Shown: in pieces, positions 1 through 64,000 of the stretch
How positions within the stretch are numbered: position 1 is the first letter of the stretch
Layout of the letters: each line of letters begins with the position of its first letter
From: Sphingopyxis macrogoltabida
Lineage (GTDB): Bacteria; Pseudomonadota; Alphaproteobacteria; Sphingomonadales; Sphingomonadaceae
Assembly: GCF_001314325.1 (NCBI RefSeq)
Contig: NZ_CP009429.1
Location: 1,798,501 to 1,862,500, forward strand
DNA: 64,000 nt
Reading direction: 5' to 3'
Position numbers and translations under genes: made by a program
The notes under the pieces: model-generated
Database searches by the model: none
What the model was told of the DNA's origin: nothing
Seen by the model: the letters and a program-made list of their open reading frames with translations, nothing else

Positions 1-1066
1 GACACGGATTTTCAGGCCCGAGCACACTTACTCGACCATCCATTGCCTCGATCTCGGGCGGATCTCCGTCTGAAACATCGATCGCAAGGCCCATATCTAC
101 TACCGGAACAAGATAGTAGTAAGCGAACCGGTTCAAAAACATACGGCCATCGTGATCGTCGGTGCAGCCGAAAATTACATCGCATGATCGGAGTGCATCA
201 CGATTCTCCTTCGCACCGATCCATTCTTCGAAAGGCAATACCCTTACGCCCAGCCCCATTTGTGCAATATGAGCCGCGACGACGTTGACTTTGGAGTTCA
301 TACCATCGGCGTCGCACTGCGTGGCTCCGTGAAGCCGATTGAGATTACTGGCCTCGACGATATCGTTGTCGAACAGTGCGATTTGTCCAACGCCGAGCCT
401 CGCAAGTAACATGGCAAGGGCGCTGCCGGTGCCGCCGCAACCTACCACACCGACACGCATCCGCTTGAGATCACTATTGAGTGCATTCCCGAACGCCAAT
501 GCCTGGCGCGCTAGAACCGTAGAAGATTGGGCCGGGTCGGTGTCGGCAAACCAAAACCGAAGATCGCTTCCCCACGCCCGGATTGCGCGCAATTTTTCCC
601 AACCCTTGTTAGCGGGACGCAGCCACACTCGCCCAAAAAGCTGGTTCTCGCCAGCGAGAACCAGGCTAATCAATTTTGTGCCGGGACCATTGCGATTGAC
701 AGCGAGTTGAGCAAGGTCTTGCTCGTTTTCATCGTCCTGGCCCGAAAACTCGGCGAAACCGGACGGATGAGAGTGGACGATGGCCACGATGTGATTATTC
801 GCCTCGGCATCACGCAGAGCCCTCACATAGGAGTCCGTGAGCCAGCTAACATGAGTGCCGTCCGCGCTTACGATATCCTCGGGCGGAATCTCGCGAACGT
901 TCACGGATAGGAACTTCTCGTGTGACTCCCGATCCCACGGATCGCGTTGAATATCGGCAGAACTGAAAAACACGTACGCCGCATGCTCCTTGCCGTCATC
1001 GTGGCGGAGTAACGATTTCAGGCGCTCGAGATGCCGTTGTTGTAGTGTGGCACTGTACTGGGTCAT
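1..1066 (-). CDS. JAB (JAMM) protease - ThiF/E1 adenylyltransferase fusion, partial
   Basis: Incomplete: the frame is open from the ATG at 1066 to the window edge (355 residues seen). The start overlaps the stop of the E2-like gene as ATGA. The N-terminal half is a JAB/MPN domain: the zinc motif is His98-Ser-His100 followed by ten residues and Asp111 (HSHPSG...SGQD). The second half is a ThiF/E1 domain with a glycine-rich nucleotide loop (GCGGTGS, about 209-215) and the downstream Asp233, Asn241, Arg244 set typical of adenylating E1 enzymes. In known relatives the E1 half activates the C-terminus of a ubiquitin-like protein with ATP and the JAB half removes the modifier. The catalytic cysteine region is probably just past the edge (the last visible residues are ENPC). 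It is the last visible gene of a modifier/E2/E1 operon. Domain identification is confident; the target and biological role are unknown. Confidence 0.9.
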   Translation of the reverse strand, partial: MTQYSATLQQRHLERLKSLLRHDDGKEHAAYVFFSSADIQRDPWDRESHEKFLSVNVREIPPEDIVSADGTHVSWLTDSYVRALRDAEANNHIVAIVHSHPSGFAEFSGQDDENEQDLAQLAVNRNGPGTKLISLVLAGENQLFGRVWLRPANKGWEKLRAIRAWGSDLRFWFADTDPAQSSTVLARQALAFGNALNSDLKRMRVGVVGCGGTGSALAMLLARLGVGQIALFDNDIVEASNLNRLHGATQCDADGMNSKVNVVAAHIAQMGLGVRVLPFEEWIGAKENRDALRSCDVIFGCTDDHDGRMFLNRFAYYYLVPVVDMGLAIDVSDGDPPEIEAMDGRVSVLGPENPC

Positions 1067-1443
1067 GCGGCAACCAATAGGGCGTGCTCAACACGCTTGA
1101 GCATCGTCCAAATGCCGTCGATGCCAGGCCGCCAATCGTCACAATGGCGTGACCAGCGCTGCCAATTCTGGCCATTAAATATTACGGGTTGGTCCGCCGC
1201 GTTTGGATATTTGTTCCCAGTCCTCAGTTTCACCCAAGGGATCAGGTGGAACATGTCCGGCCGAACGTCAGGATATCCGTTAGGTATGAGGATGAGGACA
1301 TCCGCTCGCTCCGCGTCATACATCCCATCAGGTAATAGCCAGCCGCGAATGATAACGGCATTAGCATTCCCCTCCGTGAGTTCTTCGAAGCTAGTGCCCC
1401 TTGCTTGAAGGTACTCTAAATCCTCTGGCGGCAGAAAGCTCAT
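1063..1443 (-). CDS. E2-like ubiquitin-conjugating protein (prokaryotic E2 family E)
   Basis: 126 residues. It has the proline-rich strand of a UBC fold (GYPDVRPDMF, about 57-66) and the family-typical segment WQRWSRHCDDWRPGIDG near 94-110. The only cysteine is Cys101, next to His100, so it is the only possible thioester residue; the canonical E2 HPN motif is absent. Expected role: receive the activated modifier from the JAB/ThiF protein and pass it to a target. Its ATG directly follows the TGA of the ubiquitin-like gene, and its own stop overlaps the JAB/ThiF start, so the three are tightly coupled in translation. Family assignment rests on the C-terminal motif and the neighbours; whether Cys101 is catalytic is inference. 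Confidence 0.85.
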   Translation of the reverse strand: MSFLPPEDLEYLQARGTSFEELTEGNANAVIIRGWLLPDGMYDAERADVLILIPNGYPDVRPDMFHLIPWVKLRTGNKYPNAADQPVIFNGQNWQRWSRHCDDWRPGIDGIWTMLKRVEHALLVAA

Positions 1444-1689
1444 TCAGCCCTCCGTGGAAGTTTTCTTGCCGGTGAAAAATTTTTCAACGCCGGGCTGGGT
1501 GAGGTCAACGGATTGGTCATCCGCAATGGGGAGGTCTTCCGGTCCTGCGACGTCTTGCCAGACATTATAATTGGCAACGTCCACGCCGGCGAGATTTTTG
1601 ATCTGCAGCCCGGTGATGGTGTCCTGGCTCCAGTCGTACTTTTTACGGTCGATAAAGATGTGGTCGGGCTTGTTAGGCTTGTTCGCCAT
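1444..1689 (-). CDS. Ubiquitin-like modifier (multiubiquitin-domain family, single domain)
   Basis: 81 residues in one beta-grasp-sized domain, resembling the multiubiquitin family: an IFIDRKKYDW opening, a DLTQPGVEKFF segment near the end, and a free tail ending Thr-Glu-Gly. The protein stops immediately after this glycine, so no tail has to be clipped before activation. It has one Gly rather than Gly-Gly and one domain rather than tandem copies. Expected role: the protein tag activated by the neighbouring E1 and carried by the E2-like protein. A GGAG ribosome site lies 7 bases before the ATG. The next gene starts right at its stop codon. Identity is supported jointly by the sequence and the E2/E1/JAB neighbours. 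Confidence 0.88.
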   Translation of the reverse strand: MANKPNKPDHIFIDRKKYDWSQDTITGLQIKNLAGVDVANYNVWQDVAGPEDLPIADDQSVDLTQPGVEKFFTGKKTSTEG

Positions 1690-1704
1690 CGAAGTTCTCC
1701 TGTT

Positions 1705-1938
1705 TCAGCCTTTGGGGGGAAGGGGGTCGTTGCCGTGGCTGTCGCTACTTGCGATCCGGCCGTCACGATTGTGAATGCGAAATTCGGTTGACTGATTACG
1801 GCTGATCTCGCGGCCCCGATCGATCGCCTCGCGCTTCGTGTCGTGATGGCTGCTCGCGCGAGCGCCACCACCACGTTTCACATCCCATCCGCCATCCGGG
1901 TTGGGCACCACATGATGAGTCTTTGGTCCTTTGGGCAT
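1705..1938 (-). CDS. DUF2188 domain protein
   Basis: 77 residues with the DUF2188 hallmarks: HVVPNPDGGWDVKRGG at the start, SSHHDTKREAI in the middle, and a C-terminal RDGRI...DSHGNDPLPPKG. The start at 1938 is chosen because GGAG lies 6 bases upstream; GTG 1953 and ATG 1950 are in frame but leave that GGAG inside the gene. It is the first gene after the palindrome-bearing promoter and lies 15 bases before the ubiquitin-like gene, so it belongs to the conjugation operon. DUF2188 has no established function that I know of. Position suggests an accessory, target or regulator of the conjugation system; that is inference. Confidence 0.85.
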   Translation of the reverse strand: MPKGPKTHHVVPNPDGGWDVKRGGGARASSHHDTKREAIDRGREISRNQSTEFRIHNRDGRIASSDSHGNDPLPPKG

Positions 1939-1976
1939 CTTGTTCTCCATCACTGAAATCCGTTATTCTGCGAATC

Positions 1977-2013
1977 CGCTAATTAGCGTACTTCGATTTA
2001 TGCAAATAGGCAA
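1977..2013 (-). promoter_or_regulatory. Promoter with operator palindrome of the ubiquitin-like operon
   Basis: On the minus strand: -35 TTGCCT (2013-2008), 17-base spacer, -10 TACGCT (1990-1985). The 12-base perfect palindrome CGCTAATTAGCG (1977-1988) overlaps the -10. Twenty bases (1977-1996) are identical to 3123-3142 in front of the XRE gene, at the same distance from the -35. It lies 39 bases before the DUF2188 start. This geometry predicts repression by the neighbouring XRE protein. Confidence 0.78.
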
Positions 2014-2042
2014 TGAAATTTAATTTGATTTCTTTCAATAAC

Positions 2043-2762
2043 TTACCTGTTGAACAGCGATGGGCCAGCGTCGGCGGCACCAAGAACGCCAAGCTTCAAC
2101 AGGCGAATCCTAGCTGCGTCCGCCGAAACCTGAAATGCGGTTTGGACAGTCTTTATCAAAGCCTGCCCATGGCGCCCATTTATGCCAATGGTACCGAACA
2201 GGCCGTTTGCTTCCTGATAATCGCCAACAATCCGACGAATAAAGGAGGCCGGCATCAGGAATGCGCCGCAGGCATAGCCAGCCTGCCACTCCATCCAATC
2301 TGATTGGGACGCGTCCAAAATGCCATCACGTTTGCAAATCTGCTTATTGGCGTTGGGACTTCTTCGAAGAAGGTCGGCTCCCGGCGGCTCGATTTCCCAA
2401 AGGTAGGCATGGAAGTGCACATGCCCATATTCGTGGGTCAAGGTAGTCCGGAGCCGATTTTCGCGACGTTCATCAACAGAAAGCGCTTCGGCAATCTTAA
2501 CGTTGGGCTTTTTGCCCAGTTGAAATTCCGTAACCCCTTCTACATCATCCCCGTAGATTAAAAGGTCAGCATATGGATCGAAATCCTCCGTGTCCCTTTC
2601 GATCAGCAGGGTTAGATCGTCCGTAGAGACAGGGAATTCGATCTTCCCGTATCTGTCGCGAAGAAACTGGGTGATGATTGACTCGCATTCGCGATCAAGT
2701 TCTTCCGACTTGTAGTGGGGTCTTTGTGAGAAACGCCCTGTCATGTCCCGCACGTATCTCAC
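2043..2762 (-). CDS. ImmA/IrrE family metallo-endopeptidase
   Basis: 239 residues. It has the zinc-protease motif HEYGH (about 110-114) and the downstream family motif EWQAGYACGAFLMP, whose glutamate is the expected third zinc ligand. The start is GTG 2762, with GGAG 6 bases upstream and 9 bases after the XRE stop, so the two are co-transcribed. Known relatives (Bacillus ImmA, Deinococcus IrrE/PprI, CBASS CapP) cleave a partner XRE-type repressor in response to DNA damage or single-stranded DNA. By analogy this protein probably cleaves the adjacent XRE repressor and releases the ubiquitin-like operon. The family call is firm; the signal and substrate are inferred. Confidence 0.9.
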   Translation of the reverse strand: MRYVRDMTGRFSQRPHYKSEELDRECESIITQFLRDRYGKIEFPVSTDDLTLLIERDTEDFDPYADLLIYGDDVEGVTEFQLGKKPNVKIAEALSVDERRENRLRTTLTHEYGHVHFHAYLWEIEPPGADLLRRSPNANKQICKRDGILDASQSDWMEWQAGYACGAFLMPASFIRRIVGDYQEANGLFGTIGINGRHGQALIKTVQTAFQVSADAARIRLLKLGVLGAADAGPSLFNR

Positions 2763-2771
2763 CGATCGCTC

Positions 2772-3098
2772 CTAATGCCTATTCGGTTTGCCTCGGAACG
2801 CCATCATGGCCGTGGTAAACTGCGTTTCAGACAATCTTTCGTTTCGAACGTCCGCAGGAAATCGGCCGGCGAGGTAGTAAAGCCAGTCAGCCTTGATGTT
2901 GAGCACCTCGGCAAACTGCTGAACCATTCGATCGGATGATGGGCTACGCCGATCATGTTCGATATCGTTTAAATACTGTGGCGAAATGGGTTCCTCATCC
3001 TCACGGAAAATCCTCGACGCCAGCTCCTTCTGGCTCATACCCAAAGCCTTCCGTGCTTGGCTAATTGCTCGGCCAAAAGTCTGATCTCTATCCTTCAT
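2772..3098 (-). CDS. XRE-family (HTH) transcriptional repressor
   Basis: 108 residues. The N-terminal helix-turn-helix covers about 8-65 (ISQARKALGMSQKELASRIF...ISPQYLNDIEHDRRSPSSDRM), followed by a short C-terminal arm that could carry a cleavage site and dimer contacts. It precedes the ImmA-like peptidase by 9 bases. A 16-base perfect palindrome covers the -10 of its own promoter and recurs in the promoter of the conjugation operon, so it most likely represses itself and that operon. The arrangement matches the CapH/CapP, ImmR/ImmA and DdrO/IrrE pairs. Repressor activity is inferred from the palindrome placement. Confidence 0.88.
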   Translation of the reverse strand: MKDRDQTFGRAISQARKALGMSQKELASRIFREDEEPISPQYLNDIEHDRRSPSSDRMVQQFAEVLNIKADWLYYLAGRFPADVRNERLSETQFTTAMMAFRGKPNRH

Positions 3099-3120
3099 AA
3101 CGCCCTTGAAATGATGCTTA

Positions 3121-3159
3121 TACGCTAATTAGCGTACTTCGAATTTGAGTTTGCGTCAA
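3121..3159 (-). promoter_or_regulatory. Promoter with operator palindrome of the XRE-ImmA operon
   Basis: On the minus strand: -35 TTGACG (3159-3154), 17-base spacer, -10 TACGCT (3136-3131). The 16-base perfect palindrome TACGCTAATTAGCGTA (3121-3136) covers the whole -10. It shares 20 bases with the promoter at 1977-2013 with identical spacing. The transcript leader would be short, since the start codon is at 3098. Autorepression is the simplest reading. Confidence 0.8.
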
Positions 3160-3276
3160 GGTTGGTGGTTTGCCCTGCGTGCTGTGGCGTCCGCTCAGCC
3201 ACCCTGAATGTCCGCTTCCCGCGATCTAGGTCCGAAAACGGACAGTCTCAAACCGGCCATAAGCGACGATTTCCCG

Positions 3277-3313
3277 AAAAAGAACGCCCGCCCGATCGAA
3301 ATCGGACGGGCGT
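3277..3313 (-). terminator. Rho-independent terminator after the AhpD-like gene
   Basis: A hairpin with a 12-pair stem, one mismatch and a CGAA loop lies between 3284 and 3313. On the minus strand it is followed by TCTTTTTC. It sits 117 bases past the stop of the gene at 3430-3876 and fits that gene's transcript. Confidence 0.7.
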
Positions 3314-3429
3314 AAGATGAAGAGCCGTGTTTCCTGAAAGGAAGAGCCCTCCTGGGTCGCATGGCGCGGTTAGCCTCACTGGTTGACCTGATATTGTACC
3401 GCGACGCCAAAAAGAGCAGCGCTGACACC

Positions 3430-3876
3430 TCAGGGCTTGGCCGCAACCGGAAGGCGGAATGGTGCGCCGAGCCTGTTGAAGGCGTTCATCGCCGCAATCG
3501 CGATCGTCAGGTCCACGAGGTCTTTCGGTTCGAAGGCTTTGGCGGCCGCTGCATAGGCCTCGTCGGAAGCATGGGTCTCGCTGACGCGCGTGACTTCCTC
3601 CGCCCAAGCCAGTGCTGCACGATACTGGTCGGGGAAGAGATGCGGGACTTCATGCCACACCGGAAGGAGCGCGACCTTGTCGATCGACATGGTCTTGAGC
3701 AGGTCCCGGGTATGCAGATCGATGCAGTGCGCGCATCCGTTGATCTGGGAGACCCGGAGGAAGACGAGGTGGACCAGTTCTTCAGGGAGGGCCGTGTTGT
3801 TGGTGACATAATGGTGCACACCGTAGAGCGCCTTCGCTCCGGCGGGAGCGACTTCGGACCAATTCAACCGATTCAT
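3430..3876 (-). CDS. Carboxymuconolactone decarboxylase (AhpD-like) family protein
   Basis: 148 residues, all-helical, with the peroxidase-type motif CAHCIDLHTRD (about 48-58), whose Cys-x-x-Cys and downstream His are the active site of AhpD-like members. These small proteins usually reduce peroxides or serve as alkylhydroperoxidase partners; true decarboxylases of the superfamily lack the Cys pair. A GGAAG ribosome site precedes the ATG. It stands alone: the terminator lies at 3277-3313 and a long gene-poor stretch lies upstream. The family is certain; the substrate is unknown. Confidence 0.9.
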   Translation of the reverse strand: MNRLNWSEVAPAGAKALYGVHHYVTNNTALPEELVHLVFLRVSQINGCAHCIDLHTRDLLKTMSIDKVALLPVWHEVPHLFPDQYRAALAWAEEVTRVSETHASDEAYAAAAKAFEPKDLVDLTIAIAAMNAFNRLGAPFRLPVAAKP

Positions 3877-4458
3877 CTGATCTTCCTTTCTTCCTGAGCC
3901 GATATCGGCGTCACCATGACTGACGAGCGGGAGCCCGCCGCTGTGACATCCCGAGCAAATAAAAATGCCGGTTCGACCGGATGTTGGCGAAAGGGATTGG
4001 AAGAAAGGTCCGAGATTGATCTAGCGCAGTGTACCGATCAGGCCGCGCCAGGAAACGAGGGGCCACGGCATTGTCGTACCGCTACAGAATGTCCGCTTAT
4101 CTGGAATCGGAGTTGAAAGCCGCCTGGCCCCAATCGGCCAGTCATACCCATCGAATGCCTCCCCGTTGGTTCGCTTCCCCGATCTCGCACCTGCCAACTT
4201 CAGGCCTCAAATCTTCTGGTGATAAATAGATTGTATTGTTGTCGATCTGCGATGGAGTACAAAAGAAAATATTGGACAATCGCAGCGAACAATGGCAGAT
4301 GAGTTGCACGGACTGAATCATGAGTTCAGATGCGCGGTGGAGCCGTGTGGGTCCGAAATTACGCGGACGTAATTTGAAAATATATTTCAAATACATAGGT
4401 TTAACTTAACAAAACCACCCTGTCCGCCAGAGCGCGGCCCGTCGCGGGAGAGGACGCC
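3877..4458. other. Gene-poor intergenic stretch with two overlapping inverted repeats
   Basis: No convincing coding region. The second half is AT-rich compared with the surroundings. Two palindromes lie about 65 bases before the serine hydrolase: AAATTACG-4 bases-CGTAATTT (4356-4375) and TTTGAAA-5 bases-TTTCAAA (4373-4391), sharing three bases. A weak -35-like TTGAAA (4374) lies inside them. They could be an operator for the hydrolase gene; no regulator is identified nearby. Confidence 0.5.
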
Positions 4459-4542
4459 ATTACGCGAGTTGCCCGATATCTTGCCGACAGGCCTCTCCGG
4501 AGATGGCCGCTCATCCTTTCGGCGATCGCGTGTGCAGCCGTC

Positions 4543-5469
4543 GTGACATTTTCGATCAGGCCGGCGCCCCTCAGAACGCAGATTGCCGGCTTTCTTGCCG
4601 AAGAGCATATCGGCGGAGCAGTGATAGCCTATGGCAGGATCGGATCGCGGCCGACCGTCATCGCGATGGAGCAGGCCACACCCGATCGGCCGATGCGACC
4701 CGACGACCGCTTTCGTCTGGCCAGCCTTGCGAAACCGATAACCGCCGCCGCTGTGCTGCAGCTTGTCGATCAGGGACGCATCGCTCTGGATAGCCCCGTA
4801 CCCGAAGCGGGACCGGGGATCACGGTCCGGCACCTGTTGCAGCATAGCGGCGGATGGGACCGAAGCCGGTCTATCGATCCGATCGGGAATCCGGAGGCGC
4901 TGAGTAAAATCGGTATAACCGGTGCCTATGGCTGCGAAGATGTGGCGGCGCGCCTGCCGCCGACGCAGTTTCGCCCGGGGGCGCGATATGCCTATTCCAA
5001 TATCGGCTATTGTCGGCTGGGCCAGTTGGTCGAGCGCATCTCCGGCATGTCCTATGCGGCCTACGCCGAACGATATATTCTGGCACCGCGCGGCGCCACG
5101 CTTACCTATAATGGCGCCCCGACCGTCCGCCATCCCAGCACGTGGCCAGACAGCGCCTACCGGGCCCTGGGCCCGGGCGGCGGCTGGACGGGAACCGCAA
5201 GCGCTTACTGGGCTTTTGCCACAGGCCCGCTTGCGCCGCAGGTGACCGAACGGCCGCGCTATGCCAAGGCCGGGGAATCCTATTATGGCCTCGGCTGGCG
5301 GGTATGGCCTGACGGCACGCTCAGCCATTTCGGCGCGATACCCGGCGCGTACACGATGGTGGTGCGAAAAAACGATCACGTTGCCGTCCTGCTGTTCAAC
5401 GGGCGCCCTGCCGATGACGAAAAGGCGTTCCGGCGGCTCAGGGCGATGTTGAAATCGGCGGGCATATAG
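4543..5469 (+). CDS. Serine hydrolase, class C beta-lactamase/DD-peptidase family
   Basis: 308 residues from GTG 4543. The catalytic motifs are SLAK (61-64), YSN (151-153) and an HFG triad (262-264) in place of KTG, as in the class-C-like esterase/peptidase group. From GTG 4543 the signal sequence is cut short. The same frame is open upstream and reads a basic stretch plus a hydrophobic helix (RRWPLILSAIACAAVVTF). A GGAGAGG site lies 6 bases before an in-frame ATT at 4459, so translation may begin there on a rare start codon, giving an exported or anchored protein. The substrate could be a peptidoglycan peptide, a beta-lactam or an ester; I cannot tell which. Confidence 0.85.
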   Translation: MTFSIRPAPLRTQIAGFLAEEHIGGAVIAYGRIGSRPTVIAMEQATPDRPMRPDDRFRLASLAKPITAAAVLQLVDQGRIALDSPVPEAGPGITVRHLLQHSGGWDRSRSIDPIGNPEALSKIGITGAYGCEDVAARLPPTQFRPGARYAYSNIGYCRLGQLVERISGMSYAAYAERYILAPRGATLTYNGAPTVRHPSTWPDSAYRALGPGGGWTGTASAYWAFATGPLAPQVTERPRYAKAGESYYGLGWRVWPDGTLSHFGAIPGAYTMVVRKNDHVAVLLFNGRPADDEKAFRRLRAMLKSAGI

Positions 5470-5596
5470 GCTCCCGCTCGACCGGTTGCCGTCAATTTGA
5501 TCGCCATGGAAGAATTTTTCCAAGGCTGCCGGAACATGGCGCCGTCTTGTGATTGTCCCGGGAGGACATCCCGATCGCGATCACAAGAGGAACCCA

Positions 5597-8500
5597 ATGC
5601 GCAAGATCCTGCTAGCGTCCACCTGCCTGGCGGCGGTGTCGGCCACCCCCGCCCTCGCCGAAACCACCATCACCACCGCGACCACCGCACCCGTCCGCAC
5701 CTCGACGGTCAAGTCGGGCGCGCCCGACGACGTGAAGATCACCTCGGCCGGATCGGTGAAGCCGACCAGCGGCACCGCGGTGACGATCGACAGCAATCAC
5801 AAGGTGGTCAACGAAGGCACGATCCAGATCACCAATTCCGACAATGCCCGGGGCATCTTCGCCAACGCCGGCACCGTCGGTTCGATCACCAATAGCGCGT
5901 CGGGCAAGATCATCATCGACGAAAGCTATGCGCCGACCGACATCGACAAGGACGGCGACATCGACGGCCCCTTTGCGGTCGGCAGCAATCGCGTCGGCAT
6001 CGCAACCGGCGGCGCCTTCACCGGCAATATCGTCAATTCGGGCACGATCACGATCGAGGGCAATGATTCGGCGGGCATCCGCCTCGGCGGCCCGCTGACC
6101 GGCAATTTCACCAACGACGGCACCATCTCGGTCCTCGGCGACCGTGCGCTCGGCGTCGGACTTCAGGACGTCACCGGCAACGTCCGCCTCGCGGGCACGA
6201 TCAGCGCGCAGGGGCTCGACGCCGTCGCGGCACGGCTTTCCGGCGACATCACCGGCGCGCTCGTCGTCCAGGGCACCGTCGTTGCGACCGGCTACCGCAC
6301 CACGACCCCACCCGCCGACCCGTCGAAGCTCGACGCCGACGACCTGCTGATCGGCGGCCCGGCGCTGTCGATCGAAGGCGACGTCACGGGCGGCATCGTC
6401 CTCGCCGTACCGCCGAAGGACAATGATAAGGACGACAAGGACGAGGACAAGGACGGCATCGAGGACGCCAAGGAAGGTTCGGCTGCGGTCAGCTCGTTCG
6501 GCTCGGCGCCGGCGCTGCGCATCGGCGCCGCGAACCGCGACGTCACCATCGGCGCCGTCAACGGCACCGGCACCGGTTTCGGCCTGATCATCGACGGTTC
6601 GGTGCAAGGCAACGGGCTGTACGCGGGCACGGCAGGCAATGCGATCCAGATCGGCGGCATGGGCGGCAACGTCACCATCGCCGGCGGCATCGGCATCGGC
6701 GGCACCGTCACGGCGAATTCAAAGGATGTTGCGGCAACCGGCATCCGCATGGGCAGCGGTTCGACCACTCCCGAAATCCGCGTCGCGGGCAAGGTCGAGG
6801 CAACGAGCGGCGGCAACAGCGCCAATGCGGTCGCGACCGGCATCCTCGTCGAAGCGGGCAGCGATGTCGCCCTGATCCGCAACAGCGGCACGATCGCGGC
6901 GAAGACCGGTGGCGACAACGGCAGCGCGCGCGCCATTGTCGACCTGTCGGGCAAGGTCGATACGGTCGAGAACAGCGGCGCGATCAGCGCCAGCGGCGCG
7001 GCGGCAGCGTCGGGCCGGAATATCGCGATCGACCTGTCGGCGAATGCCGGCGGCGCGACGGTCAAACAGACCGCGGTCGCATCGGGGGTTACCGCGCCGA
7101 GCATCGTCGGCGACGTGCGCTTCGGCGGCGGCAACGATGTGTTCGACATCGCCGATGGCTCGGTCAAGGGCGACACCTTCTTCGGGGCAGGCACCAACCG
7201 TCTCGCACTGTCGGGCGACGCGACCTATGACGGCACCGCCCACTTCGGCAGCGGCGCCGACGCCATGACGCTCGCCGGGACCTCTAAATTCACCGGAACC
7301 GCCGATTTCGGCGGCGGCGCCGATACGCTTAGCATCGGCGGCACTTCGATCTTCTCGGGGCGCCTGCAGAATTCGGGCGGGCTGGCGGTCACCGTTGGCG
7401 GCGGCACCTTCGACGTCGTCGGCGCGGCAACCATCTCGTCGCTGTCCGTCACCGACAAGGGCGTGCTGGGCGTGACGCTCGACACCGGCAGCACGGGCAC
7501 GGCGTTGCAGGTCACCGGCAACGCCAGCTTCGGTGCCGAATCGACGCTGGCGCTCAAACTGTCGAGCATCGAGAATGCCGAGGGCGAGCATATCGTCCTG
7601 ACCGCGGGCTCGCTGACCGGCGCCAGCAATCTGACGACGTCGCAGACGTTGCTGCCGTTCCTCTACAAGGGCACGCTGACCTCGAATGCGACGCAGCTCA
7701 TCGTCGATGTGTCGCGCAAGAGCACGACCGAACTCGGCCTCAACCGCTCCGAAGCGAGCGCGTTCAACGCCGTCATCGACGCGCTCGGCGGCGACGAGGA
7801 CATCGAGGACGTATTCCTCGACATCGTCGACGGTGGCCAGTTCCGCAACCAGTTGCAGCAGATGCTCCCCGAACATGAAGGCGGCGTCTTCGAAACCGTC
7901 ACCTCCGGCTCGCGCGCACTGTCGCGCTACCTGCAGGACCCCAACGCACCGTTCCAGGACGAAGGCAAATGGGGATACTGGGTCAACCAGGCCGTCTGGG
8001 GCACCTCGAAGAGCCTCGGCAACACCTCGAGCTACGACGTCAGCGGCTGGGGCATTTCGATGGGTGCCGAGATCGAGAGCGATGTCGGTAACTTCGGCGC
8101 GTCGATCGCCTACCTCAAGGGCAAGGACGGCAACGGCAGCAACGACAATGAAGTCAGCACCAGCCAGTTCGAAGGCGCCCTGCACTGGCGCCTGCGCTCG
8201 GACCGCCTGATGGCGAACGCCCGTATTTCGGGGGCGCCGATCAAGATGAAGGGCACGCGCATCTTCCGCGCCGAAGCCGGGGCCGAGGACATCGAAAAGA
8301 CGATCCGCGGCAAGTGGGACGGCACGCTTTGGTCGGCGTCGGGTTCGGTTGCCTATGACGCGGTCACGAACGGCGGCTTCTCAATCCGCCCCGTCGTCGC
8401 GGTCGATTATTACAAGCTGACCGAGAAGGGATATCAGGAAACCGGCGGCGGCGACTCGCTCGACCTCAAGGTCCTCGGCCGCGACAGCGACGAGCTGGCG

Positions 8501-8806
8501 GTGTCCGGCACCGTCGCGGTCGGCTTCGACTTCGGCGGCCGCGACGAATATGACGGCTGGACGCGCTTCGAAATCGAGGGCGGCCGCCGCCAGATCGTCG
8601 GGGGCTCGCTCGGCGCGACCACCGCGTCGTTCAAGGACGGCACCCCCTTCACTCTCGTTCCCGACGACCGCACCAGCGGCTGGGTGGGCCGCCTGCGCGG
8701 CATCGCCGGCAACTCGGCGTTCCAGGTCGGGGGCGAGTTCTCCGCGGAAGAACAGCAGAGCCATATGGGCTGGTCTGTCCGCGCCAGCTTGCGGGTCGGT
8801 CTCTAA
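5597..8806 (+). CDS. Autotransporter domain-containing outer membrane protein
   Basis: 1069 residues. The start at ATG 5597 has AGAGGA upstream and gives a clean signal peptide (MRKILLASTCLAAVSATPALA). The passenger (about 25-780) is built of short repeats of the type GNI.NSGTI, ITNSDNA and FGGGND, the pattern of a beta-helix. About residues 273-293 form an Asp/Lys-rich segment (DNDKDDKDEDKDG) resembling calcium-binding loops. The last roughly 270 residues are a beta-barrel autotransporter domain with alternating Trp/Tyr strands, ending in VRASLRVGL. Expected role: secrete its own passenger to the cell surface. An ECF sigma/FecR/receptor unit follows on the same strand. The ligand or surface role is unknown. 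Confidence 0.9.
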   Translation: MRKILLASTCLAAVSATPALAETTITTATTAPVRTSTVKSGAPDDVKITSAGSVKPTSGTAVTIDSNHKVVNEGTIQITNSDNARGIFANAGTVGSITNSASGKIIIDESYAPTDIDKDGDIDGPFAVGSNRVGIATGGAFTGNIVNSGTITIEGNDSAGIRLGGPLTGNFTNDGTISVLGDRALGVGLQDVTGNVRLAGTISAQGLDAVAARLSGDITGALVVQGTVVATGYRTTTPPADPSKLDADDLLIGGPALSIEGDVTGGIVLAVPPKDNDKDDKDEDKDGIEDAKEGSAAVSSFGSAPALRIGAANRDVTIGAVNGTGTGFGLIIDGSVQGNGLYAGTAGNAIQIGGMGGNVTIAGGIGIGGTVTANSKDVAATGIRMGSGSTTPEIRVAGKVEATSGGNSANAVATGILVEAGSDVALIRNSGTIAAKTGGDNGSARAIVDLSGKVDTVENSGAISASGAAAASGRNIAIDLSANAGGATVKQTAVASGVTAPSIVGDVRFGGGNDVFDIADGSVKGDTFFGAGTNRLALSGDATYDGTAHFGSGADAMTLAGTSKFTGTADFGGGADTLSIGGTSIFSGRLQNSGGLAVTVGGGTFDVVGAATISSLSVTDKGVLGVTLDTGSTGTALQVTGNASFGAESTLALKLSSIENAEGEHIVLTAGSLTGASNLTTSQTLLPFLYKGTLTSNATQLIVDVSRKSTTELGLNRSEASAFNAVIDALGGDEDIEDVFLDIVDGGQFRNQLQQMLPEHEGGVFETVTSGSRALSRYLQDPNAPFQDEGKWGYWVNQAVWGTSKSLGNTSSYDVSGWGISMGAEIESDVGNFGASIAYLKGKDGNGSNDNEVSTSQFEGALHWRLRSDRLMANARISGAPIKMKGTRIFRAEAGAEDIEKTIRGKWDGTLWSASGSVAYDAVTNGGFSIRPVVAVDYYKLTEKGYQETGGGDSLDLKVLGRDSDELAVSGTVAVGFDFGGRDEYDGWTRFEIEGGRRQIVGGSLGATTASFKDGTPFTLVPDDRTSGWVGRLRGIAGNSAFQVGGEFSAEEQQSHMGWSVRASLRVGL

Positions 8807-8830
8807 CAGCCCCCCGGGGCCGACCTTGCC

Positions 8831-8870
8831 GCAAGGGGGAAGCACCCTCCCACTCTCGCTTCCCCCTTGC
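8831..8870. repeat. 13-base perfect inverted repeat after the autotransporter
   Basis: GCAAGGGGGAAGC (8831-8843) and its exact reverse complement (8858-8870) are separated by 14 bases. It begins 24 bases after the autotransporter stop. There is no T-run, so it may stabilise the mRNA end or act as a weak terminator. Confidence 0.6.
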
Positions 8871-9077
8871 TACGGCACGAAGAGAATGAAGAAACCGATG
8901 TTCGCATATGCCGCCCCCTTCCCGTCCAGCCTCCCGCCACCGGCGGGTGCGCCCCGGCGTGCGCCGCGGTTGCACGGCTGGGCGATGGCGCTATATGACG
9001 GGATCATCAGGGGGCCGGGCGGCGCGCGGGTGCGCGGCGCCGAACAGCGACAAACGGCATTCCAGACAAAGCGATCG

Positions 9078-9599
9078 ATGACAGAGGCGACTGAACGAAC
9101 CGACGCCGGACAAGGCATCGAAGGCGTATTGCTCGCCAACCGGGATCGGATCGTCCGTTTCCTGATGGTTCGCGGCGCCGGCGATGCCGCGGAAGACCTG
9201 TTCCAGGATCTGTGGATGCGCCTGACCGACCGCAGTAGCGGGCCGATCGCCGATCCGCTTTCCTATGCCATGCGCGCAGCGAACAATCTGATGCTCGACC
9301 GCTATCGTTCGGCGCAGCGCAGCGAACTTCGCGACAAGGCGTGGGGCGAAAGCGCCGCCTTGCCGAAACCCTCGGCCGAAACGCTGCTCATCTCGCGCGA
9401 ACAGCTTCTTCTCGTCGAACGGGCGATCGATGCGACCGGTGAACGTCCGGCCGCTATTTTCCGCCGTTTCCGGATCGACGGGATCAGTCAGCGCGACATC
9501 GCCGGCGAAATGGGCGTCAGCCTGAGCACCGTCGAAGCCGATTTGCGCAAGGTCTACGCCATGCTGGCCGATCTCCGGAGGCAGTTCGATGCCGGCTGA
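9078..9599 (+). CDS. ECF sigma-70 family RNA polymerase sigma factor (FecI-like)
   Basis: 173 residues from ATG 9078. Region 2 contains AEDLFQDLWMRL and a -10-recognition helix (SYAMRAANNLMLDRYRSA). Region 4 carries the helix-turn-helix GISQRDIAGEMGVSLSTVEADLRKV near the C-terminus. The frame is open far upstream, but the homology-like segment begins just after 9078. Its stop overlaps the FecR gene by 11 bases, and a TonB receptor follows, as in FecI/FecR/FecA iron-citrate signalling. Expected role: direct RNA polymerase to the receptor promoter when the receptor is loaded. Confidence 0.92.
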   Translation: MTEATERTDAGQGIEGVLLANRDRIVRFLMVRGAGDAAEDLFQDLWMRLTDRSSGPIADPLSYAMRAANNLMLDRYRSAQRSELRDKAWGESAALPKPSAETLLISREQLLLVERAIDATGERPAAIFRRFRIDGISQRDIAGEMGVSLSTVEADLRKVYAMLADLRRQFDAG

Positions 9600-10539
9600 C
9601 CCCCGCACCCTCGCCGAAACGCGCGCCATCGACTGGCTGATCCGCCAGCGCGATCCCGGCTTTGCCGATTGGGACGGCTTTGCCGACTGGCTCGCCGAAG
9701 ACCCCGGTCATTCGGCGGTGTATGACGCGATGGCGAGCCTCGACCTCGACCTCGACGCCCTGCCGAAAAGTGCGCCCGAGCCGGCCAAGCCGGCGGTCGT
9801 CATCATCCCGCACGACGCCCCGCGCCGCCCGTCGCGCCGCGCCTGGTTCGGTGGCGCGATCGCCGCCGCACTCGTCGGCGCCGTCAGCCTGTCGAGCCTC
9901 GGCCTGTTCGGCGACGCGAACCGGATCGAAACTGCGGCGGGCGAGCATCGCACAATCGCTCTCGCCGGCGGCTCACGGATCGAGATCAACGGCGGTTCGG
10001 TGATCGAACTCGACAAGGAACGCCCGCGCTTTGCCCGGCTCGCGTCGGGCGAGGCGATGTTCCATGTCGTCCACCGCGACGGCGACCCGTTCGTCGTCGA
10101 GGCGGGCGCGTCGAAGATCGTCGACCTCGGCACCGCCTTCAACGTCGTGCGGCGAAACCGCGCGACCTCGGTCGCGGTTTCCGAGGGGGTCGTCGTCTAC
10201 AATCCGGGCAAGGACAATGTCCGCATGAATGCCGGCAAGGCGATCGACGCACACGACGACGACAAGGCGCCACCCGCAGTCCGCGATGTCGATGTCGGCA
10301 GCGTCGGCGGTTGGCGCACCGGCCTGCTCGTCTACAACGGCACGCCGCTCACCATCGTCGCCGAAGATCTGAAACGTACCGCCGGTCTCGACATTTCGGT
10401 CGCGCCCGAGGCGGCCGGCGTGTCGTTCCGCGGCGCCCTGATCGTCGACAAAAATCGCGCCCGTACCGTCGCCGACCTCGCCGCGCTGTCGGGAACGAAG
10501 GCGGCACGGCAGGGCGACGGCTGGACCTTGACCCGCTGA
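9589..10539 (+). CDS. FecR-domain anti-sigma/sigma regulator
   Basis: 316 residues. A cytoplasmic N-terminal sigma-binding domain (DUF4880-like, about 8-48: AIDWLIRQRDPGFADWDGF) comes first. One membrane helix follows at about 85-107 after a basic patch (RRPSRRAW). Then come the periplasmic FecR domain (AAGEHRTIALAGGSRIEI...VEAGASKIVDLGTAFNV) and a C-terminal STN-like segment (LTIVAEDLKRTAGLDISVAPE). The gene begins inside the end of the sigma gene and stops 2 bases before the receptor start, so the three are one operon. It should relay the loaded state of the receptor across the inner membrane to the sigma factor. Confidence 0.92.
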   Translation: MPADPRTLAETRAIDWLIRQRDPGFADWDGFADWLAEDPGHSAVYDAMASLDLDLDALPKSAPEPAKPAVVIIPHDAPRRPSRRAWFGGAIAAALVGAVSLSSLGLFGDANRIETAAGEHRTIALAGGSRIEINGGSVIELDKERPRFARLASGEAMFHVVHRDGDPFVVEAGASKIVDLGTAFNVVRRNRATSVAVSEGVVVYNPGKDNVRMNAGKAIDAHDDDKAPPAVRDVDVGSVGGWRTGLLVYNGTPLTIVAEDLKRTAGLDISVAPEAAGVSFRGALIVDKNRARTVADLAALSGTKAARQGDGWTLTR

Positions 10540-10541
10540 CG

Positions 10542-12992
10542 ATGACGCGCGCCCTGCCCCTTCTGATTGCAGCCGCACTGACGAGCGTTCCGGCGCAGGC
10601 GCGTGCGGCCGAGGAGCGCGCATTCGATGTGCCGAGCGGCAGTCTTTCGGGCTCGCTGCCGATCCTCAGCCGACAGGCCGGGGTCAGCATCAGCGTCGCC
10701 GATGCCGGGCTCTGGCAATCGCGGGTGAAGCCGGTGCGCGGAAGGATGAGCGTCGAAAAGGCGATCAAGCGGATGCTCGCCGGATCGGATGCCCGCATCG
10801 TCCGGGTCAGCGCGACGAGCTGGCGGATCGAGCGCCGCCCCCCGCCGCCGAAGGTCGCGCGCCGCGCCACCTCGCCGCCGCACGCCGCGCCGCCGCCGAG
10901 AACGCGGGCGCCGGACAATCTGGTCGCCGGGCCCGACGACGAGATCATCGTCACCGCCTCGAAGACCGACATTCCCTACGCAAATTATGCGGGCGTCGCC
11001 ACCGTTCTCGATGGCGACGATTTGGCGTTCGGCGGCGAGCGCGGGATGGATTCGATCCTGTCGCGTATGGCGACCGTTTCCTCGACCCATCTCGGTTCGG
11101 GGCGCAACAAGCTGTTCATCCGCGGCATTGCCGATTCGAGCTTCACCGGCCCGACGCAGGCGACGGTCGGACAATATCTAGGCGATATCCGCCTCAGCTA
11201 TAATGCGCCCGATCCCGACCTTCGCCTCTACGACATCCAGAATGTCGAAATCCTCGAAGGACCGCAGGGCACGCTCTACGGCGCGGGCTCGCTCGGCGGC
11301 ATCATCCGCGTCGTCCCGACGCCGCCCGATCCCGACCGTCAGACAGTACAGGCGATCGCCGGCGTCTCGCTGACACAGCACGGCGACCCCGGCGGCGACC
11401 TCGGAGCGATTGCCAACGTCCCGCTCGGCGACAACGGCCATGCGCTGCGCCTTGTCGGTTATATGCTCAGCGACGGCGGCTATATCGACAATCCGCTGCG
11501 CGGCCAGAACGACGTCAATCGCGTCAACGTCTATGGCGGCCGCGGCACGCTGCGCCTCGATCTCGGCGACGACTGGACCGTCGACCTCGGCGGCGTCTAT
11601 CAATCGATCACGTCCGAAGACGCGCAATATGCGGATCGCGACGCACCGCCGCTGATCCGCAACTCGATGGTCGAGCAGAATGCCAGGGCGCGCTACGGCC
11701 TCGGCACCCTCGTCGTGATGAAGGACTGGGACGGGCTGCATTTCCGTTCGTCGAACGCCTACGTCAATCACCGCCTGTTCGAACGGTTCGACGCGACCGC
11801 ACCGGACAATCCGCCGCGCATCCTCGACCAGAATAACGACACGCGCATGTTCGTCAGCGAAACGCGCCTGTCGCGCCCCTTCCACAATGACTTCGGCTGG
11901 GTCGTCGGCGCCAGCTTCCTCGACAACCGCACCCGACAGAACCGCGAGATCGGCGATGCCTTCACCCTGACGCCGCTGACCGGGGTGACCAACAGCATCA
12001 CCGAATTCACCGGCTATGTCGAGACGACGGTCGAGATCGTTCCCCGTGTCATCGCCTCGGGCGGCCTTCGGCTCTCCCATGCAAGGCTGGGCGGCAGCGG
12101 AGAGGATGTGGCATTCGACATCGCCTACGCCGGGCGCGAGGTTACGGCGCACCGGACGGAAACCGACCTCCTGCCCTCGGCGTCGTTGCTCGCATCGCCG
12201 CTGACCAACGTCACCCTCTATATTCGCTATCAGGAAGGCTTCCGTCCCGGCGGTCTTGCCGTGGACAGCCAGTTCGTCCGTCGCTTCCGTAACGATCAGG
12301 TCCAGACATGGGAGGCGGGCGTCCGCTTCGGCGAAAAGGGCCGGACGCCGTTCGACGCGAGCCTTGCCGTCTCGCGCAGCCGCTGGCGCGATATCCAGGC
12401 CGATTTCATCGATGCCAATGGCTTTCCCACTACCGCCAATATCGGTGACGGGCGGATCACCAGCATCACCGGCGCCTTCGCGGTGCGACCGACCTCGGCG
12501 CTGTCGTTCGAAATCGGTGCCGTCTACAACCACAGCCGCGTTTCCGAACTGTTCGACGCCGAACTGCGCGCCATTGCGATGCGCGCCGCCGCCATGGATG
12601 GGCAGGTCGGCGTGACGATCCCGCAAGCGACGCTGCTCGCCCGGCTGGGGCAAATCCCGAATGTCGCCCGCTACGCCGTGCGCGGCTCTTTCAACTATGC
12701 CGCACCAATGGGCGACGAGGACTTCCGGCTGAACGGCTGGGCCAATTATGTCGGCCCGTCGCGGCTCGGCATCGGGCCGATCCTCGGCGAGGGTCAGGGC
12801 AAATATCTCGACACCGGCCTCGCCGCGCGGATCGGCGACGACCGGCGCGGCCTGTCGCTGACCCTGACCAACCTGTTCGACGCCCGCGGCAACCGTTTCG
12901 CGCTCGGCACGCCCTTCGTCGAAGGCAGCGCCGGCTTCCTTACTCCGCTGCGCCCACGCACGCTGCGGCTAGCGATCGATATCGCTTATTGA
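10542..12992 (+). CDS. TonB-dependent receptor with N-terminal STN signalling domain (FecA type)
   Basis: 816 residues from ATG 10542. A signal peptide (LPLLIAAALTSVPAQARA) is followed by a secretin/TonB N-terminal (STN) domain (about 25-85) that contacts FecR. After a Pro/Arg-rich linker come a TonB box (EIIVTASKTD, about 128-137), a plug domain with the LEGPQGTLYG motif, and a 22-strand-type barrel ending in LRPRTLRLAIDIAY. Expected role: outer membrane uptake of a ferric siderophore or other scarce nutrient plus transcriptional signalling through the adjacent FecR and sigma factor. The substrate cannot be read from the sequence. Confidence 0.93.
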   Translation: MTRALPLLIAAALTSVPAQARAAEERAFDVPSGSLSGSLPILSRQAGVSISVADAGLWQSRVKPVRGRMSVEKAIKRMLAGSDARIVRVSATSWRIERRPPPPKVARRATSPPHAAPPPRTRAPDNLVAGPDDEIIVTASKTDIPYANYAGVATVLDGDDLAFGGERGMDSILSRMATVSSTHLGSGRNKLFIRGIADSSFTGPTQATVGQYLGDIRLSYNAPDPDLRLYDIQNVEILEGPQGTLYGAGSLGGIIRVVPTPPDPDRQTVQAIAGVSLTQHGDPGGDLGAIANVPLGDNGHALRLVGYMLSDGGYIDNPLRGQNDVNRVNVYGGRGTLRLDLGDDWTVDLGGVYQSITSEDAQYADRDAPPLIRNSMVEQNARARYGLGTLVVMKDWDGLHFRSSNAYVNHRLFERFDATAPDNPPRILDQNNDTRMFVSETRLSRPFHNDFGWVVGASFLDNRTRQNREIGDAFTLTPLTGVTNSITEFTGYVETTVEIVPRVIASGGLRLSHARLGGSGEDVAFDIAYAGREVTAHRTETDLLPSASLLASPLTNVTLYIRYQEGFRPGGLAVDSQFVRRFRNDQVQTWEAGVRFGEKGRTPFDASLAVSRSRWRDIQADFIDANGFPTTANIGDGRITSITGAFAVRPTSALSFEIGAVYNHSRVSELFDAELRAIAMRAAAMDGQVGVTIPQATLLARLGQIPNVARYAVRGSFNYAAPMGDEDFRLNGWANYVGPSRLGIGPILGEGQGKYLDTGLAARIGDDRRGLSLTLTNLFDARGNRFALGTPFVEGSAGFLTPLRPRTLRLAIDIAY

Positions 12993-13035
12993 CGGCGGTT
13001 ATGGGGTGGCGAGGGGACGTTCGCCCGTTTTGTGT

Positions 13036-13116
13036 ACCCCGGCGAAGGCCGGGGTCCAGAGCGTTGAAATACCAGCGCCGCGCACCTGCGCCCTGGACCC
13101 CGGCCTTCGCCGGGGT
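13036..13116. repeat. REP-like inverted repeat A (24-base perfect arms)
   Basis: Arms 13036-13059 and 13093-13116 are exact reverse complements, with core CCCCGGCGAAGGCCGGGG, around a 33-base centre. It lies between convergent genes and may serve as a bidirectional terminator or a mobile REP-type unit. Related copies lie at 14321, 32508, 40002 and 55003. Confidence 0.8.
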
Positions 13117-13161
13117 GCATGTCAGTTACGGCGGCAACCGGCCGCCAGCCGCCGCCCCCGC

Positions 13162-14301
13162 TCAGTCCGCCAGCACGATCCGTTCGTACCGCCCCAGATG
13201 ATGATCGGCGCTGCCGAACTGGCCTTCGATCATCGTCGCGCGCTTGAAATAATGGCCGATCGCCAGTTCCTGCGTGATGCCGATGCCGCCGTGCGTCTGG
13301 ATCGCGTTCTGGCCGACGAAATTCGCGCCGCGCGCGACCTTCGCCTTGCACGCCGACACCGCCGCCATGCGCTCGTTCGCGGGCAGGTCCAGCTTCAGCG
13401 TCCCCATGATCGTCATCGAGCGCGCCTGTTCGACTTCCATGAACATGTCGACCATGCGGTGCTGGAGGACCTGGAACTTGGCGATCGGCACGCCGAACTG
13501 CTTGCGCTGCTGCGTATACTCCAACGTGCCTTCGTGCAGCTTCTGCATCACGCCGGTGGCCTCGGCGCAGACCGCGACGGTCGCCTCGTCGACGATCTGT
13601 TCGATCAACGGCAGACCGCCCCCCTCGGCACCGAGCAGCGCATCGCCGGGGATCGCGACATTCTCGAAATAGATTTCGGACGCGCGGCTGCCGTCGACGG
13701 TCGGATAGTCGCGGCGGACGATGCCCGGCAGCTTCGCGTCGATCAGGAACAGCGAAACGCCATCCTTGTCCCGCTGCCCGCCGCCGGTGCGTGCGGTGAC
13801 GAGCAGGTGGCTCGCCCATGGTGCGGCGTAGACGACGCTCTTGTGGCCGCTCAGCACATAGCCGGCGCCGTCCTTCTTCGCCGTTGTCTTGAGATTGGCA
13901 AGGTCGTAGCGGCCCTGTGGCTCGGCATAAGCGAAAGCAACAATCGCATTGCCGGCGATGATCTCCGGGATCATTGCCTCGGCCTGCGCGCCGCCGACCG
14001 CCTTCAACGCTCCGCCGGCGATGACCACGGTCGGCAGATAGGGCTCGATGCCGAGCACCTTGCCCAGTTCCTCCATGACGATCGCATTTTCGAGCGCGCC
14101 GCCGCCCAGTCCGCCATGCCCCTCGGCAAAGGCAGCGCCGAGCATCCCGAGTTCCTGCGCCAGCGCGGTCCAGATCGCCGGGTCGCGGCCCGTGTCGGTC
14201 GCGATGAACTTCTGGCGCGTCTCGAAATCATAGGTATCGGCAAGGAAGCGCGACAGCGTGTCGCGGATCATGTCCTGCGTTTCGGTGTAGGTGAAGTCCA
14301 T
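13162..14301 (-). CDS. Acyl-CoA dehydrogenase (subunit-like)
   Basis: 379 residues with the acyl-CoA dehydrogenase layout: N-terminal helices, central beta domain (AYAEPQGRYDLANLKTTA), and a C-terminal helical domain (RKQFGVPIAKFQVLQHRMVDM). It ends around QTHGGIGITQE and lacks the YGGSNEIQR-type segment seen in its neighbour. It uses FAD to introduce an alpha-beta double bond in an acyl-CoA and passes electrons to ETF. It lies 106 bases downstream of a second acyl-CoA dehydrogenase on the same strand. Such unlike pairs form heteromeric enzymes in actinobacterial sterol side-chain degradation, so a two-subunit enzyme is plausible. The substrate is unknown. Confidence 0.9.
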   Translation of the reverse strand: MDFTYTETQDMIRDTLSRFLADTYDFETRQKFIATDTGRDPAIWTALAQELGMLGAAFAEGHGGLGGGALENAIVMEELGKVLGIEPYLPTVVIAGGALKAVGGAQAEAMIPEIIAGNAIVAFAYAEPQGRYDLANLKTTAKKDGAGYVLSGHKSVVYAAPWASHLLVTARTGGGQRDKDGVSLFLIDAKLPGIVRRDYPTVDGSRASEIYFENVAIPGDALLGAEGGGLPLIEQIVDEATVAVCAEATGVMQKLHEGTLEYTQQRKQFGVPIAKFQVLQHRMVDMFMEVEQARSMTIMGTLKLDLPANERMAAVSACKAKVARGANFVGQNAIQTHGGIGITQELAIGHYFKRATMIEGQFGSADHHLGRYERIVLAD

Positions 14302-14320
14302 TGTCGTTATCTCTTTCTAT

Positions 14321-14396
14321 GTTCCTCGGCGAAAGCCGGGGCCCATTGCCGCAAACGGCCCCCAAGGCCGATGGAGACCCCGGATCAGCTCCGGGG
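14321..14396. repeat. REP-like element B (degenerate)
   Basis: GTTCCTCGGCGAAAGCCGGGG (14321-14341) matches one arm of the REP-like family. A second hairpin, CCCCGGA-5 bases-TCCGGGG, lies at 14378-14396. Together they fill the gap between the two acyl-CoA dehydrogenase genes. Confidence 0.6.
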
Positions 14397-14407
14397 CGGT
14401 TTCGGGA

Positions 14408-15601
14408 TCACAATCCCAAAACCATCTTCGCGATGATGTTGCGCTGGATTTCGTTCGACCCGCCATAGATCGTCGTCTTGCGCATGTTGAAATAGGTCGG
14501 CGCGGCGCGATGGGCGTAATCGGGCCCGATCGGATGCTCGTTGTCGCCTTCCCCGAACCCGCGGAAATAGGGCGCGCCATAATGGCCGACGGCTTCGAGC
14601 GTCAGCTCGGTCAGCCGCTGCTGGATTTCGCTGCCCTTGATCTTGAGCAGGCTCGATTCAGGCCCCGGTCCCTTGCCCGCATTCGGACCGGCTAGGCTGC
14701 GCAGCTCGGTAAATTCGAGCGCGGTCAGGTCGATTTCCAGTTCGGCCAGCTTGCGTTTGAAAAAGGCGTTGGCGATCAGCGGCTGGTCGCCGTCGAGCTC
14801 GGTCCGCGCGATCGCCTTCACCTTCTCGATCCCGCGCTTCGACGCGGCGACGCCGGCGATGCCGGTGCGTTCGTGCGCGAGCAGGAATTTGGCGCAGGTC
14901 CAGCCCTTATTCTCTTCATAGACGCGCTGCGACTGCGGCACGCGGACATCCTCGAGCCATACTTCGTTGACTTCATGCTCGCCGCCCAGCGTGATGATCG
15001 GGCGCACGGTGATGCCGGGCGATTTCATGTCGATCAAAAGGAAGCTGATGCCTTCCTGCTGCTTCGCTTCCTTGTCGGTGCGGACGAGGAAAAAGCCCCA
15101 GTCGGCGTGCTGGGCCAGCGTCGTCCACGTCTTCTGCCCGTTGACGATATAATCGTCGCCGTCCTTGACCGCCGCGGTGCGCAGGCTGGCAAGGTCGGAC
15201 CCCGATCCGGGCTCCGAATAGCCCTGGCACCACCAGTCCTCGCCCGACAGGATGCGCGGCAGGAAATGCGCCTTCTGTTCGGGGGTACCGAAGGTGTAGA
15301 TGACGGGCCCGACCATCGCGAGGCCGAAGGGCATCAGGCGGATACAGTCGGCGCGCGCGGTTTCCTCCGACCAGATGAAGCGCTGCGTCGGGGTCCAGCC
15401 GGTGCCGCCATATTCGACCGGCCAGGCGGGAGCGATCCAGCCCTTCTTGTACAGGATCTTGTGCCAGGAAAGGAAATCCTCCTTGGACATCTCCTCGCCT
15501 TCGTCCTGCTTGTCGCGCAGTTCGGCGGGGTAATTTTCGGCGATGAACTCGCGCACTTCCTTCTGGAATGCGAGGTCTTCGGGGCTGAACTCCATGTCCA
15601 T
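14408..15601 (-). CDS. Acyl-CoA dehydrogenase
   Basis: 397 residues. Landmarks: the N-terminal helical domain (EDLAFQKEVREFIAENYP), the substrate/FAD loop GYSEPGSGSDLASL (about 132-145), a WTTLAQHADW stretch, and the C-terminal IYGGSNEIQRNIIAKMVLGL. It oxidises an acyl-CoA thioester to the enoyl-CoA with FAD. It is the upstream member of a same-strand pair with the gene at 13162-14301; the two probably work together in degrading a fatty or alicyclic acyl-CoA. No other beta-oxidation gene adjoins, so the pathway is not defined. Confidence 0.92.
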   Translation of the reverse strand: MDMEFSPEDLAFQKEVREFIAENYPAELRDKQDEGEEMSKEDFLSWHKILYKKGWIAPAWPVEYGGTGWTPTQRFIWSEETARADCIRLMPFGLAMVGPVIYTFGTPEQKAHFLPRILSGEDWWCQGYSEPGSGSDLASLRTAAVKDGDDYIVNGQKTWTTLAQHADWGFFLVRTDKEAKQQEGISFLLIDMKSPGITVRPIITLGGEHEVNEVWLEDVRVPQSQRVYEENKGWTCAKFLLAHERTGIAGVAASKRGIEKVKAIARTELDGDQPLIANAFFKRKLAELEIDLTALEFTELRSLAGPNAGKGPGPESSLLKIKGSEIQQRLTELTLEAVGHYGAPYFRGFGEGDNEHPIGPDYAHRAAPTYFNMRKTTIYGGSNEIQRNIIAKMVLGL

Positions 15602-15784
15602 GACGATTCTCCCTTGGGCAATGCCGCCCTTATATTATCGGTTCACGCTTACGTAAAGGTAAGTTGTCTTTCGCAACGCGATGCATGACACCTTCAACAA
15701 CTTCCGCCGCATGTCCAGCGATCGCACGCAACTGCACCCCGCCGCCCGGGGGCGGCAGGGGCTATGGAGCGCGATAAGATAGTC

Positions 15785-16678
15785 CTAGCCGGCGCTGTAC
15801 CGGGTCACGAGCACAACTGCCCCCTCGCTGGCATAGGCGCCGCGAACCTCGGCAATCGACAGCATGACGTCGATCGCGATCCCGTCGCGGGTGACGATCT
15901 GCGAAGCGATACGTACCGGCTCGCCGCTGCGGAACACGCTCTCGATCGCATCCGAAAAGGCGGCGCGATGTCCGACAGCAAGCAACGCCGAAAAGCGCAC
16001 CCGCCGGATCGCCGCCGCGTCGACCCCGACCATGGCCGTCAATGCCTCGTTCGCGGTATCGACGGTTTCGCGCACCGAGAGCCGGGCATGACCGACGCTG
16101 CCGTCGATATCGATCACGGTCGCCAGCGCCTGCCGCACATCGGTCGCGGCAATATCGTCCATCGCCTCGCTGACATCGCGCAGCAGGATTGCGCCGCCGA
16201 CGGGCAACGGCACCAGATCGACATGCAACCATTGGCGCGGACGCAGAAGGCCCGGCATATCGCCCGAAAAGCGCTCGCGATGGTCGAGCAGGCGGATGAT
16301 GCGCTGGAACAGCAGGCTTCCGCCGAGCTCCGGCAGCGCGGCGGCGAGTTCCGCTCCGATCAGGTCCGCCGCAGCGCGTTCGATCATGTCGCTCGCAGCC
16401 GGGTTGACCGACAGGATGCGCCATTGCCGGTCGATGACGATCGCGCCTTCCGCGATCGATTCGATCAGGAGCGCCAGTGAATCCTGTAATGCATTGGCCG
16501 ATGTCGCCGCGCCGCCATTGTCGAGGCGCCGATAGTCGTCGAGCGAGATCAGCACATGCGCGTCCTTGCCATGGTGCGTCACGACGACCGGCTTTCGCGC
16601 CGCCTGCATCCGCCAGTTCGCGAAACCGCGGATGAACTCCGCCGCCGATACGCGTTGCGGTTCGCGTGCTGTCGCCAC
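15785..16678 (-). CDS. Phd/YefM antitoxin-like domain fused to PAS domains
   Basis: 297 residues from GTG 16678, with GGAGG six bases upstream. Residues about 10-50 (VSAAEFIRGFANW...KPVVVTHHGKDAHVLISLDDYRRL) read as a Phd/YefM-type DNA-binding antitoxin domain. A PAS domain follows (about 62-175, LLIESIAEGAIVIDRQWRILSVNPAA), and a second PAS-like segment reaches the C-terminus (VDTANEALTAMVGVDAAAI). No output kinase or cyclase domain and no toxin gene are present nearby. It may be a sensory transcription factor in which PAS domains tune a Phd-type DNA-binding head. That is inference from domain order. Confidence 0.75.
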   Translation of the reverse strand: MATAREPQRVSAAEFIRGFANWRMQAARKPVVVTHHGKDAHVLISLDDYRRLDNGGAATSANALQDSLALLIESIAEGAIVIDRQWRILSVNPAASDMIERAAADLIGAELAAALPELGGSLLFQRIIRLLDHRERFSGDMPGLLRPRQWLHVDLVPLPVGGAILLRDVSEAMDDIAATDVRQALATVIDIDGSVGHARLSVRETVDTANEALTAMVGVDAAAIRRVRFSALLAVGHRAAFSDAIESVFRSGEPVRIASQIVTRDGIAIDVMLSIAEVRGAYASEGAVVLVTRYSAG

Positions 16679-16795
16679 ATCGCCCTCCTGAAGCTCGCGC
16701 CCTCACCGTGCGTATAATCGAGGATCAGCGACATTGGGTCTGGAAGGGATGCATCGGCGTCGCATTTTTGCCCGTTCTGATACCATTGCGGAGAT

Positions 16796-18424
16796 TCAAA
16801 CCAGCTTCGCTCTCCCGCAGCGCAGCGCATTGACCCGCGCGTCGGCCTCGCCGACATGCACGCCGAGTACCCCGGTGATGTCGGCAATCAGCGCGTCGAG
16901 CACCGGCGCTGCCAACCCTACGGTATCGCCGACCAATGAGGTGAGCGCCTTGGCATTGAGCCCCAGCCCCAGGATGTTCACCCGCAGGTCCATGCGGTCG
17001 GAGAGCGACTTGGCGGCCCCCGCGACGAGCCCGGTGCTCTCGACCGTCTTCATCTTTCCCGCATCGATCTCGGCGCGCGAAAAGCCGAGCGGCTTTTCGG
17101 CGAGGTCCGACAGCACCAGCTCGGCCTCTCCATCGACGCTCGCCAGCGGCAGGCGCAGCAGCCGCGCGGGCTGCGGATCGAGTTGCCGCTGCATGTTCTG
17201 GAAATCGGCGCTGGCGACCGTGCCGATCGCCAGCGTGGCCGGGGTGGTCGTCACCGCTAGCGAGACAGAACCACTCCCCGCGCCCTGACACTGGATGTCC
17301 GAAATGCGCGCCGACGCCGACCCGAGCTCGGCCAGCACCGGAATCTGCACCGCGGCGAGCGGCGTCGATACCTTGGCGTCGAGCTTGAACCGCACCTGCG
17401 CGGTGCGCACCACGACATCGTTGGTATCGGTCACCGCAATCAGCGGCGAATGCGCGGGCGGCTCACCGATCATCAGCGCCAGATCGACCCCCGACCCGCC
17501 GGGCAGGCTGCTCGCGAGCGACAGGTCGAGTTGCCGGTTGGCATTGCCGAGCAGCAGCATCGCGCGGGCAAGGTCGAGCGCGTTGACCTTCACCGGATTG
17601 GCCGCGTCGATGCGGATGCTCGACGAACGTGGCCCGAGGTCGATCGCCCGCGAAGGAACCAGCGCGCGCGGCAACGCCTTCGAAGCAAGATGTTCGAGCG
17701 CGGTCGCCACCTGCCCGTCCGACGCCTGCGCCAGCGCCGACAGCACCTGCGGCGTCGTCACCTGCGTGTCGAGAGTCTGGCCAAAGGTCAGCACGTCGGC
17801 GCCTATCTCGGTCCGCAGAGCGTCCGAAAAGGCAAGCAAGTCGATATCGGCGCTCGCCAGAGCGTTATAATCCATCACCGACAAATTGACCTGGCTGCCC
17901 GTCAGCGCCGACAGCAGCGCATTGGGCACGCCGCCGTGCACCGCCGCCACCCGCGAACCCAGCGAGAAGGCGGCATAGCCACGCCGCGCGCCGGTTGCGG
18001 TCGCGCTGATTATGCTTTCGCTGCGACCGGTCAGGAAGCGGCCGAAGAAGAGCGGGCGATTTCGGGTCAGCGTCACCCGCACCGCATTGGGCGAGCCGCC
18101 GCCCGCGACGAACCGCCTCTCGGCCTCAACCGCCGCGTCGGGAGTATAGGTGCCGCTGGTCAGCGCTGCGATGGTGATCGTGCACGCACAGCTTGCTGCG
18201 ATAATCCGCTGTGCGGCGACCCGCTCTTCGCCGGGTCTGGCGGCGGCGGCCATTGCCGCAGCGTCGGCGATCCCCTGCAGCTTGCGGCGGTCAAGATAGA
18301 GCGAGCCGACATCGACCGCGAGCGCGGCCGAACCGATCAGCATCGTCAACCCCAGCGCCGACATGATGCTGATCCCCGCGCGCCGGTCGCGGACGAGGAT
18401 GGACAGGAACGAGAAGAAGGTCAT
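16796..18424 (-). CDS. TadG-like pilus assembly/surface protein
   Basis: 542 residues. The N-terminus has a basic stretch and one membrane helix with the TadE/TadG pattern (RRAGISIMSALGLTMLIGSAALAVDVGSLYL, about 14-44). A glutamine/alanine-rich helix (KLQGIADAAAMAAAA) follows, as in pilin-like prepilins. The long remainder is predicted extracytoplasmic, with several cysteines (CACT, about 80; DIQCQ; LRCG at the end). It starts 4 bases after the TadE-like gene stops, so the two form an operon. TadG-family proteins are minor components linked to Flp/Tad pili or tight adherence. No other tad genes are visible, so the role here is uncertain. Confidence 0.8.
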   Translation of the reverse strand: MTFFSFLSILVRDRRAGISIMSALGLTMLIGSAALAVDVGSLYLDRRKLQGIADAAAMAAAARPGEERVAAQRIIAASCACTITIAALTSGTYTPDAAVEAERRFVAGGGSPNAVRVTLTRNRPLFFGRFLTGRSESIISATATGARRGYAAFSLGSRVAAVHGGVPNALLSALTGSQVNLSVMDYNALASADIDLLAFSDALRTEIGADVLTFGQTLDTQVTTPQVLSALAQASDGQVATALEHLASKALPRALVPSRAIDLGPRSSSIRIDAANPVKVNALDLARAMLLLGNANRQLDLSLASSLPGGSGVDLALMIGEPPAHSPLIAVTDTNDVVVRTAQVRFKLDAKVSTPLAAVQIPVLAELGSASARISDIQCQGAGSGSVSLAVTTTPATLAIGTVASADFQNMQRQLDPQPARLLRLPLASVDGEAELVLSDLAEKPLGFSRAEIDAGKMKTVESTGLVAGAAKSLSDRMDLRVNILGLGLNAKALTSLVGDTVGLAAPVLDALIADITGVLGVHVGEADARVNALRCGRAKLV

Positions 18425-18428
18425 GGCG

Positions 18429-18884
18429 TCACTCCACCGGCAGTTCGAAGGTCGCGTCGGCGCGGATGACGTTGCCGGGCACGGGAACGATCGACGTGCG
18501 CAGGAAGCTGTCTGCCGGGACGGTGTAGGTCACGCCGACCGTAATCGCGTCGCCCGTTTCGGAGACGGCGATGGTTCGCTTGTCGGGTGTGATCTGTGGT
18601 GCGCCTTGCAGGCTCCGGTCAACCGCGCGCGTGGCGATGGCGCGGCGGTCGGCCGCATCGAGCCCGACGATCGCGGCGCGCGCGCCGTCGTTCGCAGCCT
18701 GCTGCACGCTATGCGCGAGCAGGAAATATTGCCCGTAGACGAGGATGCCCATCAGCAATGCGAGGAAGAGCGGCAGGACGAGTGCCATCTCGATCATCGC
18801 CGCGCCGCGCTCGTGCCGTACCAGCGCTTGGCGGACTTCGACGAATGGGCGGGTCAACCGCGAAAGGAAAAGCGGATCTGTCAT
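18429..18884 (-). CDS. TadE/TadG-family pseudopilin-like protein
   Basis: 151 residues. An N-terminal basic region (VRHERGAAMIEMALVLPLFLALLMGILVYG, about 23-52) carries the conserved Glu and hydrophobic helix of TadE-like prepilins. It is followed by FLLAHSVQQAANDGARAA and a beta-rich C-terminal part. TadE-type proteins are minor pseudopilins of the Flp pilus machine. It is the first gene of a two-gene operon with the TadG-like gene. The core machinery (Flp pilin, CpaA peptidase, TadA ATPase) is not in this window. Confidence 0.85.
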   Translation of the reverse strand: MTDPLFLSRLTRPFVEVRQALVRHERGAAMIEMALVLPLFLALLMGILVYGQYFLLAHSVQQAANDGARAAIVGLDAADRRAIATRAVDRSLQGAPQITPDKRTIAVSETGDAITVGVTYTVPADSFLRTSIVPVPGNVIRADATFELPVE

Positions 18885-19107
18885 GCGGCCCAGGATGGGC
18901 CCACATGATGAAAGCCGGGTCGCCTCGCAGCGACACCGGTTTTTCGTATTTTACGCAAAAATGGCTTGCGACACACGGGCGGTGCGGCGAGGCGACGAGG
19001 CAGAAAACTGCCTCTTCGCTGCGAAACCTCCACGAAACCCTTCCGAAACCTTAACGCCGGCCGGACGCCCGCTTCTGCAAATACCGCATTTCGGAAGAAT
19101 GACGTGC

Positions 19108-19992
19108 CTATTCGGCCGCAGGCTCCGGCGCCAGCTTGTCCTGCGTCCGCAAATCGAAATCGGATGCGTCGTGACGCTCGTGGAGCTGGCTGGCCGGGTC
19201 GCCCGTCACGCGATTGACCATTCGCCCGCGCTTGACCGCCGGGCGCGCCGCAATCTGGTCGGTCCAGCGCTGGACATGCTTGTAATCCTGCACCTGCAGG
19301 AACTCGCCGGCGTCATAGACCAGCCCCTTCACGAGCGCGCCGTACCAGGGCCAGACCGCCATGTCGGCGATCGTATAGTCGGCCCCGCCCAGATATTCGC
19401 TCTCCGCAAGGCGTCGGTCGAGCACATCCAGCTGCCGCTTCACTTCCATCGCATAGCGGTTGATCGGATACTCCTGCTTGGTCGGGGCATAGGCGTAAAA
19501 ATGGCCGAACCCGCCGCCGAGAAAGGGCGTGCTTCCCATCTGCCACATCAGCCACGACAAGGTTTCGGCGCGCTTCGCCGTTTCGGTCGGCAGGAAGGCA
19601 CCGAATTTCTCGGCGAGATAGATCAGGATCGCGCCCGATTCAAAGACGCGGATCGGCTCTGAACCGCTGCGGTCGACCAGGGCGGGGACCTTACTGTTCG
19701 GATTGGCACCGACGAAACCGCTCGAAAACTGGTCGCCGTCGCCGATATTGATCAGCCACGCGTCATATTCGGCGCCGTTGTGGCCCGCAGCAAGCAATTC
19801 CTCGAGCATCACGGTCACCTTGACGCCATTCGGCGTGCCGAGCGAATAGAGCTGCAGCGGATGCTTGCCGACCGGCAGATCCTTGTCGTGCGTCGGCCCA
19901 GCGATCGGGCGGTTGATATTGGCAAAGCGCCCGCCGCTTTCCTTGTCCCAGGTCCAGATGCTGGGCGGCACATATTCATTCTGCTCGGTCAT
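19108..19992 (-). CDS. yghU: Glutathione-dependent disulfide-bond oxidoreductase YghU
   Basis: 294 residues from ATG 19992, with GGAG 6 bases upstream; an in-frame ATG at 20004 is less likely because it leaves that GGAG inside. The N-terminal extension (SIWTWDKESGGRFANINRPIAGPTH) is typical of YghU. It is followed by a thioredoxin-like GST domain (GTPNGVKVTVMLEEL, NPNSKVPALVD, FESGAILIYLAEK) and a helical C-terminal domain (YTIADMAVWPWYG). E. coli YghU is of similar length and binds two glutathiones, acting on disulfides rather than in classical conjugation. Monocistronic here. Confidence 0.93.
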   Translation of the reverse strand: MTEQNEYVPPSIWTWDKESGGRFANINRPIAGPTHDKDLPVGKHPLQLYSLGTPNGVKVTVMLEELLAAGHNGAEYDAWLINIGDGDQFSSGFVGANPNSKVPALVDRSGSEPIRVFESGAILIYLAEKFGAFLPTETAKRAETLSWLMWQMGSTPFLGGGFGHFYAYAPTKQEYPINRYAMEVKRQLDVLDRRLAESEYLGGADYTIADMAVWPWYGALVKGLVYDAGEFLQVQDYKHVQRWTDQIAARPAVKRGRMVNRVTGDPASQLHERHDASDFDLRTQDKLAPEPAAE

Positions 19993-20066
19993 CGCGGACT
20001 CCATCGTTCAATTTCATACTGACCGGTACTTAAACATGACCGCCTGCGACGTCCACCGCCAATGGC

Positions 20067-21245
20067 TCAAATAATCCTATCTCGGCGCAAAGCCGAAATG
20101 GCTTCGTGATCATATCCCAGCTCCGCGAGGATCGCCTCGCCATGCTCGCCGACACGCGGCGCAGGAGAAAGCTCGGCCTTGGCGTTTGCAGACAGCGTGA
20201 TCGGCGTCCGCACGATCGGCGCCGTGCCTTTGATTCCCGGATATTCCATCGGTTCGACAAGGCCGGCGGCCGCGACCTGCGGTTCCGCCAGCGCTTCCGA
20301 TGGCCGTAGCACCGGCCCGGCGGGAACGCGCGCCGCGCCGAGTTCGGCGATCGCGTCGTCGGTCGTCCGCGCGGCGCACCATTCCGCCATCAGTATGCTC
20401 AATTCGGCGCCATGTTCGCCGCGCGCGATGTCCGATCCAAAACGCGGATCGTCGGCAAGTTCGGGCCGTCCGATCAGCGCGGCCCAGCGCGCGAAGATCG
20501 GGTTGCCGACCACCTGCGTCATCACCCAGCCGTCGCGCGTCGCGAAAATATCGGTCGGCGCCGAACTGAAGGCGCGGCTGCCCATCATGCCGCGGTCGAC
20601 GCCATTGAGGGCATGGTCGATCGTGAGCCCGTTCGAGATGGCGAGCGCCGAGCCGAGCAAGGAACCGCTCACCCGCTGACCCTTGCCCGTCCGTTCGCGT
20701 TCGCGCAGCGCGAGCATCACCCCGAAGGCGCAGTGGAGCGCGGTGGTGAAGTCGACATAATTGACCTGCGCGCGCGCGGGAGCCCCGTCGGAACCGCCGA
20801 GATACACCGCGCCCGACATCGCCTGCCCCACCGCGTCGAAGCCGACCCGCTGCGCGAGCGGCTCTTCGCTGCCGAACGCCGAAGCGGTAACGAGGATGAT
20901 CGCAGGATTGAGCGCCGAGAGCGTCGGATAGTCGAGCCCCAGCTTTTCGAGCGCGTCGTCGGGCATGTTCGCCACCACGACATCGGCGGTGCGGACCAGC
21001 CGCCGCACGACCTCGCGTCCCGCCTCGCTGCCCGGCTTCAACCCAAGGCTGCGCTTGTTACGGTTCATCTGGAGGAACATCGCCCCCGACCCGTCGTCGG
21101 CGACCGGAACCGAATAGCGATCCTCATTGCCTTCGGGGGCCTCGATCCGGATGACGTCGGCGCCATAATCGGCGAGCAGCGCGGCGCAATAGGGCCCGGC
21201 GATATACCGCCCGAAATCGATGACACGAATTCCCGTCAAAGGCAC
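20067..21245 (-). CDS. CaiB/BaiF-family CoA transferase
   Basis: 392 residues from GTG 21245, preceded by GGGGAGA; the open frame extends 36 residues further without family-like sequence. Family III CoA-transferase landmarks: GIRVIDFGRYIAGPYCA at the N-terminus, DVIRIEAPEGNEDR, NRNKRSLGL, and a GSLLGSALAISNGL stretch near the middle. The catalytic Asp of the family would lie near VNYVDFTTA. These enzymes move CoA between carboxylic acids. It is divergent from the amidohydrolase gene, with about 146 bases between starts. The acid substrate is unknown. Confidence 0.9.
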   Translation of the reverse strand: MPLTGIRVIDFGRYIAGPYCAALLADYGADVIRIEAPEGNEDRYSVPVADDGSGAMFLQMNRNKRSLGLKPGSEAGREVVRRLVRTADVVVANMPDDALEKLGLDYPTLSALNPAIILVTASAFGSEEPLAQRVGFDAVGQAMSGAVYLGGSDGAPARAQVNYVDFTTALHCAFGVMLALRERERTGKGQRVSGSLLGSALAISNGLTIDHALNGVDRGMMGSRAFSSAPTDIFATRDGWVMTQVVGNPIFARWAALIGRPELADDPRFGSDIARGEHGAELSILMAEWCAARTTDDAIAELGAARVPAGPVLRPSEALAEPQVAAAGLVEPMEYPGIKGTAPIVRTPITLSANAKAELSPAPRVGEHGEAILAELGYDHEAISALRRDRII

Positions 21246-21391
21246 GCCTTGGCTCTCCCCGAATTCCGCCAGGCAAGCGGCGATCGCGATCCGCCGCCCG
21301 TCGACCCTGCCAGTTCTTCGTCGAAGACTGTCACTTGCAAGTCCGGACTTCAACCATATGGTCGCCCGATAATTTCGACAGGGGATATTAT

Positions 21392-24300
21392 ATGACGCGT
21401 TTCACCCTCGCCGTTCTGGCGACTCTGGCCTGCTCGACCTCGGCATTCGCACAACAGGCCGCGCCCGCGGCTGCAGCGGCCGATGCGACGGCGGAAAAGT
21501 GGGACGTCAATGCGCCGCCGGGCATGACGACACGCAAGGTTCCGATTGCCGTCGACGAAGGGAGCTGGATGAATGTCGACGTCGCCCCCGACGGCCGCAC
21601 CATCGCGTTCGACCTGCTCGGCGACATCTATACCATGCCGATCGAGGGCGGCACGCCGACGCGGATCGCCGCCGGACTGGCCTATGAGCATCAGCCGCGC
21701 TTCTCGCCCGACGGCCGCCGCATCGCTTTCGTGTCCGATGCCGGCGGCGGCGACAATATCTGGGTCATGAACCGCGACGGCAGCGACCGGCGCCAGCTCA
21801 GCAAGGAGGATTTCCGCCTTCTCAACCAGCCGGGCTGGAGTCCCGACGGCCAGTTCATCGTCGCCAAGAAGCATTTCACGACGGGACGTTCGCTCGGGAC
21901 CGGCGAGGTATGGATGTATCATGTCTCGGGCGGCGCCGGCGTGCCCTTGGTCAAACGGGTGAGCGAAAAGCATCAGAAAGAACTCGGCGAACCGGTCTTC
22001 GCGGCCGACGGCAAGGGCATCTATTACACGCGCAACGTCACGCCGGGGCCGATCTTCGAATATGCGCAGGACAGCAACACCGACCTCTTCCACATCGAAC
22101 GTTATGATCTGAACGACGGCGAGGTCACGACAGCCGCGTCGGGGGCCGGCGGCGCGGTTCGTCCGACGCCTTCGCCAGACGGCAAGCGCCTCGCCTTCGT
22201 TCGCCGCGAAGGCATGGATTCAAAGCTTTACGTCAAGGACCTCGCCTCGGGCATCGAGCGCAAGGTTTATGACGCGCTCGATCAGGATGTGCAGGAAACC
22301 TGGGCGGTTACCGGCGTCTATCCGAATATGGCATGGACCCCCGACAGCAGCGACATCGTCCTCTGGGCCGGCGGCAAGCTGCGCCGCGTGAACGGCAATG
22401 GCGGCGAAGCGCGCATCATCCCCTTCAGCATCAACGACGATCGCGTGATCGTCGACGCGACGCATCCCGCGGTCGAAGTCGCACCCGACAGTTTCGCGAC
22501 GAAGATGCCGCGCTGGGCCGAAGTGTCGCCCGACGGACGACAGGTCGTGTTCGAAACGCTCGGCAAATTGTGGGTGAAGCCCGCGACCGGCGGAACCGCC
22601 CGGCGGCTGACCACGGCAAAAGACGGCGCCTTCGAAATGTGGCCGAGCTGGTCGCGCGACAGCCGCTCGCTCGCATTCGTCCGCTGGACCGACGCCGGGC
22701 TCGGCGAAGTGCACGTCGTCGGCGCAGGCGGTGGCGCCTCGCGCAAGATCACGGCCACCCCCGGCCATTATGCCGAGCCGCGCTTCTCGCCCGACGGCCA
22801 GACGATCGTCTTCGAGCGCCGGGCCGGCGGCAACCTGACCTCGGAGCGCTGGGGCGACAATCCCGGCATCTATCGCGTCGCGGCTTCGGGAGGCACATCC
22901 GATCGCGTCGCCGACAATGGCGCCAAACCCCAGTTCGGTGCGGACAACGACCGTGTCTTCATGATCGTGGTTGCCGACGGCAAAAGCCAACTCGTCAGCA
23001 CCGACCTCAGCGGGCAGGACAAACGCGTCCACGCCAATGGCGAACTGGTCAGCGATTACGAGATTTCCCCCGATGGCCGCACGCTGGCTTTCCGGGAGAA
23101 TTTCGACGCCTATGTCACACCGTTGATGCCGGGCGGGCAGGACGTCTCGCTGGGGACCAAGAGTGGCGCCCTCCCCGTTACCCGCGTCAGCGGCAGCGGT
23201 GCCGATTATATCCACTGGTCGAACGGCGGTAGCCGTCTCCACTGGACGCGCGGCCCGACATTGTTCAGCGCCGACCTTGCCAGTTTCTTCGCCAATGCCC
23301 CGACCGACGACAAGGCAGCGAAGTTCACGCCGCCTACCGATGGCGTATCTCTGTCGATGACGCAGGTGGCGTCAAAGCATCGCGGGACTGTCGTGATCAC
23401 CGGCGCAAAGATTGTCACCATGGCGGACAAGGACGGCGGTATCATCGACAATGGCGCGATCATCATTGAGGACGACCGCATCACTGCGGTCGGACCTGCG
23501 GGTGCGATCACCGTCCCGGCTGGCGCGGTGACCGTTGACGCCACCGGCAAGACGATCGTCCCCGGCTTCGTCGATGGCCACGCGCACGGCCCGCATGGCG
23601 ACGACGAACTGGTGCCGCAACAGAACTGGTCCGAACTCGTCAATCTCGCGATGGGCACGACGACCAGCCACAACCCGTCGTCGCGCGCCGCCGAAATCTT
23701 CGTCTCGTCCGAAATGCAGCGTGCCGGGCTGATCCTCGCACCGCGCATCTTTTCGACCGGCGAGGTCATCTATGGCGCGAAATCGCTGACCGGCTATTCG
23801 GAGATCAACAGCTATGACGACGCGCTGGCGCATGTCCGGCGGCTGAAGGCGCAGGGGGCGTACAGCGTCAAGAATTACAATCAGCCGCGGCGCGAACAGC
23901 GCCAGATGGTCGTCCGTGCCGCGCAGGCCGAAGGGATCACCGTCGTGCCCGAAGGCGGCTCGCTCTACACGCAGGACGTCACGCTGATCCAGGACGGCAA
24001 CTCGACCGTCGAGCACAATGTCCCGCTCCACACCTTCTACAAGGATCTGGTGCAGCTCTGGGGCCAGACGCAGGTCGATTATACGCCGACGCTCGTCGTT
24101 ACCTATGGCGGGCCTGCGGGCGATCCCTATTGGCGCGCGCATACCAATGTCTGGGAACAGCCGATCCTCGCGCGGCATATCCCGCCGACGATCCTCGCCG
24201 CCGACAACAAGCGCCGGGTCATCGCGCCCGAGGGCGATTATGTCGACGACGATTCGGCGCGCGAAGCCGCCAAGATCGCCGCAACGGGTCGCAACGTGTC

Positions 24301-24634
24301 GATTGGCGCGCACGGCCAGCAGGCCGGCGTGGGCGCGCACTGGGAGATATGGTCTTTCGTCCGCGGCGGCTGGAGCAACATCGATGCGTTGCGCGCCGCG
24401 ACGATCATGCCCGCAACCGCGCTCGGCTACGCGAAGGATGTCGGATCGCTTGAGGCGGGAAAGCTCGCCGACCTGCTGATCCTCGACGCCGACCCGACGG
24501 AAAACATCCGCAATACCGAACATATCCACCGTGTGATGCTGGGCGGACGGCTTTACGACCCGCTGACGATGAACGAGACGGAGACGGGCAGCCGCAAGCG
24601 CGAGCCCTATTGGTGGGAGGCCGACAAGCCCTGA
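21392..24634 (+). CDS. Secreted TolB-like beta-propeller / amidohydrolase fusion protein
   Basis: 1080 residues from ATG 21392 (AGGGGATATT upstream), with a signal peptide cleaved near AFAQQ. Residues about 50-640 contain repeated SPDGR and APDGRTIAF blades of a TolB/WD40-like propeller. Residues about 670-1060 are an amidohydrolase TIM barrel: a VTIDATGKTIVPGFVDGHAHG-type entry with the His-x-His metal pair, an EHNVP histidine, a GAHGQQ motif, and a final SLEAGKLADLLILD. Such large exported proteins are called Tol-Pal/amidohydrolase and are probably periplasmic metal-dependent peptidases or imidodipeptidases. The substrate is unknown. Confidence 0.9.
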   Translation: MTRFTLAVLATLACSTSAFAQQAAPAAAAADATAEKWDVNAPPGMTTRKVPIAVDEGSWMNVDVAPDGRTIAFDLLGDIYTMPIEGGTPTRIAAGLAYEHQPRFSPDGRRIAFVSDAGGGDNIWVMNRDGSDRRQLSKEDFRLLNQPGWSPDGQFIVAKKHFTTGRSLGTGEVWMYHVSGGAGVPLVKRVSEKHQKELGEPVFAADGKGIYYTRNVTPGPIFEYAQDSNTDLFHIERYDLNDGEVTTAASGAGGAVRPTPSPDGKRLAFVRREGMDSKLYVKDLASGIERKVYDALDQDVQETWAVTGVYPNMAWTPDSSDIVLWAGGKLRRVNGNGGEARIIPFSINDDRVIVDATHPAVEVAPDSFATKMPRWAEVSPDGRQVVFETLGKLWVKPATGGTARRLTTAKDGAFEMWPSWSRDSRSLAFVRWTDAGLGEVHVVGAGGGASRKITATPGHYAEPRFSPDGQTIVFERRAGGNLTSERWGDNPGIYRVAASGGTSDRVADNGAKPQFGADNDRVFMIVVADGKSQLVSTDLSGQDKRVHANGELVSDYEISPDGRTLAFRENFDAYVTPLMPGGQDVSLGTKSGALPVTRVSGSGADYIHWSNGGSRLHWTRGPTLFSADLASFFANAPTDDKAAKFTPPTDGVSLSMTQVASKHRGTVVITGAKIVTMADKDGGIIDNGAIIIEDDRITAVGPAGAITVPAGAVTVDATGKTIVPGFVDGHAHGPHGDDELVPQQNWSELVNLAMGTTTSHNPSSRAAEIFVSSEMQRAGLILAPRIFSTGEVIYGAKSLTGYSEINSYDDALAHVRRLKAQGAYSVKNYNQPRREQRQMVVRAAQAEGITVVPEGGSLYTQDVTLIQDGNSTVEHNVPLHTFYKDLVQLWGQTQVDYTPTLVVTYGGPAGDPYWRAHTNVWEQPILARHIPPTILAADNKRRVIAPEGDYVDDDSAREAAKIAATGRNVSIGAHGQQAGVGAHWEIWSFVRGGWSNIDALRAATIMPATALGYAKDVGSLEAGKLADLLILDADPTENIRNTEHIHRVMLGGRLYDPLTMNETETGSRKREPYWWEADKP

Positions 24635-24723
24635 TTCCCTCTAAATTCGGCAACCCGCCGCGATTTTGTGACGAGAGGGTTGCAAGTCGCGCGGGGCGCC
24701 GCTAGGGGCGTCTGCCTCAGCGA

Positions 24724-24813
24724 GGAGAGTTGGCTGAGTGGTCGAAAGCGTCGCACTCGAAATGCGAAGTGCCGGCAACGGTACCGAGGGTTCGAATCCC
24801 TCACTCTCCTCCA
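24724..24813 (+). tRNA. tRNA-Ser (anticodon CGA)
   Basis: 90 bases with a 7-pair acceptor stem GGAGAGT/ACTCTCC, a D arm, an anticodon loop CTCGAAA (CGA reads UCG), a long variable arm (GTGCCG-GCAA-CGGTAC), a T arm GAGGG-TTCGAAT-CCCTC and an encoded CCA. The base before CCA is T, where most bacterial tRNA-Ser have G. Confidence 0.95.
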
Positions 24814-24878
24814 TTTTACCTTGAAATCGACCAGCGGCGGACAGCCGCCCCGGACTTTGCCGGGACGGCTGGCGCGCG

Positions 24879-25505
24879 TCAGCCCCTGACACTGAGCAGC
24901 GATGGCGCGGTCAGTGCGCCGACGACCGCCCCGACGATCAGGAACAGCACGATCGCGACGACGACCACTACCACCGTATAGCCGAGCGCCTTTTCCTGCG
25001 GCACTTTCATCAGCACCGGCAGGCCGAGGTAGAGAAGATAGAGGCCATACAGTGCAAACAGCGCCCCGATCAAAGCCAGCGCGGGAAGCAGCCCGAAAAC
25101 GCCGCCGACCCAGCCCGCGGTCGCCGAATAGGCAGCAACCTTGAGCGCCTGGACCTGATCCTTTTGTCCGCCGAAATTCGGCGCCAGACCGTCGATGACG
25201 AGCGCAAGGATGAAGACGGTCGCAAACGTCAGACCATAGGACAGTATCGCCGAAACCAGCGCAGTTCCGATCGGCGGGTGATAGGTGATCCCGAAGGCGG
25301 TAAATCCGAAGACCTGTCCACCGATGAACTGCGCGATCGGGCCGATCGCGGCGAGCACGACGACATAGGGCACAAAGATGGACTGGGTGGTGGCAGGCTC
25401 CGCGGCGATGACGGGCCAGGTCTCTTTCGGCTTGAGAATGATATCCTTCGCCCGCTGGACGATGCCCGATGCCGGGCTGGAGCTATTGGGTGGTAGGTCG
25501 GCCAT
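24879..25505 (-). CDS. Yip1-family multi-pass membrane protein
   Basis: 208 residues from ATG 25505, with GGGGAGA upstream. A short soluble N-terminus contains the family motif RAKDIILKPKETWPVI (about 18-33). Five membrane helices follow (for instance IFVPYVVVLAAIGPIAQFI, ALIGALFALYGLYLLYLGLPVL, and TVVVVVVAIVLFLIVGAVVGAL). Bacterial Yip1-domain proteins are inner membrane proteins of unknown function. It is divergent from hspQ, with a 178-base shared upstream region, and convergent to the tRNA. Confidence 0.88.
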   Translation of the reverse strand: MADLPPNSSSPASGIVQRAKDIILKPKETWPVIAAEPATTQSIFVPYVVVLAAIGPIAQFIGGQVFGFTAFGITYHPPIGTALVSAILSYGLTFATVFILALVIDGLAPNFGGQKDQVQALKVAAYSATAGWVGGVFGLLPALALIGALFALYGLYLLYLGLPVLMKVPQEKALGYTVVVVVVAIVLFLIVGAVVGALTAPSLLSVRG

Positions 25506-25683
25506 TATGCGTCTCCCCTGATGATGGCGGCCCGCAACCTCATCCGGAAATGCGAAGCCGCAGGAGCATTTAGCCTGAACGGCCGATACTTCTGTAACCT
25601 CGATCACAGCCCGATTCGGCAAACCGCAGCGCCGGTGAATTTAACGGACTTGAAACAGGCGTAAACCGCCATAGATTGTTCCT

Positions 25684-26058
25684 ATGACGCCCGAATCCTC
25701 TTCTGAACTTCCCAAAGCGGTTACCGCGCCGCTGATCGAACGCGCACGCTTTGCGCCGGGCGATATCGTGCGTCATCGCATGTTCGATTTCCGCGGCGTC
25801 GTGTTCGACATCGATCCGGTCTTCGCGAACAGCGACGAATGGTATGAGGCGATCCCCGAGGCGATCCGTCCCGCGAAGGAACAACCCTATTACCACTTGC
25901 TCGCCGAGAGCGAGGATTCCTCCTACATCGCCTATGTCAGCCAGCAGAATCTGGTCGCCGACGGCGACGGCGGACCGATCGACCATCCGCAGATCGATGC
26001 GATGTTCGACGGGCTCGAACGCGGGCGGTACCGCATCCGGGCGATCCATCGCCACTGA
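25684..26058 (+). CDS. hspQ: Heat shock protein HspQ (YccV-like)
   Basis: 124 residues. The core FAPGDIVRHRMFDFRGVVFDIDPVFAN (about 23-49) and EQPYYHLLAE...YVSQQNL match the HspQ/YccV hemimethylated-DNA-binding fold. E. coli HspQ speeds degradation of denatured DnaA and acts as a specificity factor for Lon. It is transcribed alone and its stop is 9 bases from the convergent ABC permease stop. The name follows the fold; activity in this organism is inferred. Confidence 0.92.
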   Translation: MTPESSSELPKAVTAPLIERARFAPGDIVRHRMFDFRGVVFDIDPVFANSDEWYEAIPEAIRPAKEQPYYHLLAESEDSSYIAYVSQQNLVADGDGGPIDHPQIDAMFDGLERGRYRIRAIHRH

Positions 26059-26067
26059 TCGGCCAGA

Positions 26068-26940
26068 TCAGGCTTTCAGTTTCCAGCCCGACGCGAGCAG
26101 GCGATAGGTCAGCACGCCGAGCACGATGTTGACCGCGACCAGCGCCAGCGCCGCGGTGAGGACCGGGTTGGCGATCGTGGAATCGACGGTGCCGATGAAG
26201 CCGTAGCGAAAACCCATGATCGCATAATAAACCGGGTTGCCGTGCGCGATCGACTGGAACCACGGCGCCAGCCGGTCGACCGAATAAAAGGTTCCGGACA
26301 GCAGCGCGAGCGGGGTGACGACAAAGTTCGTCACCGCCGCCGCATGGTCGAACTTCTCGGCCCAGACCGAGGTAATCAGACCGAGAAAGCCGAGCATTGC
26401 GGCACCCAGCACCCCGAACAGCACCACCGCCCACAAATGGTCGGGGATCACATGGACGCCGGGCCACAACAGCATCGCCAGCCACAGCGCCAGCCCGACG
26501 AGGATCGCGCGCGTGATCGCAGCGCCGATCAGCGCGATGATCAGCTCGCCGACCGCGAGCGGCGGCATCAGATAGTCGACAATCGTCCCCTGGATCTTGC
26601 CGACGAGCAGCGAGAAGCTCGAATTGGCGAAGCTGTTCTGCAGCATCGCCATCATGATCAGCCCCGGCGCGATGAAATCGGCGAAGGGCACCCCGATGAC
26701 CGTGCGCCCGGCGCCGCCCAGCGCAACGGTGAAAATCACGAGGAACAAAAGGGTGGTGATCGCCGGGGCCCAGATAGTTTGTAGCTGGACCTTGAAAAAC
26801 CGCCGCACCTCCTTGACATATAGGGCCTGCATGCCCGGAACGTTCAGGGTGTGGATATGCGGGACGCCCGGTTCGGCAAAAGCCGGAACTGCGGCGAAAT
26901 CGCCCGAGTCGGAGTGCGAAATTTGGGGCTGGTCGTTCAT
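26068..26940 (-). CDS. ABC-2 type transporter permease
   Basis: 290 residues from ATG 26940. A cytoplasmic N-terminus ends in VPGMQALYVKEVRRFFKVQ, followed by six membrane helices. The DLMPPLAVGE-like stretch and FYSVDRLAPWFQSIAHGNPVYYAI are hallmarks of the ABC-2 (NodJ/DrrB-like) permease family. It would export a drug, lipid or polysaccharide together with an ATPase. No ATPase gene adjoins it in the window, so its partner must be encoded elsewhere. It diverges from gcrA with about 112 bases between starts. Confidence 0.9.
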   Translation of the reverse strand: MNDQPQISHSDSGDFAAVPAFAEPGVPHIHTLNVPGMQALYVKEVRRFFKVQLQTIWAPAITTLLFLVIFTVALGGAGRTVIGVPFADFIAPGLIMMAMLQNSFANSSFSLLVGKIQGTIVDYLMPPLAVGELIIALIGAAITRAILVGLALWLAMLLWPGVHVIPDHLWAVVLFGVLGAAMLGFLGLITSVWAEKFDHAAAVTNFVVTPLALLSGTFYSVDRLAPWFQSIAHGNPVYYAIMGFRYGFIGTVDSTIANPVLTAALALVAVNIVLGVLTYRLLASGWKLKA

Positions 26941-27052
26941 GGCGTTCTCGCCTATCGCCTCCCCGATCCTACCGCAAGCTGGGCCGTGACGGAGCCGATC
27001 CCCGAACCGGATCGCCGAACGGCCCGCGGCGTGGAATGATAAGGAATTGAAC

Positions 27053-27733
27053 ATGTCATGGACCGATGAGCGCATCGAAAGCCTGCGCAGCATGTGGGAA
27101 AAGGGCCTGACGGCCAGCCAGATCGCCGACGAACTCGGCGGTGTGAGCCGCAATGCGGTGATCGGCAAGGCGCATCGCCTCGGCCTCAAATCGCGGCCCT
27201 CGCCCGTGAAGGCGACCGAGAAGGTCGCCAAGGCTCCCAAACCCGCTGCGCCCAAGCCAGCAGCGCCGCCGCCTGCCCCGCGTGCGGCAGCGCCTGTCGC
27301 GCCGCGCCCGGTGGCGCCGGCGAGGCCCGAGCCCAAGCCCGCGGTCGACGTGGCGGAAAGCCCCGCCGCCGGCGACGCGCCGCCGAAGCCCGACGCGCCG
27401 CGCATCGTCTCGATCGGCCCCGGCGGCTTCATCCGCCAGGGCCCCGGCGATCAGCAGGCGCCGATCCCGCCCGCACCGCCGCGCCGCCTCGTGCCCGCGA
27501 AGCCGAGCCCGGAGATTGCCGACAAGACGAGCCTGCTCGATCTCAACGACCGCATCTGCCGCTGGCCGATGGGGCATCCGGGCGAGCCCGATTTCCACTT
27601 CTGCGGCGAAGCGGTTAACCCCGGCTTCCCCTATTGCGTCGAGCATTGCGGCCGCGCCTATCAGGCGCAACTGCCGCGCGGCACGCGCCGCCCGCCCCCG
27701 CCGCCGCCGTTCGGCGGACCGCGCGTCCGGTGA
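27053..27733 (+). CDS. gcrA: GcrA cell cycle regulator
   Basis: 226 residues from ATG 27053, with AAGGA 7 bases upstream. The N-terminus is the GcrA helix-turn-helix (SWTDERIESLRSMWEKGLTASQIADELGG...NAVIGKAHRLGL). A long Pro/Ala-rich linker and a cysteine-containing C-terminus (CRWPMGHP...FCGEAVNPGFPYCVEHC) that binds sigma-70 in Caulobacter follow. GcrA works with CcrM GANTC methylation to activate cell-division genes in alphaproteobacteria. No GANTC site was seen in its own short upstream region. Its stop overlaps the start of the thioesterase gene. Confidence 0.95.
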   Translation: MSWTDERIESLRSMWEKGLTASQIADELGGVSRNAVIGKAHRLGLKSRPSPVKATEKVAKAPKPAAPKPAAPPPAPRAAAPVAPRPVAPARPEPKPAVDVAESPAAGDAPPKPDAPRIVSIGPGGFIRQGPGDQQAPIPPAPPRRLVPAKPSPEIADKTSLLDLNDRICRWPMGHPGEPDFHFCGEAVNPGFPYCVEHCGRAYQAQLPRGTRRPPPPPPFGGPRVR

Positions 27734-28128
27734 AGCCCTTCGGGCAGGAGTTCGAATTTGCGCGTCTGCTCGGCTTCCAGCTGGTCGAGCGTGGCGACGG
27801 GCGTTGTACGATGGCGATCGATATCCAACCGGCGCGTCATTTCAGCCCGCAGGGCGCCGCGCATGGCGGCGTCGCCTATTCGCTGGCCGACACGGCGATG
27901 GGCGGTGCGCTCACCAGCATGCTCGGCGACGAGCAATGGTGCGCGACGCTCGAAATCAAGTTCAACTATCATGTCCGCGTCGGCGAAGGCCGCCTGACCT
28001 GCGAGGCCGAGGTCCTGCACTGCGGCAAGCGCATCGCCAATGTCGACGCGCGCCTTTATCAGGAAGGCCGCCTGGTCAGCAGCGCGAACGGCAATTTCGC
28101 GATCTTCGCAGCGCCCGCCGCCGCATAA
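27730..28128 (+). CDS. PaaI-family hotdog thioesterase
   Basis: 132 residues. GTG 27730 overlaps the gcrA stop as GTGA. Hotdog-fold landmarks: FSPQGAAHGGVAYSLADTAMGGAL (about 38-61), with the active-site region at HGG and the Asp of LADTAMG, and VRVGEGRLTCEAEVLHCGKRIANVDARLY. PaaI-type enzymes hydrolyse acyl- or aryl-CoA thioesters. Translational coupling to gcrA suggests co-expression but says nothing about the substrate. One of three such small thioesterases in this window. Confidence 0.9.
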   Translation: MKPFGQEFEFARLLGFQLVERGDGRCTMAIDIQPARHFSPQGAAHGGVAYSLADTAMGGALTSMLGDEQWCATLEIKFNYHVRVGEGRLTCEAEVLHCGKRIANVDARLYQEGRLVSSANGNFAIFAAPAAA

Positions 28129-28132
28129 GGAA

Positions 28133-28160
28133 AGGCGCCGGATCTTGCGATCCGACGCCT
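28133..28160. terminator. Hairpin terminator between convergent genes
   Basis: AGGCG-C-CGGATC, loop TTGC, GATCCG-A-CGCCT: an 11-pair stem with one C-A mismatch. The plus strand continues CCTTCC; the minus strand continues TTTCCTT. It lies between the thioesterase stop (28128) and the outer membrane protein stop (28180) and may work both ways. Confidence 0.6.
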
Positions 28161-28179
28161 CCTTCCCGCTCCCAAGAGG

Positions 28180-29025
28180 TCAGAAGCGGAAGCTCACGGT
28201 TCCCCGGATGCTGTGCGTCCGGAAGTGCGGATCGCTGCGCTGGATATCGGTGCCGCCCGCTTCGATCAGGAAGGGGTTGGTCGCGGGGGCGGTGCCCGGG
28301 CCGACATTCACCGTATAATCCTTATCCTTCACGTCGGTGTAGAGATACTCGAGGCCAAGTCCGATGTTGTTGGTGACCATGATCTCCGCACCGCCGCCGG
28401 CCGAATAGCCCCAGGCGTTGGTCTTGCCATTGTCGGCAAAGCTGTTCGCGGTGTTGGTCGTCACGAACTTGTTGTCGAGCCGCGCATAGGCGCCGCCGCC
28501 GGTGACATAGAAAAGCGCGCCGCCGCCCGGCGTGTAGCCGGCGCGTAGGCGGGCACCCGCCTGATAGTCGGCCTCACGGCTCATGGTATAGGCCGCGGGG
28601 GTGGTCGAAAAACCCGATACGCTGTCGCGGGCTTCGCTGCGACCGCCTTCGAGGACCGCACCGACGACGAAATTGCCCATGCGGCGGTCATAACCGACGC
28701 GGGCGAAATATTCGGCACCGTCCTTGTCGTTGCGGCACGCCCGATTGGCGGTGCCGGTCGCTGCGCCGTTGCAGAAGCCGGGCGAGAAAGCATTCGCGCC
28801 ACCCGAGGTGTTCACGGTGTCGCCATAGGTGCCGTCGAGATCATTGTCGAAGACCAGCGTTTCGCGGCGGTCGTTGCCTTGGACGGTGTAGCCGCCACCA
28901 AGGGCGATATAGGGTCCGTTGAAGTCCTGCGAGATGTCGCGGCCGCCGCCCGTTGTGTCTTGGGCCATGGCGGGAACGGCCAGCGCGCTGACCGCCGCAG
29001 CGGCGAGGAGAGAAGCGAATTTCAT
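28180..29025 (-). CDS. Outer membrane beta-barrel protein (porin-family/OmpA-barrel-like)
   Basis: 281 residues from ATG 29025, with GGAG 8 bases upstream. The signal peptide is KFASLLAAAAVSALAVPAMAQ. The mature part shows alternating strands: YIALGGGYTVQGNDR, FVVGAVLEGGRSEARD, GARLRAGYTPGGGALFYVTGGGAYARL, GYSAGGGAEIMVTNNIGLGLEYLYTDV. The end, SIRGTVSFRF, has the C-terminal aromatic needed for barrel assembly. Two cysteines (FCNG, RACRN) sit in one extracellular-type loop and could form a disulfide. Function beyond outer membrane location is unknown. It diverges from parE. Confidence 0.88.
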   Translation of the reverse strand: MKFASLLAAAAVSALAVPAMAQDTTGGGRDISQDFNGPYIALGGGYTVQGNDRRETLVFDNDLDGTYGDTVNTSGGANAFSPGFCNGAATGTANRACRNDKDGAEYFARVGYDRRMGNFVVGAVLEGGRSEARDSVSGFSTTPAAYTMSREADYQAGARLRAGYTPGGGALFYVTGGGAYARLDNKFVTTNTANSFADNGKTNAWGYSAGGGAEIMVTNNIGLGLEYLYTDVKDKDYTVNVGPGTAPATNPFLIEAGGTDIQRSDPHFRTHSIRGTVSFRF

Positions 29026-29197
29026 TGTTATTACTCCACTTTTTGATGACTTTGCAGTCGGGAGCCAAACCCTCCCCGCCAATCCAAAGTTCCCCGCGAA
29101 CCCGGAAATGCGATGAACCGAGCCCGGCGCGAGATATGCCCGAGGCCTTGAAAACCGCGCTTGCCAGCGGCCTTTCCCGCCCCCTATAGCCAGCCAT

Positions 29198-31177
29198 ATG
29201 AGTCACGATTTGTTCGACAGCTCCGCCCCCGCGACCGACAGCTATAATGCCTCGCAGATCGAGGTGCTCGAAGGGCTCGAGCCCGTTCGCCGCCGCCCCG
29301 GCATGTATATCGGCGGCACCGACGAACGCGCGCTGCACCACCTCGCCGCCGAGGTCATCGACAACAGCATGGACGAGGCCGTCGCGGGCCATGCGAACCG
29401 GATCGAGGTGACGCTCGACGTCGGCAACCGCCTGACCATCGTCGACAACGGCCGCGGCATGCCGGTCGACCCGCATCCGAAATTCCCGGGCAAGTCGGCG
29501 CTCGAAGTGATCCTGACCATGCTCCATTCGGGCGGCAAGTTCGAGGGCAAGGCTTATGCGACGTCGGGCGGTCTGCACGGCGTCGGGGTCAGCGTCGTCA
29601 ACGCGTTGTCGGTCGATACCGAGATCGAGGTCGCGCGCGGCAAACAGCTTTATCGCCAACGCTTCTCGCGTGGCACGCCGCTCGCGCCGCTGGAAGAGCT
29701 CGGACCGACGCCCAACCGCCGCGGCACGAGCGTTTCCTTCGTTCCCGACCCCGAAATCTTCGGCGAGCATGGCCGTTTCAAGCCGCAGCGCCTCTATCGC
29801 ATGGCGCGGTCGAAGGCCTATCTGTTCGCCGGCGTCGAAATCCGCTGGAAATGCGCCCCCGAGCTGATCGGCGACGACACGCCTGCCGAGGCGGTGTTCC
29901 AGTTCCCGGGCGGGCTTGCCGACCACCTCAAGGAACAGATCGGCACCCGCGAATGTGCGACCGCCGAACCCTTCGTCGGACGGCAGGATTTCCCCGGCGA
30001 TCAGGGCCGCGCCGAATGGGCGATCGCTTGGCCTTTATGGTCCGACGGCTCATACAGCTGGTATTGCAACACCATCCCGACCCCCGCCGGCGGCACCCAT
30101 GAGGCCGGGCTGCGCGCCGCGCTGACCAAGGGCCTGCGGGCATTCGGCGAACTCATCGGCCAGAAGAAGGCGGCGCAGATCACCGCCGAGGATGTTTTCA
30201 ACGGCGGCGAGATGATGCTGTCGGTGTTCATTCGCGATCCGCAATTCCAGAGCCAGACCAAGGACCGGCTATCGAGCCCCGAAGCGGCGCGCTTCACCGA
30301 AAACGCGGTGCGCGACCATTTCGACCATTTCCTGTCGGATAATATGGACCGTGGCCGCGCGCTGCTCGGCCTGATCCTCGAACGCATGGACGAGCGGCTC
30401 AAGCGCAAGGCCGAGCGCGAGGTCAAGCGCAAGACCGCGACGAGCGCGCGCAAGCTCCGCCTCCCCGGCAAGCTCACAGACTGTGCGAATGACGGCCCCG
30501 AAGGCACGGAATTGTTTATCGTCGAAGGCGACAGCGCCGGCGGCAGCGCGAAGCAGGCGCGCGACCGCAAGACGCAGGCGATCCTGCCGATCCGCGGCAA
30601 GATCCTCAACGTCGCCAGCGCCAGCGCCGACAAGATCCGCGCCAATCAGGAAATCGCCGACCTCGCGCTCGCGCTCGGTTGCGGGATGCGCAAGGATTGC
30701 GACGCCGACCGGCTGCGCTACGAGAAGATCGTGATCATGACCGATGCCGACGTCGACGGCGCGCATATCGCGACGTTGCTGATGACCTTCTTCTTTCAGG
30801 AAATGCCCGACATCGTCCGCAACGGCCATGTCTATCTGGCGCAGCCGCCGCTCTACCGCCTGACCGCGGGCAGCACCTCGGCCTATGCGCGCGACGACGA
30901 GCATCGCGCCGAGCTCGAAGCGACGCTGTTCAAGGGCAAGAAGGTCGAGGTCGGCCGTTTCAAGGGCTTGGGAGAAATGAACCCCAACCAGTTGAAAGAA
31001 ACGACAATGGACCCGGCGACACGCTCGATGCTTCGCGTCACACTGCCGCAGGAATATGAGGAACGCCATCTCGTCAAGGATCTGGTCGACCGGCTGATGG
31101 GCAAGCATCCCGAGCATCGCTTCCAGTTCATCCAGGCCAATGCGGCGAGCCTCGACGAGGCGGCGATCGACGCTTGA
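29198..31177 (+). CDS. parE: DNA topoisomerase IV subunit B (ParE)
   Basis: 659 residues. The GHKL ATPase domain shows EVIDNSMDEAV (catalytic Glu), DNGRGMPVD and GLHGVGVSVVNALS. The transducer domain follows. The Toprim domain has EGDSAGGSAKQARD and TDADVDGAHI for metal binding, then the C-terminal GLGEMNPNQLKETTMDP motif. The length matches proteobacterial ParE rather than the longer GyrB. With ParC it decatenates daughter chromosomes using ATP. The next gene begins 11 bases downstream. Confidence 0.97.
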   Translation: MSHDLFDSSAPATDSYNASQIEVLEGLEPVRRRPGMYIGGTDERALHHLAAEVIDNSMDEAVAGHANRIEVTLDVGNRLTIVDNGRGMPVDPHPKFPGKSALEVILTMLHSGGKFEGKAYATSGGLHGVGVSVVNALSVDTEIEVARGKQLYRQRFSRGTPLAPLEELGPTPNRRGTSVSFVPDPEIFGEHGRFKPQRLYRMARSKAYLFAGVEIRWKCAPELIGDDTPAEAVFQFPGGLADHLKEQIGTRECATAEPFVGRQDFPGDQGRAEWAIAWPLWSDGSYSWYCNTIPTPAGGTHEAGLRAALTKGLRAFGELIGQKKAAQITAEDVFNGGEMMLSVFIRDPQFQSQTKDRLSSPEAARFTENAVRDHFDHFLSDNMDRGRALLGLILERMDERLKRKAEREVKRKTATSARKLRLPGKLTDCANDGPEGTELFIVEGDSAGGSAKQARDRKTQAILPIRGKILNVASASADKIRANQEIADLALALGCGMRKDCDADRLRYEKIVIMTDADVDGAHIATLLMTFFFQEMPDIVRNGHVYLAQPPLYRLTAGSTSAYARDDEHRAELEATLFKGKKVEVGRFKGLGEMNPNQLKETTMDPATRSMLRVTLPQEYEERHLVKDLVDRLMGKHPEHRFQFIQANAASLDEAAIDA

Positions 31178-31188
31178 GAAGGAGCTCT

Positions 31189-32502
31189 ATGCGCAACCGG
31201 TGGCACGCCCTGATCGCAGCGGCGCTATGCATCGGCGGACTTCCCCAGACCGCCGGGGCGCAAGCGCCCGAAACGCATAGCGCCCAGACGACAGCATTCG
31301 ACCGGCGCGCAGGCGAACTCGTCGACCTCTTCAATGGCAAGATCGCCTTCGCCGACTATTTTGCCCCATCCTTCCAGCAGGCCATTCCCGAAGCCCAGTT
31401 CAAGGCGATGACCGCTGGCCTGATCGCGCAATACGGCCGCGCCATCGCCATCGAACAGGTGATTTCGAAGGATGGCCGGTCGGGGACGCTGCAACTGCGC
31501 TTCGAAAAGGGCACCGGCAGCGTCATCCTCGACGTCGGGGCCGATGCCGACGAGCGCGTCATCGGCCTGCGGCTCACCGGCTTCCAGATGGCCAACGACA
31601 GCTATGATAGCGTCGCCGCCGAACTCGCCGCCCTACCCGGCGCCACCGGCTTCCTCGTTGCCGAGCTCGATGGCGCGTCGATCCGGCCGCTCGCTGCGGC
31701 AAATACCGACAAGCAATTCGCCGTCGGATCGACCTTCAAACTCTATGTGCTCGACGAACTCGCGGCGCAGATTGCTGCGGGCGAACGCCAATGGAGCGAT
31801 GTCGCGCCGCTGTCGCACCCGAGCTTCTCCTCAGCCGGTACCGCGAACTGGCCGCGGAACACGCCGGTCACGCTCCAGACGCTCGCCAACTGGATGATCT
31901 CGGTCAGCGACAATGGTGCGACCGACACGCTGATCCACCTTCTCGGTCGCGAACGCATCGAGGCGCGGATGCGCGCCGCCGGGCATAGCGATCCGTCGCG
32001 CAACACCCCCTTCCTGACCACGGTCGAAGCCTTCGCCCTCAAAGGCAATAATTTCGCCGATATCCGCCCCGCTTTTATCGCTGGCGACGACAAGGCGCAG
32101 CGCAAACTGATCGAGGCGAACCGCGGTCGACTGGTTCTGGCCAACGTCGACGGAGTCAGCTTCATCGAAGGCCCGCGTTTCATCGACAGCCTCGAATGGT
32201 TCGCCAACCCGAACGACATCGCACGGGCATTTATCGCGCTGCGGGCGCGGCGTTCGACGACGCTGATGTCGGTGCTCGCCATCAACAATGGCGTCGGCCC
32301 GGCCGCCAGCGAACCGTGGCGCTATCTCGGTTACAAGGGCGGCTCGGAAAATGGCGTGCTGTCGATGAGCCTGCTCGGCGAGCGCAAGGCCGACGGCAAA
32401 TGGTTCGTCGTGACGACGAGCTGGAACGATCCGAAGGCCAACCTCGACGCCGACAAAATGGTTGGCCTCGTCACGCGGCTGCTGGCGCTCGCCGCGAAAT
32501 AG
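31189..32502 (+). CDS. Exported serine hydrolase, class A beta-lactamase-like
   Basis: 437 residues from ATG 31189 (GAAGGAG upstream), with a signal peptide ending near TAGAQA. The first domain (about 35-135) is a small DUF3887-like alpha/beta module. The catalytic domain has STFK (181-184), SDN (240-242) and KGG near the C-terminus, the three active-site motifs of class A beta-lactamases and related peptidases. It is longer than ordinary beta-lactamases because of the extra domain, so a cell-wall peptidase or esterase role is as likely as drug hydrolysis. It lies close behind parE and may share its transcript. Confidence 0.87.
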   Translation: MRNRWHALIAAALCIGGLPQTAGAQAPETHSAQTTAFDRRAGELVDLFNGKIAFADYFAPSFQQAIPEAQFKAMTAGLIAQYGRAIAIEQVISKDGRSGTLQLRFEKGTGSVILDVGADADERVIGLRLTGFQMANDSYDSVAAELAALPGATGFLVAELDGASIRPLAAANTDKQFAVGSTFKLYVLDELAAQIAAGERQWSDVAPLSHPSFSSAGTANWPRNTPVTLQTLANWMISVSDNGATDTLIHLLGRERIEARMRAAGHSDPSRNTPFLTTVEAFALKGNNFADIRPAFIAGDDKAQRKLIEANRGRLVLANVDGVSFIEGPRFIDSLEWFANPNDIARAFIALRARRSTTLMSVLAINNGVGPAASEPWRYLGYKGGSENGVLSMSLLGERKADGKWFVVTTSWNDPKANLDADKMVGLVTRLLALAAK

Positions 32503-32507
32503 CAATC

Positions 32508-32596
32508 GTCGCCCCCGCGAAGGCGGGGGCCGCCGTCGGTTTACGCAGCGCTGTAGAATATGGCTGCCAGCGGGCCCCCGCCTTCGCGGGGGCGAC
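32508..32596. repeat. REP-like inverted repeat C (24-base perfect arms)
   Basis: Arms 32508-32531 and 32573-32596 are exact reverse complements, core GCCCCCGCGAAGGCGGGGGC. It lies between the convergent ends of the serine hydrolase and the LysR gene, so it could also stop transcription both ways. Confidence 0.8.
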
Positions 32597-32601
32597 GGAC
32601 T

Positions 32602-33393
32602 TTACGCGGTCAAAGCCGCCACCAGCGCCTTCACCTTCGCCTGCCGCCATTGCGGCGTCGGCGCAACCAGCCAATAGCCGCGCTTGACCGCAAAGGGTTC
32701 CTGCACCAGCCGCACCCGGCCCGCGGCGATGTCCGCTTCGGCGAGCATCGCCGGCACATTTGCCTGTCCGAGCCCGTTCGCCGCCGCATCGATCGCCAGC
32801 CCGGCATCGCCGAGCCGCAGCGCCGGTTCGCCGTCGTCGACAGGACAGCCCGGCCACGCGATGCGCGTGTCGCTACCGCTGCCGGGCCCTGCAACCGTCA
32901 CCATCATCGCGTCGGCCAGTTGCACGCCCTCATGGTCGCCCGCACCGTCGGTCCAGAAAATCGCGAGGTCGAGGTTCGCTTCGGTAAAGTCGATTCCCGT
33001 GTCCGCCGACACCAAAGTAAAGCGCACGTCGGGCGCCTGCTGGCTGTAACGCGCCAGCCGCGGCGCCAGCCACTTGGCGGTCAGGTCGCGCGGCGCGGCG
33101 ATCGTCAGCGACTGCGACGATTGCCCAGCCTGCATCGCGCGCACCGATTCCTCGAACTGCAAAAAGCCCTGGCGCAGCGCATCGAGCCCGGCGTTCGCTT
33201 CTCCCGTCAGCTCCAGCCCTTTCGGGGTCCGCCGGAACAGCACGACGCCCAGCATATCCTCGAGCGCGCGAATCTGCTGGCCGACCGCAGCAGGCGTCAC
33301 CGCCAGTTCGTCGGCAGCACGCGTGAAGCTCAGGTGCCGGGCAGCGGCATCGAAAACGCGAAGCGCGTTGAGCGGCAAGTGGGTACGCTTCAT
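32602..33393 (-). CDS. LysR-family transcriptional regulator (GcvA-like)
   Basis: 263 residues, somewhat short for the family. The N-terminal winged helix-turn-helix is LNALRVFDAAARHLSFTRAADELAVTPAAVGQQIRALEDMLGVVLFRR (about 8-56). The ligand-binding domain begins with LTIAAPRDLTAKWLAPRL and includes DLAIFWTDGAGDHEGV. The opening resembles GcvA/AmpR-type regulators. Its ATG overlaps the apaG stop as ATGA, so it is the last gene of a same-strand leuB-metZ-apaG group. The ligand and targets are unknown. Confidence 0.9.
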   Translation of the reverse strand: MKRTHLPLNALRVFDAAARHLSFTRAADELAVTPAAVGQQIRALEDMLGVVLFRRTPKGLELTGEANAGLDALRQGFLQFEESVRAMQAGQSSQSLTIAAPRDLTAKWLAPRLARYSQQAPDVRFTLVSADTGIDFTEANLDLAIFWTDGAGDHEGVQLADAMMVTVAGPGSGSDTRIAWPGCPVDDGEPALRLGDAGLAIDAAANGLGQANVPAMLAEADIAAGRVRLVQEPFAVKRGYWLVAPTPQWRQAKVKALVAALTA

Positions 33394-33791
33394 GACGCGG
33401 TCGCAGGCGCCACGAGCGGGAAATGCGGAATGGCGACCAGCATTTCCGAACCGTCACCCATTTCCATCATATAGCTTCCCACCATCGATCCTTCGGGTGT
33501 CGGCAGCGGACAGCCCGATACATAGTCGAACGCGCCGCCGGGGCCGATCAGCGGCTGCTCGCCGACGACGCCTTCGCCCTCAACTTCGCTGATCTGGCCG
33601 CGCCCGTCGCTGATCCGCCAGTGCCGCGTCAACAGCTGCACCGCCACATCGCCGTGATTTTCGACCCGGACATGATAGGCCCAGAACCAGCGCCCCAGCG
33701 CCGGGTGCGACTGTTCGGGCAGGTAGCTGACCGACACGCGGACGGTGATCGACCCGGTGGTCGCCGCAAAGGGAAAGAAGGAGTCGATCAT
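33390..33791 (-). CDS. apaG: ApaG (DUF525) protein
   Basis: 134 residues from ATG 33791. Landmarks: ITVRVSVSYLPEQSHP, FWAYHVRVENHG, VQLLTRHWRISDG, VVGEQPLIGPGGAFDYVSGCPL and GSMVGSYMME, which define the immunoglobulin-like ApaG fold. ApaG has been linked to Co/Mg tolerance and its domain recurs in eukaryotic Fbox proteins; the molecular activity is not settled. It starts 17 bases after the metZ stop and overlaps the LysR start. Confidence 0.95.
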   Translation of the reverse strand: MIDSFFPFAATTGSITVRVSVSYLPEQSHPALGRWFWAYHVRVENHGDVAVQLLTRHWRISDGRGQISEVEGEGVVGEQPLIGPGGAFDYVSGCPLPTPEGSMVGSYMMEMGDGSEMLVAIPHFPLVAPATAS

Positions 33792-33808
33792 CACCGCGCC
33801 AAAGTCGC

Positions 33809-35017
33809 CTAAAGCCCGACCTTGGTCAATGCCTGCTCCAGATCGGCGATGACGTCGCGCGGATCCTCGAGCCCGATATTGATCCGCAGCATGCCTTCGA
33901 CGACCCCCATGTCGGCGCGCGCTTCGGCGCTGACGCCATAATGGGTGGTCGACGCAGGATGGCAGCAAAGGCTGCGCGAATCGCCGATATTGTTGCTGAT
34001 GTCGACGAGTTCGAGCGCGTTAAGGAACGCCATCGCCTGCTCGCGGCCACCGTCGAGGATGAAGGAGAAGATCGGCCCGCAAGCTTCCATCTGGCTTTTC
34101 GCCAGATTGTGCTGCGGATGGCTGGCCAGCCCCGGATGGAGGATGCGTGCGACACGGCCTTCGATCGCTTTCCCGACCGCGAGCGCATTCTCGGACTGGC
34201 GCCGGGCCCGCAGATCAAGCGTTTCGAGCCCCTTCAGCACTACCCACGCATTGAACGGCGACAGGTTCGGCCCGGTGTTGCGCTGGAACGGCAGCAGCAC
34301 GTCGTTGATGAACTTTTCGCTGCCGCATACCGCGCCGGCGAGCACCCGCCCCTGCCCGTCCATCAGCTTGGTTGCCGAATAGGCGACGACATCGGCGCCG
34401 AAATCCATCGGACGCTGGAGCACCGCGGTCGCAAAGGCATTGTCGACGACGCTGGTGATGCCATGCGCCTTCGCAAGGCCGCACACATGCCTCATGTCGA
34501 CGATATCCATCGTCGGGTTCGCCGGGGTTTCGAAGAAGAAGACCTTGGTGTTGGGCCGGATCGCCTTTTCCCAGGCGTCATTGTCGCGCCCGTCGATGAC
34601 GGTCGTCTCGATCCCGAAGCGCGGGCAAAGATGGTCGACAAGCCAGCGGCACGAGCCGAACGCCGCCTTCGCTGCGACGATATGGTCGCCCGCCGAAAGC
34701 TGACACAGCAGGGCGGTCGTCATCGCCGCCATGCCCGTCGCCTGCGCGCGGCACGCTTCGGCGCCTTCCATCAGCGCGATACGTTCCTCGAGCATCGCGA
34801 CGGTCGGGTTCTGCAACCGCGAATAGGTCATGCCCTGCGCTTCGCCGGCAAAGCGCGCCGCGACCTCTTCGGCACTTTCGTAAGTAAAGCCGGAGCTCAG
34901 GAAGAGCGCTTCCGACGTCTCGCCATGCTCGCTGCGCCACGTCCCGCCGCGCACCGCCTGCGTGGCCGGACGCCAGCTCTTCGTCTTGTTGCGATCGAAA
35001 CCCGTCGTCTTCTTCAT
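33809..35017 (-). CDS. metZ: O-succinylhomoserine sulfhydrylase (MetZ)
   Basis: 402 residues, a Cys/Met-metabolism PLP enzyme. Landmarks: TQAVRGGTWRSEHGETSEALFLSSGFTYESAE near the start, YSRLQNPTVAMLEERIA for phosphate binding, VVDNAFATAV, and the PLP lysine in SATKLMDGQGR. The extended opening and DGQGRVLAGAV are typical of MetZ in alphaproteobacteria. It makes homocysteine from O-succinylhomoserine and sulfide. It lies 4 bases after leuB and 17 bases before apaG. Confidence 0.93.
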   Translation of the reverse strand: MKKTTGFDRNKTKSWRPATQAVRGGTWRSEHGETSEALFLSSGFTYESAEEVAARFAGEAQGMTYSRLQNPTVAMLEERIALMEGAEACRAQATGMAAMTTALLCQLSAGDHIVAAKAAFGSCRWLVDHLCPRFGIETTVIDGRDNDAWEKAIRPNTKVFFFETPANPTMDIVDMRHVCGLAKAHGITSVVDNAFATAVLQRPMDFGADVVAYSATKLMDGQGRVLAGAVCGSEKFINDVLLPFQRNTGPNLSPFNAWVVLKGLETLDLRARRQSENALAVGKAIEGRVARILHPGLASHPQHNLAKSQMEACGPIFSFILDGGREQAMAFLNALELVDISNNIGDSRSLCCHPASTTHYGVSAEARADMGVVEGMLRINIGLEDPRDVIADLEQALTKVGL

Positions 35018-35021
35018 CTCG

Positions 35022-36068
35022 TCACCCGTTCAAAGCTGTCACGACCGCATCACCCAGCGCTGCCGTGCCCATGGTACCGCCGAGATCGGCGCCGCGGCAG
35101 CCGTCGGCGAGGACCTTTGCCACCGCCGCCTCGATCCGCGCCGCACTCGCTTCGTCGCCGCCCGAATGGCGGAGCAGCATCGCCAGCGACAGGATCATCG
35201 CCAGCGGATTGGCGATGCCCTTGCCGGCAATGTCGGGCGCGCTGCCGTGGATCGGCTCATACAGCCCCTGCTTGCCCTCGCTGAGCGAAGCCGAAGCGAG
35301 CAAGCCGATCGATCCGACGCACATCGACGCCTGATCGGACAAGATGTCGCCGAACAGATTGCCGGTGACGACGACGTCGAACTGGCCCGGATTGCGGACC
35401 AGCTGCATCGCGGCATTGTCCACATACATATGGCTCAGCGCCACATCGGGATAGTCTGCCGCAACCTCGATCACCACGTCGCGCCACAGTTGCGAGGTTT
35501 CGAGGACGTTGGCCTTGTCGACCGAGCAAAGCCGCTTCGCCCGGCCCTGCGCGGCGCGGAAGGCGACATGGGCGATGCGCCGCACCTCGCTCTCGCTATA
35601 CGACATGATGTCATAGCCTTCGCGCTCGCCGCTCGCCGTTTTGCGCGTGCCCTTTTCGCCGAAATAGACGTCGCCGTTGAGTTCGCGGACGATCAGCAGG
35701 TCGATCGCCGAGGCAACCTCGGGACGCAGCGCCGAGCTGTCTTCCAGACCGGCAAACAGCTTCGCCGGGCGAAGATTGGCGAACAGCCCGAGTTCGGAGC
35801 GGAGACCGAGGATCGCCTGTTCGGGGCGCAGATGACGCTCGACATTGTCGAAACGCGGATCGCCGACCGCGCCGAATAGAATGCCGTCGGCCGCCTTGGC
35901 CTTGGCGAGCGTTTCGGGCGGCAGCGGATGGCCGGTCGCTGCATAGGCCGCACCGCCGACCAGCGCGCGGTCGAGCGTCACCGGCAGCGTAAGCGCCGCA
36001 AGCACCTTCTCGGCCTCCGCCATGATTTCCGGACCAATGCCGTCCCCGGCCAGCAACAGGATCTTCAA
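35022..36068 (-). CDS. leuB: 3-isopropylmalate dehydrogenase (LeuB)
   Basis: 348 residues starting at TTG 36068, with AGGGCGAAG upstream. Landmarks: [13 protein letters not shown] at the N-terminus, [17 protein letters not shown], the metal/substrate site [30 protein letters not shown], and the NAD-type motif [17 protein letters not shown]. It oxidatively decarboxylates 3-isopropylmalate in leucine synthesis. It sits at the head of leuB-metZ-apaG-lysR and 48 bases after recO. The other leu genes are not in this window. Confidence 0.96.
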
Positions 36069-36116
36069 CGCTTCGCCCTTTCGTATCTCGCCAGCCGCTT
36101 AGGGAGCGGCGGCGAG

Positions 36117-36854
36117 TCACGCAACCGCCCTGTTGAGACGGTCGATCAAACGTGCCCTTACGGCAAGCAGGTCGCGGTTGCGGCCTTCGAGCAAATCGCG
36201 GTCGATAAAGGCCCCGGTGATACGCAGCCCGTCGAGGACATCGCCGAGCGAAGGAGCCGCATCGGCGCCGCGCAGAAAGGCCGGCAGGCGCAGCAGTCGT
36301 TCCTCATAACCGGCAGCCGCACCGGCGCTGACCGCGCCGCCCGATTTCGGACTGACGAACGCCAGGTCATCCGACGCACCGGTTACGACGCATTCGTCGA
36401 GATTGAGCCCGAAACCGAGTTCGGCGAGCAGCAGCAGTTCGTATCGCGCCAGCGCCGCCGCCCATTGCCGCGCCGACGGCGCAACACCGATCGCGTCGAG
36501 CACCGCCGACAATGCGGCGTAAAGCGCCGGATAGGGCTGGCTTTCGGGAAGGATCGCCGCGGTCACGCTGGTCAGCCAGTCGATCGCCGCGGCCGCCAGC
36601 GGTTCGGCGAGCAGCGGCGCCCGGCTCGCAAGCAGCTCTGCTGTCGCCCCGGCCAGTTGCTCCTCGGTCCGCGCGCGCAATTCGAGCGCGACGAGGTTGC
36701 CGGGCACCAGAATCGGCCGCACCCGCCGCGACCGTCCGCCGCGTACATAGCCCGCGACCAGCCCCGCCTCGGCGGTCAGCGCCCGCACGATCGCGCCATG
36801 CTCGCCATGCGTGCGCACCGCGCAAACGATGGCTTCGGCGGTCAGGCTGGCCAA
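36117..36854 (-). CDS. recO: DNA repair protein RecO
   Basis: 245 residues if started at TTG 36854; a CTG at 36845 is the alternative, and no ATG or GTG lies near. The N-terminal OB-fold carries [49 protein letters not shown]. The helical C-terminal part has [22 protein letters not shown], where other RecO proteins often have a zinc site; here only one Cys is visible. RecO anneals strands and loads RecA in the RecFOR pathway. It overlaps the thioesterase gene by 13 bases. Confidence 0.9.
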
Positions 36855-37234
36855 AGCACCATCTGCGTTTGCGTCACCAGCGCGACCTCGGCGCCCTCTT
36901 CGGTGCGAATCCGGGTCTGCCATACTGACACGCGCTTGCCGATTTTAACCGGGGTGGCTTCGCCGACCAGCATCGCGCCCACCGGCCCGGCGCCAAGGAA
37001 ATTGGTCTTGCTCTCGATCGTCGTCGTGCCGCTCGCGCCCTCGGGCAGGGTCAGGAAGGCACCGACCGCGCCGAGGCAGTCGGCAAAGGCCATGATCGCG
37101 CCGCCATGGACGATATTGCCCGCAGTGCAGATTTCGGGCTGCACCAGCAGCTTGCCGGCGACGCGCTCCTTGCTGCCCTCGTGGATCATCACCCCCAGCG
37201 TTCCCGCCAGCGGCATCATCGCCGCGAAATCCAT
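36842..37234 (-). CDS. PaaI-family hotdog thioesterase
   Basis: 130 residues from ATG 37234, preceded by GAGGGAGG. Landmarks: [26 protein letters not shown] (about 50-75), with the HGG active-site loop and the Asp, and [40 protein letters not shown]. It is expected to hydrolyse acyl- or aryl-CoA thioesters. It lies 13 bases after uvrC and overlaps recO, so it is transcribed with two DNA repair genes, although no functional link is evident. Confidence 0.9.
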
Positions 37235-37247
37235 AGGCCTCCCTCTC

Positions 37248-39182
37248 TCAGCTTCCCGGATGATAGAAATCATAGACCGCCTGCGCGACCGCCGCACTGA
37301 CCCCCGGCGCCTTGCGCAGATCTTCGAGGCTCGCATTGCGCACCGCGCGGCCAGTACCGAAATGCATCAGCAGCGCCTTCTTGCGCGACGGGCCGATCCC
37401 CGGGACCTCGTCGAGCGGCGACGAACCCATCGCCTTGGCGCGTTTCTGGCGGTGCGCGCCGATCGCAAAGCGATGCGCTTCGTCGCGCAGCCGCTGGATA
37501 TAGAATAGCACCGCATTGTTCGGCGGCAGGGTGAATTCGCGCCCGTCGGGGTGGTAGAAGGTCTCGCGCCCGGCATTGCGGTCGGGCCCCTTGGCGACTC
37601 CGACATAGGGCAGATCGTCGATCCCCAGTTCGGCAAATACCGCCGACACCGCCGATACCTGCCCCTTGCCGCCGTCGATCAGCACCAGATCGGGCCATTC
37701 GCCCTTCGTCCGCTCGGGGTCTTCCTCGATCGCACGCGCAAAGCGGCGCTGGAACACTTCGCGCATCATCGCGAAATCGTCGCCCGGTTGCGTCTCGGCG
37801 CGCTTGATATTGAACTTGCGGTACGCGCCCTTGATCCAGCCCTCGGGCCCGGCGACGACCATCGCGCCCAAGGCATTGGTGCCCTGGATATGGCTGTTGT
37901 CGTAGATTTCGATGCGCTGCGGGGGGTCGTCGAGATCGAACAGATCGGCGAGTTCGCGGCCCAGCTTGGCCTGCGAGCTGCTTTCGGCCAAGCGCCGGTC
38001 AAGCTCCTCGCCCGCGTTGCGCACCGCCTGTTCGAGCAGGCGACGACGGTTGCCGCGCTGCGGCACGCTGATCTCGATCTTGCGCTCCGCCACTTCACCC
38101 AGCGCCTCGGCGAGCAATGCGCATTCGGCGGGTTCGCGGTCGACAAGGATCAACTTCGGCGGCGGCACGCCTTCGTAAAACTGCATCAGGAAGCTTTCGA
38201 GCACCTCTTCTTCGGGCACCCCGGCCACATGCGCGGGGAAGAAGCTGCGATGCCCCCAATTCTGCCCGCCGCGGATGAAAAAGCCCGCGATGCAAAGCTG
38301 CCCGCCCTTCGCCGCCAGCGCAAACACATCGGCATCGCCGAGGCCATCGGCGTGGACCGACTGGCTGCCCTGAATGAAGGTCAGCGACTTCAGTCGGTCG
38401 CGCAGCACCGCCGCCTGCTCATAATCCATCGCCTCCGCCGCTTGGGTCATGGCGTCGCCGAGCCGCTTCTGGACCGCGGTCGAGCGGCCTTCGAGGAAAT
38501 CCTGCGCGTCGCTCACCAGCCCGGCATAATCCTCCTTCGAGATGCGATCGACGCACGGCGCCGAACAGCGGCGGATCTGGTACAGCAGGCACGGCCGCGA
38601 GCGGTTGGCGAAGAAACTGTCGGTGCAACTGCGCAGCAGGAAGGTCTTCTGCAGCGCATTGAGCGTCCGCGCCACCGACCCCGCGCTCGCAAACGGTCCA
38701 TAATAGCGCCCCTTGGCGCGCCGCGCGCCGCGATGCTTCTGCACGCGCGGGAAGTCGTGATCCATGCGCAGGAGGATGAACGGAAAGCTTTTGTCGTCGC
38801 GCAGCAGCACATTGTACGGCGGGCGATAGCGCTTGATCAGCTGCGCCTCGAGCAGCAACGCCTCGGCCTCGCTCGTCGTCGTGATGATCTCCATCGCGCG
38901 CGTCTGCGACACCATGCGCTGCAACCGCTGCGGCAGCTTGGCGACCTGCGTGTAATTGGTGACGCGGTTTTTCAGCGCCCGCGCCTTGCCGACATAGAGC
39001 ACGTCGCCGCGCGCATCGAGCATGCGATAGACGCCCGGGCGCACCGGCAATTTGCGCACGACGCTACGGATCGCCTCGGCGCCGCGCTCAAGGTCGGGCT
39101 TGTCGCCGTCCTCGCCGCCGCCGCGAACGACATAGGTCGCTTTCTCTTCGTTGAATCGGTCGGGAGCATTCGGGCGAACCAT
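37248..39182 (-). CDS. uvrC: Excinuclease ABC subunit C (UvrC)
   Basis: 644 residues. An N-terminal extension of about 45 residues comes before the GIY-YIG nuclease (PVRPGVYRMLDARGDVLYVGKARALKNRV). Next come a Cys-rich segment (CLLYQIRRCSAPC), the UVR UvrB-binding motif (AAEAMDYEQAAVLRDRLKSL), the RNase H-like second nuclease (IEIYDNSHIQGTNALGAMVV; DLVLIDGGKGQ) and C-terminal helix-hairpin-helix motifs (EVPGIGPSRKKALLMHFG). It makes both incisions in nucleotide excision repair. It is divergent from the SDR gene by 71 bases. Confidence 0.97.
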   Translation of the reverse strand: MVRPNAPDRFNEEKATYVVRGGGEDGDKPDLERGAEAIRSVVRKLPVRPGVYRMLDARGDVLYVGKARALKNRVTNYTQVAKLPQRLQRMVSQTRAMEIITTTSEAEALLLEAQLIKRYRPPYNVLLRDDKSFPFILLRMDHDFPRVQKHRGARRAKGRYYGPFASAGSVARTLNALQKTFLLRSCTDSFFANRSRPCLLYQIRRCSAPCVDRISKEDYAGLVSDAQDFLEGRSTAVQKRLGDAMTQAAEAMDYEQAAVLRDRLKSLTFIQGSQSVHADGLGDADVFALAAKGGQLCIAGFFIRGGQNWGHRSFFPAHVAGVPEEEVLESFLMQFYEGVPPPKLILVDREPAECALLAEALGEVAERKIEISVPQRGNRRRLLEQAVRNAGEELDRRLAESSSQAKLGRELADLFDLDDPPQRIEIYDNSHIQGTNALGAMVVAGPEGWIKGAYRKFNIKRAETQPGDDFAMMREVFQRRFARAIEEDPERTKGEWPDLVLIDGGKGQVSAVSAVFAELGIDDLPYVGVAKGPDRNAGRETFYHPDGREFTLPPNNAVLFYIQRLRDEAHRFAIGAHRQKRAKAMGSSPLDEVPGIGPSRKKALLMHFGTGRAVRNASLEDLRKAPGVSAAVAQAVYDFYHPGS

Positions 39183-39253
39183 GATTTTGCATGTAGGCGA
39201 AGGCGATCCGCCTCGCCATAGTGTCGGAGGTAAAACGACATAGGAGGGGTCTT

Positions 39254-39973
39254 ATGGATGTTCGCGGCAAGCTGGCGCTCGTAACGGGCGGCAGCGACGG
39301 GATCGGGCGCGAAATCGCGCTGCAATTGCAGGCCGCCGGCGCGCAGGTGATCGTCACCGGGCGCTCGGCGGAAAAATTGCAGGCGATGGCGGCGCTGGGC
39401 TTCGGAACGATCGCCGGCGACCTGTCGACGCCCGCCGGGGTCGATGCGGTTGTCGATGGCGTCGCGGGCAGGCCGCTCGCGCTGCTCGTCAACAACGCCG
39501 GGGTCGGCAGCGAATATGAACTCGATGACCCGGCCTCGCTGGCCAGCGCCGAAGCCTGCATCCGCACCAATCTCGACGCGCCGGTGGCGCTTTGTACGCG
39601 GCTGTTACCCACCCTGCGCGCGCAACCCGAAGCCGCCATCGTCAACGTCACCTCGGGTCTCGCCATCGCGCCGCGCGCGGGCGGTTCGATCTATTGCGCG
39701 ACCAAAGCAGGCCTCCGCAGCTATACGCAGGCGATCCGCCACCTGCTCAAGGACAGCAACGTCCGCGTCATCGAGGCGCTGCCGCCGGTCGTCGAAACCA
39801 ATATGACCGCCGCGCGTGCGGGCAAGAAGATGAGCGCGCATGATTGCGCGGCCGAGATCGTCCACGGCATCCGCACCGGAAAGCGCGAGGTCAACGCCGG
39901 CATGGTGAAGCTGCTTCAGTTCGTGAACAGCATATCGCCGGCACTTGCCCGGCGGATCATGATCCAGTTTTGA
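39254..39973 (+). CDS. Short-chain dehydrogenase/reductase (DltE-like SDR)
   Basis: 239 residues from ATG 39254, with TAGGAGGGG upstream. The Rossmann motif TGGSDGIGREIA is at about 12-23. The NNAG motif is present and the catalytic pair is YCATK, preceded by SGLAIAPRAGGS. The C-terminal region reads EALPPVVETNM. The overall pattern fits SDRs of the DltE/YdfG group that use NAD(P)H to reduce small carbonyl compounds; the substrate is unknown. A REP-like hairpin follows the stop. Confidence 0.9.
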   Translation: MDVRGKLALVTGGSDGIGREIALQLQAAGAQVIVTGRSAEKLQAMAALGFGTIAGDLSTPAGVDAVVDGVAGRPLALLVNNAGVGSEYELDDPASLASAEACIRTNLDAPVALCTRLLPTLRAQPEAAIVNVTSGLAIAPRAGGSIYCATKAGLRSYTQAIRHLLKDSNVRVIEALPPVVETNMTAARAGKKMSAHDCAAEIVHGIRTGKREVNAGMVKLLQFVNSISPALARRIMIQF

Positions 39974-40001
39974 CCGGGGGCTTTTTGGCCCAACCTACCT
40001 T

Positions 40002-40030
40002 CGTCATCCCGGACTTGATCCGGGATGACG
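40002..40030. repeat. REP-like hairpin E
   Basis: CGTCATCCCGGA (40002-40013), 5-base loop, TCCGGGATGACG (40019-40030): perfect 12-pair hairpin sharing the GTCAT...ATGAC ends of element D. It lies between the convergent ends of the SDR and the unknown gene; it lacks a T-run. Confidence 0.7.
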
Positions 40031-40065
40031 GAGAAGGAGAAGGCTGAGATCGGCCGAAATCGACC

Positions 40066-40728
40066 TCAATCGCCGATCATATAATCGGCGATGCCATAGC
40101 AATGACTCGCCTGATACGCGTTCCGGCCCCGGTTCATGTGCGTCAGATTGAACCTCCGGATCGCACGCAGCACCCGATCGGAGCCCATGAAGCGGCGGGT
40201 CGATGCGGCGCCGCGCACATTGACGATGAATATATCGGCCCCACGCGGAAAATAATGGCTCACATCCTCGGGCGCCGCGACGGCCCCCTCCAGAAACGCC
40301 TCGTCGAGATGGTCCTGCATCACCGAGCCGTCATCGGTGAAATCCGACAGGTGGACGATGAAGCGCGACCGGATGCCTTCGCCGTCCGCATAGAGGGTGA
40401 ACAACTCCATCCAGCTCGCATTGACGCGGATCAAGGGCTTGTCCGATGTCGACGGAAGACACGAAACCGACCAATATTCGCGCTCGGTCCGGCGCGGCAT
40501 CGGGATGCAGGTCGCACCATAGAGTCCGAGGATGTCCAGAACCTCCTGCGCCTGCGGGCGCCGCAGCAGCTTTTCGACCCGCGCGGCATATTTGAACCGT
40601 TGTTCGAGCGACTCCGAACGCGCATCGGCATCGCCCAGATCGGCCTTGCCCTCGCTCCAGCCCTGCTGCTCGTCGAGATCGAGAAACTGGCGCAGACCGG
40701 TGGCGCGGCGGCGTGCTTTGTTGCTCAT
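40066..40728 (-). CDS. Protein of unknown function
   Basis: 220 residues from ATG 40728 (AGGTG upstream); GTG 40737 is also in frame. I do not recognise the family. It is soluble: a charged helical N-terminal third (LRQFLDLDEQQGWSEGKADL), then an alpha/beta part with PRRTEREYWSVSCLPS, RVNASWMELFTLY, FIVHLSDFTDD, and a C-terminus RRFNLTHMNRGRNAYQASHCYGIADYM. There is no signal peptide and there are no membrane helices. It is the last gene of an operon with ettA and a thioesterase. A 9-pair hairpin (40069-40092) lies over its last codons. Confidence 0.8.
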   Translation of the reverse strand: MSNKARRRATGLRQFLDLDEQQGWSEGKADLGDADARSESLEQRFKYAARVEKLLRRPQAQEVLDILGLYGATCIPMPRRTEREYWSVSCLPSTSDKPLIRVNASWMELFTLYADGEGIRSRFIVHLSDFTDDGSVMQDHLDEAFLEGAVAAPEDVSHYFPRGADIFIVNVRGAASTRRFMGSDRVLRAIRRFNLTHMNRGRNAYQASHCYGIADYMIGD

Positions 40729-40760
40729 GCCGGACACCTAGCAGGTCCGGCGCCATCCTG

Positions 40761-41216
40761 TCAGGGAATCGCGTAGGTCACGTTGGCTTGACCCACCGGC
40801 TTGTCGGCGTCGTCGGTCCAGATGCGGATATCCATCACCGCGAGCCGCTTGCCGAGCCGCAACAGATGCGCATCGGCGAACAGCGGGCCCGGGCGGCACG
40901 GGCGCAGAAACTGGTAGTTGAGCGCGCTGGTCACTGCCATCGCGACCGGGCCTATATGCGCGAGGACGAGCGCATAGGCGGCCATGTCGGCAAAACCCAT
41001 CTGCGTCGGCCCCGAGATCAGCCCTCCGGGGCGCAGCGCCTTGTCGGTGGGATCGAGCCGCGCACGGACATGTCCCGGCGCGGCCGACACGACATGACCG
41101 CGCGAGCCGGGTTCCGATTGGGGAAAGGCCTCCGCCATGAAAGCGTTGAGCGCGTCCGCATCCAGGCGGATCGCGCCTGAAGAGATTGGCTCCGATATTG
41201 GCGCTTCCTCCGACAT
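40761..41216 (-). CDS. PaaI-family hotdog thioesterase
   Basis: 151 residues with the hotdog pattern LRPGGLISGPTQMGFADMAAYALVLAHIG (about 62-90) and TSALNYQFLRPCRPGPLFADAHLLRLGKRLAVMDIRIW. The usual HGG loop is replaced by SGPTQ, as in the more divergent acyl-CoA thioesterase-like members. It starts 5 bases after the ettA stop and probably depends on ettA translation. The third small hotdog protein of the window; the substrate is unknown. Confidence 0.87.
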   Translation of the reverse strand: MSEEAPISEPISSGAIRLDADALNAFMAEAFPQSEPGSRGHVVSAAPGHVRARLDPTDKALRPGGLISGPTQMGFADMAAYALVLAHIGPVAMAVTSALNYQFLRPCRPGPLFADAHLLRLGKRLAVMDIRIWTDDADKPVGQANVTYAIP

Positions 41217-41221
41217 CGGGA

Positions 41222-42901
41222 TCAGCGCGTCAGCTTCTTGTAAGACGTCGCGTGCGGGCGCGTCGCATCGTCGCCGAGGCGGCGGATCTTGTCTTCCTCA
41301 TAGGATTCGAAATTGCCTTCGAACCATTCGACATGGCTGTCGCCCTCGAACGCGAGGATGTGCGTCGCGAGGCGATCGAGGAAGAAGCGGTCGTGGCTGA
41401 TGACCACCGCGCAACCCGCGAAATTTTCAAGCGCTTCCTCGAGCGCGGCGAGCGTTTCGGTGTCGAGGTCGTTGGTCGGTTCGTCGAGCAGCAGCACGTT
41501 GCCGCCCTGTTTCAGCATCTTTGCCATGTGGACGCGGTTGCGCTCACCGCCCGACAGCTGGCCGACCTTCTTCTGCTGGTCGACGCCCTTGAAGTTGAAC
41601 GCGCCGACATAGGCGCGCGTCTGCATCTCGTGCTTGCCGATGTTCATCAGCTCGTGGCCGCCCGAGATTTCCTGCCAGACATTGTTGTCGGGCTTGAGGT
41701 CGTCGCGGCTCTGGTCGACGAAGCCGAGGCGGACGGTGTCGCCGATCGTGACCTTGCCGGCATCGGGGGTTTCCTGCCCCGTGATCAGCTTGAACAAGGT
41801 CGACTTGCCCGCGCCGTTCGGACCGATCACGCCGACGATGCCGCCGGGCGGCAGCGAGAAGCTGAGGTTTTCGAACAGCAGCTTGTCACCATAGGCCTTC
41901 GAGATGCCGTCGACCTCGATGACCTTGCCGCCAAGGCGTTCGGGGACCTGGATGACGATCTGCGCCTTGCCCGGGATACGCTTTTCCTGCGCTTCGACGA
42001 GTTGGTCGAAGCTCTTGATACGCGCCTTCGACTTGGCCTGCCGCGCCTTGGGCGACTGCCGGATCCATTCGAGCTCATCCTTGATCGCCTTCTGGCGGCC
42101 GGCATCCTCGCGCGCTTCCTGTTCGAGGCGCTTGCCCTTCTTTTCGAGATAGGTCGAATAATTGCCTTCGTAGACGAAATAGCGGCCGCGATCGAGTTCG
42201 AGGATCCAGTTCACGACATTGTCGAGGAAGTAGCGATCGTGGGTGACGAGGATGACGTTGCCCGGATAGTCGACGAGATGCTTTTCGAGCCAGGCGACGC
42301 TTTCGGCGTCCAAATGGTTGGTCGGTTCGTCGAGCAGCAGGATCGACGGCTTCTCGAGCAGCAAGCGGGTCAGCGCGATGCGGCGGCGTTCGCCGCCCGA
42401 GAGATTCTCGACGCTCCAGTCACCGGGCGGGCAGCGCAGCGCTTCCATCGCGATTTCGAGCTGGTTGTCGAGCGTCCAGCCGTCGACCGCGTCGATCTTT
42501 TCCTGCAGCGAACCCATTTCTTCCATCAACGCGTCGAAATCGGCGTCGGCGGGCGGATCGGCCATCAGGGTGCTGATCTCGTTGAAGCGCTCCATCATGT
42601 CGGCAACGCCGCGGACGCCGTCCATGACGTTTTCCTTGACCGTCTTGGTCGGGTCGAGCTCGGGCTCCTGCGCCAGATAGCCGACGGTAATCCCCTCGCC
42701 CGGCCACGCTTCGCCGGTGAATTCGGTGTCGATGCCGGCCATGATCTTCATCAGCGTCGACTTGCCGGTGCCGTTCGGGCCCACGATACCGATCTTGGCA
42801 TCGGGATAGAATTGCAGGCTGAGGTCCTTCAGCGTCGGCTTTTGCGCGCCGGGATAGGTCTTGTTCAGACCCTTCATCACGAAACTATATTGGGCGGCCA
42901 T
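41222..42901 (-). CDS. ettA: Energy-dependent translational throttle protein EttA
   Basis: 560 residues from ATG 42901; upstream frame extension is not family-like. Two ABC-F ATPase domains: Walker A GPNGTGKST and GPNGAGKST, signatures LSGGERRRIAL and LSGGERNRVHMA. The EttA-type arm and long linker between them contain the KSKARIKSFDQLVEAQEKR stretch. EttA binds the ribosome E site and gates the first peptide bonds according to ATP/ADP ratio. It heads an operon with a thioesterase and an unknown protein, and diverges from the M28 peptidase. Confidence 0.96.
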   Translation of the reverse strand: MAAQYSFVMKGLNKTYPGAQKPTLKDLSLQFYPDAKIGIVGPNGTGKSTLMKIMAGIDTEFTGEAWPGEGITVGYLAQEPELDPTKTVKENVMDGVRGVADMMERFNEISTLMADPPADADFDALMEEMGSLQEKIDAVDGWTLDNQLEIAMEALRCPPGDWSVENLSGGERRRIALTRLLLEKPSILLLDEPTNHLDAESVAWLEKHLVDYPGNVILVTHDRYFLDNVVNWILELDRGRYFVYEGNYSTYLEKKGKRLEQEAREDAGRQKAIKDELEWIRQSPKARQAKSKARIKSFDQLVEAQEKRIPGKAQIVIQVPERLGGKVIEVDGISKAYGDKLLFENLSFSLPPGGIVGVIGPNGAGKSTLFKLITGQETPDAGKVTIGDTVRLGFVDQSRDDLKPDNNVWQEISGGHELMNIGKHEMQTRAYVGAFNFKGVDQQKKVGQLSGGERNRVHMAKMLKQGGNVLLLDEPTNDLDTETLAALEEALENFAGCAVVISHDRFFLDRLATHILAFEGDSHVEWFEGNFESYEEDKIRRLGDDATRPHATSYKKLTR

Positions 42902-43026
42902 GGAAATGCTCCGGTATGGGCTGGGCCACAGATGCGCGGCCGGAAGAGTTGGGCGCCGGTTAGCGAATGGGCGCGGGCTTGGCAATCGGCGCTTGCGCCC
43001 GCGGGTCGGACCGTTACGACAGCGGC

Positions 43027-44442
43027 ATGAAAACTATGCCTTCCTTTACCCGCCTTGCCGGGATTGCCACCCTTCTCCTGACCACCGCCGGCGCTTCCGC
43101 CTCGCTTCCGCCGCCGCCGACGGCGGTCGATCTGGCGCAGCGCGGCGACGACATCGCATGGTCGATCACCGAGGATCTGACGACCGAGATCGGCCCGCGC
43201 ATGGCCGGTACCGAGGCCGAAGCCGCGGCGCGGCGCTGGGCCGTCGCGCGGCTACAGTCGATGGGTTTCGCCAACGTCCGCGAAGAGCAGTTCGATATGC
43301 CGGTCTGGGTCCGCGGCGCGGAAGAAGCGTCATTGATCGGCCCTTTCCTGCCCCAGAAACTGGCAATCGCCGCGCTCGGCAACAGCGCTTCGACCGGACC
43401 GAAGGGAATCGAAGGCGAGATCGCCTATTTCGCGACCTATGACGAGTTGGTCGCCGCCCCTTCCGGGCAGGTAAAAGGCAAGATCGTCTTCATCGACCAT
43501 CAGATGAAGGCGGCGCAGGACGGCAGCGGCTATGGCCAATATGGCCGGGCGCGCTTTACGGGCGCCAACGTCGCGGCGAAGAAGGGCGCGGTCGCGGTCG
43601 TGATCCGCTCGATCGGAACCGACAGCCACCGGGTGCCGCATACCGGCGGGACCAATTTCGAGGCGGGCGTCACGCCGATCCCCGCTGGCGCCCTGTCGAA
43701 CCCCGACGCCGACCAGTTGGTACGGCAATGGCAGCGCGCGCAGCGCCTCACCAATCCCGCCACGGCGAAGGACGATGCCGAGCCGCTTCGCATGAAGCTG
43801 GTCCTGACGCCGCGGAACCTCGGCACGAAACATTCGGGCAATGTCATCGCCGAAGTGGCGGGCAGCGATCCTGCCGCGAGCCCGGTCATCATCGCCTGCC
43901 ATCTCGATAGCTGGGACCAGGGCACCGGCGCGATCGACGATGCGGCGGGCTGCGGCATCATTACCGCTGCCGCGAAACATGTGATGGCGGCCGGCCAGTC
44001 GCGCCGGACGATCCGGCTGCTCTGGGCCGGCGCCGAAGAGGTCGGCGTCTTCGGCGGAAAGGCCTATTTCGAGGCGCACGGGAAAGAAAAACACGCCGTG
44101 GCGATGGAGTCAGACTTCGGCGCCGACCGGATCTGGCGGGTCGACTTCAAGCTGCCCGACAGCGCCAAGGAACTCTCGCATCGCATCGCCCTCGCCGTCG
44201 CGCCCTTCGGCGTCACGATGGGCCAGCATCCCGCTGGCGGCGGTGCCGATGTCGGCGCGCTGATCGCGGCAGGGGTACCGGCGATCGACCTGCAACAGGA
44301 TGGGACACGTTACTTCGACCTGCACCACACGCCCGACGACACGCTGGACAAGGTCGATCCCGCCCAATTGCGGCAGAATGTCGTGGTCTGGACGGCAGTT
44401 TTGGCGATTCTCGCCAACAGCAGCGATGCCGAGCTGCCATGA
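43027..44442 (+). CDS. Exported M28-family metallopeptidase
   Basis: 471 residues from ATG 43027 (a second ATG lies three codons on), with a signal peptide (LAGIATLLLTTAGASAS). A PA-type inserted domain (about 110-245: GEIAYFATYDELVAAPSGQVKGKIVFIDHQ) precedes the catalytic part. Zinc ligands are visible in ACHLDSWDQGTGAIDDAAGC and the catalytic pair Glu-Glu in WAGAEEVGVFGG; the last ligand is probably the His in FDLHHTPDD. The family removes N-terminal amino acids or processes peptides, in the periplasm or outside. Monocistronic; divergent from ettA. Confidence 0.93.
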   Translation: MKTMPSFTRLAGIATLLLTTAGASASLPPPPTAVDLAQRGDDIAWSITEDLTTEIGPRMAGTEAEAAARRWAVARLQSMGFANVREEQFDMPVWVRGAEEASLIGPFLPQKLAIAALGNSASTGPKGIEGEIAYFATYDELVAAPSGQVKGKIVFIDHQMKAAQDGSGYGQYGRARFTGANVAAKKGAVAVVIRSIGTDSHRVPHTGGTNFEAGVTPIPAGALSNPDADQLVRQWQRAQRLTNPATAKDDAEPLRMKLVLTPRNLGTKHSGNVIAEVAGSDPAASPVIIACHLDSWDQGTGAIDDAAGCGIITAAAKHVMAAGQSRRTIRLLWAGAEEVGVFGGKAYFEAHGKEKHAVAMESDFGADRIWRVDFKLPDSAKELSHRIALAVAPFGVTMGQHPAGGGADVGALIAAGVPAIDLQQDGTRYFDLHHTPDDTLDKVDPAQLRQNVVVWTAVLAILANSSDAELP

Positions 44443-44497
44443 ACGTTTCAACTAAATGACAGAATTCCGAGCCCGCCAGCCATCTCAATTATTTTTG

Positions 44498-44525
44498 TTG
44501 ACGATTCATGCGGAACGGCTAAATC
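44498..44525 (+). promoter_or_regulatory. Probable promoter of the Ala/Asp-repeat lipoprotein
   Basis: -35 TTGACG (44498-44503), 16-base spacer, -10 TAAATC (44520-44525), about 65 bases before the lipoprotein ATG, in a short AT-rich patch. Sigma-70-like but the -10 is imperfect. Confidence 0.5.
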
Positions 44526-44589
44526 CCGCCGCTCGCGGTACGGGAAGTTTTCCCGGACGCGGAAAGGCATTTTAGGGAGCCCACACATC

Positions 44590-44886
44590 ATGAAGAAGTT
44601 TGCTGCTATCGCCGTTGCTGCCAGCATGTTCGCCCTCGCCGCTTGCGGTGAAAAGGCTGCTGAAGAAGCCACCACCGACGCCCCGGCTGCTGAAGCTGTT
44701 GCGGAAGAAGGCGCTGACGCCGCTGCTGCTGGCGCCGACGCCGCTGCCGCTGGTGCCGACGCTGCCGCTGCTGGCGCCGACGCTGCTGCCGCTCCGGCCG
44801 CTGACGCCGCTGCTGCTCCGGCTGCCGACGCTGCCGCTCCGGCTGCTGACGCCAAGGCTGCTGCTCCGGCTGAAGAAAAGAAGTAA
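44590..44886 (+). CDS. Small low-complexity lipoprotein (Ala/Asp repeats)
   Basis: 98 residues. The N-terminus is a lipoprotein signal ([18 protein letters not shown]) with the lipobox LAAC and Cys19. The mature part is almost only Ala, Asp, Glu and Pro. It contains tandem units GADAAAA (three copies, about 41-62) followed by [12 protein letters not shown] units, and ends in EEKK. It is likely an acidic, unfolded, lipid-anchored periplasmic protein; the repeats may vary in number between strains. A promoter precedes it and a strong terminator follows 38 bases after the stop, so it is an independent, probably well-expressed unit. Function unknown. Confidence 0.82.
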
Positions 44887-44923
44887 GTCGCAGCCCTTCG
44901 GGGCAATGACTGAAACGAAAAGG

Positions 44924-44957
44924 GACGGTCTTCCTTCGGGAAGGCCGTCTTTTTTTG
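44924..44957 (+). terminator. Strong rho-independent terminator
   Basis: GACGGTCTTCC, loop TTCG, GGAAGGCCGTC (11 pairs, one G-T) followed by seven Ts at 44950-44956. It ends the lipoprotein transcript and is the clearest terminator in the window. Confidence 0.92.
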
Positions 44958-45030
44958 TTTGGCTTCCGCCATCCGGAACGGTCGGGCGCCGCCATGCGTC
45001 CATTCGGCAAGCATGAGGATGGAGACGCGC

Positions 45031-45462
45031 ATGTCCGAAACCACGATCCCCTTCACGATGGCAGGTCTCGACCATGTCGTCCTTCGTGTATCCGACATTC
45101 GGACGATGCTCGATTTCTATCATGACGTGCTGGGATGCAGCGACGAGCGCACCCAGTTCGAAATCGGACTGTTCCAGCTCCGCGCCGGTCGTTCGCTGAT
45201 CGATCTGGTGACGATCGACGGCAAGCTGGGCGCCGCCGGGGGCGCCGCACCGGGCCGCGAGGGCCGCAACCTCGACCATTTTGCACTGGCTATCCATCCC
45301 TTCGACGAAAATGCGATCCGCGCGCATCTGGCCCGTCATGGCGTCGCGATCGAGCAGTCGGGGCCGCGTTACGGCGCCGAAGGCGAAGGTCCGTCGGTCT
45401 ATTTCCGCGATCCCGAAGGAAATCTGATCGAACTCAAGGGCCCCGCAGAGCACAGCGTATAG
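45031..45462 (+). CDS. VOC-family (glyoxalase/dioxygenase-fold) protein
   Basis: 143 residues from ATG 45031, chosen because GGAG lies 7 bases upstream; ATGs at 45013 and 45019 are also in frame. The VOC beta-alpha-beta-beta-beta pattern is clear: [25 protein letters not shown] at the start and [18 protein letters not shown] at the end. His14 and the Glu of NLIELK are the usual metal ligands. The family covers glyoxalase I-like and fosfomycin-resistance-like enzymes; I cannot assign a substrate. It sits just upstream of a tRNA. Confidence 0.9.
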
Positions 45463-45499
45463 ACTTGCCCTTCGACGCCGTCTAAGGCGCCCACGGCGT

Positions 45500-45576
<77 letters not shown>

Positions 45577-45588
45577 CTCTCTCCGCCG

Positions 45589-47064
45589 TTACCCCGCCGA
45601 CGTCGCGATCAATCGCGCATAATAATCGATCATGCGGCGAAAGCTGTCGATCGTCATATGCTCGTTGGTGCCGTGGATCATTGCGGTTTCCTTGAGCGTG
45701 AAGTGCATCGGCATGAAGCGGTACACATCGTCCGAAATCGGCTCCATGCTGCGGCTGTCGGTTGCCGCGACGACGAGATAGGGCGAAACCACCGCATCGG
45801 GAGCGTCGGCGCGCGCTGCGGCGACGACATATTTCCAGCCCGGCGAACTGCTCGACGACACGCGCGAAGGCTCGTTCGGCGGTTTGACCCAGGTCAGTTC
45901 GACCGGCGCGTCGCCGACCGCGGCCTTGGCGCGCGCCATGACATCGGCCGAGCTGTTCCACGGCGCAATGCGATAGTTGATCAGCGCCGATGCCGATTGC
46001 GGCAGCACATTCTCTTTCGGGCTTCCTTGCAGCATCGTCGGCGCGATCGTGGTGTGGAATGCGGCGGCCGACGATGGCGAGCCCGCCACCTCGCGCTTGA
46101 CGAGCGAGCCGAGCAGCCACTGGTTGGCGACCGCCATCTTGGTCGTGCCGCCCTTGTGCGCCGCCAGTGCCTCGATCATCGCCGCGCCGGGGCCGCGCAT
46201 CTCGATCGGGAAAGGTTTCTCGGTGATCGCCAGCACGGCGCGCGCGAGCGTCGTCACCCCGGTTTCCGGCGGCGGCATCGAACTGTGCCCGCCGGGAGCG
46301 TTGGCGGTGACCTTGAGCGTCGCATAGCCTTTTTCGGCGACGCCGATCAGGATCGCCGGGCCATTGATCACCGGCGTATCGCGCAGCACGACGCTGCCCT
46401 CGTCGAGCGTGAACAGCGCGCGGACGCCGTCGGCCTTGAGCTTCGCCGCCGCCGCGACCGCGCCCGAACCGCCGGCTTCCTCATCATGCCCCGAAACCAG
46501 ATAGATGCCGCGTTTCGGCTTGAAACCCTGCGCCGCCAGCGCCTCCAGCGCCTCGAACAGGCCGATCAGCGATCCCTTGTCGTCGACCGTACCGCGGCCC
46601 CAGACGGCGTTTTCGGCGATCGTTCCGGCGAAGGGCGGATATTTCCAGTCGCCTTCGGTGCCTTCGGTGACCGGGACGACATCCTGATGCGCCATCACGA
46701 TGATCGGCTTCGCCGCCGGATCGCTGCCCGGCCAGTGATAGATGAGCGTCCGGTTCGGCAGGATGGTGCGCGTCATCGCGCGATGCATCGCCGGATAGGT
46801 CTTCGCCAGCCAGCCGTGCAGCCGGTCCCATTCGGCAATCTCGTTTTCGGCGGGGTCCTGATGCGAGATCGTGCGGATCTGCGCCGCCGCGCTGAGATGG
46901 GCGACGGCGGCATCAAGATCATAGGGCGGCGCGGCGGCAAGGCGGATGTCGCTGCCGTCGGCGATATCCTTGGGCGCGAAGCCTGCCGTGCGCACTGCGA
47001 CCGTTCCCGCCGCCAGTGCTAGCACCGCAAGACCGCCCAGGATGATGATCCGCCGTTTCGCCAT
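45589..47064 (-). CDS. Exported M20-family metallopeptidase (PM20D1-like)
   Basis: 491 residues from ATG 47064, with GGAGGGGAG upstream. The N-terminus has a membrane helix (RRIIILGGLAVLALAAGTVAV), so it is exported or anchored. M20 zinc motifs are MAHQDVVPV (His ligand), GRGTVDDKG (bridging Asp), HDEEAGG (catalytic and ligand Glu) and TLDEGSV, with a lid/dimerisation domain between. The size and order resemble carboxypeptidase S/PM20D1 proteins, which hydrolyse or form N-acyl amino acids and dipeptides. Substrate not known. Confidence 0.93.
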   Translation of the reverse strand: MAKRRIIILGGLAVLALAAGTVAVRTAGFAPKDIADGSDIRLAAAPPYDLDAAVAHLSAAAQIRTISHQDPAENEIAEWDRLHGWLAKTYPAMHRAMTRTILPNRTLIYHWPGSDPAAKPIIVMAHQDVVPVTEGTEGDWKYPPFAGTIAENAVWGRGTVDDKGSLIGLFEALEALAAQGFKPKRGIYLVSGHDEEAGGSGAVAAAAKLKADGVRALFTLDEGSVVLRDTPVINGPAILIGVAEKGYATLKVTANAPGGHSSMPPPETGVTTLARAVLAITEKPFPIEMRGPGAAMIEALAAHKGGTTKMAVANQWLLGSLVKREVAGSPSSAAAFHTTIAPTMLQGSPKENVLPQSASALINYRIAPWNSSADVMARAKAAVGDAPVELTWVKPPNEPSRVSSSSSPGWKYVVAAARADAPDAVVSPYLVVAATDSRSMEPISDDVYRFMPMHFTLKETAMIHGTNEHMTIDSFRRMIDYYARLIATSAG

Positions 47065-47147
47065 AATTACTCCCCTCCGCCATCTGCGGCCAATGGACCG
47101 CGATCGGTTGCAAGATGCAAGGGAAATGCCGGTGCGGCGGGAGAAAA

Positions 47148-47223
47148 TGGTGGGCCCGGCAGGACTCGAACCCGCAACCTAGCCGTTATGAGCGGCCAGC
47201 TCTAACCATTGAGCTACAGGCCC
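47148..47223 (-). tRNA. tRNA-Ile2 (anticodon CAT, read as Met CAU before modification)
   Basis: 76 bases on the minus strand: acceptor GGGCCTG/CGGGCCC, anticodon loop CTCATAA (CAT), T arm GCGGG-TTCGAGT-CCTGC and encoded CCA. The body resembles the ileX-type isoleucine tRNA whose C34 becomes lysidine, not elongator or initiator tRNA-Met. TilS dependence is inferred from that resemblance. Confidence 0.88.
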
Positions 47224-47290
47224 CTCCTTTACCCGGCGGGGTGTGCGGGCGATAGCGGAGCACCCGGCGGATTGGCAAGCGGCAACGCGC

Positions 47291-48316
47291 TCAGACCGCA
47301 CTTGCCCTGCGTTCGGCCATCGCCAATATCTCCGCCGCGGTCGTCGCTTCGACACCCCGCCGAGCCAGATGCTCCAGCAAGACGTCCCACCAGCGATAGA
47401 AGAGGTCGAGATCGGCGCTGCTGCGGACATAGGGCGTATTGCCGGGCTGCAGCGACGGCGAGTGAAAGGAGAAGTTGAGGACCGGCACCCGCTGGTCGAG
47501 GGCGATATCGACCGCCCGGCAGGCACGCTCGGCGGGAATACCCTCGGGGGTCAGGGCGATCCGCTCGACGAGCCCCAGCCGCGCGAGCGCTGCGCCGACA
47601 TGGGTGCCTTGCCGCGCAAGCCGATGGTAAAGGCTGCTGCCCGCCCGCCCCAGCAAACCGCCGAACACCGTCGTCACAGGCACTTCGAGGATATCGCCCT
47701 GCCCGGCCGGCACCCACCAGGGCGCGAGCGGCGCGCCGCGATAGTCGGGGCCATGTCCGGCGCGATAATCGAAGCCCGAGCGGACCGACGTATCGCAGCG
47801 GAAGCCGAGTTCGGCGAGGATCGTTGCCGTTTCGGGGCCCAGGCCATAGCGGCCGGCCCGATAGACGAGCGGCGAAAGGCGAAAACGGTCGCGGATCCCG
47901 TCGCGCAGCGCCGTCATCTTGGCGCGCTGGAGTTGGGCGGGCAAGTTGCCGGTATAGCTGTTTTGCTCGCTCACCTCCTCGTCGTGCGGCGGGGTCACCC
48001 AAGGATGAAGCTGCGCGCCGATTTCGCAGCGCCCGTCCGCCGCCGCCGCGCCCAATATCTCGACCGCGCGGTCGTCGGTGACGATCGGCCAGTCGACCAG
48101 ATAAATGGGCCGCACGCCTGCACGCTCGAACCACGCCTGGCATTCGGCGAGCGCGGGAACCGAGTCGAGGCGATAGCCGCTGCGCGCAAAGGGCGCCCGC
48201 CAGTCGAAATCCTCTTCGGTGTCGATCGTCACCCAGAAGCGTGGCCGTTCGCCGGCATCGAGCAGGATCAGGCTCGACGCTGCTGGATGTGCCAAGAGAT
48301 TGCCCGCAGGCTGCAC
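47291..48316 (-). CDS. Polysaccharide deacetylase family protein (WalW-like)
   Basis: 341 residues from GTG 48316. The N-terminal motif FWVTIDTEEDFDW (about 27-39) holds the Asp-Thr-Glu-Glu of the NodB-fold metal site. It is followed by IGAQLHPWVTPPH, where the histidines complete the site, and YRAGRYGLGPETATILAELGF. The fold suggests removal of acetyl groups from a sugar polymer or lipid-linked sugar. No signal peptide is evident. It lies 32 bases downstream of a histidine kinase gene on the same strand and may share its transcript. Confidence 0.87.
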   Translation of the reverse strand: MQPAGNLLAHPAASSLILLDAGERPRFWVTIDTEEDFDWRAPFARSGYRLDSVPALAECQAWFERAGVRPIYLVDWPIVTDDRAVEILGAAAADGRCEIGAQLHPWVTPPHDEEVSEQNSYTGNLPAQLQRAKMTALRDGIRDRFRLSPLVYRAGRYGLGPETATILAELGFRCDTSVRSGFDYRAGHGPDYRGAPLAPWWVPAGQGDILEVPVTTVFGGLLGRAGSSLYHRLARQGTHVGAALARLGLVERIALTPEGIPAERACRAVDIALDQRVPVLNFSFHSPSLQPGNTPYVRSSADLDLFYRWWDVLLEHLARRGVEATTAAEILAMAERRASAV

Positions 48317-48348
48317 CGCAATTTCCCCCGTCGGCCCCGGTCCGCGCT

Positions 48349-50001
48349 CTATTCGCTTTGCTGGACGTCCAGCCCGCTGCCAGCGCCCGGGTTGGCCGAG
48401 GGCAGATGCAAGGTCAAGGCGTTATGCCCGATTTCGAGTCGTCCCCCGGCGCCGCGCGCGAGGCTGTCGACGAGACGGAGCGAAAAGCCGAGGCTGAGGA
48501 TCGCCGCGCCGGGCGCTTCGCCTTCGGGGCTGAAACCGGGATCGAGCAGGTTGGCGGCGGTCGCGAAGCGAATCGACGCCGGACGGACGATGCGTAGTTG
48601 CAGCATGTCGTCATGCGCCGTTTCGGTGACAAGCTGCCCGACCATGATCGTCCCCGGTTCGGAAACATCGACCAGCGCGGTAAGCAGGCGGCCGATCATC
48701 CGGCGCGCGTTGGCGTCGCCCGCCCGGGCGAAAAACGACCCGCCGACGCGCGAGATGCTGAGGTCGATCCGCTGTTCCGCGAGCAGCCCGGCAAGGTCGT
48801 GCTCGACCTGCGCCACGATCGCCGCGACGTCGACCGTTTCACCGACCGGTTCGGTTGCCACGCTTTCGCCGGCCCGCGCCGCAGTTTCGAGGTCGTCGAT
48901 GATCGCCTGGATCGAAGCGGCGTCGGCGACGATCGTCTCCGCCATCCCGCGATACGCCCCGCTGACCGGACCGAACATCTGCCCCGAGATGATCTGGGCA
49001 AAACCGGAGATGGCGTTGAGCGGGCTGCGCAGTTCATGGATGAGCTGGCGGATCGAATCGCCCGAATCCGGCGCTGCCGGATGGCCGTAGGGTGTCTCGT
49101 TGCGGTAGGGTCGCCGCGCGGTACCGCGGTATCCGCGAAACTGTCCGGTCGCCGGGTCGAACCAGGGCAAGGCCGAAAAACGCCACTCGCCCGCATCGGC
49201 GGGCGTGCCGTCGAGGATCATGCGCGCGTTGATCATCTCCGCCCGCTGGCGAAACGCGCCCGCGGCGACGCCATCGGTGCCCGGCTCGCCGCCGAAGGCA
49301 GCCTCGGCGATCGACAGGCCGATCGCGCTGCCGCGTGCGATCCCGTCGACCCAGTGAATGACGCCATCGGGGCCGGTTTCGAAAAGGAAACCGGTGCGCG
49401 GCTTGCGCGCCGCCGTCGGCTGGCCGCGCGTCGACTGGAACTTGTCGATCCGCCGGACGAGTTCGCTGATCTGGTTCGACCCGGTATCGTTGGCCGGCGA
49501 AGCCGCCGCAACCTCGGCGCCGGTCTCGGCAAGCGCCATCGGCGTTTCGATCGCGTTCGCCGGCTGGGGCAAGGCGACCGATCCGCTGCCGAGGCTGGCC
49601 AACGCGCGGCGGACATTGACCGGCAGGTCGTCGCGTCCGGCGAGGATCGACCGCGCCATCGCCCCCGTCGCCGGGAGCAGCGCGAGCCAGTCGGCTTCCG
49701 ACAAACGCGCGCCGCCGAGCATCGCGGCCGATACCGCGGGCACGTCATTGGCATAAAGCGCGACGAGCGGCGCAAACCGGCCATGGCGTGCGATCGCCCG
49801 CGCGCAATCACGGCGGACATTTTCGGGGACCTGCGGCCGCAGGACGGCGAGCGCATGCAAGCTGCGACGAATATCGCCATCGCGCAGTTGATTGCCGCGC
49901 TGCGCCAGAATATCGGAGAGTTGACGCCACGCAGCAATGCTCGCCCGGCGGTCCGAAGGCGCCTGGCGCAAGATGGTCGTAATCATCGAGTCAGCAGTCA
50001 C
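48349..50001 (-). CDS. Sensor histidine kinase (soluble, PAS-like sensor)
   Basis: 550 residues from GTG 50001 (ATG 49986 also possible). The first 170 residues are helical and Arg/Ala-rich. A PAS-like segment follows (about 200-300: RTGFLFETGPDGVIHWVDG...FSALPWFDPATGQFRGYRGTARR). The HisKA dimer/phospho-acceptor helix is IHELRSPLNAISGFAQI (about 326-342). The ATPase domain is less canonical but ends in GFSLRLVDSLARGAGGRLEIG. No membrane helix is seen, so it should sense a cytoplasmic signal. No response regulator lies nearby. Confidence 0.87.
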   Translation of the reverse strand: MTADSMITTILRQAPSDRRASIAAWRQLSDILAQRGNQLRDGDIRRSLHALAVLRPQVPENVRRDCARAIARHGRFAPLVALYANDVPAVSAAMLGGARLSEADWLALLPATGAMARSILAGRDDLPVNVRRALASLGSGSVALPQPANAIETPMALAETGAEVAAASPANDTGSNQISELVRRIDKFQSTRGQPTAARKPRTGFLFETGPDGVIHWVDGIARGSAIGLSIAEAAFGGEPGTDGVAAGAFRQRAEMINARMILDGTPADAGEWRFSALPWFDPATGQFRGYRGTARRPYRNETPYGHPAAPDSGDSIRQLIHELRSPLNAISGFAQIISGQMFGPVSGAYRGMAETIVADAASIQAIIDDLETAARAGESVATEPVGETVDVAAIVAQVEHDLAGLLAEQRIDLSISRVGGSFFARAGDANARRMIGRLLTALVDVSEPGTIMVGQLVTETAHDDMLQLRIVRPASIRFATAANLLDPGFSPEGEAPGAAILSLGFSLRLVDSLARGAGGRLEIGHNALTLHLPSANPGAGSGLDVQQSE

Positions 50002-50169
50002 GCGAAGCCGGCCCCACCCTCATTTCGTTGGTTAGCGTATCCTTAGCGGCTAGCGTGAATCAATGGGTCATGAAAGCACCTTAACCATCCTCGTCGCATT
50101 GTGGGACAATTGCATTCGCCTGAAATAATATTATGGTCAGCGGCTTGCAAGGACAGCGGAAGTTACAAA

Positions 50170-50643
50170 ATGGCGAGCCAAAAATTCGATCAGATCGATT
50201 TGCAGATATTGGGCGAGCTGCAAAAAAACGGGCGGATGACGAATGTGGAGCTGGCGCAGATGGTCGGGCTGACCGCCCCGCCGTGCCTGCGCCGCGTCCG
50301 TGCACTCGAAGAATCGGGGGTTATCCGGTCCTACCACGCCGACCTCGACGCCGCGAAGCTCGGCTATGGCATCACGGTGTTCGCGATGGTCAGCCTGCGC
50401 AGCCAGGCCGAATCGGACCTCAAGGCGTTCGAGGATTATGTCGGCGGCCTGCCCGAAGTGCGCGAATGCTATATGCTGAACGGCGAGATCGACTTCTTGC
50501 TGAAGGTTGTCGCGCGCGATCTCCAGAGCTTCCAGTCGTTCCTGACCGCGCACCTGACGTCGGCGCCCAATGTCACCAGCGTGAAGACCTCGCTGACGAT
50601 CCGCACCGCAAAGCAGCTCGCCGGCATCCCTGTCGAAGACTAG
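50170..50643 (+). CDS. Lrp/AsnC-family transcriptional regulator
   Basis: 157 residues from ATG 50170. The N-terminal helix-turn-helix is QIDLQILGELQKNGRMTNVELAQMVGLTAPPCLRRVRALEESGVI (about 8-52). The C-terminal RAM/AsnC ligand domain runs from about 65 to 145 (VFAMVSLRSQAESDLKAFEDYVGGLPEVRECYMLNGEIDFLLKVVA). The C-terminal tail matches the alphaproteobacterial Lrp-like group. These proteins sense amino acids and act as octamers. It stands alone and is followed by a bidirectional terminator. Confidence 0.94.
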   Translation: MASQKFDQIDLQILGELQKNGRMTNVELAQMVGLTAPPCLRRVRALEESGVIRSYHADLDAAKLGYGITVFAMVSLRSQAESDLKAFEDYVGGLPEVRECYMLNGEIDFLLKVVARDLQSFQSFLTAHLTSAPNVTSVKTSLTIRTAKQLAGIPVED

Positions 50644-50659
50644 TCTGACGGTCCGCAAT

Positions 50660-50692
50660 AAAAAAGGGCGCCGTCCGGGGAGGACGGCGCCC
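50660..50692. terminator. Bidirectional terminator
   Basis: GGGCGCCGTCC (50666-50676), loop GGGGA, GGACGGCGCCC (50682-50692): 11 perfect pairs. Six As on the left give a T-run on the minus strand, so it best serves the TPR gene, and it also fits the end of the Lrp gene. Confidence 0.88.
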
Positions 50693-50714
50693 ATTTCTGC
50701 ATCGAGTAAAGGAA

Positions 50715-52016
50715 TCAGCTTCCCGTTGCGGGTGTCGCGGCGGGCGCCGGCGCGGCGCCGCCATCGACCTTGATCACCCACAGATCGGCAAGCCGCTTGC
50801 GGGGGCCGGTGACCTGCGCGAAGCTGGCTTTCGCGCCGGCGGCATCGCCGGCCAGCGCCTGCGCCACACCCATCCGGTAGGTCCAGAGCTCCTTGTCGCC
50901 GCCGGCAGCGATCGCCGCCTTGTAGAGCGGCACCGCGTCGGCGTAGCGGCGATAGCTGACCAGAGCGTCGCCGGTCGCGCCCGCGACCTTCGGGTTCGAC
51001 TGCGTCGAAGGCTTGGCGGCATAGGCGGTCAGCGTCGATTCCTCGTCGCCCGCGCGTTCGCCCTGCGTCTTCGCGATTCCGTCGAAATTGGCGTCGGGCG
51101 TCGGAATGACCTTGCTCGCCTTGCCTTCGGCGACCAGCGCAACGACTTCGCCGGGAAGCGCGGCTTCGGTGGCGAGCGCAGCATATTCCGAATATTCGGG
51201 GCGCTGGAGCATCGATTTGGTCGCGCGCATCAGCCGCAGCGTGTCGAGCGCGATTTCCTTGTTCTCACCGGTCTGCTGCAACAGGATGAACAGCGTCTGA
51301 CGCCACACTTGCGGCTGGTTATAGTCGCGCATGCGGAGCGTCATCAGGTCGAGCGCCTCGGGATTGCGGTTCGCCTTTTGCAGCGCCTGGATCGGACGCA
51401 CATAAAGCTCGTCCGAGGGACGCTGTCCGGCGGCACGGCTGGCTTCGATGCCGGCCTTGGCGATCGTGAGCCCCTGGTCGATCTGGCCCTGCTGCAAATA
51501 GCTGTCCATCAGCAACAGCGGCAGTTGCGCCTCGGTCGAACCCGCGGCCTTCGCCGCTTCGAGGCGCTTCACCGCCTTCGCATAATCCTTGGCGCCATAG
51601 GCAAAGTTGCCCGAGAAGAAATTATAGGTCGCGGCATTTTCCGCCGGCGTGACGCCCGTGTCGAGCATCGCGTCGAGCCCCTGGCTCTGCACCGCCTGAT
51701 CCTTGTTCAGGATGCCGAGCTGGAGCTGGTAGAAGCCGGCGAGATATTTGTCGTCGGGGGTCGTGGCCGATGCCTGGCCTTCGGCCAGCGCGGCTTGCAA
51801 TGCAGCGGCGTCCTTGGCCTTCGACGCTTCTTCCATCTTCTTGGCGGCGGGGATGAAGCCCTTGCTGACCGAAATGCCGCCTCCCTTGGCGGACTCTTCC
51901 TTCTTGTCCTTTTCCTTCTTTTCCTTGGCACCGGCGGGGGCAGCGGACATCATCAGCGCGCAGCCCAGCGCAGCGGCCATCGCCGTCGCGGGCATCGAGC
52001 GAAAACGCTTGAACAT
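50715..52016 (-). CDS. Exported TPR-like repeat protein
   Basis: 433 residues with a signal peptide (ATAMAAALGCALMMSAAPAGA). A highly charged KEKKEKDKKEE segment (about 31-41) follows, then helical repeats resembling tetratricopeptide units (YLAGFYQLQLGILNKDQ, YNFFSGNFAYGAKDYAKAVKRLEAA, LLMDSYLQQGQIDQGLTIAKAG). The C-terminus is Ala/Pro-rich. A periplasmic scaffold or assembly factor is plausible; no catalytic domain is seen. It is monocistronic, ended by the terminator at 50660-50692. Confidence 0.82.
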   Translation of the reverse strand: MFKRFRSMPATAMAAALGCALMMSAAPAGAKEKKEKDKKEESAKGGGISVSKGFIPAAKKMEEASKAKDAAALQAALAEGQASATTPDDKYLAGFYQLQLGILNKDQAVQSQGLDAMLDTGVTPAENAATYNFFSGNFAYGAKDYAKAVKRLEAAKAAGSTEAQLPLLLMDSYLQQGQIDQGLTIAKAGIEASRAAGQRPSDELYVRPIQALQKANRNPEALDLMTLRMRDYNQPQVWRQTLFILLQQTGENKEIALDTLRLMRATKSMLQRPEYSEYAALATEAALPGEVVALVAEGKASKVIPTPDANFDGIAKTQGERAGDEESTLTAYAAKPSTQSNPKVAGATGDALVSYRRYADAVPLYKAAIAAGGDKELWTYRMGVAQALAGDAAGAKASFAQVTGPRKRLADLWVIKVDGGAAPAPAATPATGS

Positions 52017-52193
52017 CGAAATCTCTCCTCAAAGATACGGCCGCCTCGCCTCGGCACACAAATGGGCTCGGCCGCGGTTCGGTAACGCGGCTAAACCCGT
52101 CGCGTTGCCAAGGCAAGACAGCCGGGGTCGATATTTATCATGTAGAGGCGCGGCTGAACGGGGATTGAACCCGGATTGGCGCAAGTGGAGCGT

Positions 52194-52487
52194 TCAGACC
52201 TCGTCGATCGCCCGGTTGATCTGACGCAGCACTGCGGGATCGCCGGGCGCGCCAGCCATCGCCGCTTCGGAAAGCTGGATGAGCGGCACGATTCCGAATG
52301 TCGCGGCCAGCCCCTTAAGCCGCAGGGCCGCGACGTGCCAGTTCGCATCGCAACGGGCGCGGCGCATCAGGTCGGCAAGGTCGCGGGCGCTGTCCGTGAA
52401 CACGCTGCGCAGTTCGAGCGTGATCGCTGCGTCGTCACCGACGGCGGAACTCAGATACCGGTCGAGAGGGCCACTATCGAAAGACAT
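52194..52487 (-). CDS. Hpt-like protein lacking the phosphorylatable histidine
   Basis: 97 residues from ATG 52487, all helical. The segment NWHVAALRLKGLAATFGIVPLIQLSEAA follows the Hpt pattern His-x-Leu-Lys-Gly-x-Ala-x-x-x-Gly, but the histidine position holds Leu (ALRLKG). The next helix, DPAVLRQINRAIDEV, also fits an Hpt bundle. It may be a pseudo-Hpt that binds a kinase or response regulator without phosphotransfer. It is divergent from the large coiled-coil gene, with 68 bases between starts. The fold assignment is moderate. Confidence 0.68.
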   Translation of the reverse strand: MSFDSGPLDRYLSSAVGDDAAITLELRSVFTDSARDLADLMRRARCDANWHVAALRLKGLAATFGIVPLIQLSEAAMAGAPGDPAVLRQINRAIDEV

Positions 52488-52555
52488 TCCACAGGCTTGG
52501 CAGCTTGTGGTTAAGTTTCGGTTTCTCGGGCGACATTTGGTGCTAAGATGGGGGG

Positions 52556-54925
52556 ATGACGGGGGAAAAGAAGATCGTCGGATTGTGGCGGGATTCCGCG
52601 GCAAACCAGGAAACGGACGGCAAGGTTCCGGAACAGGCCGCTGCGCCCGAAGCAGCGCCTGCGCCCGAAACCGCGCCTGCCGCCGAACGGGATTGGCTGG
52701 ATATGTCGCCGCTTACCGAAGCCGAAACCGCGGACGACGCGAGCGACGCTCCTGCCCCGCCCTCGGCATGGCGCGATCGCCTCGCCCCGGCCCTTCTCAT
52801 CCTGCTCGGCGCCGGCTGGACATTCTTTGCGCTTTATGGCGCGACCGGCGGCTTCGCTGCGGCGCCTGCGGCGGAAGCTTGGCCGGCGCTGATCGCCACC
52901 ATCTCGATGCCGCTCACCTTGCTCGCCATATTGTGGATGGCACTGCTCCGTTCGAGCCGGTCGGAGCAGGCGCGATTCGCGCGGATCACGACGTCGCTCC
53001 GCAACGAGAATATGATGCTCGGCCAGTCGATGCATTCACTCGGCCTACATCTCGCCGACGCGCAGAAACAGCTCGCCGAGCAAGCGAAGATCGTCCAGCA
53101 ACTCGGGCTCGATACGGTCGCCCGGTTGCACGACAGCAGCGACCGCCTCGCCAGCAACGCGTCGGTGATCGCCAACGCGCACGACCAGCTCGCGCGGTCG
53201 GGCGACGTCGCGATGCAGCGGATGGACGGGCTGCTCGCGGGCCTGCCGCGCATCGACGATGTCGCGCAGCGGCTTGCGGTGAATTTCCGCGAAGCCGGGC
53301 TGGTCGCCCACCAGCAGGGCGCGAACCTCGAGGCGCGACTGGCGGCGCTCGGCGAGGAAGCCGCCAAAACCGCCCAGACCAGCGAAGCCGCCACCACCAG
53401 CGTTCTCGAAGCGATGGTCGCGCTGCAGGGACAGACCAAGGAAACCGAAGCCGACCTGCTTGCCGCTTCGGCGCAGGTCACCGGCGCGCATGGCACGGCG
53501 CTGGCGCAAATCGCGAAGGGAGCCGCGTCGGCACGCGACGATATGTCGGCAACCGTGGCCGCGGTGACTGGTCAGATGGACGAGAGCTGGCGACAGTTCC
53601 GCGACGGCGTCGATGCCGCTGCCGCGCAGATGGACGCAAAGCTGGCAGCGGCACGCGAAGCCGGCGACGCCATCGGCAGCCAGTTGACCGCCCATGGCGA
53701 AGCGAGCGAAGCGCTTGCGGCCCGCATCGGCGCGCATGTCGCCGACGTCGAACAGCAGCTTGCCGGTCTCGATGCCAGCGTCGCCAAACGCACCGACGTG
53801 ATTGGCCGCGCCATTGCCGACACCAAGGCGCAGCTTGGCGCCTTTGCCGATCAGGTGACGAGCGGTAACGGCTCGGCGCAGCAGCTTGTCGGCCATGCCG
53901 AATCGCTGCTCCTCGCGCTCGATGCGGTGACGCGCGAACTCGACGAGTCGCTGCCGCACGCCCTTGGCCGCATGACCGCGCACGGCAAGACGACGCAGAC
54001 CGCGCTGTCCGAACTGCGCCCGATGCTCGACGCCTCCGAACTCGTCGCACAATCGACGCTGTCGCACGTCAATGCCGTGCAGGCGACGCTGAAGACCAAC
54101 GAAGCGCAGATGACCAGCCATGCCGAAAACCAGCGGCTGCTCGTCGAACAGGTCAACGCCGCGCTTGCCGAAGCCGATGCGGCCTTGGCAAAGCTGCGCG
54201 ACGGCGCCGACGACTTTGCCGAACAGGGCGGGGCGCGGATGATCGCGACGCTGGCCGAGGTGCGCAGCACCGCCGATTCGGCCGCCGAACAGGCGCGCGA
54301 GACGCTCGACCGGCTGATCGCCGGTGCTCGTGAGACGATGCAGGCGACCGCCAGCGACGCGATCGATGCGGCGTTCAAGACCGAGATCATGACGCAGCTC
54401 AACGCGATCGAGGACGCCTCGCAGCGCGCGGTTACAGCCGCGAACGCCGCCGCCGACCGGCTGATGCGCCAGCTCATCACGATCATGGACACCAGCGCCA
54501 GCGTCGAACAGCGCGCGCTCGAAGCCGAGCAGGCGATCGCCGCCTCCGATCGCGATTCGCTGGCCAAGCAGGTCGGCGTGCTCACCGAAGCGCTGAAGTC
54601 GACGGCGATCGACGTCACCAAGATCCTCTCGACCGAGGTCAGCGACGCCGCATGGGACGCCTATCTCAAGGGCGACCGCGGCGTCTTTGCGCGGCGCGCG
54701 GTGAAGCTGATCGAGAATAGCGAAGCGAAGGAAATTCTGCGCGTCTACCAGAATGACGACAATTTCCACGCCGCGGTGAACCAGTTCATCCACGATTTCG
54801 AAGCGATGCTACGCCTGCTGATCGGCGCGCGCGACGGATCGGCGATCAGCGTGACCCTGCTGTCGTCGGATATCGGCAAACTCTATGTCGCCATGGCGCA
54901 GGCCATCGATCGCCTGCGGAACTGA
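52556..54925 (+). CDS. Large inner-membrane coiled-coil protein of unknown function
   Basis: 789 residues. An acidic, Ala/Pro-rich cytoplasmic N-terminus (1-72) is followed by two membrane helices (about 76-96 LAPALLILLGAGWTFFALYG and 110-130 LIATISMPLTLLAILWMALL). About 600 residues of Ala/Glu/Gln/Asp-rich helix with heptad-like spacing come next (many A..A..L and short TxxA patterns). The C-terminal 100 residues look globular (LSTEVSDAAWDAYLKGDRGVFARRAVKLIE, FIHDFEAMLRLLIGARDG). It has some resemblance to methyl-accepting or RmuC/SMC-like coiled coils but no recognisable signalling hairpin. A spacer or scaffold linking membrane and chromosome is possible; this is speculation. Confidence 0.75.
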   Translation: MTGEKKIVGLWRDSAANQETDGKVPEQAAAPEAAPAPETAPAAERDWLDMSPLTEAETADDASDAPAPPSAWRDRLAPALLILLGAGWTFFALYGATGGFAAAPAAEAWPALIATISMPLTLLAILWMALLRSSRSEQARFARITTSLRNENMMLGQSMHSLGLHLADAQKQLAEQAKIVQQLGLDTVARLHDSSDRLASNASVIANAHDQLARSGDVAMQRMDGLLAGLPRIDDVAQRLAVNFREAGLVAHQQGANLEARLAALGEEAAKTAQTSEAATTSVLEAMVALQGQTKETEADLLAASAQVTGAHGTALAQIAKGAASARDDMSATVAAVTGQMDESWRQFRDGVDAAAAQMDAKLAAAREAGDAIGSQLTAHGEASEALAARIGAHVADVEQQLAGLDASVAKRTDVIGRAIADTKAQLGAFADQVTSGNGSAQQLVGHAESLLLALDAVTRELDESLPHALGRMTAHGKTTQTALSELRPMLDASELVAQSTLSHVNAVQATLKTNEAQMTSHAENQRLLVEQVNAALAEADAALAKLRDGADDFAEQGGARMIATLAEVRSTADSAAEQARETLDRLIAGARETMQATASDAIDAAFKTEIMTQLNAIEDASQRAVTAANAAADRLMRQLITIMDTSASVEQRALEAEQAIAASDRDSLAKQVGVLTEALKSTAIDVTKILSTEVSDAAWDAYLKGDRGVFARRAVKLIENSEAKEILRVYQNDDNFHAAVNQFIHDFEAMLRLLIGARDGSAISVTLLSSDIGKLYVAMAQAIDRLRN

Positions 54926-55002
54926 TTGCGTTCAGACGGAATCGGGTGAGACGGCGGCTCTCGGCCGGTAGCGGACGTAAGTCGTTTGGAATTCCTCACT
55001 GT

Positions 55003-55073
55003 GTCATTCCCGCGAAAGCGGGAACCCAGGGCGGGTTTACACTACTCTGGATCCCCGCTTTCGCGGGGATGAC
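55003..55073. repeat. REP-like inverted repeat D
   Basis: Arms 55003-55029 and 55047-55073 (27 bases each) are reverse complements with a few mismatches; core CCCGCGAAAGCGGG and outer GTCAT/ATGAC. It lies between the convergent ends of the coiled-coil gene and the DUF1467 gene. Confidence 0.8.
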
Positions 55074-55117
55074 AAAAGTTGGAAACGTCCGCTTTCCACC
55101 CCAAAGCAGACGGTGCT

Positions 55118-55378
55118 TCAAGCCCGCCCGCTCAGTACGTCGGGGTCGGCCCAGCCGTTCACATAGGCAAGGTAATAGAGGCCGAAGGCGACCGTCGCGA
55201 CGATCGTCATTTGCAGCAGGATGCGTCGCGGCCGGAAGGCGGCCGGCGCTCCCGGTTCCTGCCCGCGCACCAGCGGCGTTTGGTCATCGCTCGTCCGGCG
55301 CCCGTGAAACGGCAGCACGAAAAAGGCGCTGAACGCCCAGAACAGCAGATAGATGGCGAGTGCCGAGGTCCATTTCAT
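55118..55378 (-). CDS. DUF1467 family small membrane protein
   Basis: 86 residues from ATG 55378, with GGAAG upstream. Two membrane helices: SALAIYLLFWAFSAFFVLPF (about 5-24) and MTIVATVAFGLYYLAYVNGW (about 57-76). The central LPFHGRRTSDDQTPLVRGQEPGAPA loop is the family signature. DUF1467 proteins are alphaproteobacterial inner membrane proteins of unknown function, usually found beside rnj as here. It starts 17 bases after the RNase J stop and is the last gene of the nuo-birA-coaX-rnj group. Confidence 0.9.
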   Translation of the reverse strand: MKWTSALAIYLLFWAFSAFFVLPFHGRRTSDDQTPLVRGQEPGAPAAFRPRRILLQMTIVATVAFGLYYLAYVNGWADPDVLSGRA

Positions 55379-55395
55379 CGTCGTGCTTCCGTAGG

Positions 55396-57030
55396 TCAGA
55401 TATCGACGAGCATGACGTCGACGACGGGTTTCTTGCCCGTCCAGTTGGTCGCAACGCGCCGCACGCCGAGCCGGATCGCCTCGCGCAGCTTTTCCTCGTC
55501 GCGGGCCGGGCCGGTCGCCGCCTGCTCGGCGGCTTCGCGAAGCTCGTCGACGAAGGTTTCGCGCTCGTCCTCGACCGGAACGCCGCGATAGCTCACCGCG
55601 CTGTCGACGAAGCGCTTGTCCGAAAAGATCACCGCGACCGAAATCTGGCCGTTGAGCGCCAGCTTGCGCCGCTCGTTGATCGTCTCGCCGTCGGCGGGCA
55701 GGATCACGTCGCCGTCGAGGATGAGTCGCCCCGAACGCACACGCTCGACGATTTTCGCGGGCCCCGGCGACAGGCGGACGAGATCGCCATTTTCCTGGAT
55801 CAGCGCATCGGGCACGCCTTGTTCTAGTGCGAAGCGCGCCTGTTCGTGCATATGGCGGATCTCGCCGTGCACCGGCACGACCAGCTTGGGCCTGAGCCAA
55901 CCGTAAAGCGCCGCCAGTTCGGGCTGGCCCGGATGGCCGCTGACGTGGATATGCGCCTGCTTTTCGGTCACCGTCAGCACGTCCTTCGCGGCGAGCTGGT
56001 TCATGATCCGCCCGATCGCGACCTCGTTGCCGGGAATCTGCTTCGACGAAAAGACGACGGTATCGCCGGCCTCGAGCTTGATCTGGTGCCCGTCGGAAGC
56101 CATGCGCGCCAGCGCCGCGCGCGGTTCGCCCTGCCCGCCGGTGGCGATCACCATCAGCTTGTCGCGCGGCAGCCGCATCGCCTCGTCAAAATCGACCGTC
56201 GGCGGGAAATCCTTGAGATAGCCGACCGAGCGCGCGACGCCGAGGATGCGGTCGAGCGAGCGGCCCGCGACGCACAAGGTCCGCCCGGTCGCTTTGGCCA
56301 CCGCGCCCAGCGTCGCCAGCCGCGCGGCGTTCGAGGCGAAGGTGGTGACGACCACCCTGCCCTTTGCCGCGCCGACCGCCTGAGTCAGCCCCTCGCGCAG
56401 CCCGCCCTCGCTGCCCGACGCCTCGGCGTTGAACGCATTGGTCGAATCGCAGACGAGCACATCGACGCCCTCGTCGCCGATCGCGGTCAGCGCCGCGGCG
56501 GTCGCGGGCTGCCCAAGGATCGGTTCCTCGTCGAGCTTCCAGTCGCCGGTATGGAAAACGCGGCCATAGGGCGTGTCAATCACCACCGCGCTCATTTCGA
56601 GGATCGAATGCGCCAACGGGACGAGCCGGATGCCGAAGGGCCCGATCCGGAAACTGGCGTCGATATCGACGACCTTGATCTCGACCTCTTTCTCCAGCCC
56701 TTCCTCGGCAAGCTTGTGCGCGATCAGCCCCGCGGTGAACCGGTTGGCATAGAGCGGCACGCCAAGGTCGGCGGCCAGATAAGGAATCGCGCCGATATGG
56801 TCCTCGTGCCCATGGGTCAGCACGATGCCGAGCAAATCCTTCTTGCGGTCCTCGATGAATTCGAGGTCGGGCATGACGATGTCGATGCCGGGATAATCGT
56901 GGCTGCCGAAGGTCACGCCAAGGTCGGCCATGATCCATTTGCCGTCGCAGCCATAGAGATTGGCATTCATGCCGATCTCGCCCGAGCCCCCCAATGCGAG
57001 GAAAAGCAACTCCTTGCCGGGGGTGGTCAT
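55396..57030 (-). CDS. rnj: Ribonuclease J
   Basis: 544 residues. The metallo-beta-lactamase core carries THGHEDH (72-78, the His-x-His-x-Asp-His zinc motif) after [25 protein letters not shown]. The beta-CASP domain (about 195-390) includes [12 protein letters not shown], a [11 protein letters not shown] stretch and [13 protein letters not shown]. The C-terminal domain ends with [21 protein letters not shown]. RNase J is a 5'-to-3' exo- and endoribonuclease for mRNA decay and rRNA maturation. Its ATG overlaps the coaX stop (ATGA). Confidence 0.95.
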
Positions 57031-57812
57031 CTGTCCTGCTTCCGTTGGTTATAGAGATGCATCAACCCGTTGAGCGTCAAATCGGGCTCGATACGGTCGA
57101 ACAACTGTGCCTGTTCCTGGAACAGCGTCGCAAGGCCGCCCGTCGCGATGACGGTAAGCGGTTTGCCGATCTCGGCTTTCATTCGCGCGATCAGGCCTTC
57201 CATCATCGAGACATAGCCCCAATAGACGCCGATCAGCATCTGGCTTTCGGTGGTGCGCCCGATGACGCTATCGGTTTCGGGCGCTTCGATGGCGATGCGG
57301 GGCAGCTTCGCCGCCGCCGCGACCAGCGATTCGAGCGACAGATTCACGCCCGGTGCGATGATGCCGCCAAGATAGGCGCCATCCGGCCCGATATGGTCGA
57401 GCGTCGTCGCGGTGCCGAAGCTGATGACGAGCTTGTCCCTGCCCGGCGCGACGGCTTGCGCCGAGATCGCGTTCACCGCCCGGTCGGCGCCGACCGACTG
57501 CGGTTCGTCGACCTTCAGCGCGATGCCCCATGTTACCGGGTCACGCCCCGCGACCAGCGCGTCGACGCCGAAATATTTATGCGCGAGCAGTTGCAGATTG
57601 TGGAGCGCGCGCGGCACGACGGTCGAAATGATCACATCGCTTACCCCGGCGCGGTCATGTCCCTCGATGCGCAGGAGCTGGTCGAGCCAGACCATATACT
57701 CGTCCGCGGTGCGGCGATCGTCGGTCGCGATCCGCCAGCGCGCGAGCAGTTCGGTGTCGCGGAACAGCGCGAATTTGGCGTTGGTGTTTCCGACATCGAT
57801 CGCGAGCAGCAT
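57027..57812 (-). CDS. coaX: Type III pantothenate kinase (CoaX)
   Basis: 261 residues from ATG 57812. Landmarks: [17 protein letters not shown] at the N-terminus (the phosphate-binding Asp-x-Gly-Asn-Thr), the [13 protein letters not shown] motif (about 104-116), and [25 protein letters not shown]. It phosphorylates pantothenate with ATP, the first step of coenzyme A synthesis. It lies one base past the birA stop and overlaps rnj, in the order birA-coaX-rnj common in alphaproteobacteria. Confidence 0.96.
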
Positions 57813-57813
57813 C

Positions 57814-58614
57814 TCAATTCCCCTCGACCGGGCGGCGCAGCTCGACGTCCCCGGCATGGATCAGCATGACCTCCCCGTCGGCGCGGCGCAAGCGCAGCGC
57901 GCCGTCGGGCGCGAGCCCGTCGAAACTACCGTCGATGCCCTGCTCCGACACGCGGAGCGGGGTCCCGACCGGATGGCCTTGCGGCAGCCAGGCGCGGACG
58001 ATGCTGTCGACACCCTCCTGCCGCCATGTCCATAATATATCGACCATCGCGATCGCCAGGGCCTCGGCGAAGCGATCGCGGTCGAGCACCGCGCCCTTGG
58101 CGGCGAGCGCCGCCGTCGGGCGATCGGGCAGTTCGGGCGCGGCGACCAGATTGACGCCGATCCCGATCACCACCGCATTGCCCGTGCGCTCCATCAATAT
58201 GCCGGCGCATTTGGCGCCGTCGACAAGCAGGTCGTTCGGCCATTTGAGCCGGGCGTCGAGCCCCGGCGCCATCGCCGTCACCGCTTTCGCCAAGGCGACC
58301 CCCGCGACCAACGCGAGCGTCGCGGGCGACGGATCGCCGGCGGTCAGGTGGACGACGGTCGAGCCCATGAAATTGCCCTGCCCGTCGTTCCAGCCGCGGC
58401 CCAGGCGGCCGCGGCCGGCGGTCTGGCGGTCGGCGACGAGCCAATGGCCCTCGCCGACATGCTCGCCGCCCGCCAGTCGCGCCAGCAGGTCGGCGTTGGT
58501 CGAACCTGTCTGCGCTACCCGCTCGATCGGGGGGATCAGAACAGCACCGACGCGGCGCCCGCCGAAGCGATCGCCAGCATGGGAATGAACAGATAGCCGA
58601 TCACCGACAGCCAC
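57814..58614 (-). CDS. birA: Biotin--[acetyl-CoA-carboxylase] ligase (BirA, monofunctional)
   Basis: Listed from GTG 58614 (266 residues), but the conserved region begins at [19 protein letters not shown] at 58539 overlapping the nuoN stop is the likely alternative start (about 241 residues), as no ATG, GTG or TTG lies between. Catalytic landmarks: [15 protein letters not shown], the [19 protein letters not shown] lysine region, and IGIGVNL. The N-terminal DNA-binding domain of E. coli BirA is absent, so it should only attach biotin to acceptor proteins. It follows nuoN closely and precedes coaX. Confidence 0.9.
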
Positions 58615-59966
58615 AGCGCGCTGACCGCGACGATCGTACCCTCGACGACATTGCCGCCGCCGGTGACTTCGACGTCCGACTTGTCGTCGAAATACATCGT
58701 CTTGATGATCGCGATATAATAAAAGGCGCCGATCACCGAAGCGACGATACCGGCAACCGCAAGCGGTACGAGGTTGGCGTTCACTGCCGCCTCGAACACC
58801 AGATACTTCGGCCAGAAACCGAACAGCGGCGGGATGCCGGCAAGGCTGAACAGGAACACCGCCATCGCCGCGGCAAGCCCCGGGCGGCGCTGCGACAGGC
58901 CGGCGAGCGCCGGGATGCTTTCGACCTGATTGCCCTCGGCGTCGCGCAGTTGCAGAACGACGAGGAAAGCGCCGAGCGTCGTCACGACATAGACGAGCAG
59001 ATAGGTCAGCACGCCCTCGACCCCTTGCTGCGTCCCGGCAGCGAGGCCGATCAGCATGAAGCCGACGTTGTTGATCGACGAATAGGCAAGCAGGCGCTTG
59101 ATATTCTTCTGGCCGATCGCGCCAACCGCGCCGAGGATGATCGACGCGAGCGCGAGGAAGATGATGATCTGCTGCCAGGCTCCGACCGCAGGCCCCATCG
59201 CGTCGATCACGACGCGCGTCGTCAGCGCCATCGCCGCCACTTTCGGGGCGCTGGCGAAGAAGGTCGTCACCGGCGTCGGCGCGCCTTCATAGACGTCGGG
59301 GGTCCACATATGGAACGGCACGGCGCTGATCTTGAAGCCGAGCCCCGCGAGCACGAAGACGATGCCGAAGATCAGCCCGATATTGATCTCGCCGCCCATC
59401 CGCGCCGCGATACCGGCAAAATCGGTAGTGCCTGAAAAGCCGTAAAGCAGCGAGATGCCGTAAAGCAGCATGCCCGATGCGAGCGCGCCGAGGACGAAAT
59501 ATTTGAGCCCCGCTTCGCTCGACCGCTCGTCGGTGCGCATGAAGCTGGCGAGCACATAGGCGGCAAGGCTGTTGAGCTCGAGCCCGACATAGAGCGTCAT
59601 CAGGTCGCGCGACGACGCCATTATGCCCATGCCGAGCGCTGCGAATAGGATCAGCACCGGATATTCGGCGCGCATGCCGCCGGTGAAGAAGCGCGGCGCG
59701 ACGAGGATGCAGACGAAGCTCGCGGCATAGATCAGCAGCTTGGCGAAACCGCCGAAACCGTCGACCGACAGCGTGCCCGAAAAGACGGTTGCGTTGACGC
59801 CGAACAGCGCCACGACCGCCGCCGCGGCGGCGGCGAGCGTCAGCAACGACGCCCCCTGATACAGGCCGACCTGCCGGTCACCCGCGAAGGTGCCGAGCAT
59901 CAGGGTGATAAGCCCGCCGATCGTCAGGATCAGCTCGGGCCAGATGAGCGCGAGATCGGCGGTCAT
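58536..59966 (-). CDS. nuoN: NADH-quinone oxidoreductase subunit N
   Basis: 476 residues with about fourteen membrane helices, the antiporter-like core of complex I. Landmarks: [33 protein letters not shown] (the conserved Glu of TM5), [40 protein letters not shown] (lysines and prolines of the discontinuous helix) and [18 protein letters not shown]. It pumps protons as NADH is oxidised. Its ATG overlaps the nuoM stop (59963-59966). Confidence 0.96.
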
Positions 59967-61522
59967 TGGACGCCTCCTGCGTGGCTCGATCCGTGGGCCG
60001 CTTCGCCTTCATGCGCCTTGGCCGCCTTCGGCTTGGCTGCGGCAAGATGCGCGTCGCCGGCGGGCTTGGCGGGCGCGAGGCGCGCGACCACCGTCGTCAC
60101 GTCGCCGCGCATCGGCGCGAGGAAGCTTTCGGGATAGACGCCCATCCACAGCGCCACGGCGGCGAGCGGCGCCATGATCGTCCATTCGCGTGCGGTCAGG
60201 TCGGGCATCGCCTTCACATCGTCCTTGGTCAGTTCGCCGAACACGACCCGGCGGTAGAGATAGAGCATATAGGCGGCACCGAGGATGATGCCGGTGGTGC
60301 ACACGAACGCCACGACGCTCGACGCTTCATAGATGCCGAGCAGGCTCAGGAATTCGCCGACGAAGCCCGACGTGCCCGGCAGGCCGATCGACGCCATGGT
60401 GAACAGCATGAAGAACAGCGCATAGGCCGGCATGTTCACCGCGAGCCCGCCGTAACGGTCGATCTCACGCGTGTGGAGCCGGTCGTAGATTACGCCGACG
60501 CAGAAGAAGAGCGCGGCCGAGACGACACCATGGCTGAGCATGATGATCAGCGCGCCTTCGATCCCCTGCTGGTTGAACGCGAAGAGGCCCGCAGTGACGA
60601 TCGCCATATGGGCAACCGACGAGTAAGCGATCAGCTTCTTCATGTCATTCTGCACCAGAGCGACGAGGCTGGTGTAGACCACCGCGACCATCGACAGCGC
60701 GAAGACGATCCACATGAGCTGCGCCGACGCGTCGGGGAACATCGGCATCATGAAGCGCAGGAAGCCATAGGCGCCGAGCTTCAGGAGCACGCCCGCGAGG
60801 ATCATCGAGCCGGCGGTCGGTGCCTGCACATGCGCGTCGGGAAGCCATGTGTGGACGGGCCACATCGGCATCTTGACCGCGAGGCTGGCAAAGAAGGCAA
60901 GCCACAGCCATGTCTGCATTTCCGGCGGGAAATTATAGGCGAGCAGCGTCGGGATGTCGGTCGTCCCCGCTTCGCGGATCATCGCGATCATCGCGACGAG
61001 CATCAGCACCGATCCGAGCAGCGTGTAGAGGAAGAATTTGAACGCCGCATAGATGCGGTTCGCACCGCCCCAGATACCGATGATGAAATACATCGGGATC
61101 AGTCCGGCTTCGAAAAAGATGTAGAACAGCAGCAAATCCTGCGCGCAGAACACGCCGATCATGATCGTTTCCATGATCAGGAACATCGCCATGTAGAGGC
61201 CGACACGGCTCTTGATCGCGTCCCAGCTTGCGAGGATGCAAAGCGGCATCAGGAAGACGCTGAGCATGATCAGCATCAGCGCCATGCCGTCGATGCCAAG
61301 CGCCCACTGGAAACGCCCGAACAGGTCGGCGCGTTCGGTGAACTGCCACTGCGCCCCCCCGATGTCGAACTGCGCCCAGAGGACGCAGCCGAGCACGAAA
61401 TCGACCAGGGTCGCGGCGAGCGCGATCAGCCGCGCGTTGCGGTCACCGGCATAGATGCAGAGGACGGCCGCAACCAGCGGCACCGCGAGCATCAGCGAGA
61501 GGATGGGAAGACCGCCGCTCAC
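59963..61522 (-). CDS. nuoM: NADH-quinone oxidoreductase subunit M
   Basis: 519 residues of multi-pass antiporter-like subunit. Landmarks: [40 protein letters not shown] (conserved Glu of TM5), [29 protein letters not shown] and [15 protein letters not shown]. The C-terminus is a charged, Ala/His-rich tail ([19 protein letters not shown]) longer than in E. coli. It is one of the three proton pumps of complex I. It overlaps nuoL and nuoN by four bases each. Confidence 0.96.
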
Positions 61523-63576
61523 AGGAAATTCACCATGGCCCAGCTGGCGAGGCCGACAAGACCGAGCAGCATCACGAACGCATATCCATAAACATAACCC
61601 GATTGCAGCCGGACCGCGAGACGGGTCCCCCCTTGCACGAGCGCCGCGGCGCCATCGGGACCGAAGCGGTCGATGGTGCCTTCATCCCCGCGCTTCCAGA
61701 AGAAGCGGCCGATCGCGAAGGCGGGCTTCACGAACAGGATGTTATAGAGCTCGTCGAAATACCATTTGTTGTACAGGAACTGGTGGAGCAGCTTGAACTG
61801 CGCCACGAAACGTCCCGGCAGGCTGGTGTTGCGGATATAGCTGTTCCACGCGAGGAACAGGCCGATCGCCATCACCGTGAACGGCGTCCACTTGACCCAG
61901 GTCGGCACCTCGTGCGCGGCGTGCATCAGATGCTCGTCGAACGCGATGCTGCCCTTCCAGAAGGCAAGGCCTTCTTCGGGATAGATGAACGGGTGCGCGA
62001 AGACGAAGCCTGCGAACACGGCGCCGATCGACAGCACGATCAGCGGGATCAGCATCGGCAACGGGCTTTCGTGCGGGTGATAACCCGCCGTGCCGTCGCT
62101 CGAAGATCCATGATGTGCGTCATGGTGGTGATCGTCGTGCGCCGCATGCGCGTGATCGTCATGGCCGTGGCCATGGTCGTCATGCACCGCGTGCTGGATA
62201 TGCTCGCTCTGCTCCCAGCGCGGCTTGCCGTAGAAGGTCAGGAAAACGAGCCGCCACGAATAGAAGCTGGTGAGCAGCGCCGCGAAGATACCGACCCAGA
62301 AAGCGATCTGACCGCCGCCGCCGGCAGCGAACGCCGCCTCGAGGATGCCGTCCTTCGAGTGGAAGCCGGCAAAGCCCGCGACGCCCGCGATGCCAACGCC
62401 GGTGATCGCCAGCGTGCCCATCGTCATCGCCCAGAAGGTGATCGGGATATGCTTTCTGAGGCCGCCGTAATAGCGCATGTCCTGTTCGTGGTGCATCGAG
62501 TGGATGACCGAGCCGGCGCCAAGGAACAGCAGCGCCTTGAAGAAGGCGTGCGTGAACAGGTGGAACATCGCCGCGCCATAGGCGCCGACGCCCGCGGCAA
62601 AGAACATGTAACCGAGCTGCGAACAGGTCGAATAGGCGATGACGCGCTTGATGTCCCACTGCGTCGTGCCGACCGTCGCGGCGAACAGGCAGGTCGCGGC
62701 ACCGACGAAGGTGACGACGCCGAGTGCGATCGGTGCGGTCTCGAACATCGGCGACAGGCGGCAGACCATGAAGACGCCTGCGGTAACCATCGTCGCGGCG
62801 TGGATCAGCGCCGACACCGGGGTCGGGCCCTCCATCGCGTCGGGAAGCCAGGTGTGCAGGCCGAGCTGCGCCGACTTGCCCATCGCGCCGACGAACAGCA
62901 GCAGGCAGAGGATCGTCATCGTGTCGAGCCGCATCCCCATGAAGGTGATCGTCGAGCCAGCCATGCCCGGCGCAGCGGCAAGAATCTCGGGGATCGACAC
63001 GGTACCGAACACCAGGAAGGTGCCGAAGATGCCTAGCATGAAGCCCAAATCGCCGACGCGGTTGACGACGAACGCCTTGATCGCCGCCGCATTGGCGCTC
63101 GGCTTTTTGTACCAGAAACCGATGAGCAGGTAGGATGCGAGGCCGACGCCTTCCCAGCCGAAGAACATCTGGACGAGATTGTTCGCGGTCACGAGCATCA
63201 GCATCGCGAAGGTGAAGAGCGACAGATAGGCGAAGAAGCGCGGCTGGTCCGGGTCTTCCTCCATATAGCTCCAGCTATAGAGGTGGACGAGCGCCGACAC
63301 CGTCGTGATCACGACGAGCATCACCGAGGTCAGCGTATCGACGCGCAGTTCCCAGTTGAACTGCAGCGCGCCCGATGAAACCCAGTGCAGCACCGGCGTC
63401 ACCCCGGCTTCGCCCGTTCCCGCCACGAACGACAGGAAGATCGGCCAGCTGAGCGCGCAGCTGACGAACAGCGCGCCCGTGGTGACGATTTTCGACGCGA
63501 ACGGGCCGATGACCCGCTGGCCGAGCCCTGCGACAAGCGCCGCGAGCAGCGGCAGGAAAACGATCGCCTGGATCAC
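61519..63576 (-). CDS. nuoL: NADH-quinone oxidoreductase subunit L
   Basis: 685 residues, the most distal pump of complex I, with the long amphipathic C-terminal helix. Landmarks: [20 protein letters not shown] (conserved Glu), [38 protein letters not shown] and [18 protein letters not shown]. About residues 462-496 form a His/Asp-rich insertion ([22 protein letters not shown]) in an aqueous loop. It overlaps nuoM and starts 4 bases after nuoK. Apart from that loop the length is usual. Confidence 0.97.
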
Positions 63577-63580
63577 CGGC

Positions 63581-63886
63581 TTACCCCTTCATCCGGTTGG
63601 CATCGTCGACGGCAATGGTGCCGCGGCCGCGGAAATAGATAACGAGAATGGCAAGACCGATCGCCGCTTCACCCGCGGCAACGGTCAGCACGAACATCGA
63701 GAAAACCTGCCCGACGAGATCGCCCAGCGCCGCGCTGAACGCGACGAGGTTGATGTTCACCGCCAGCAGGATGAGCTCGATCGCCATCAGGATGACGATG
63801 ATATTCTTGCGGTTGATGAAGATGCCGAGCACGCCCAGCGTGAACAGCACCGCCGAAACGGCGAGATAATGGCCGACCGAAATCAC
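63581..63886 (-). CDS. nuoK: NADH-quinone oxidoreductase subunit K
   Basis: 101 residues from GTG 63886, the normal length for NuoK. Three membrane helices: [40 protein letters not shown] (with the conserved buried Glu) and [23 protein letters not shown] (second buried Glu in AAGEAAIG). It carries protons or couples quinone chemistry to the antiporter subunits. Its GTG overlaps the nuoJ stop (GTGA), as is usual in the nuo operon. Confidence 0.97.
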
Positions 63887-64000
63887 AGTTCAACCCCCTG
63901 CCCGGTGCCCGGATCGACAAGGCGTGTCGCATCCTCGGGACGGCGCCGGTTCTGCGCCGAGATATTCTGGATGCGCACCCCGCCGCGCGTGCGATGCGTC
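63883..64000 (-). CDS. nuoJ: NADH-quinone oxidoreductase subunit J, partial
   Basis: Only the last 38 codons lie in the window; the gene continues past the right edge. The visible C-terminus reads [24 protein letters not shown] and ends in GQGVEL, the usual hydrophilic tail of alphaproteobacterial NuoJ, including RGGV and RRPEDA. The stop overlaps the nuoK start. The position directly before nuoK confirms the assignment. Confidence 0.88.

Follow-up and report, generated by a model that had tools for sequence, protein, structure and literature searches.

A Bub operon of Sphingopyxis macrogoltabida probably controlled by a CapH/CapP-type repressor-peptidase switch

At the left edge of a 64,000-nt stretch of the Sphingopyxis macrogoltabida genome (the window, G000:C1:1798501-1862500; the sequence to its left is L003), genes for ubiquitin-like (Ubl) conjugation stand directly behind an XRE regulator and an M78 peptidase. 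Which conjugation system do these genes encode, and what would switch it on? The explanation that we hold, as a whole, to be highly probable is a Bub (bacterial ubiquitination-like) operon under a CapH/CapP-type repressor-peptidase switch, with protein tagging induced by damage. All six genes of the initial annotation were recovered on the minus strand in the order that it gave, as borne out by Pfam and by coordinates, and the complete set amounts to seven (XRE, M78, DUF2188, Ubl, E2, JAB-E1, and DUF6527). The features are as follows, in window positions unless prefixed:

3154-3159: −35 box of the XRE promoter, TTGACG, at 17-bp spacing
3121..3136, no strand assigned: palindromic candidate operator TACGCTAATTAGCGTA, covering the XRE promoter's −10 box (boxes of both promoters read off the sequence)
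2772..3098, minus strand: XRE/HTH_3 repressor (CapH-like), 108 aa (Pfam HTH_3, 2.9e-10; PADLOC capH, 4.3e-6)
2043..2762, minus strand: M78 ImmA/IrrE-type zinc peptidase (CapP-like), 239 aa, with HEYGH (Pfam Peptidase_M78, 6.9e-5)
2008-2013: −35 box of the DUF2188-Bub promoter, TTGCCT, at 17-bp spacing
1977..1990, no strand assigned: second copy of the candidate operator (CGCTAATTAGCGTA on the plus strand), covering the −10 box of the DUF2188-Bub promoter
1705..1938, minus strand: DUF2188 small protein, first gene of the operon (Pfam DUF2188, 6.3e-25; PADLOC PDC-S16, 4.3e-37)
1444..1689, minus strand: BubA, one-domain Multi_ubiq Ubl, 81 aa, C-terminus STEG (Pfam Multi_ubiq, PF14452, 1.2e-17)
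1063..1443, minus strand: BubB, Prok-E2_E E2-like protein, 126 aa (PF14462, 3.8e-46; PDB Citrobacter BubB, 7.2e-15)
2..1066, minus strand: BubCD, JAB-E1 fusion, N-terminal 355 aa within the window (ThiF, 1.3e-41; Prok-JAB, 1.5e-9)
L003:14145-15566: complete BubCD, 473 aa (PDB Citrobacter BubCD, 6.2e-41)

Reading frames had been described as abutting or overlapping, which is true from Ubl through E1 but not of DUF2188 and Ubl (a gap of 15 bp) or of the peptidase and the operon (about 90-100 bp). The sequence to the left, where the initial annotation expected the E1 C-terminus and further operon members, completes E1 at 473 aa and adds, with a 4-bp overlap, a DUF6527 gene (L003; PF20137, 4.6e-15). 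The DUF2188 frame is open from GTG 1953, but ATG 1938 is probably the start, because most homologues begin at its equivalent. The Peptidase_M78 match scores 23.1 bits against a Pfam cut-off of 22, with the HEYGH motif in place.

As for the conjugation genes, comparison with solved structures (phmmer) pairs the E1 with Citrobacter BubCD over residues 50-427 (6.2e-41) and the E2 with Citrobacter BubB over residues 4-118 (7.2e-15). Like the Bub operons represented by these proteins (PDB 9ea4, 9eae), the locus combines a homologous E2 and JAB-E1 fusion with a Ubl gene directly upstream of the E2 gene and with a DUF6527 gene, a family that we take to be a component of Bub operons and that is matched in 92 of 98 surveyed loci. 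By sequence, the DUF2188, BubA, BubB, BubCD, and DUF6527 genes are a Bub operon, which differs from that of Citrobacter in that BubA is one-domain and preceded by DUF2188 and in that the E1 keeps Cys355 and Cys358, replaced in the aligned Citrobacter protein.

The initial annotation had named Bil (bacterial ISG15-like) operons and the Cap2/Cap3 parts of CBASS as known settings of such gene sets; the nearest E1 and E2 are from neither of these but are Bub proteins. The window's Ubl is, as in Bil, of the Multi_ubiq type and matches multi-ubiquitin chains in the PDB, among them Ubl-BilA (8u38, 4e-11), with no chain named BubA matched among solved structures; however, its E1 and E2 have their best solved relatives among Bub proteins, the matches listed for them include no chain named Bil, and a Bil identity was rejected. 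Type II CBASS shares the E1 and JAB chemistry, and the window's E1 matches Cap2 weakly (5.1e-6), but here JAB is fused in front of E1 and a PADLOC scan of seven operon and seven flanking proteins has no CD-NTase among the matches listed. A CBASS identity, for which a nucleotide cyclase was sought, was likewise rejected. The proposal that Ubl conjugation operates here without a cyclase and under XRE/M78 control is supported.

Conserved residues outline the likely chemistry. Across 95 E1 sequences, the window's included, JAMM residues H98, H100, and D111 persist, as do the adenylation residues. Cys355 and Cys358 are each present in 83 of the 95, Cys451 in 85, and Cys454 in 77, and no column between residues 359 and 450 holds more than 26 cysteines. 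Among 94 E2 sequences, Ser98 is invariant, His100 occurs in 93, and Cys101 in only six; no alignment column has more than 23 cysteines. Because the E2 is without a conserved cysteine, this pattern suggests that BubB works through a non-thioester intermediate, as described for Bub. An (S/T)T(E/A)G motif lies in the BubA frame of 79 of 94 loci. The Ubl frame includes the E2 in 31 of 96 loci, and in the fused proteins inspected the motif falls at the Ubl/E2 junction, from which we infer that the JAB domain may free the modifier from such fusions. The window's BubA is already separate from the E2 and terminates in STEG.

DUF2188 accompanies one-Ubl-domain loci (10 of 18, versus 0 of 76 with two or more domains; Fisher p 4.8e-9, uncorrected for relatedness; one locus without a Ubl match and the duplicate L105 were left out). 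The family itself is common (1,353 proteins found); it follows DUF6527 instead of standing first in L027, and it follows the controller without Bub in seven viral loci. A literature search for DUF2188 returned nothing on Bub or the controller by title.

Both window promoters carry the 20-mer TCGAAGTACGCTAATTAGCG, the longest word common to the two promoters of a near-identical copy in another genome (L004), and the core CGCTAATTAGCG has exactly two sites genome-wide, in the XRE and DUF2188-Bub promoters, compared with one site for the pattern written backwards. The shared promoter architecture noted earlier is thus given a concrete form: a candidate repressor site in the regulator's own promoter and in that of the operon, as is characteristic of a CapH+CapP controller. 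Genomes of different orders likewise have the candidate operator inside the promoter of Bub: a Rhizobium phaseoli plasmid (RefSeq-annotated) has the same seven genes in identical order, with the operator exact before DUF2188 and within three mismatches before the regulator.

The controller itself, an HTH protein adjoining an HExxH M78 zinc peptidase (Pfam), has the make-up of a CapH+CapP pair. H109, E110, and H113 are invariant in 35 aligned peptidases, and the comparison with CapH/CapP that had been proposed places the peptidase model, with a predicted CapP fold, closest to CapP. PADLOC matches are weak (capP, 1.7e-7 over positions 59-154 of 242; capH, 4.3e-6), as they are for three relatives of the window's M78 branch (9e-9 to 4.5e-10), versus 8e-57 to 2e-66 for the capP matches of M78 proteins from other Bub loci (L006, L036, L053, and L060), on which grounds we regard the pair as a diverged branch relative to CapH/CapP. 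Unlike CapH+CapP as represented by Thauera CapP (PDB 7t5t), the pair is co-directional with its operon and has two copies of one operator, in addition to its weak matches to the capP and capH models. The IrrE/PprI protein of Deinococcus governs a chromosomal damage regulon with DdrO, whereas the window's pair appears to be a local controller of one operon. CapK+CapS (kinase plus STAS-wHTH) and CapW (WYL) are damage-responsive regulators that, according to PMC13373217, likewise stand before Bub operons but are other protein types, without an M78 peptidase.

How regularly does such a peptidase precede Bub? The window's E2 retrieved 80 Bub loci, of which 78 with at least 1.5 kb upstream were kept (L030 and L040 were dropped). 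An M78 match with HExxH lies within 3.6 kb upstream in 71 of the 78, with an adjacent XRE match in 49, versus 1.5-5.6 kb downstream in four; three of the 71 (L052, L057, and L065) are large helicase-type proteins. After collapsing at 90% E1 identity, M78 is upstream in 45 of 49 loci and downstream in one. An order-level sample of 15 Bub loci (omitting L105, a copy of L005, and L121 and L122, without an E2 match) has M78 upstream in six, five of these with XRE, and downstream in two. The XRE/ImmA association claimed for the operon is thus close among loci of the window's type and looser farther away. At 35% identity, single linkage sorts the M78 proteins of Bub loci into nine clusters, suggesting more than one origin of the association. 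The combination had been thought undescribed, a view that is refuted by PMC13373217, in which 219 of 544 Bub operons are associated with CapW or CapH+CapP and 59 with CapK+CapS; Bub with a repressor/peptidase controller is already known as a class.

Several other genes recur at these loci. The proteins of 1117-1142 aa at L057:3990-7418, L052, and L065 have an M78-like match and stand co-directional and directly upstream of Bub; that of L057 matches PADLOC GajB (UvrD helicase). In the vicinity of XRE/M78, 22 loci have a GNAT-like gene (below the Pfam cut-off) and 20 a ribbon-helix-helix gene (for example, L022:3952-4590 and L038:7147-7389). Many Rhodobacteraceae-type loci have proteins of ~192 and ~137 aa between M78 and Bub (L063:6712-7290 and L075:3563-3976; clusters of 18 and 12 loci); the M78 protein of L060 is a full capP match. 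Downstream of Bub, eight loci (L021, L026, L033, L034, L038, L040, L043, and L046) have a ~364-aa HELGH gene and a ~207-aa gene, the latter resembling dCTP deaminase (a name read from the sequence).

The window's M78 branch is not Bub-specific, because 49 of 51 IMG/VR loci carry another payload. The M78 alignment found 53 such loci (not deduplicated), without a detected Bub gene in any; an XRE match stands beside the peptidase in 47, and the other six have less than 100 bp upstream. Where at least 1.5 kb follows the peptidase (n = 51), a ~390-aa gene (49 loci) and a ~315-aa gene (47 loci) lie within 3.5 kb, with DUF2188 besides in six. The unit behind the XRE-M78 controller is exemplified by:

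L127:6825-8012, plus strand: first gene (~390 aa) of the two-gene unit
L127:7987-8931, plus strand: second gene (~315 aa) of the two-gene unit

Scanned representatives match neither a Pfam nor a PADLOC family, and the ~390-aa gene is phrog_37634, of unknown function. Not counting the window's genome or G262 (where the match is once more Bub locus L005), genome searches gave eight branch matches: seven (L189-L195) with the 390/315 unit, its first gene in two frames in L193, and one (L188) with a different gene after the controller. The branch is rare (4 of 298, 7 of 398, and 2 of 385 genomes, the window's genome counted each time) and was not matched in any of 50,697 isolated phage records, and for this reason “prophage-like” rests here on the IMG/VR label. 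Among the three plasmids examined, the controller is found before Bub, before DUF3892, and before a JAB operon that includes DUF7665 and a protein weakly matching ThiF. This last operon, on a Paraburkholderia plasmid (L178:5883-8780; a 172-aa protein, DUF7665, Prok-JAB, and the weak ThiF-match protein behind the controller), is possibly another Ubl pathway.

Of 65 branch loci, Bub loci included, 58 have the operator in the first 110 bp behind the peptidase gene at up to three mismatches (33 at up to two, eight at up to one), compared with 29 of 4,889 background segments, a figure that includes true sites before the regulator. The distance is 42-64 bp in 49 of the 58. The operator is missing after the peptidase in seven of the 65, including the 390/315-unit genomes L193-L195.

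Evidence on mobility comes from a Sphingopyxis MAG contig whose cassette (L004:6184-10713) is 99.2% identical over 4.5 kb, with different sequence beyond the cassette on the XRE side, which points to recent transfer. In this contig an intact 578-aa PADLOC dCTPase-family gene follows the Bub operon (L004:10463-12199; 5e-157), whereas the window's genome has that deaminase gene in two pieces (L003:13230-13481 and 10389-10676, minus strand) matching residues 1-84 and 483-578, the middle missing and multi-copy elements, read as IS3-type, between them. PF14462 occurs in 19 of 396 genomes of the order, and the E2 is on 97 plasmid records, 53 of them conjugative.

In place, then, are the predicted gene set, its intact catalytic motifs, and one specific candidate operator over the −10 box of both promoters. 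At rest, XRE would occupy both operators (TACGCTAATTAGCG) and keep down expression of the Bub genes along with that of its own pair; on a damage signal, the M78 peptidase would become active and cut XRE. For CapP, PMC13373217 names ssDNA as the damage signal. The E1 would adenylate the C-terminal STEG of BubA, BubB (with its conserved Ser98 and no conserved Cys) would pass BubA to a target, probably via a non-thioester intermediate, and JAB and DUF6527 would act in Ubl processing or in detaching the tag.

The outcome would probably be anti-phage or stress protection, and it is at this last step that one alternative differs: a stress or protein-quality pathway rather than an anti-phage one, its switch answering DNA damage from any source. 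We think this doubtful, if compatible with the preferred explanation; PMC13373217 states that protection by Bub against phage is yet to be demonstrated, but the neighboring PADLOC dCTPase gene, the near-identical cassette in another genome together with the sporadic distribution (PF14462), and the match of DUF2188 to PADLOC PDC-S16 all fit defense genes. (PDC presumably stands for phage-defence candidate.) The split deaminase gene with its intervening insertion sequences might instead mark the operon as a degenerate relic, a reading made very improbable by the full length of all Bub genes and both regulators, their conserved motifs, and the identity to the L004 copy.

Improbable, too, is that XRE-M78 is a prophage or integrative-element switch captured before Bub, such that induction serves the mobile element instead of damage-triggered defense. 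The Bub-free IMG/VR loci, mostly with an adjacent XRE match, accord with such a capture, as do the operator after the peptidase gene with or without Bub and two integrases left of the window. Against it stand the presence of the operator in Bub promoters across different orders, the absence of the branch from the isolated phage records searched, and the several M78 subfamilies upstream of Bub, which suggest repeated recruitment.

With its precisely placed candidate operator, the compact, intact Bub operon makes the proposed damage switch open to direct test. We entertain, tentatively and at less than even odds, a broader possibility: XRE, M78, and operator may form a portable cartridge, diverged from CapH/CapP, on exchangeable payloads (DUF2188 plus Bub, the second JAB/E1-type operon, DUF3892, and the 390/315 unit in prophage-like elements), with DUF2188 a frequent companion of the cartridge that replaces the N-terminal Ubl domain missing from one-domain BubA. 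If so, searches with the operator would lead to undescribed immune units induced by damage, of which the 390/315 pair would be the first; it already marks payloads without a family name in the libraries searched, a simple route to further controlled units. The Bub-controller combination itself is known; what makes the locus interesting is its operator, together with the portability and divergence of the controller and a payload that has no name. The exact operator sequence and the DUF2188 partner look new; the controller branch with its DUF2188 partner was not found in the literature searched, weak evidence of absence given that the main Bub papers lie outside it.

Further genes flank the locus. 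To the left are a Zeta-toxin-like kinase (L003:9578-10318), two tyrosine integrases (L003:33-2748), and, about 10 kb from the operon, a nucleotidyltransferase-HEPN protein (L003:2953-3975). To the right, window positions 3252-4000 (L003:17752-18500) have a 93% identical copy in the same genome at G000:C1:2260680-2261430.
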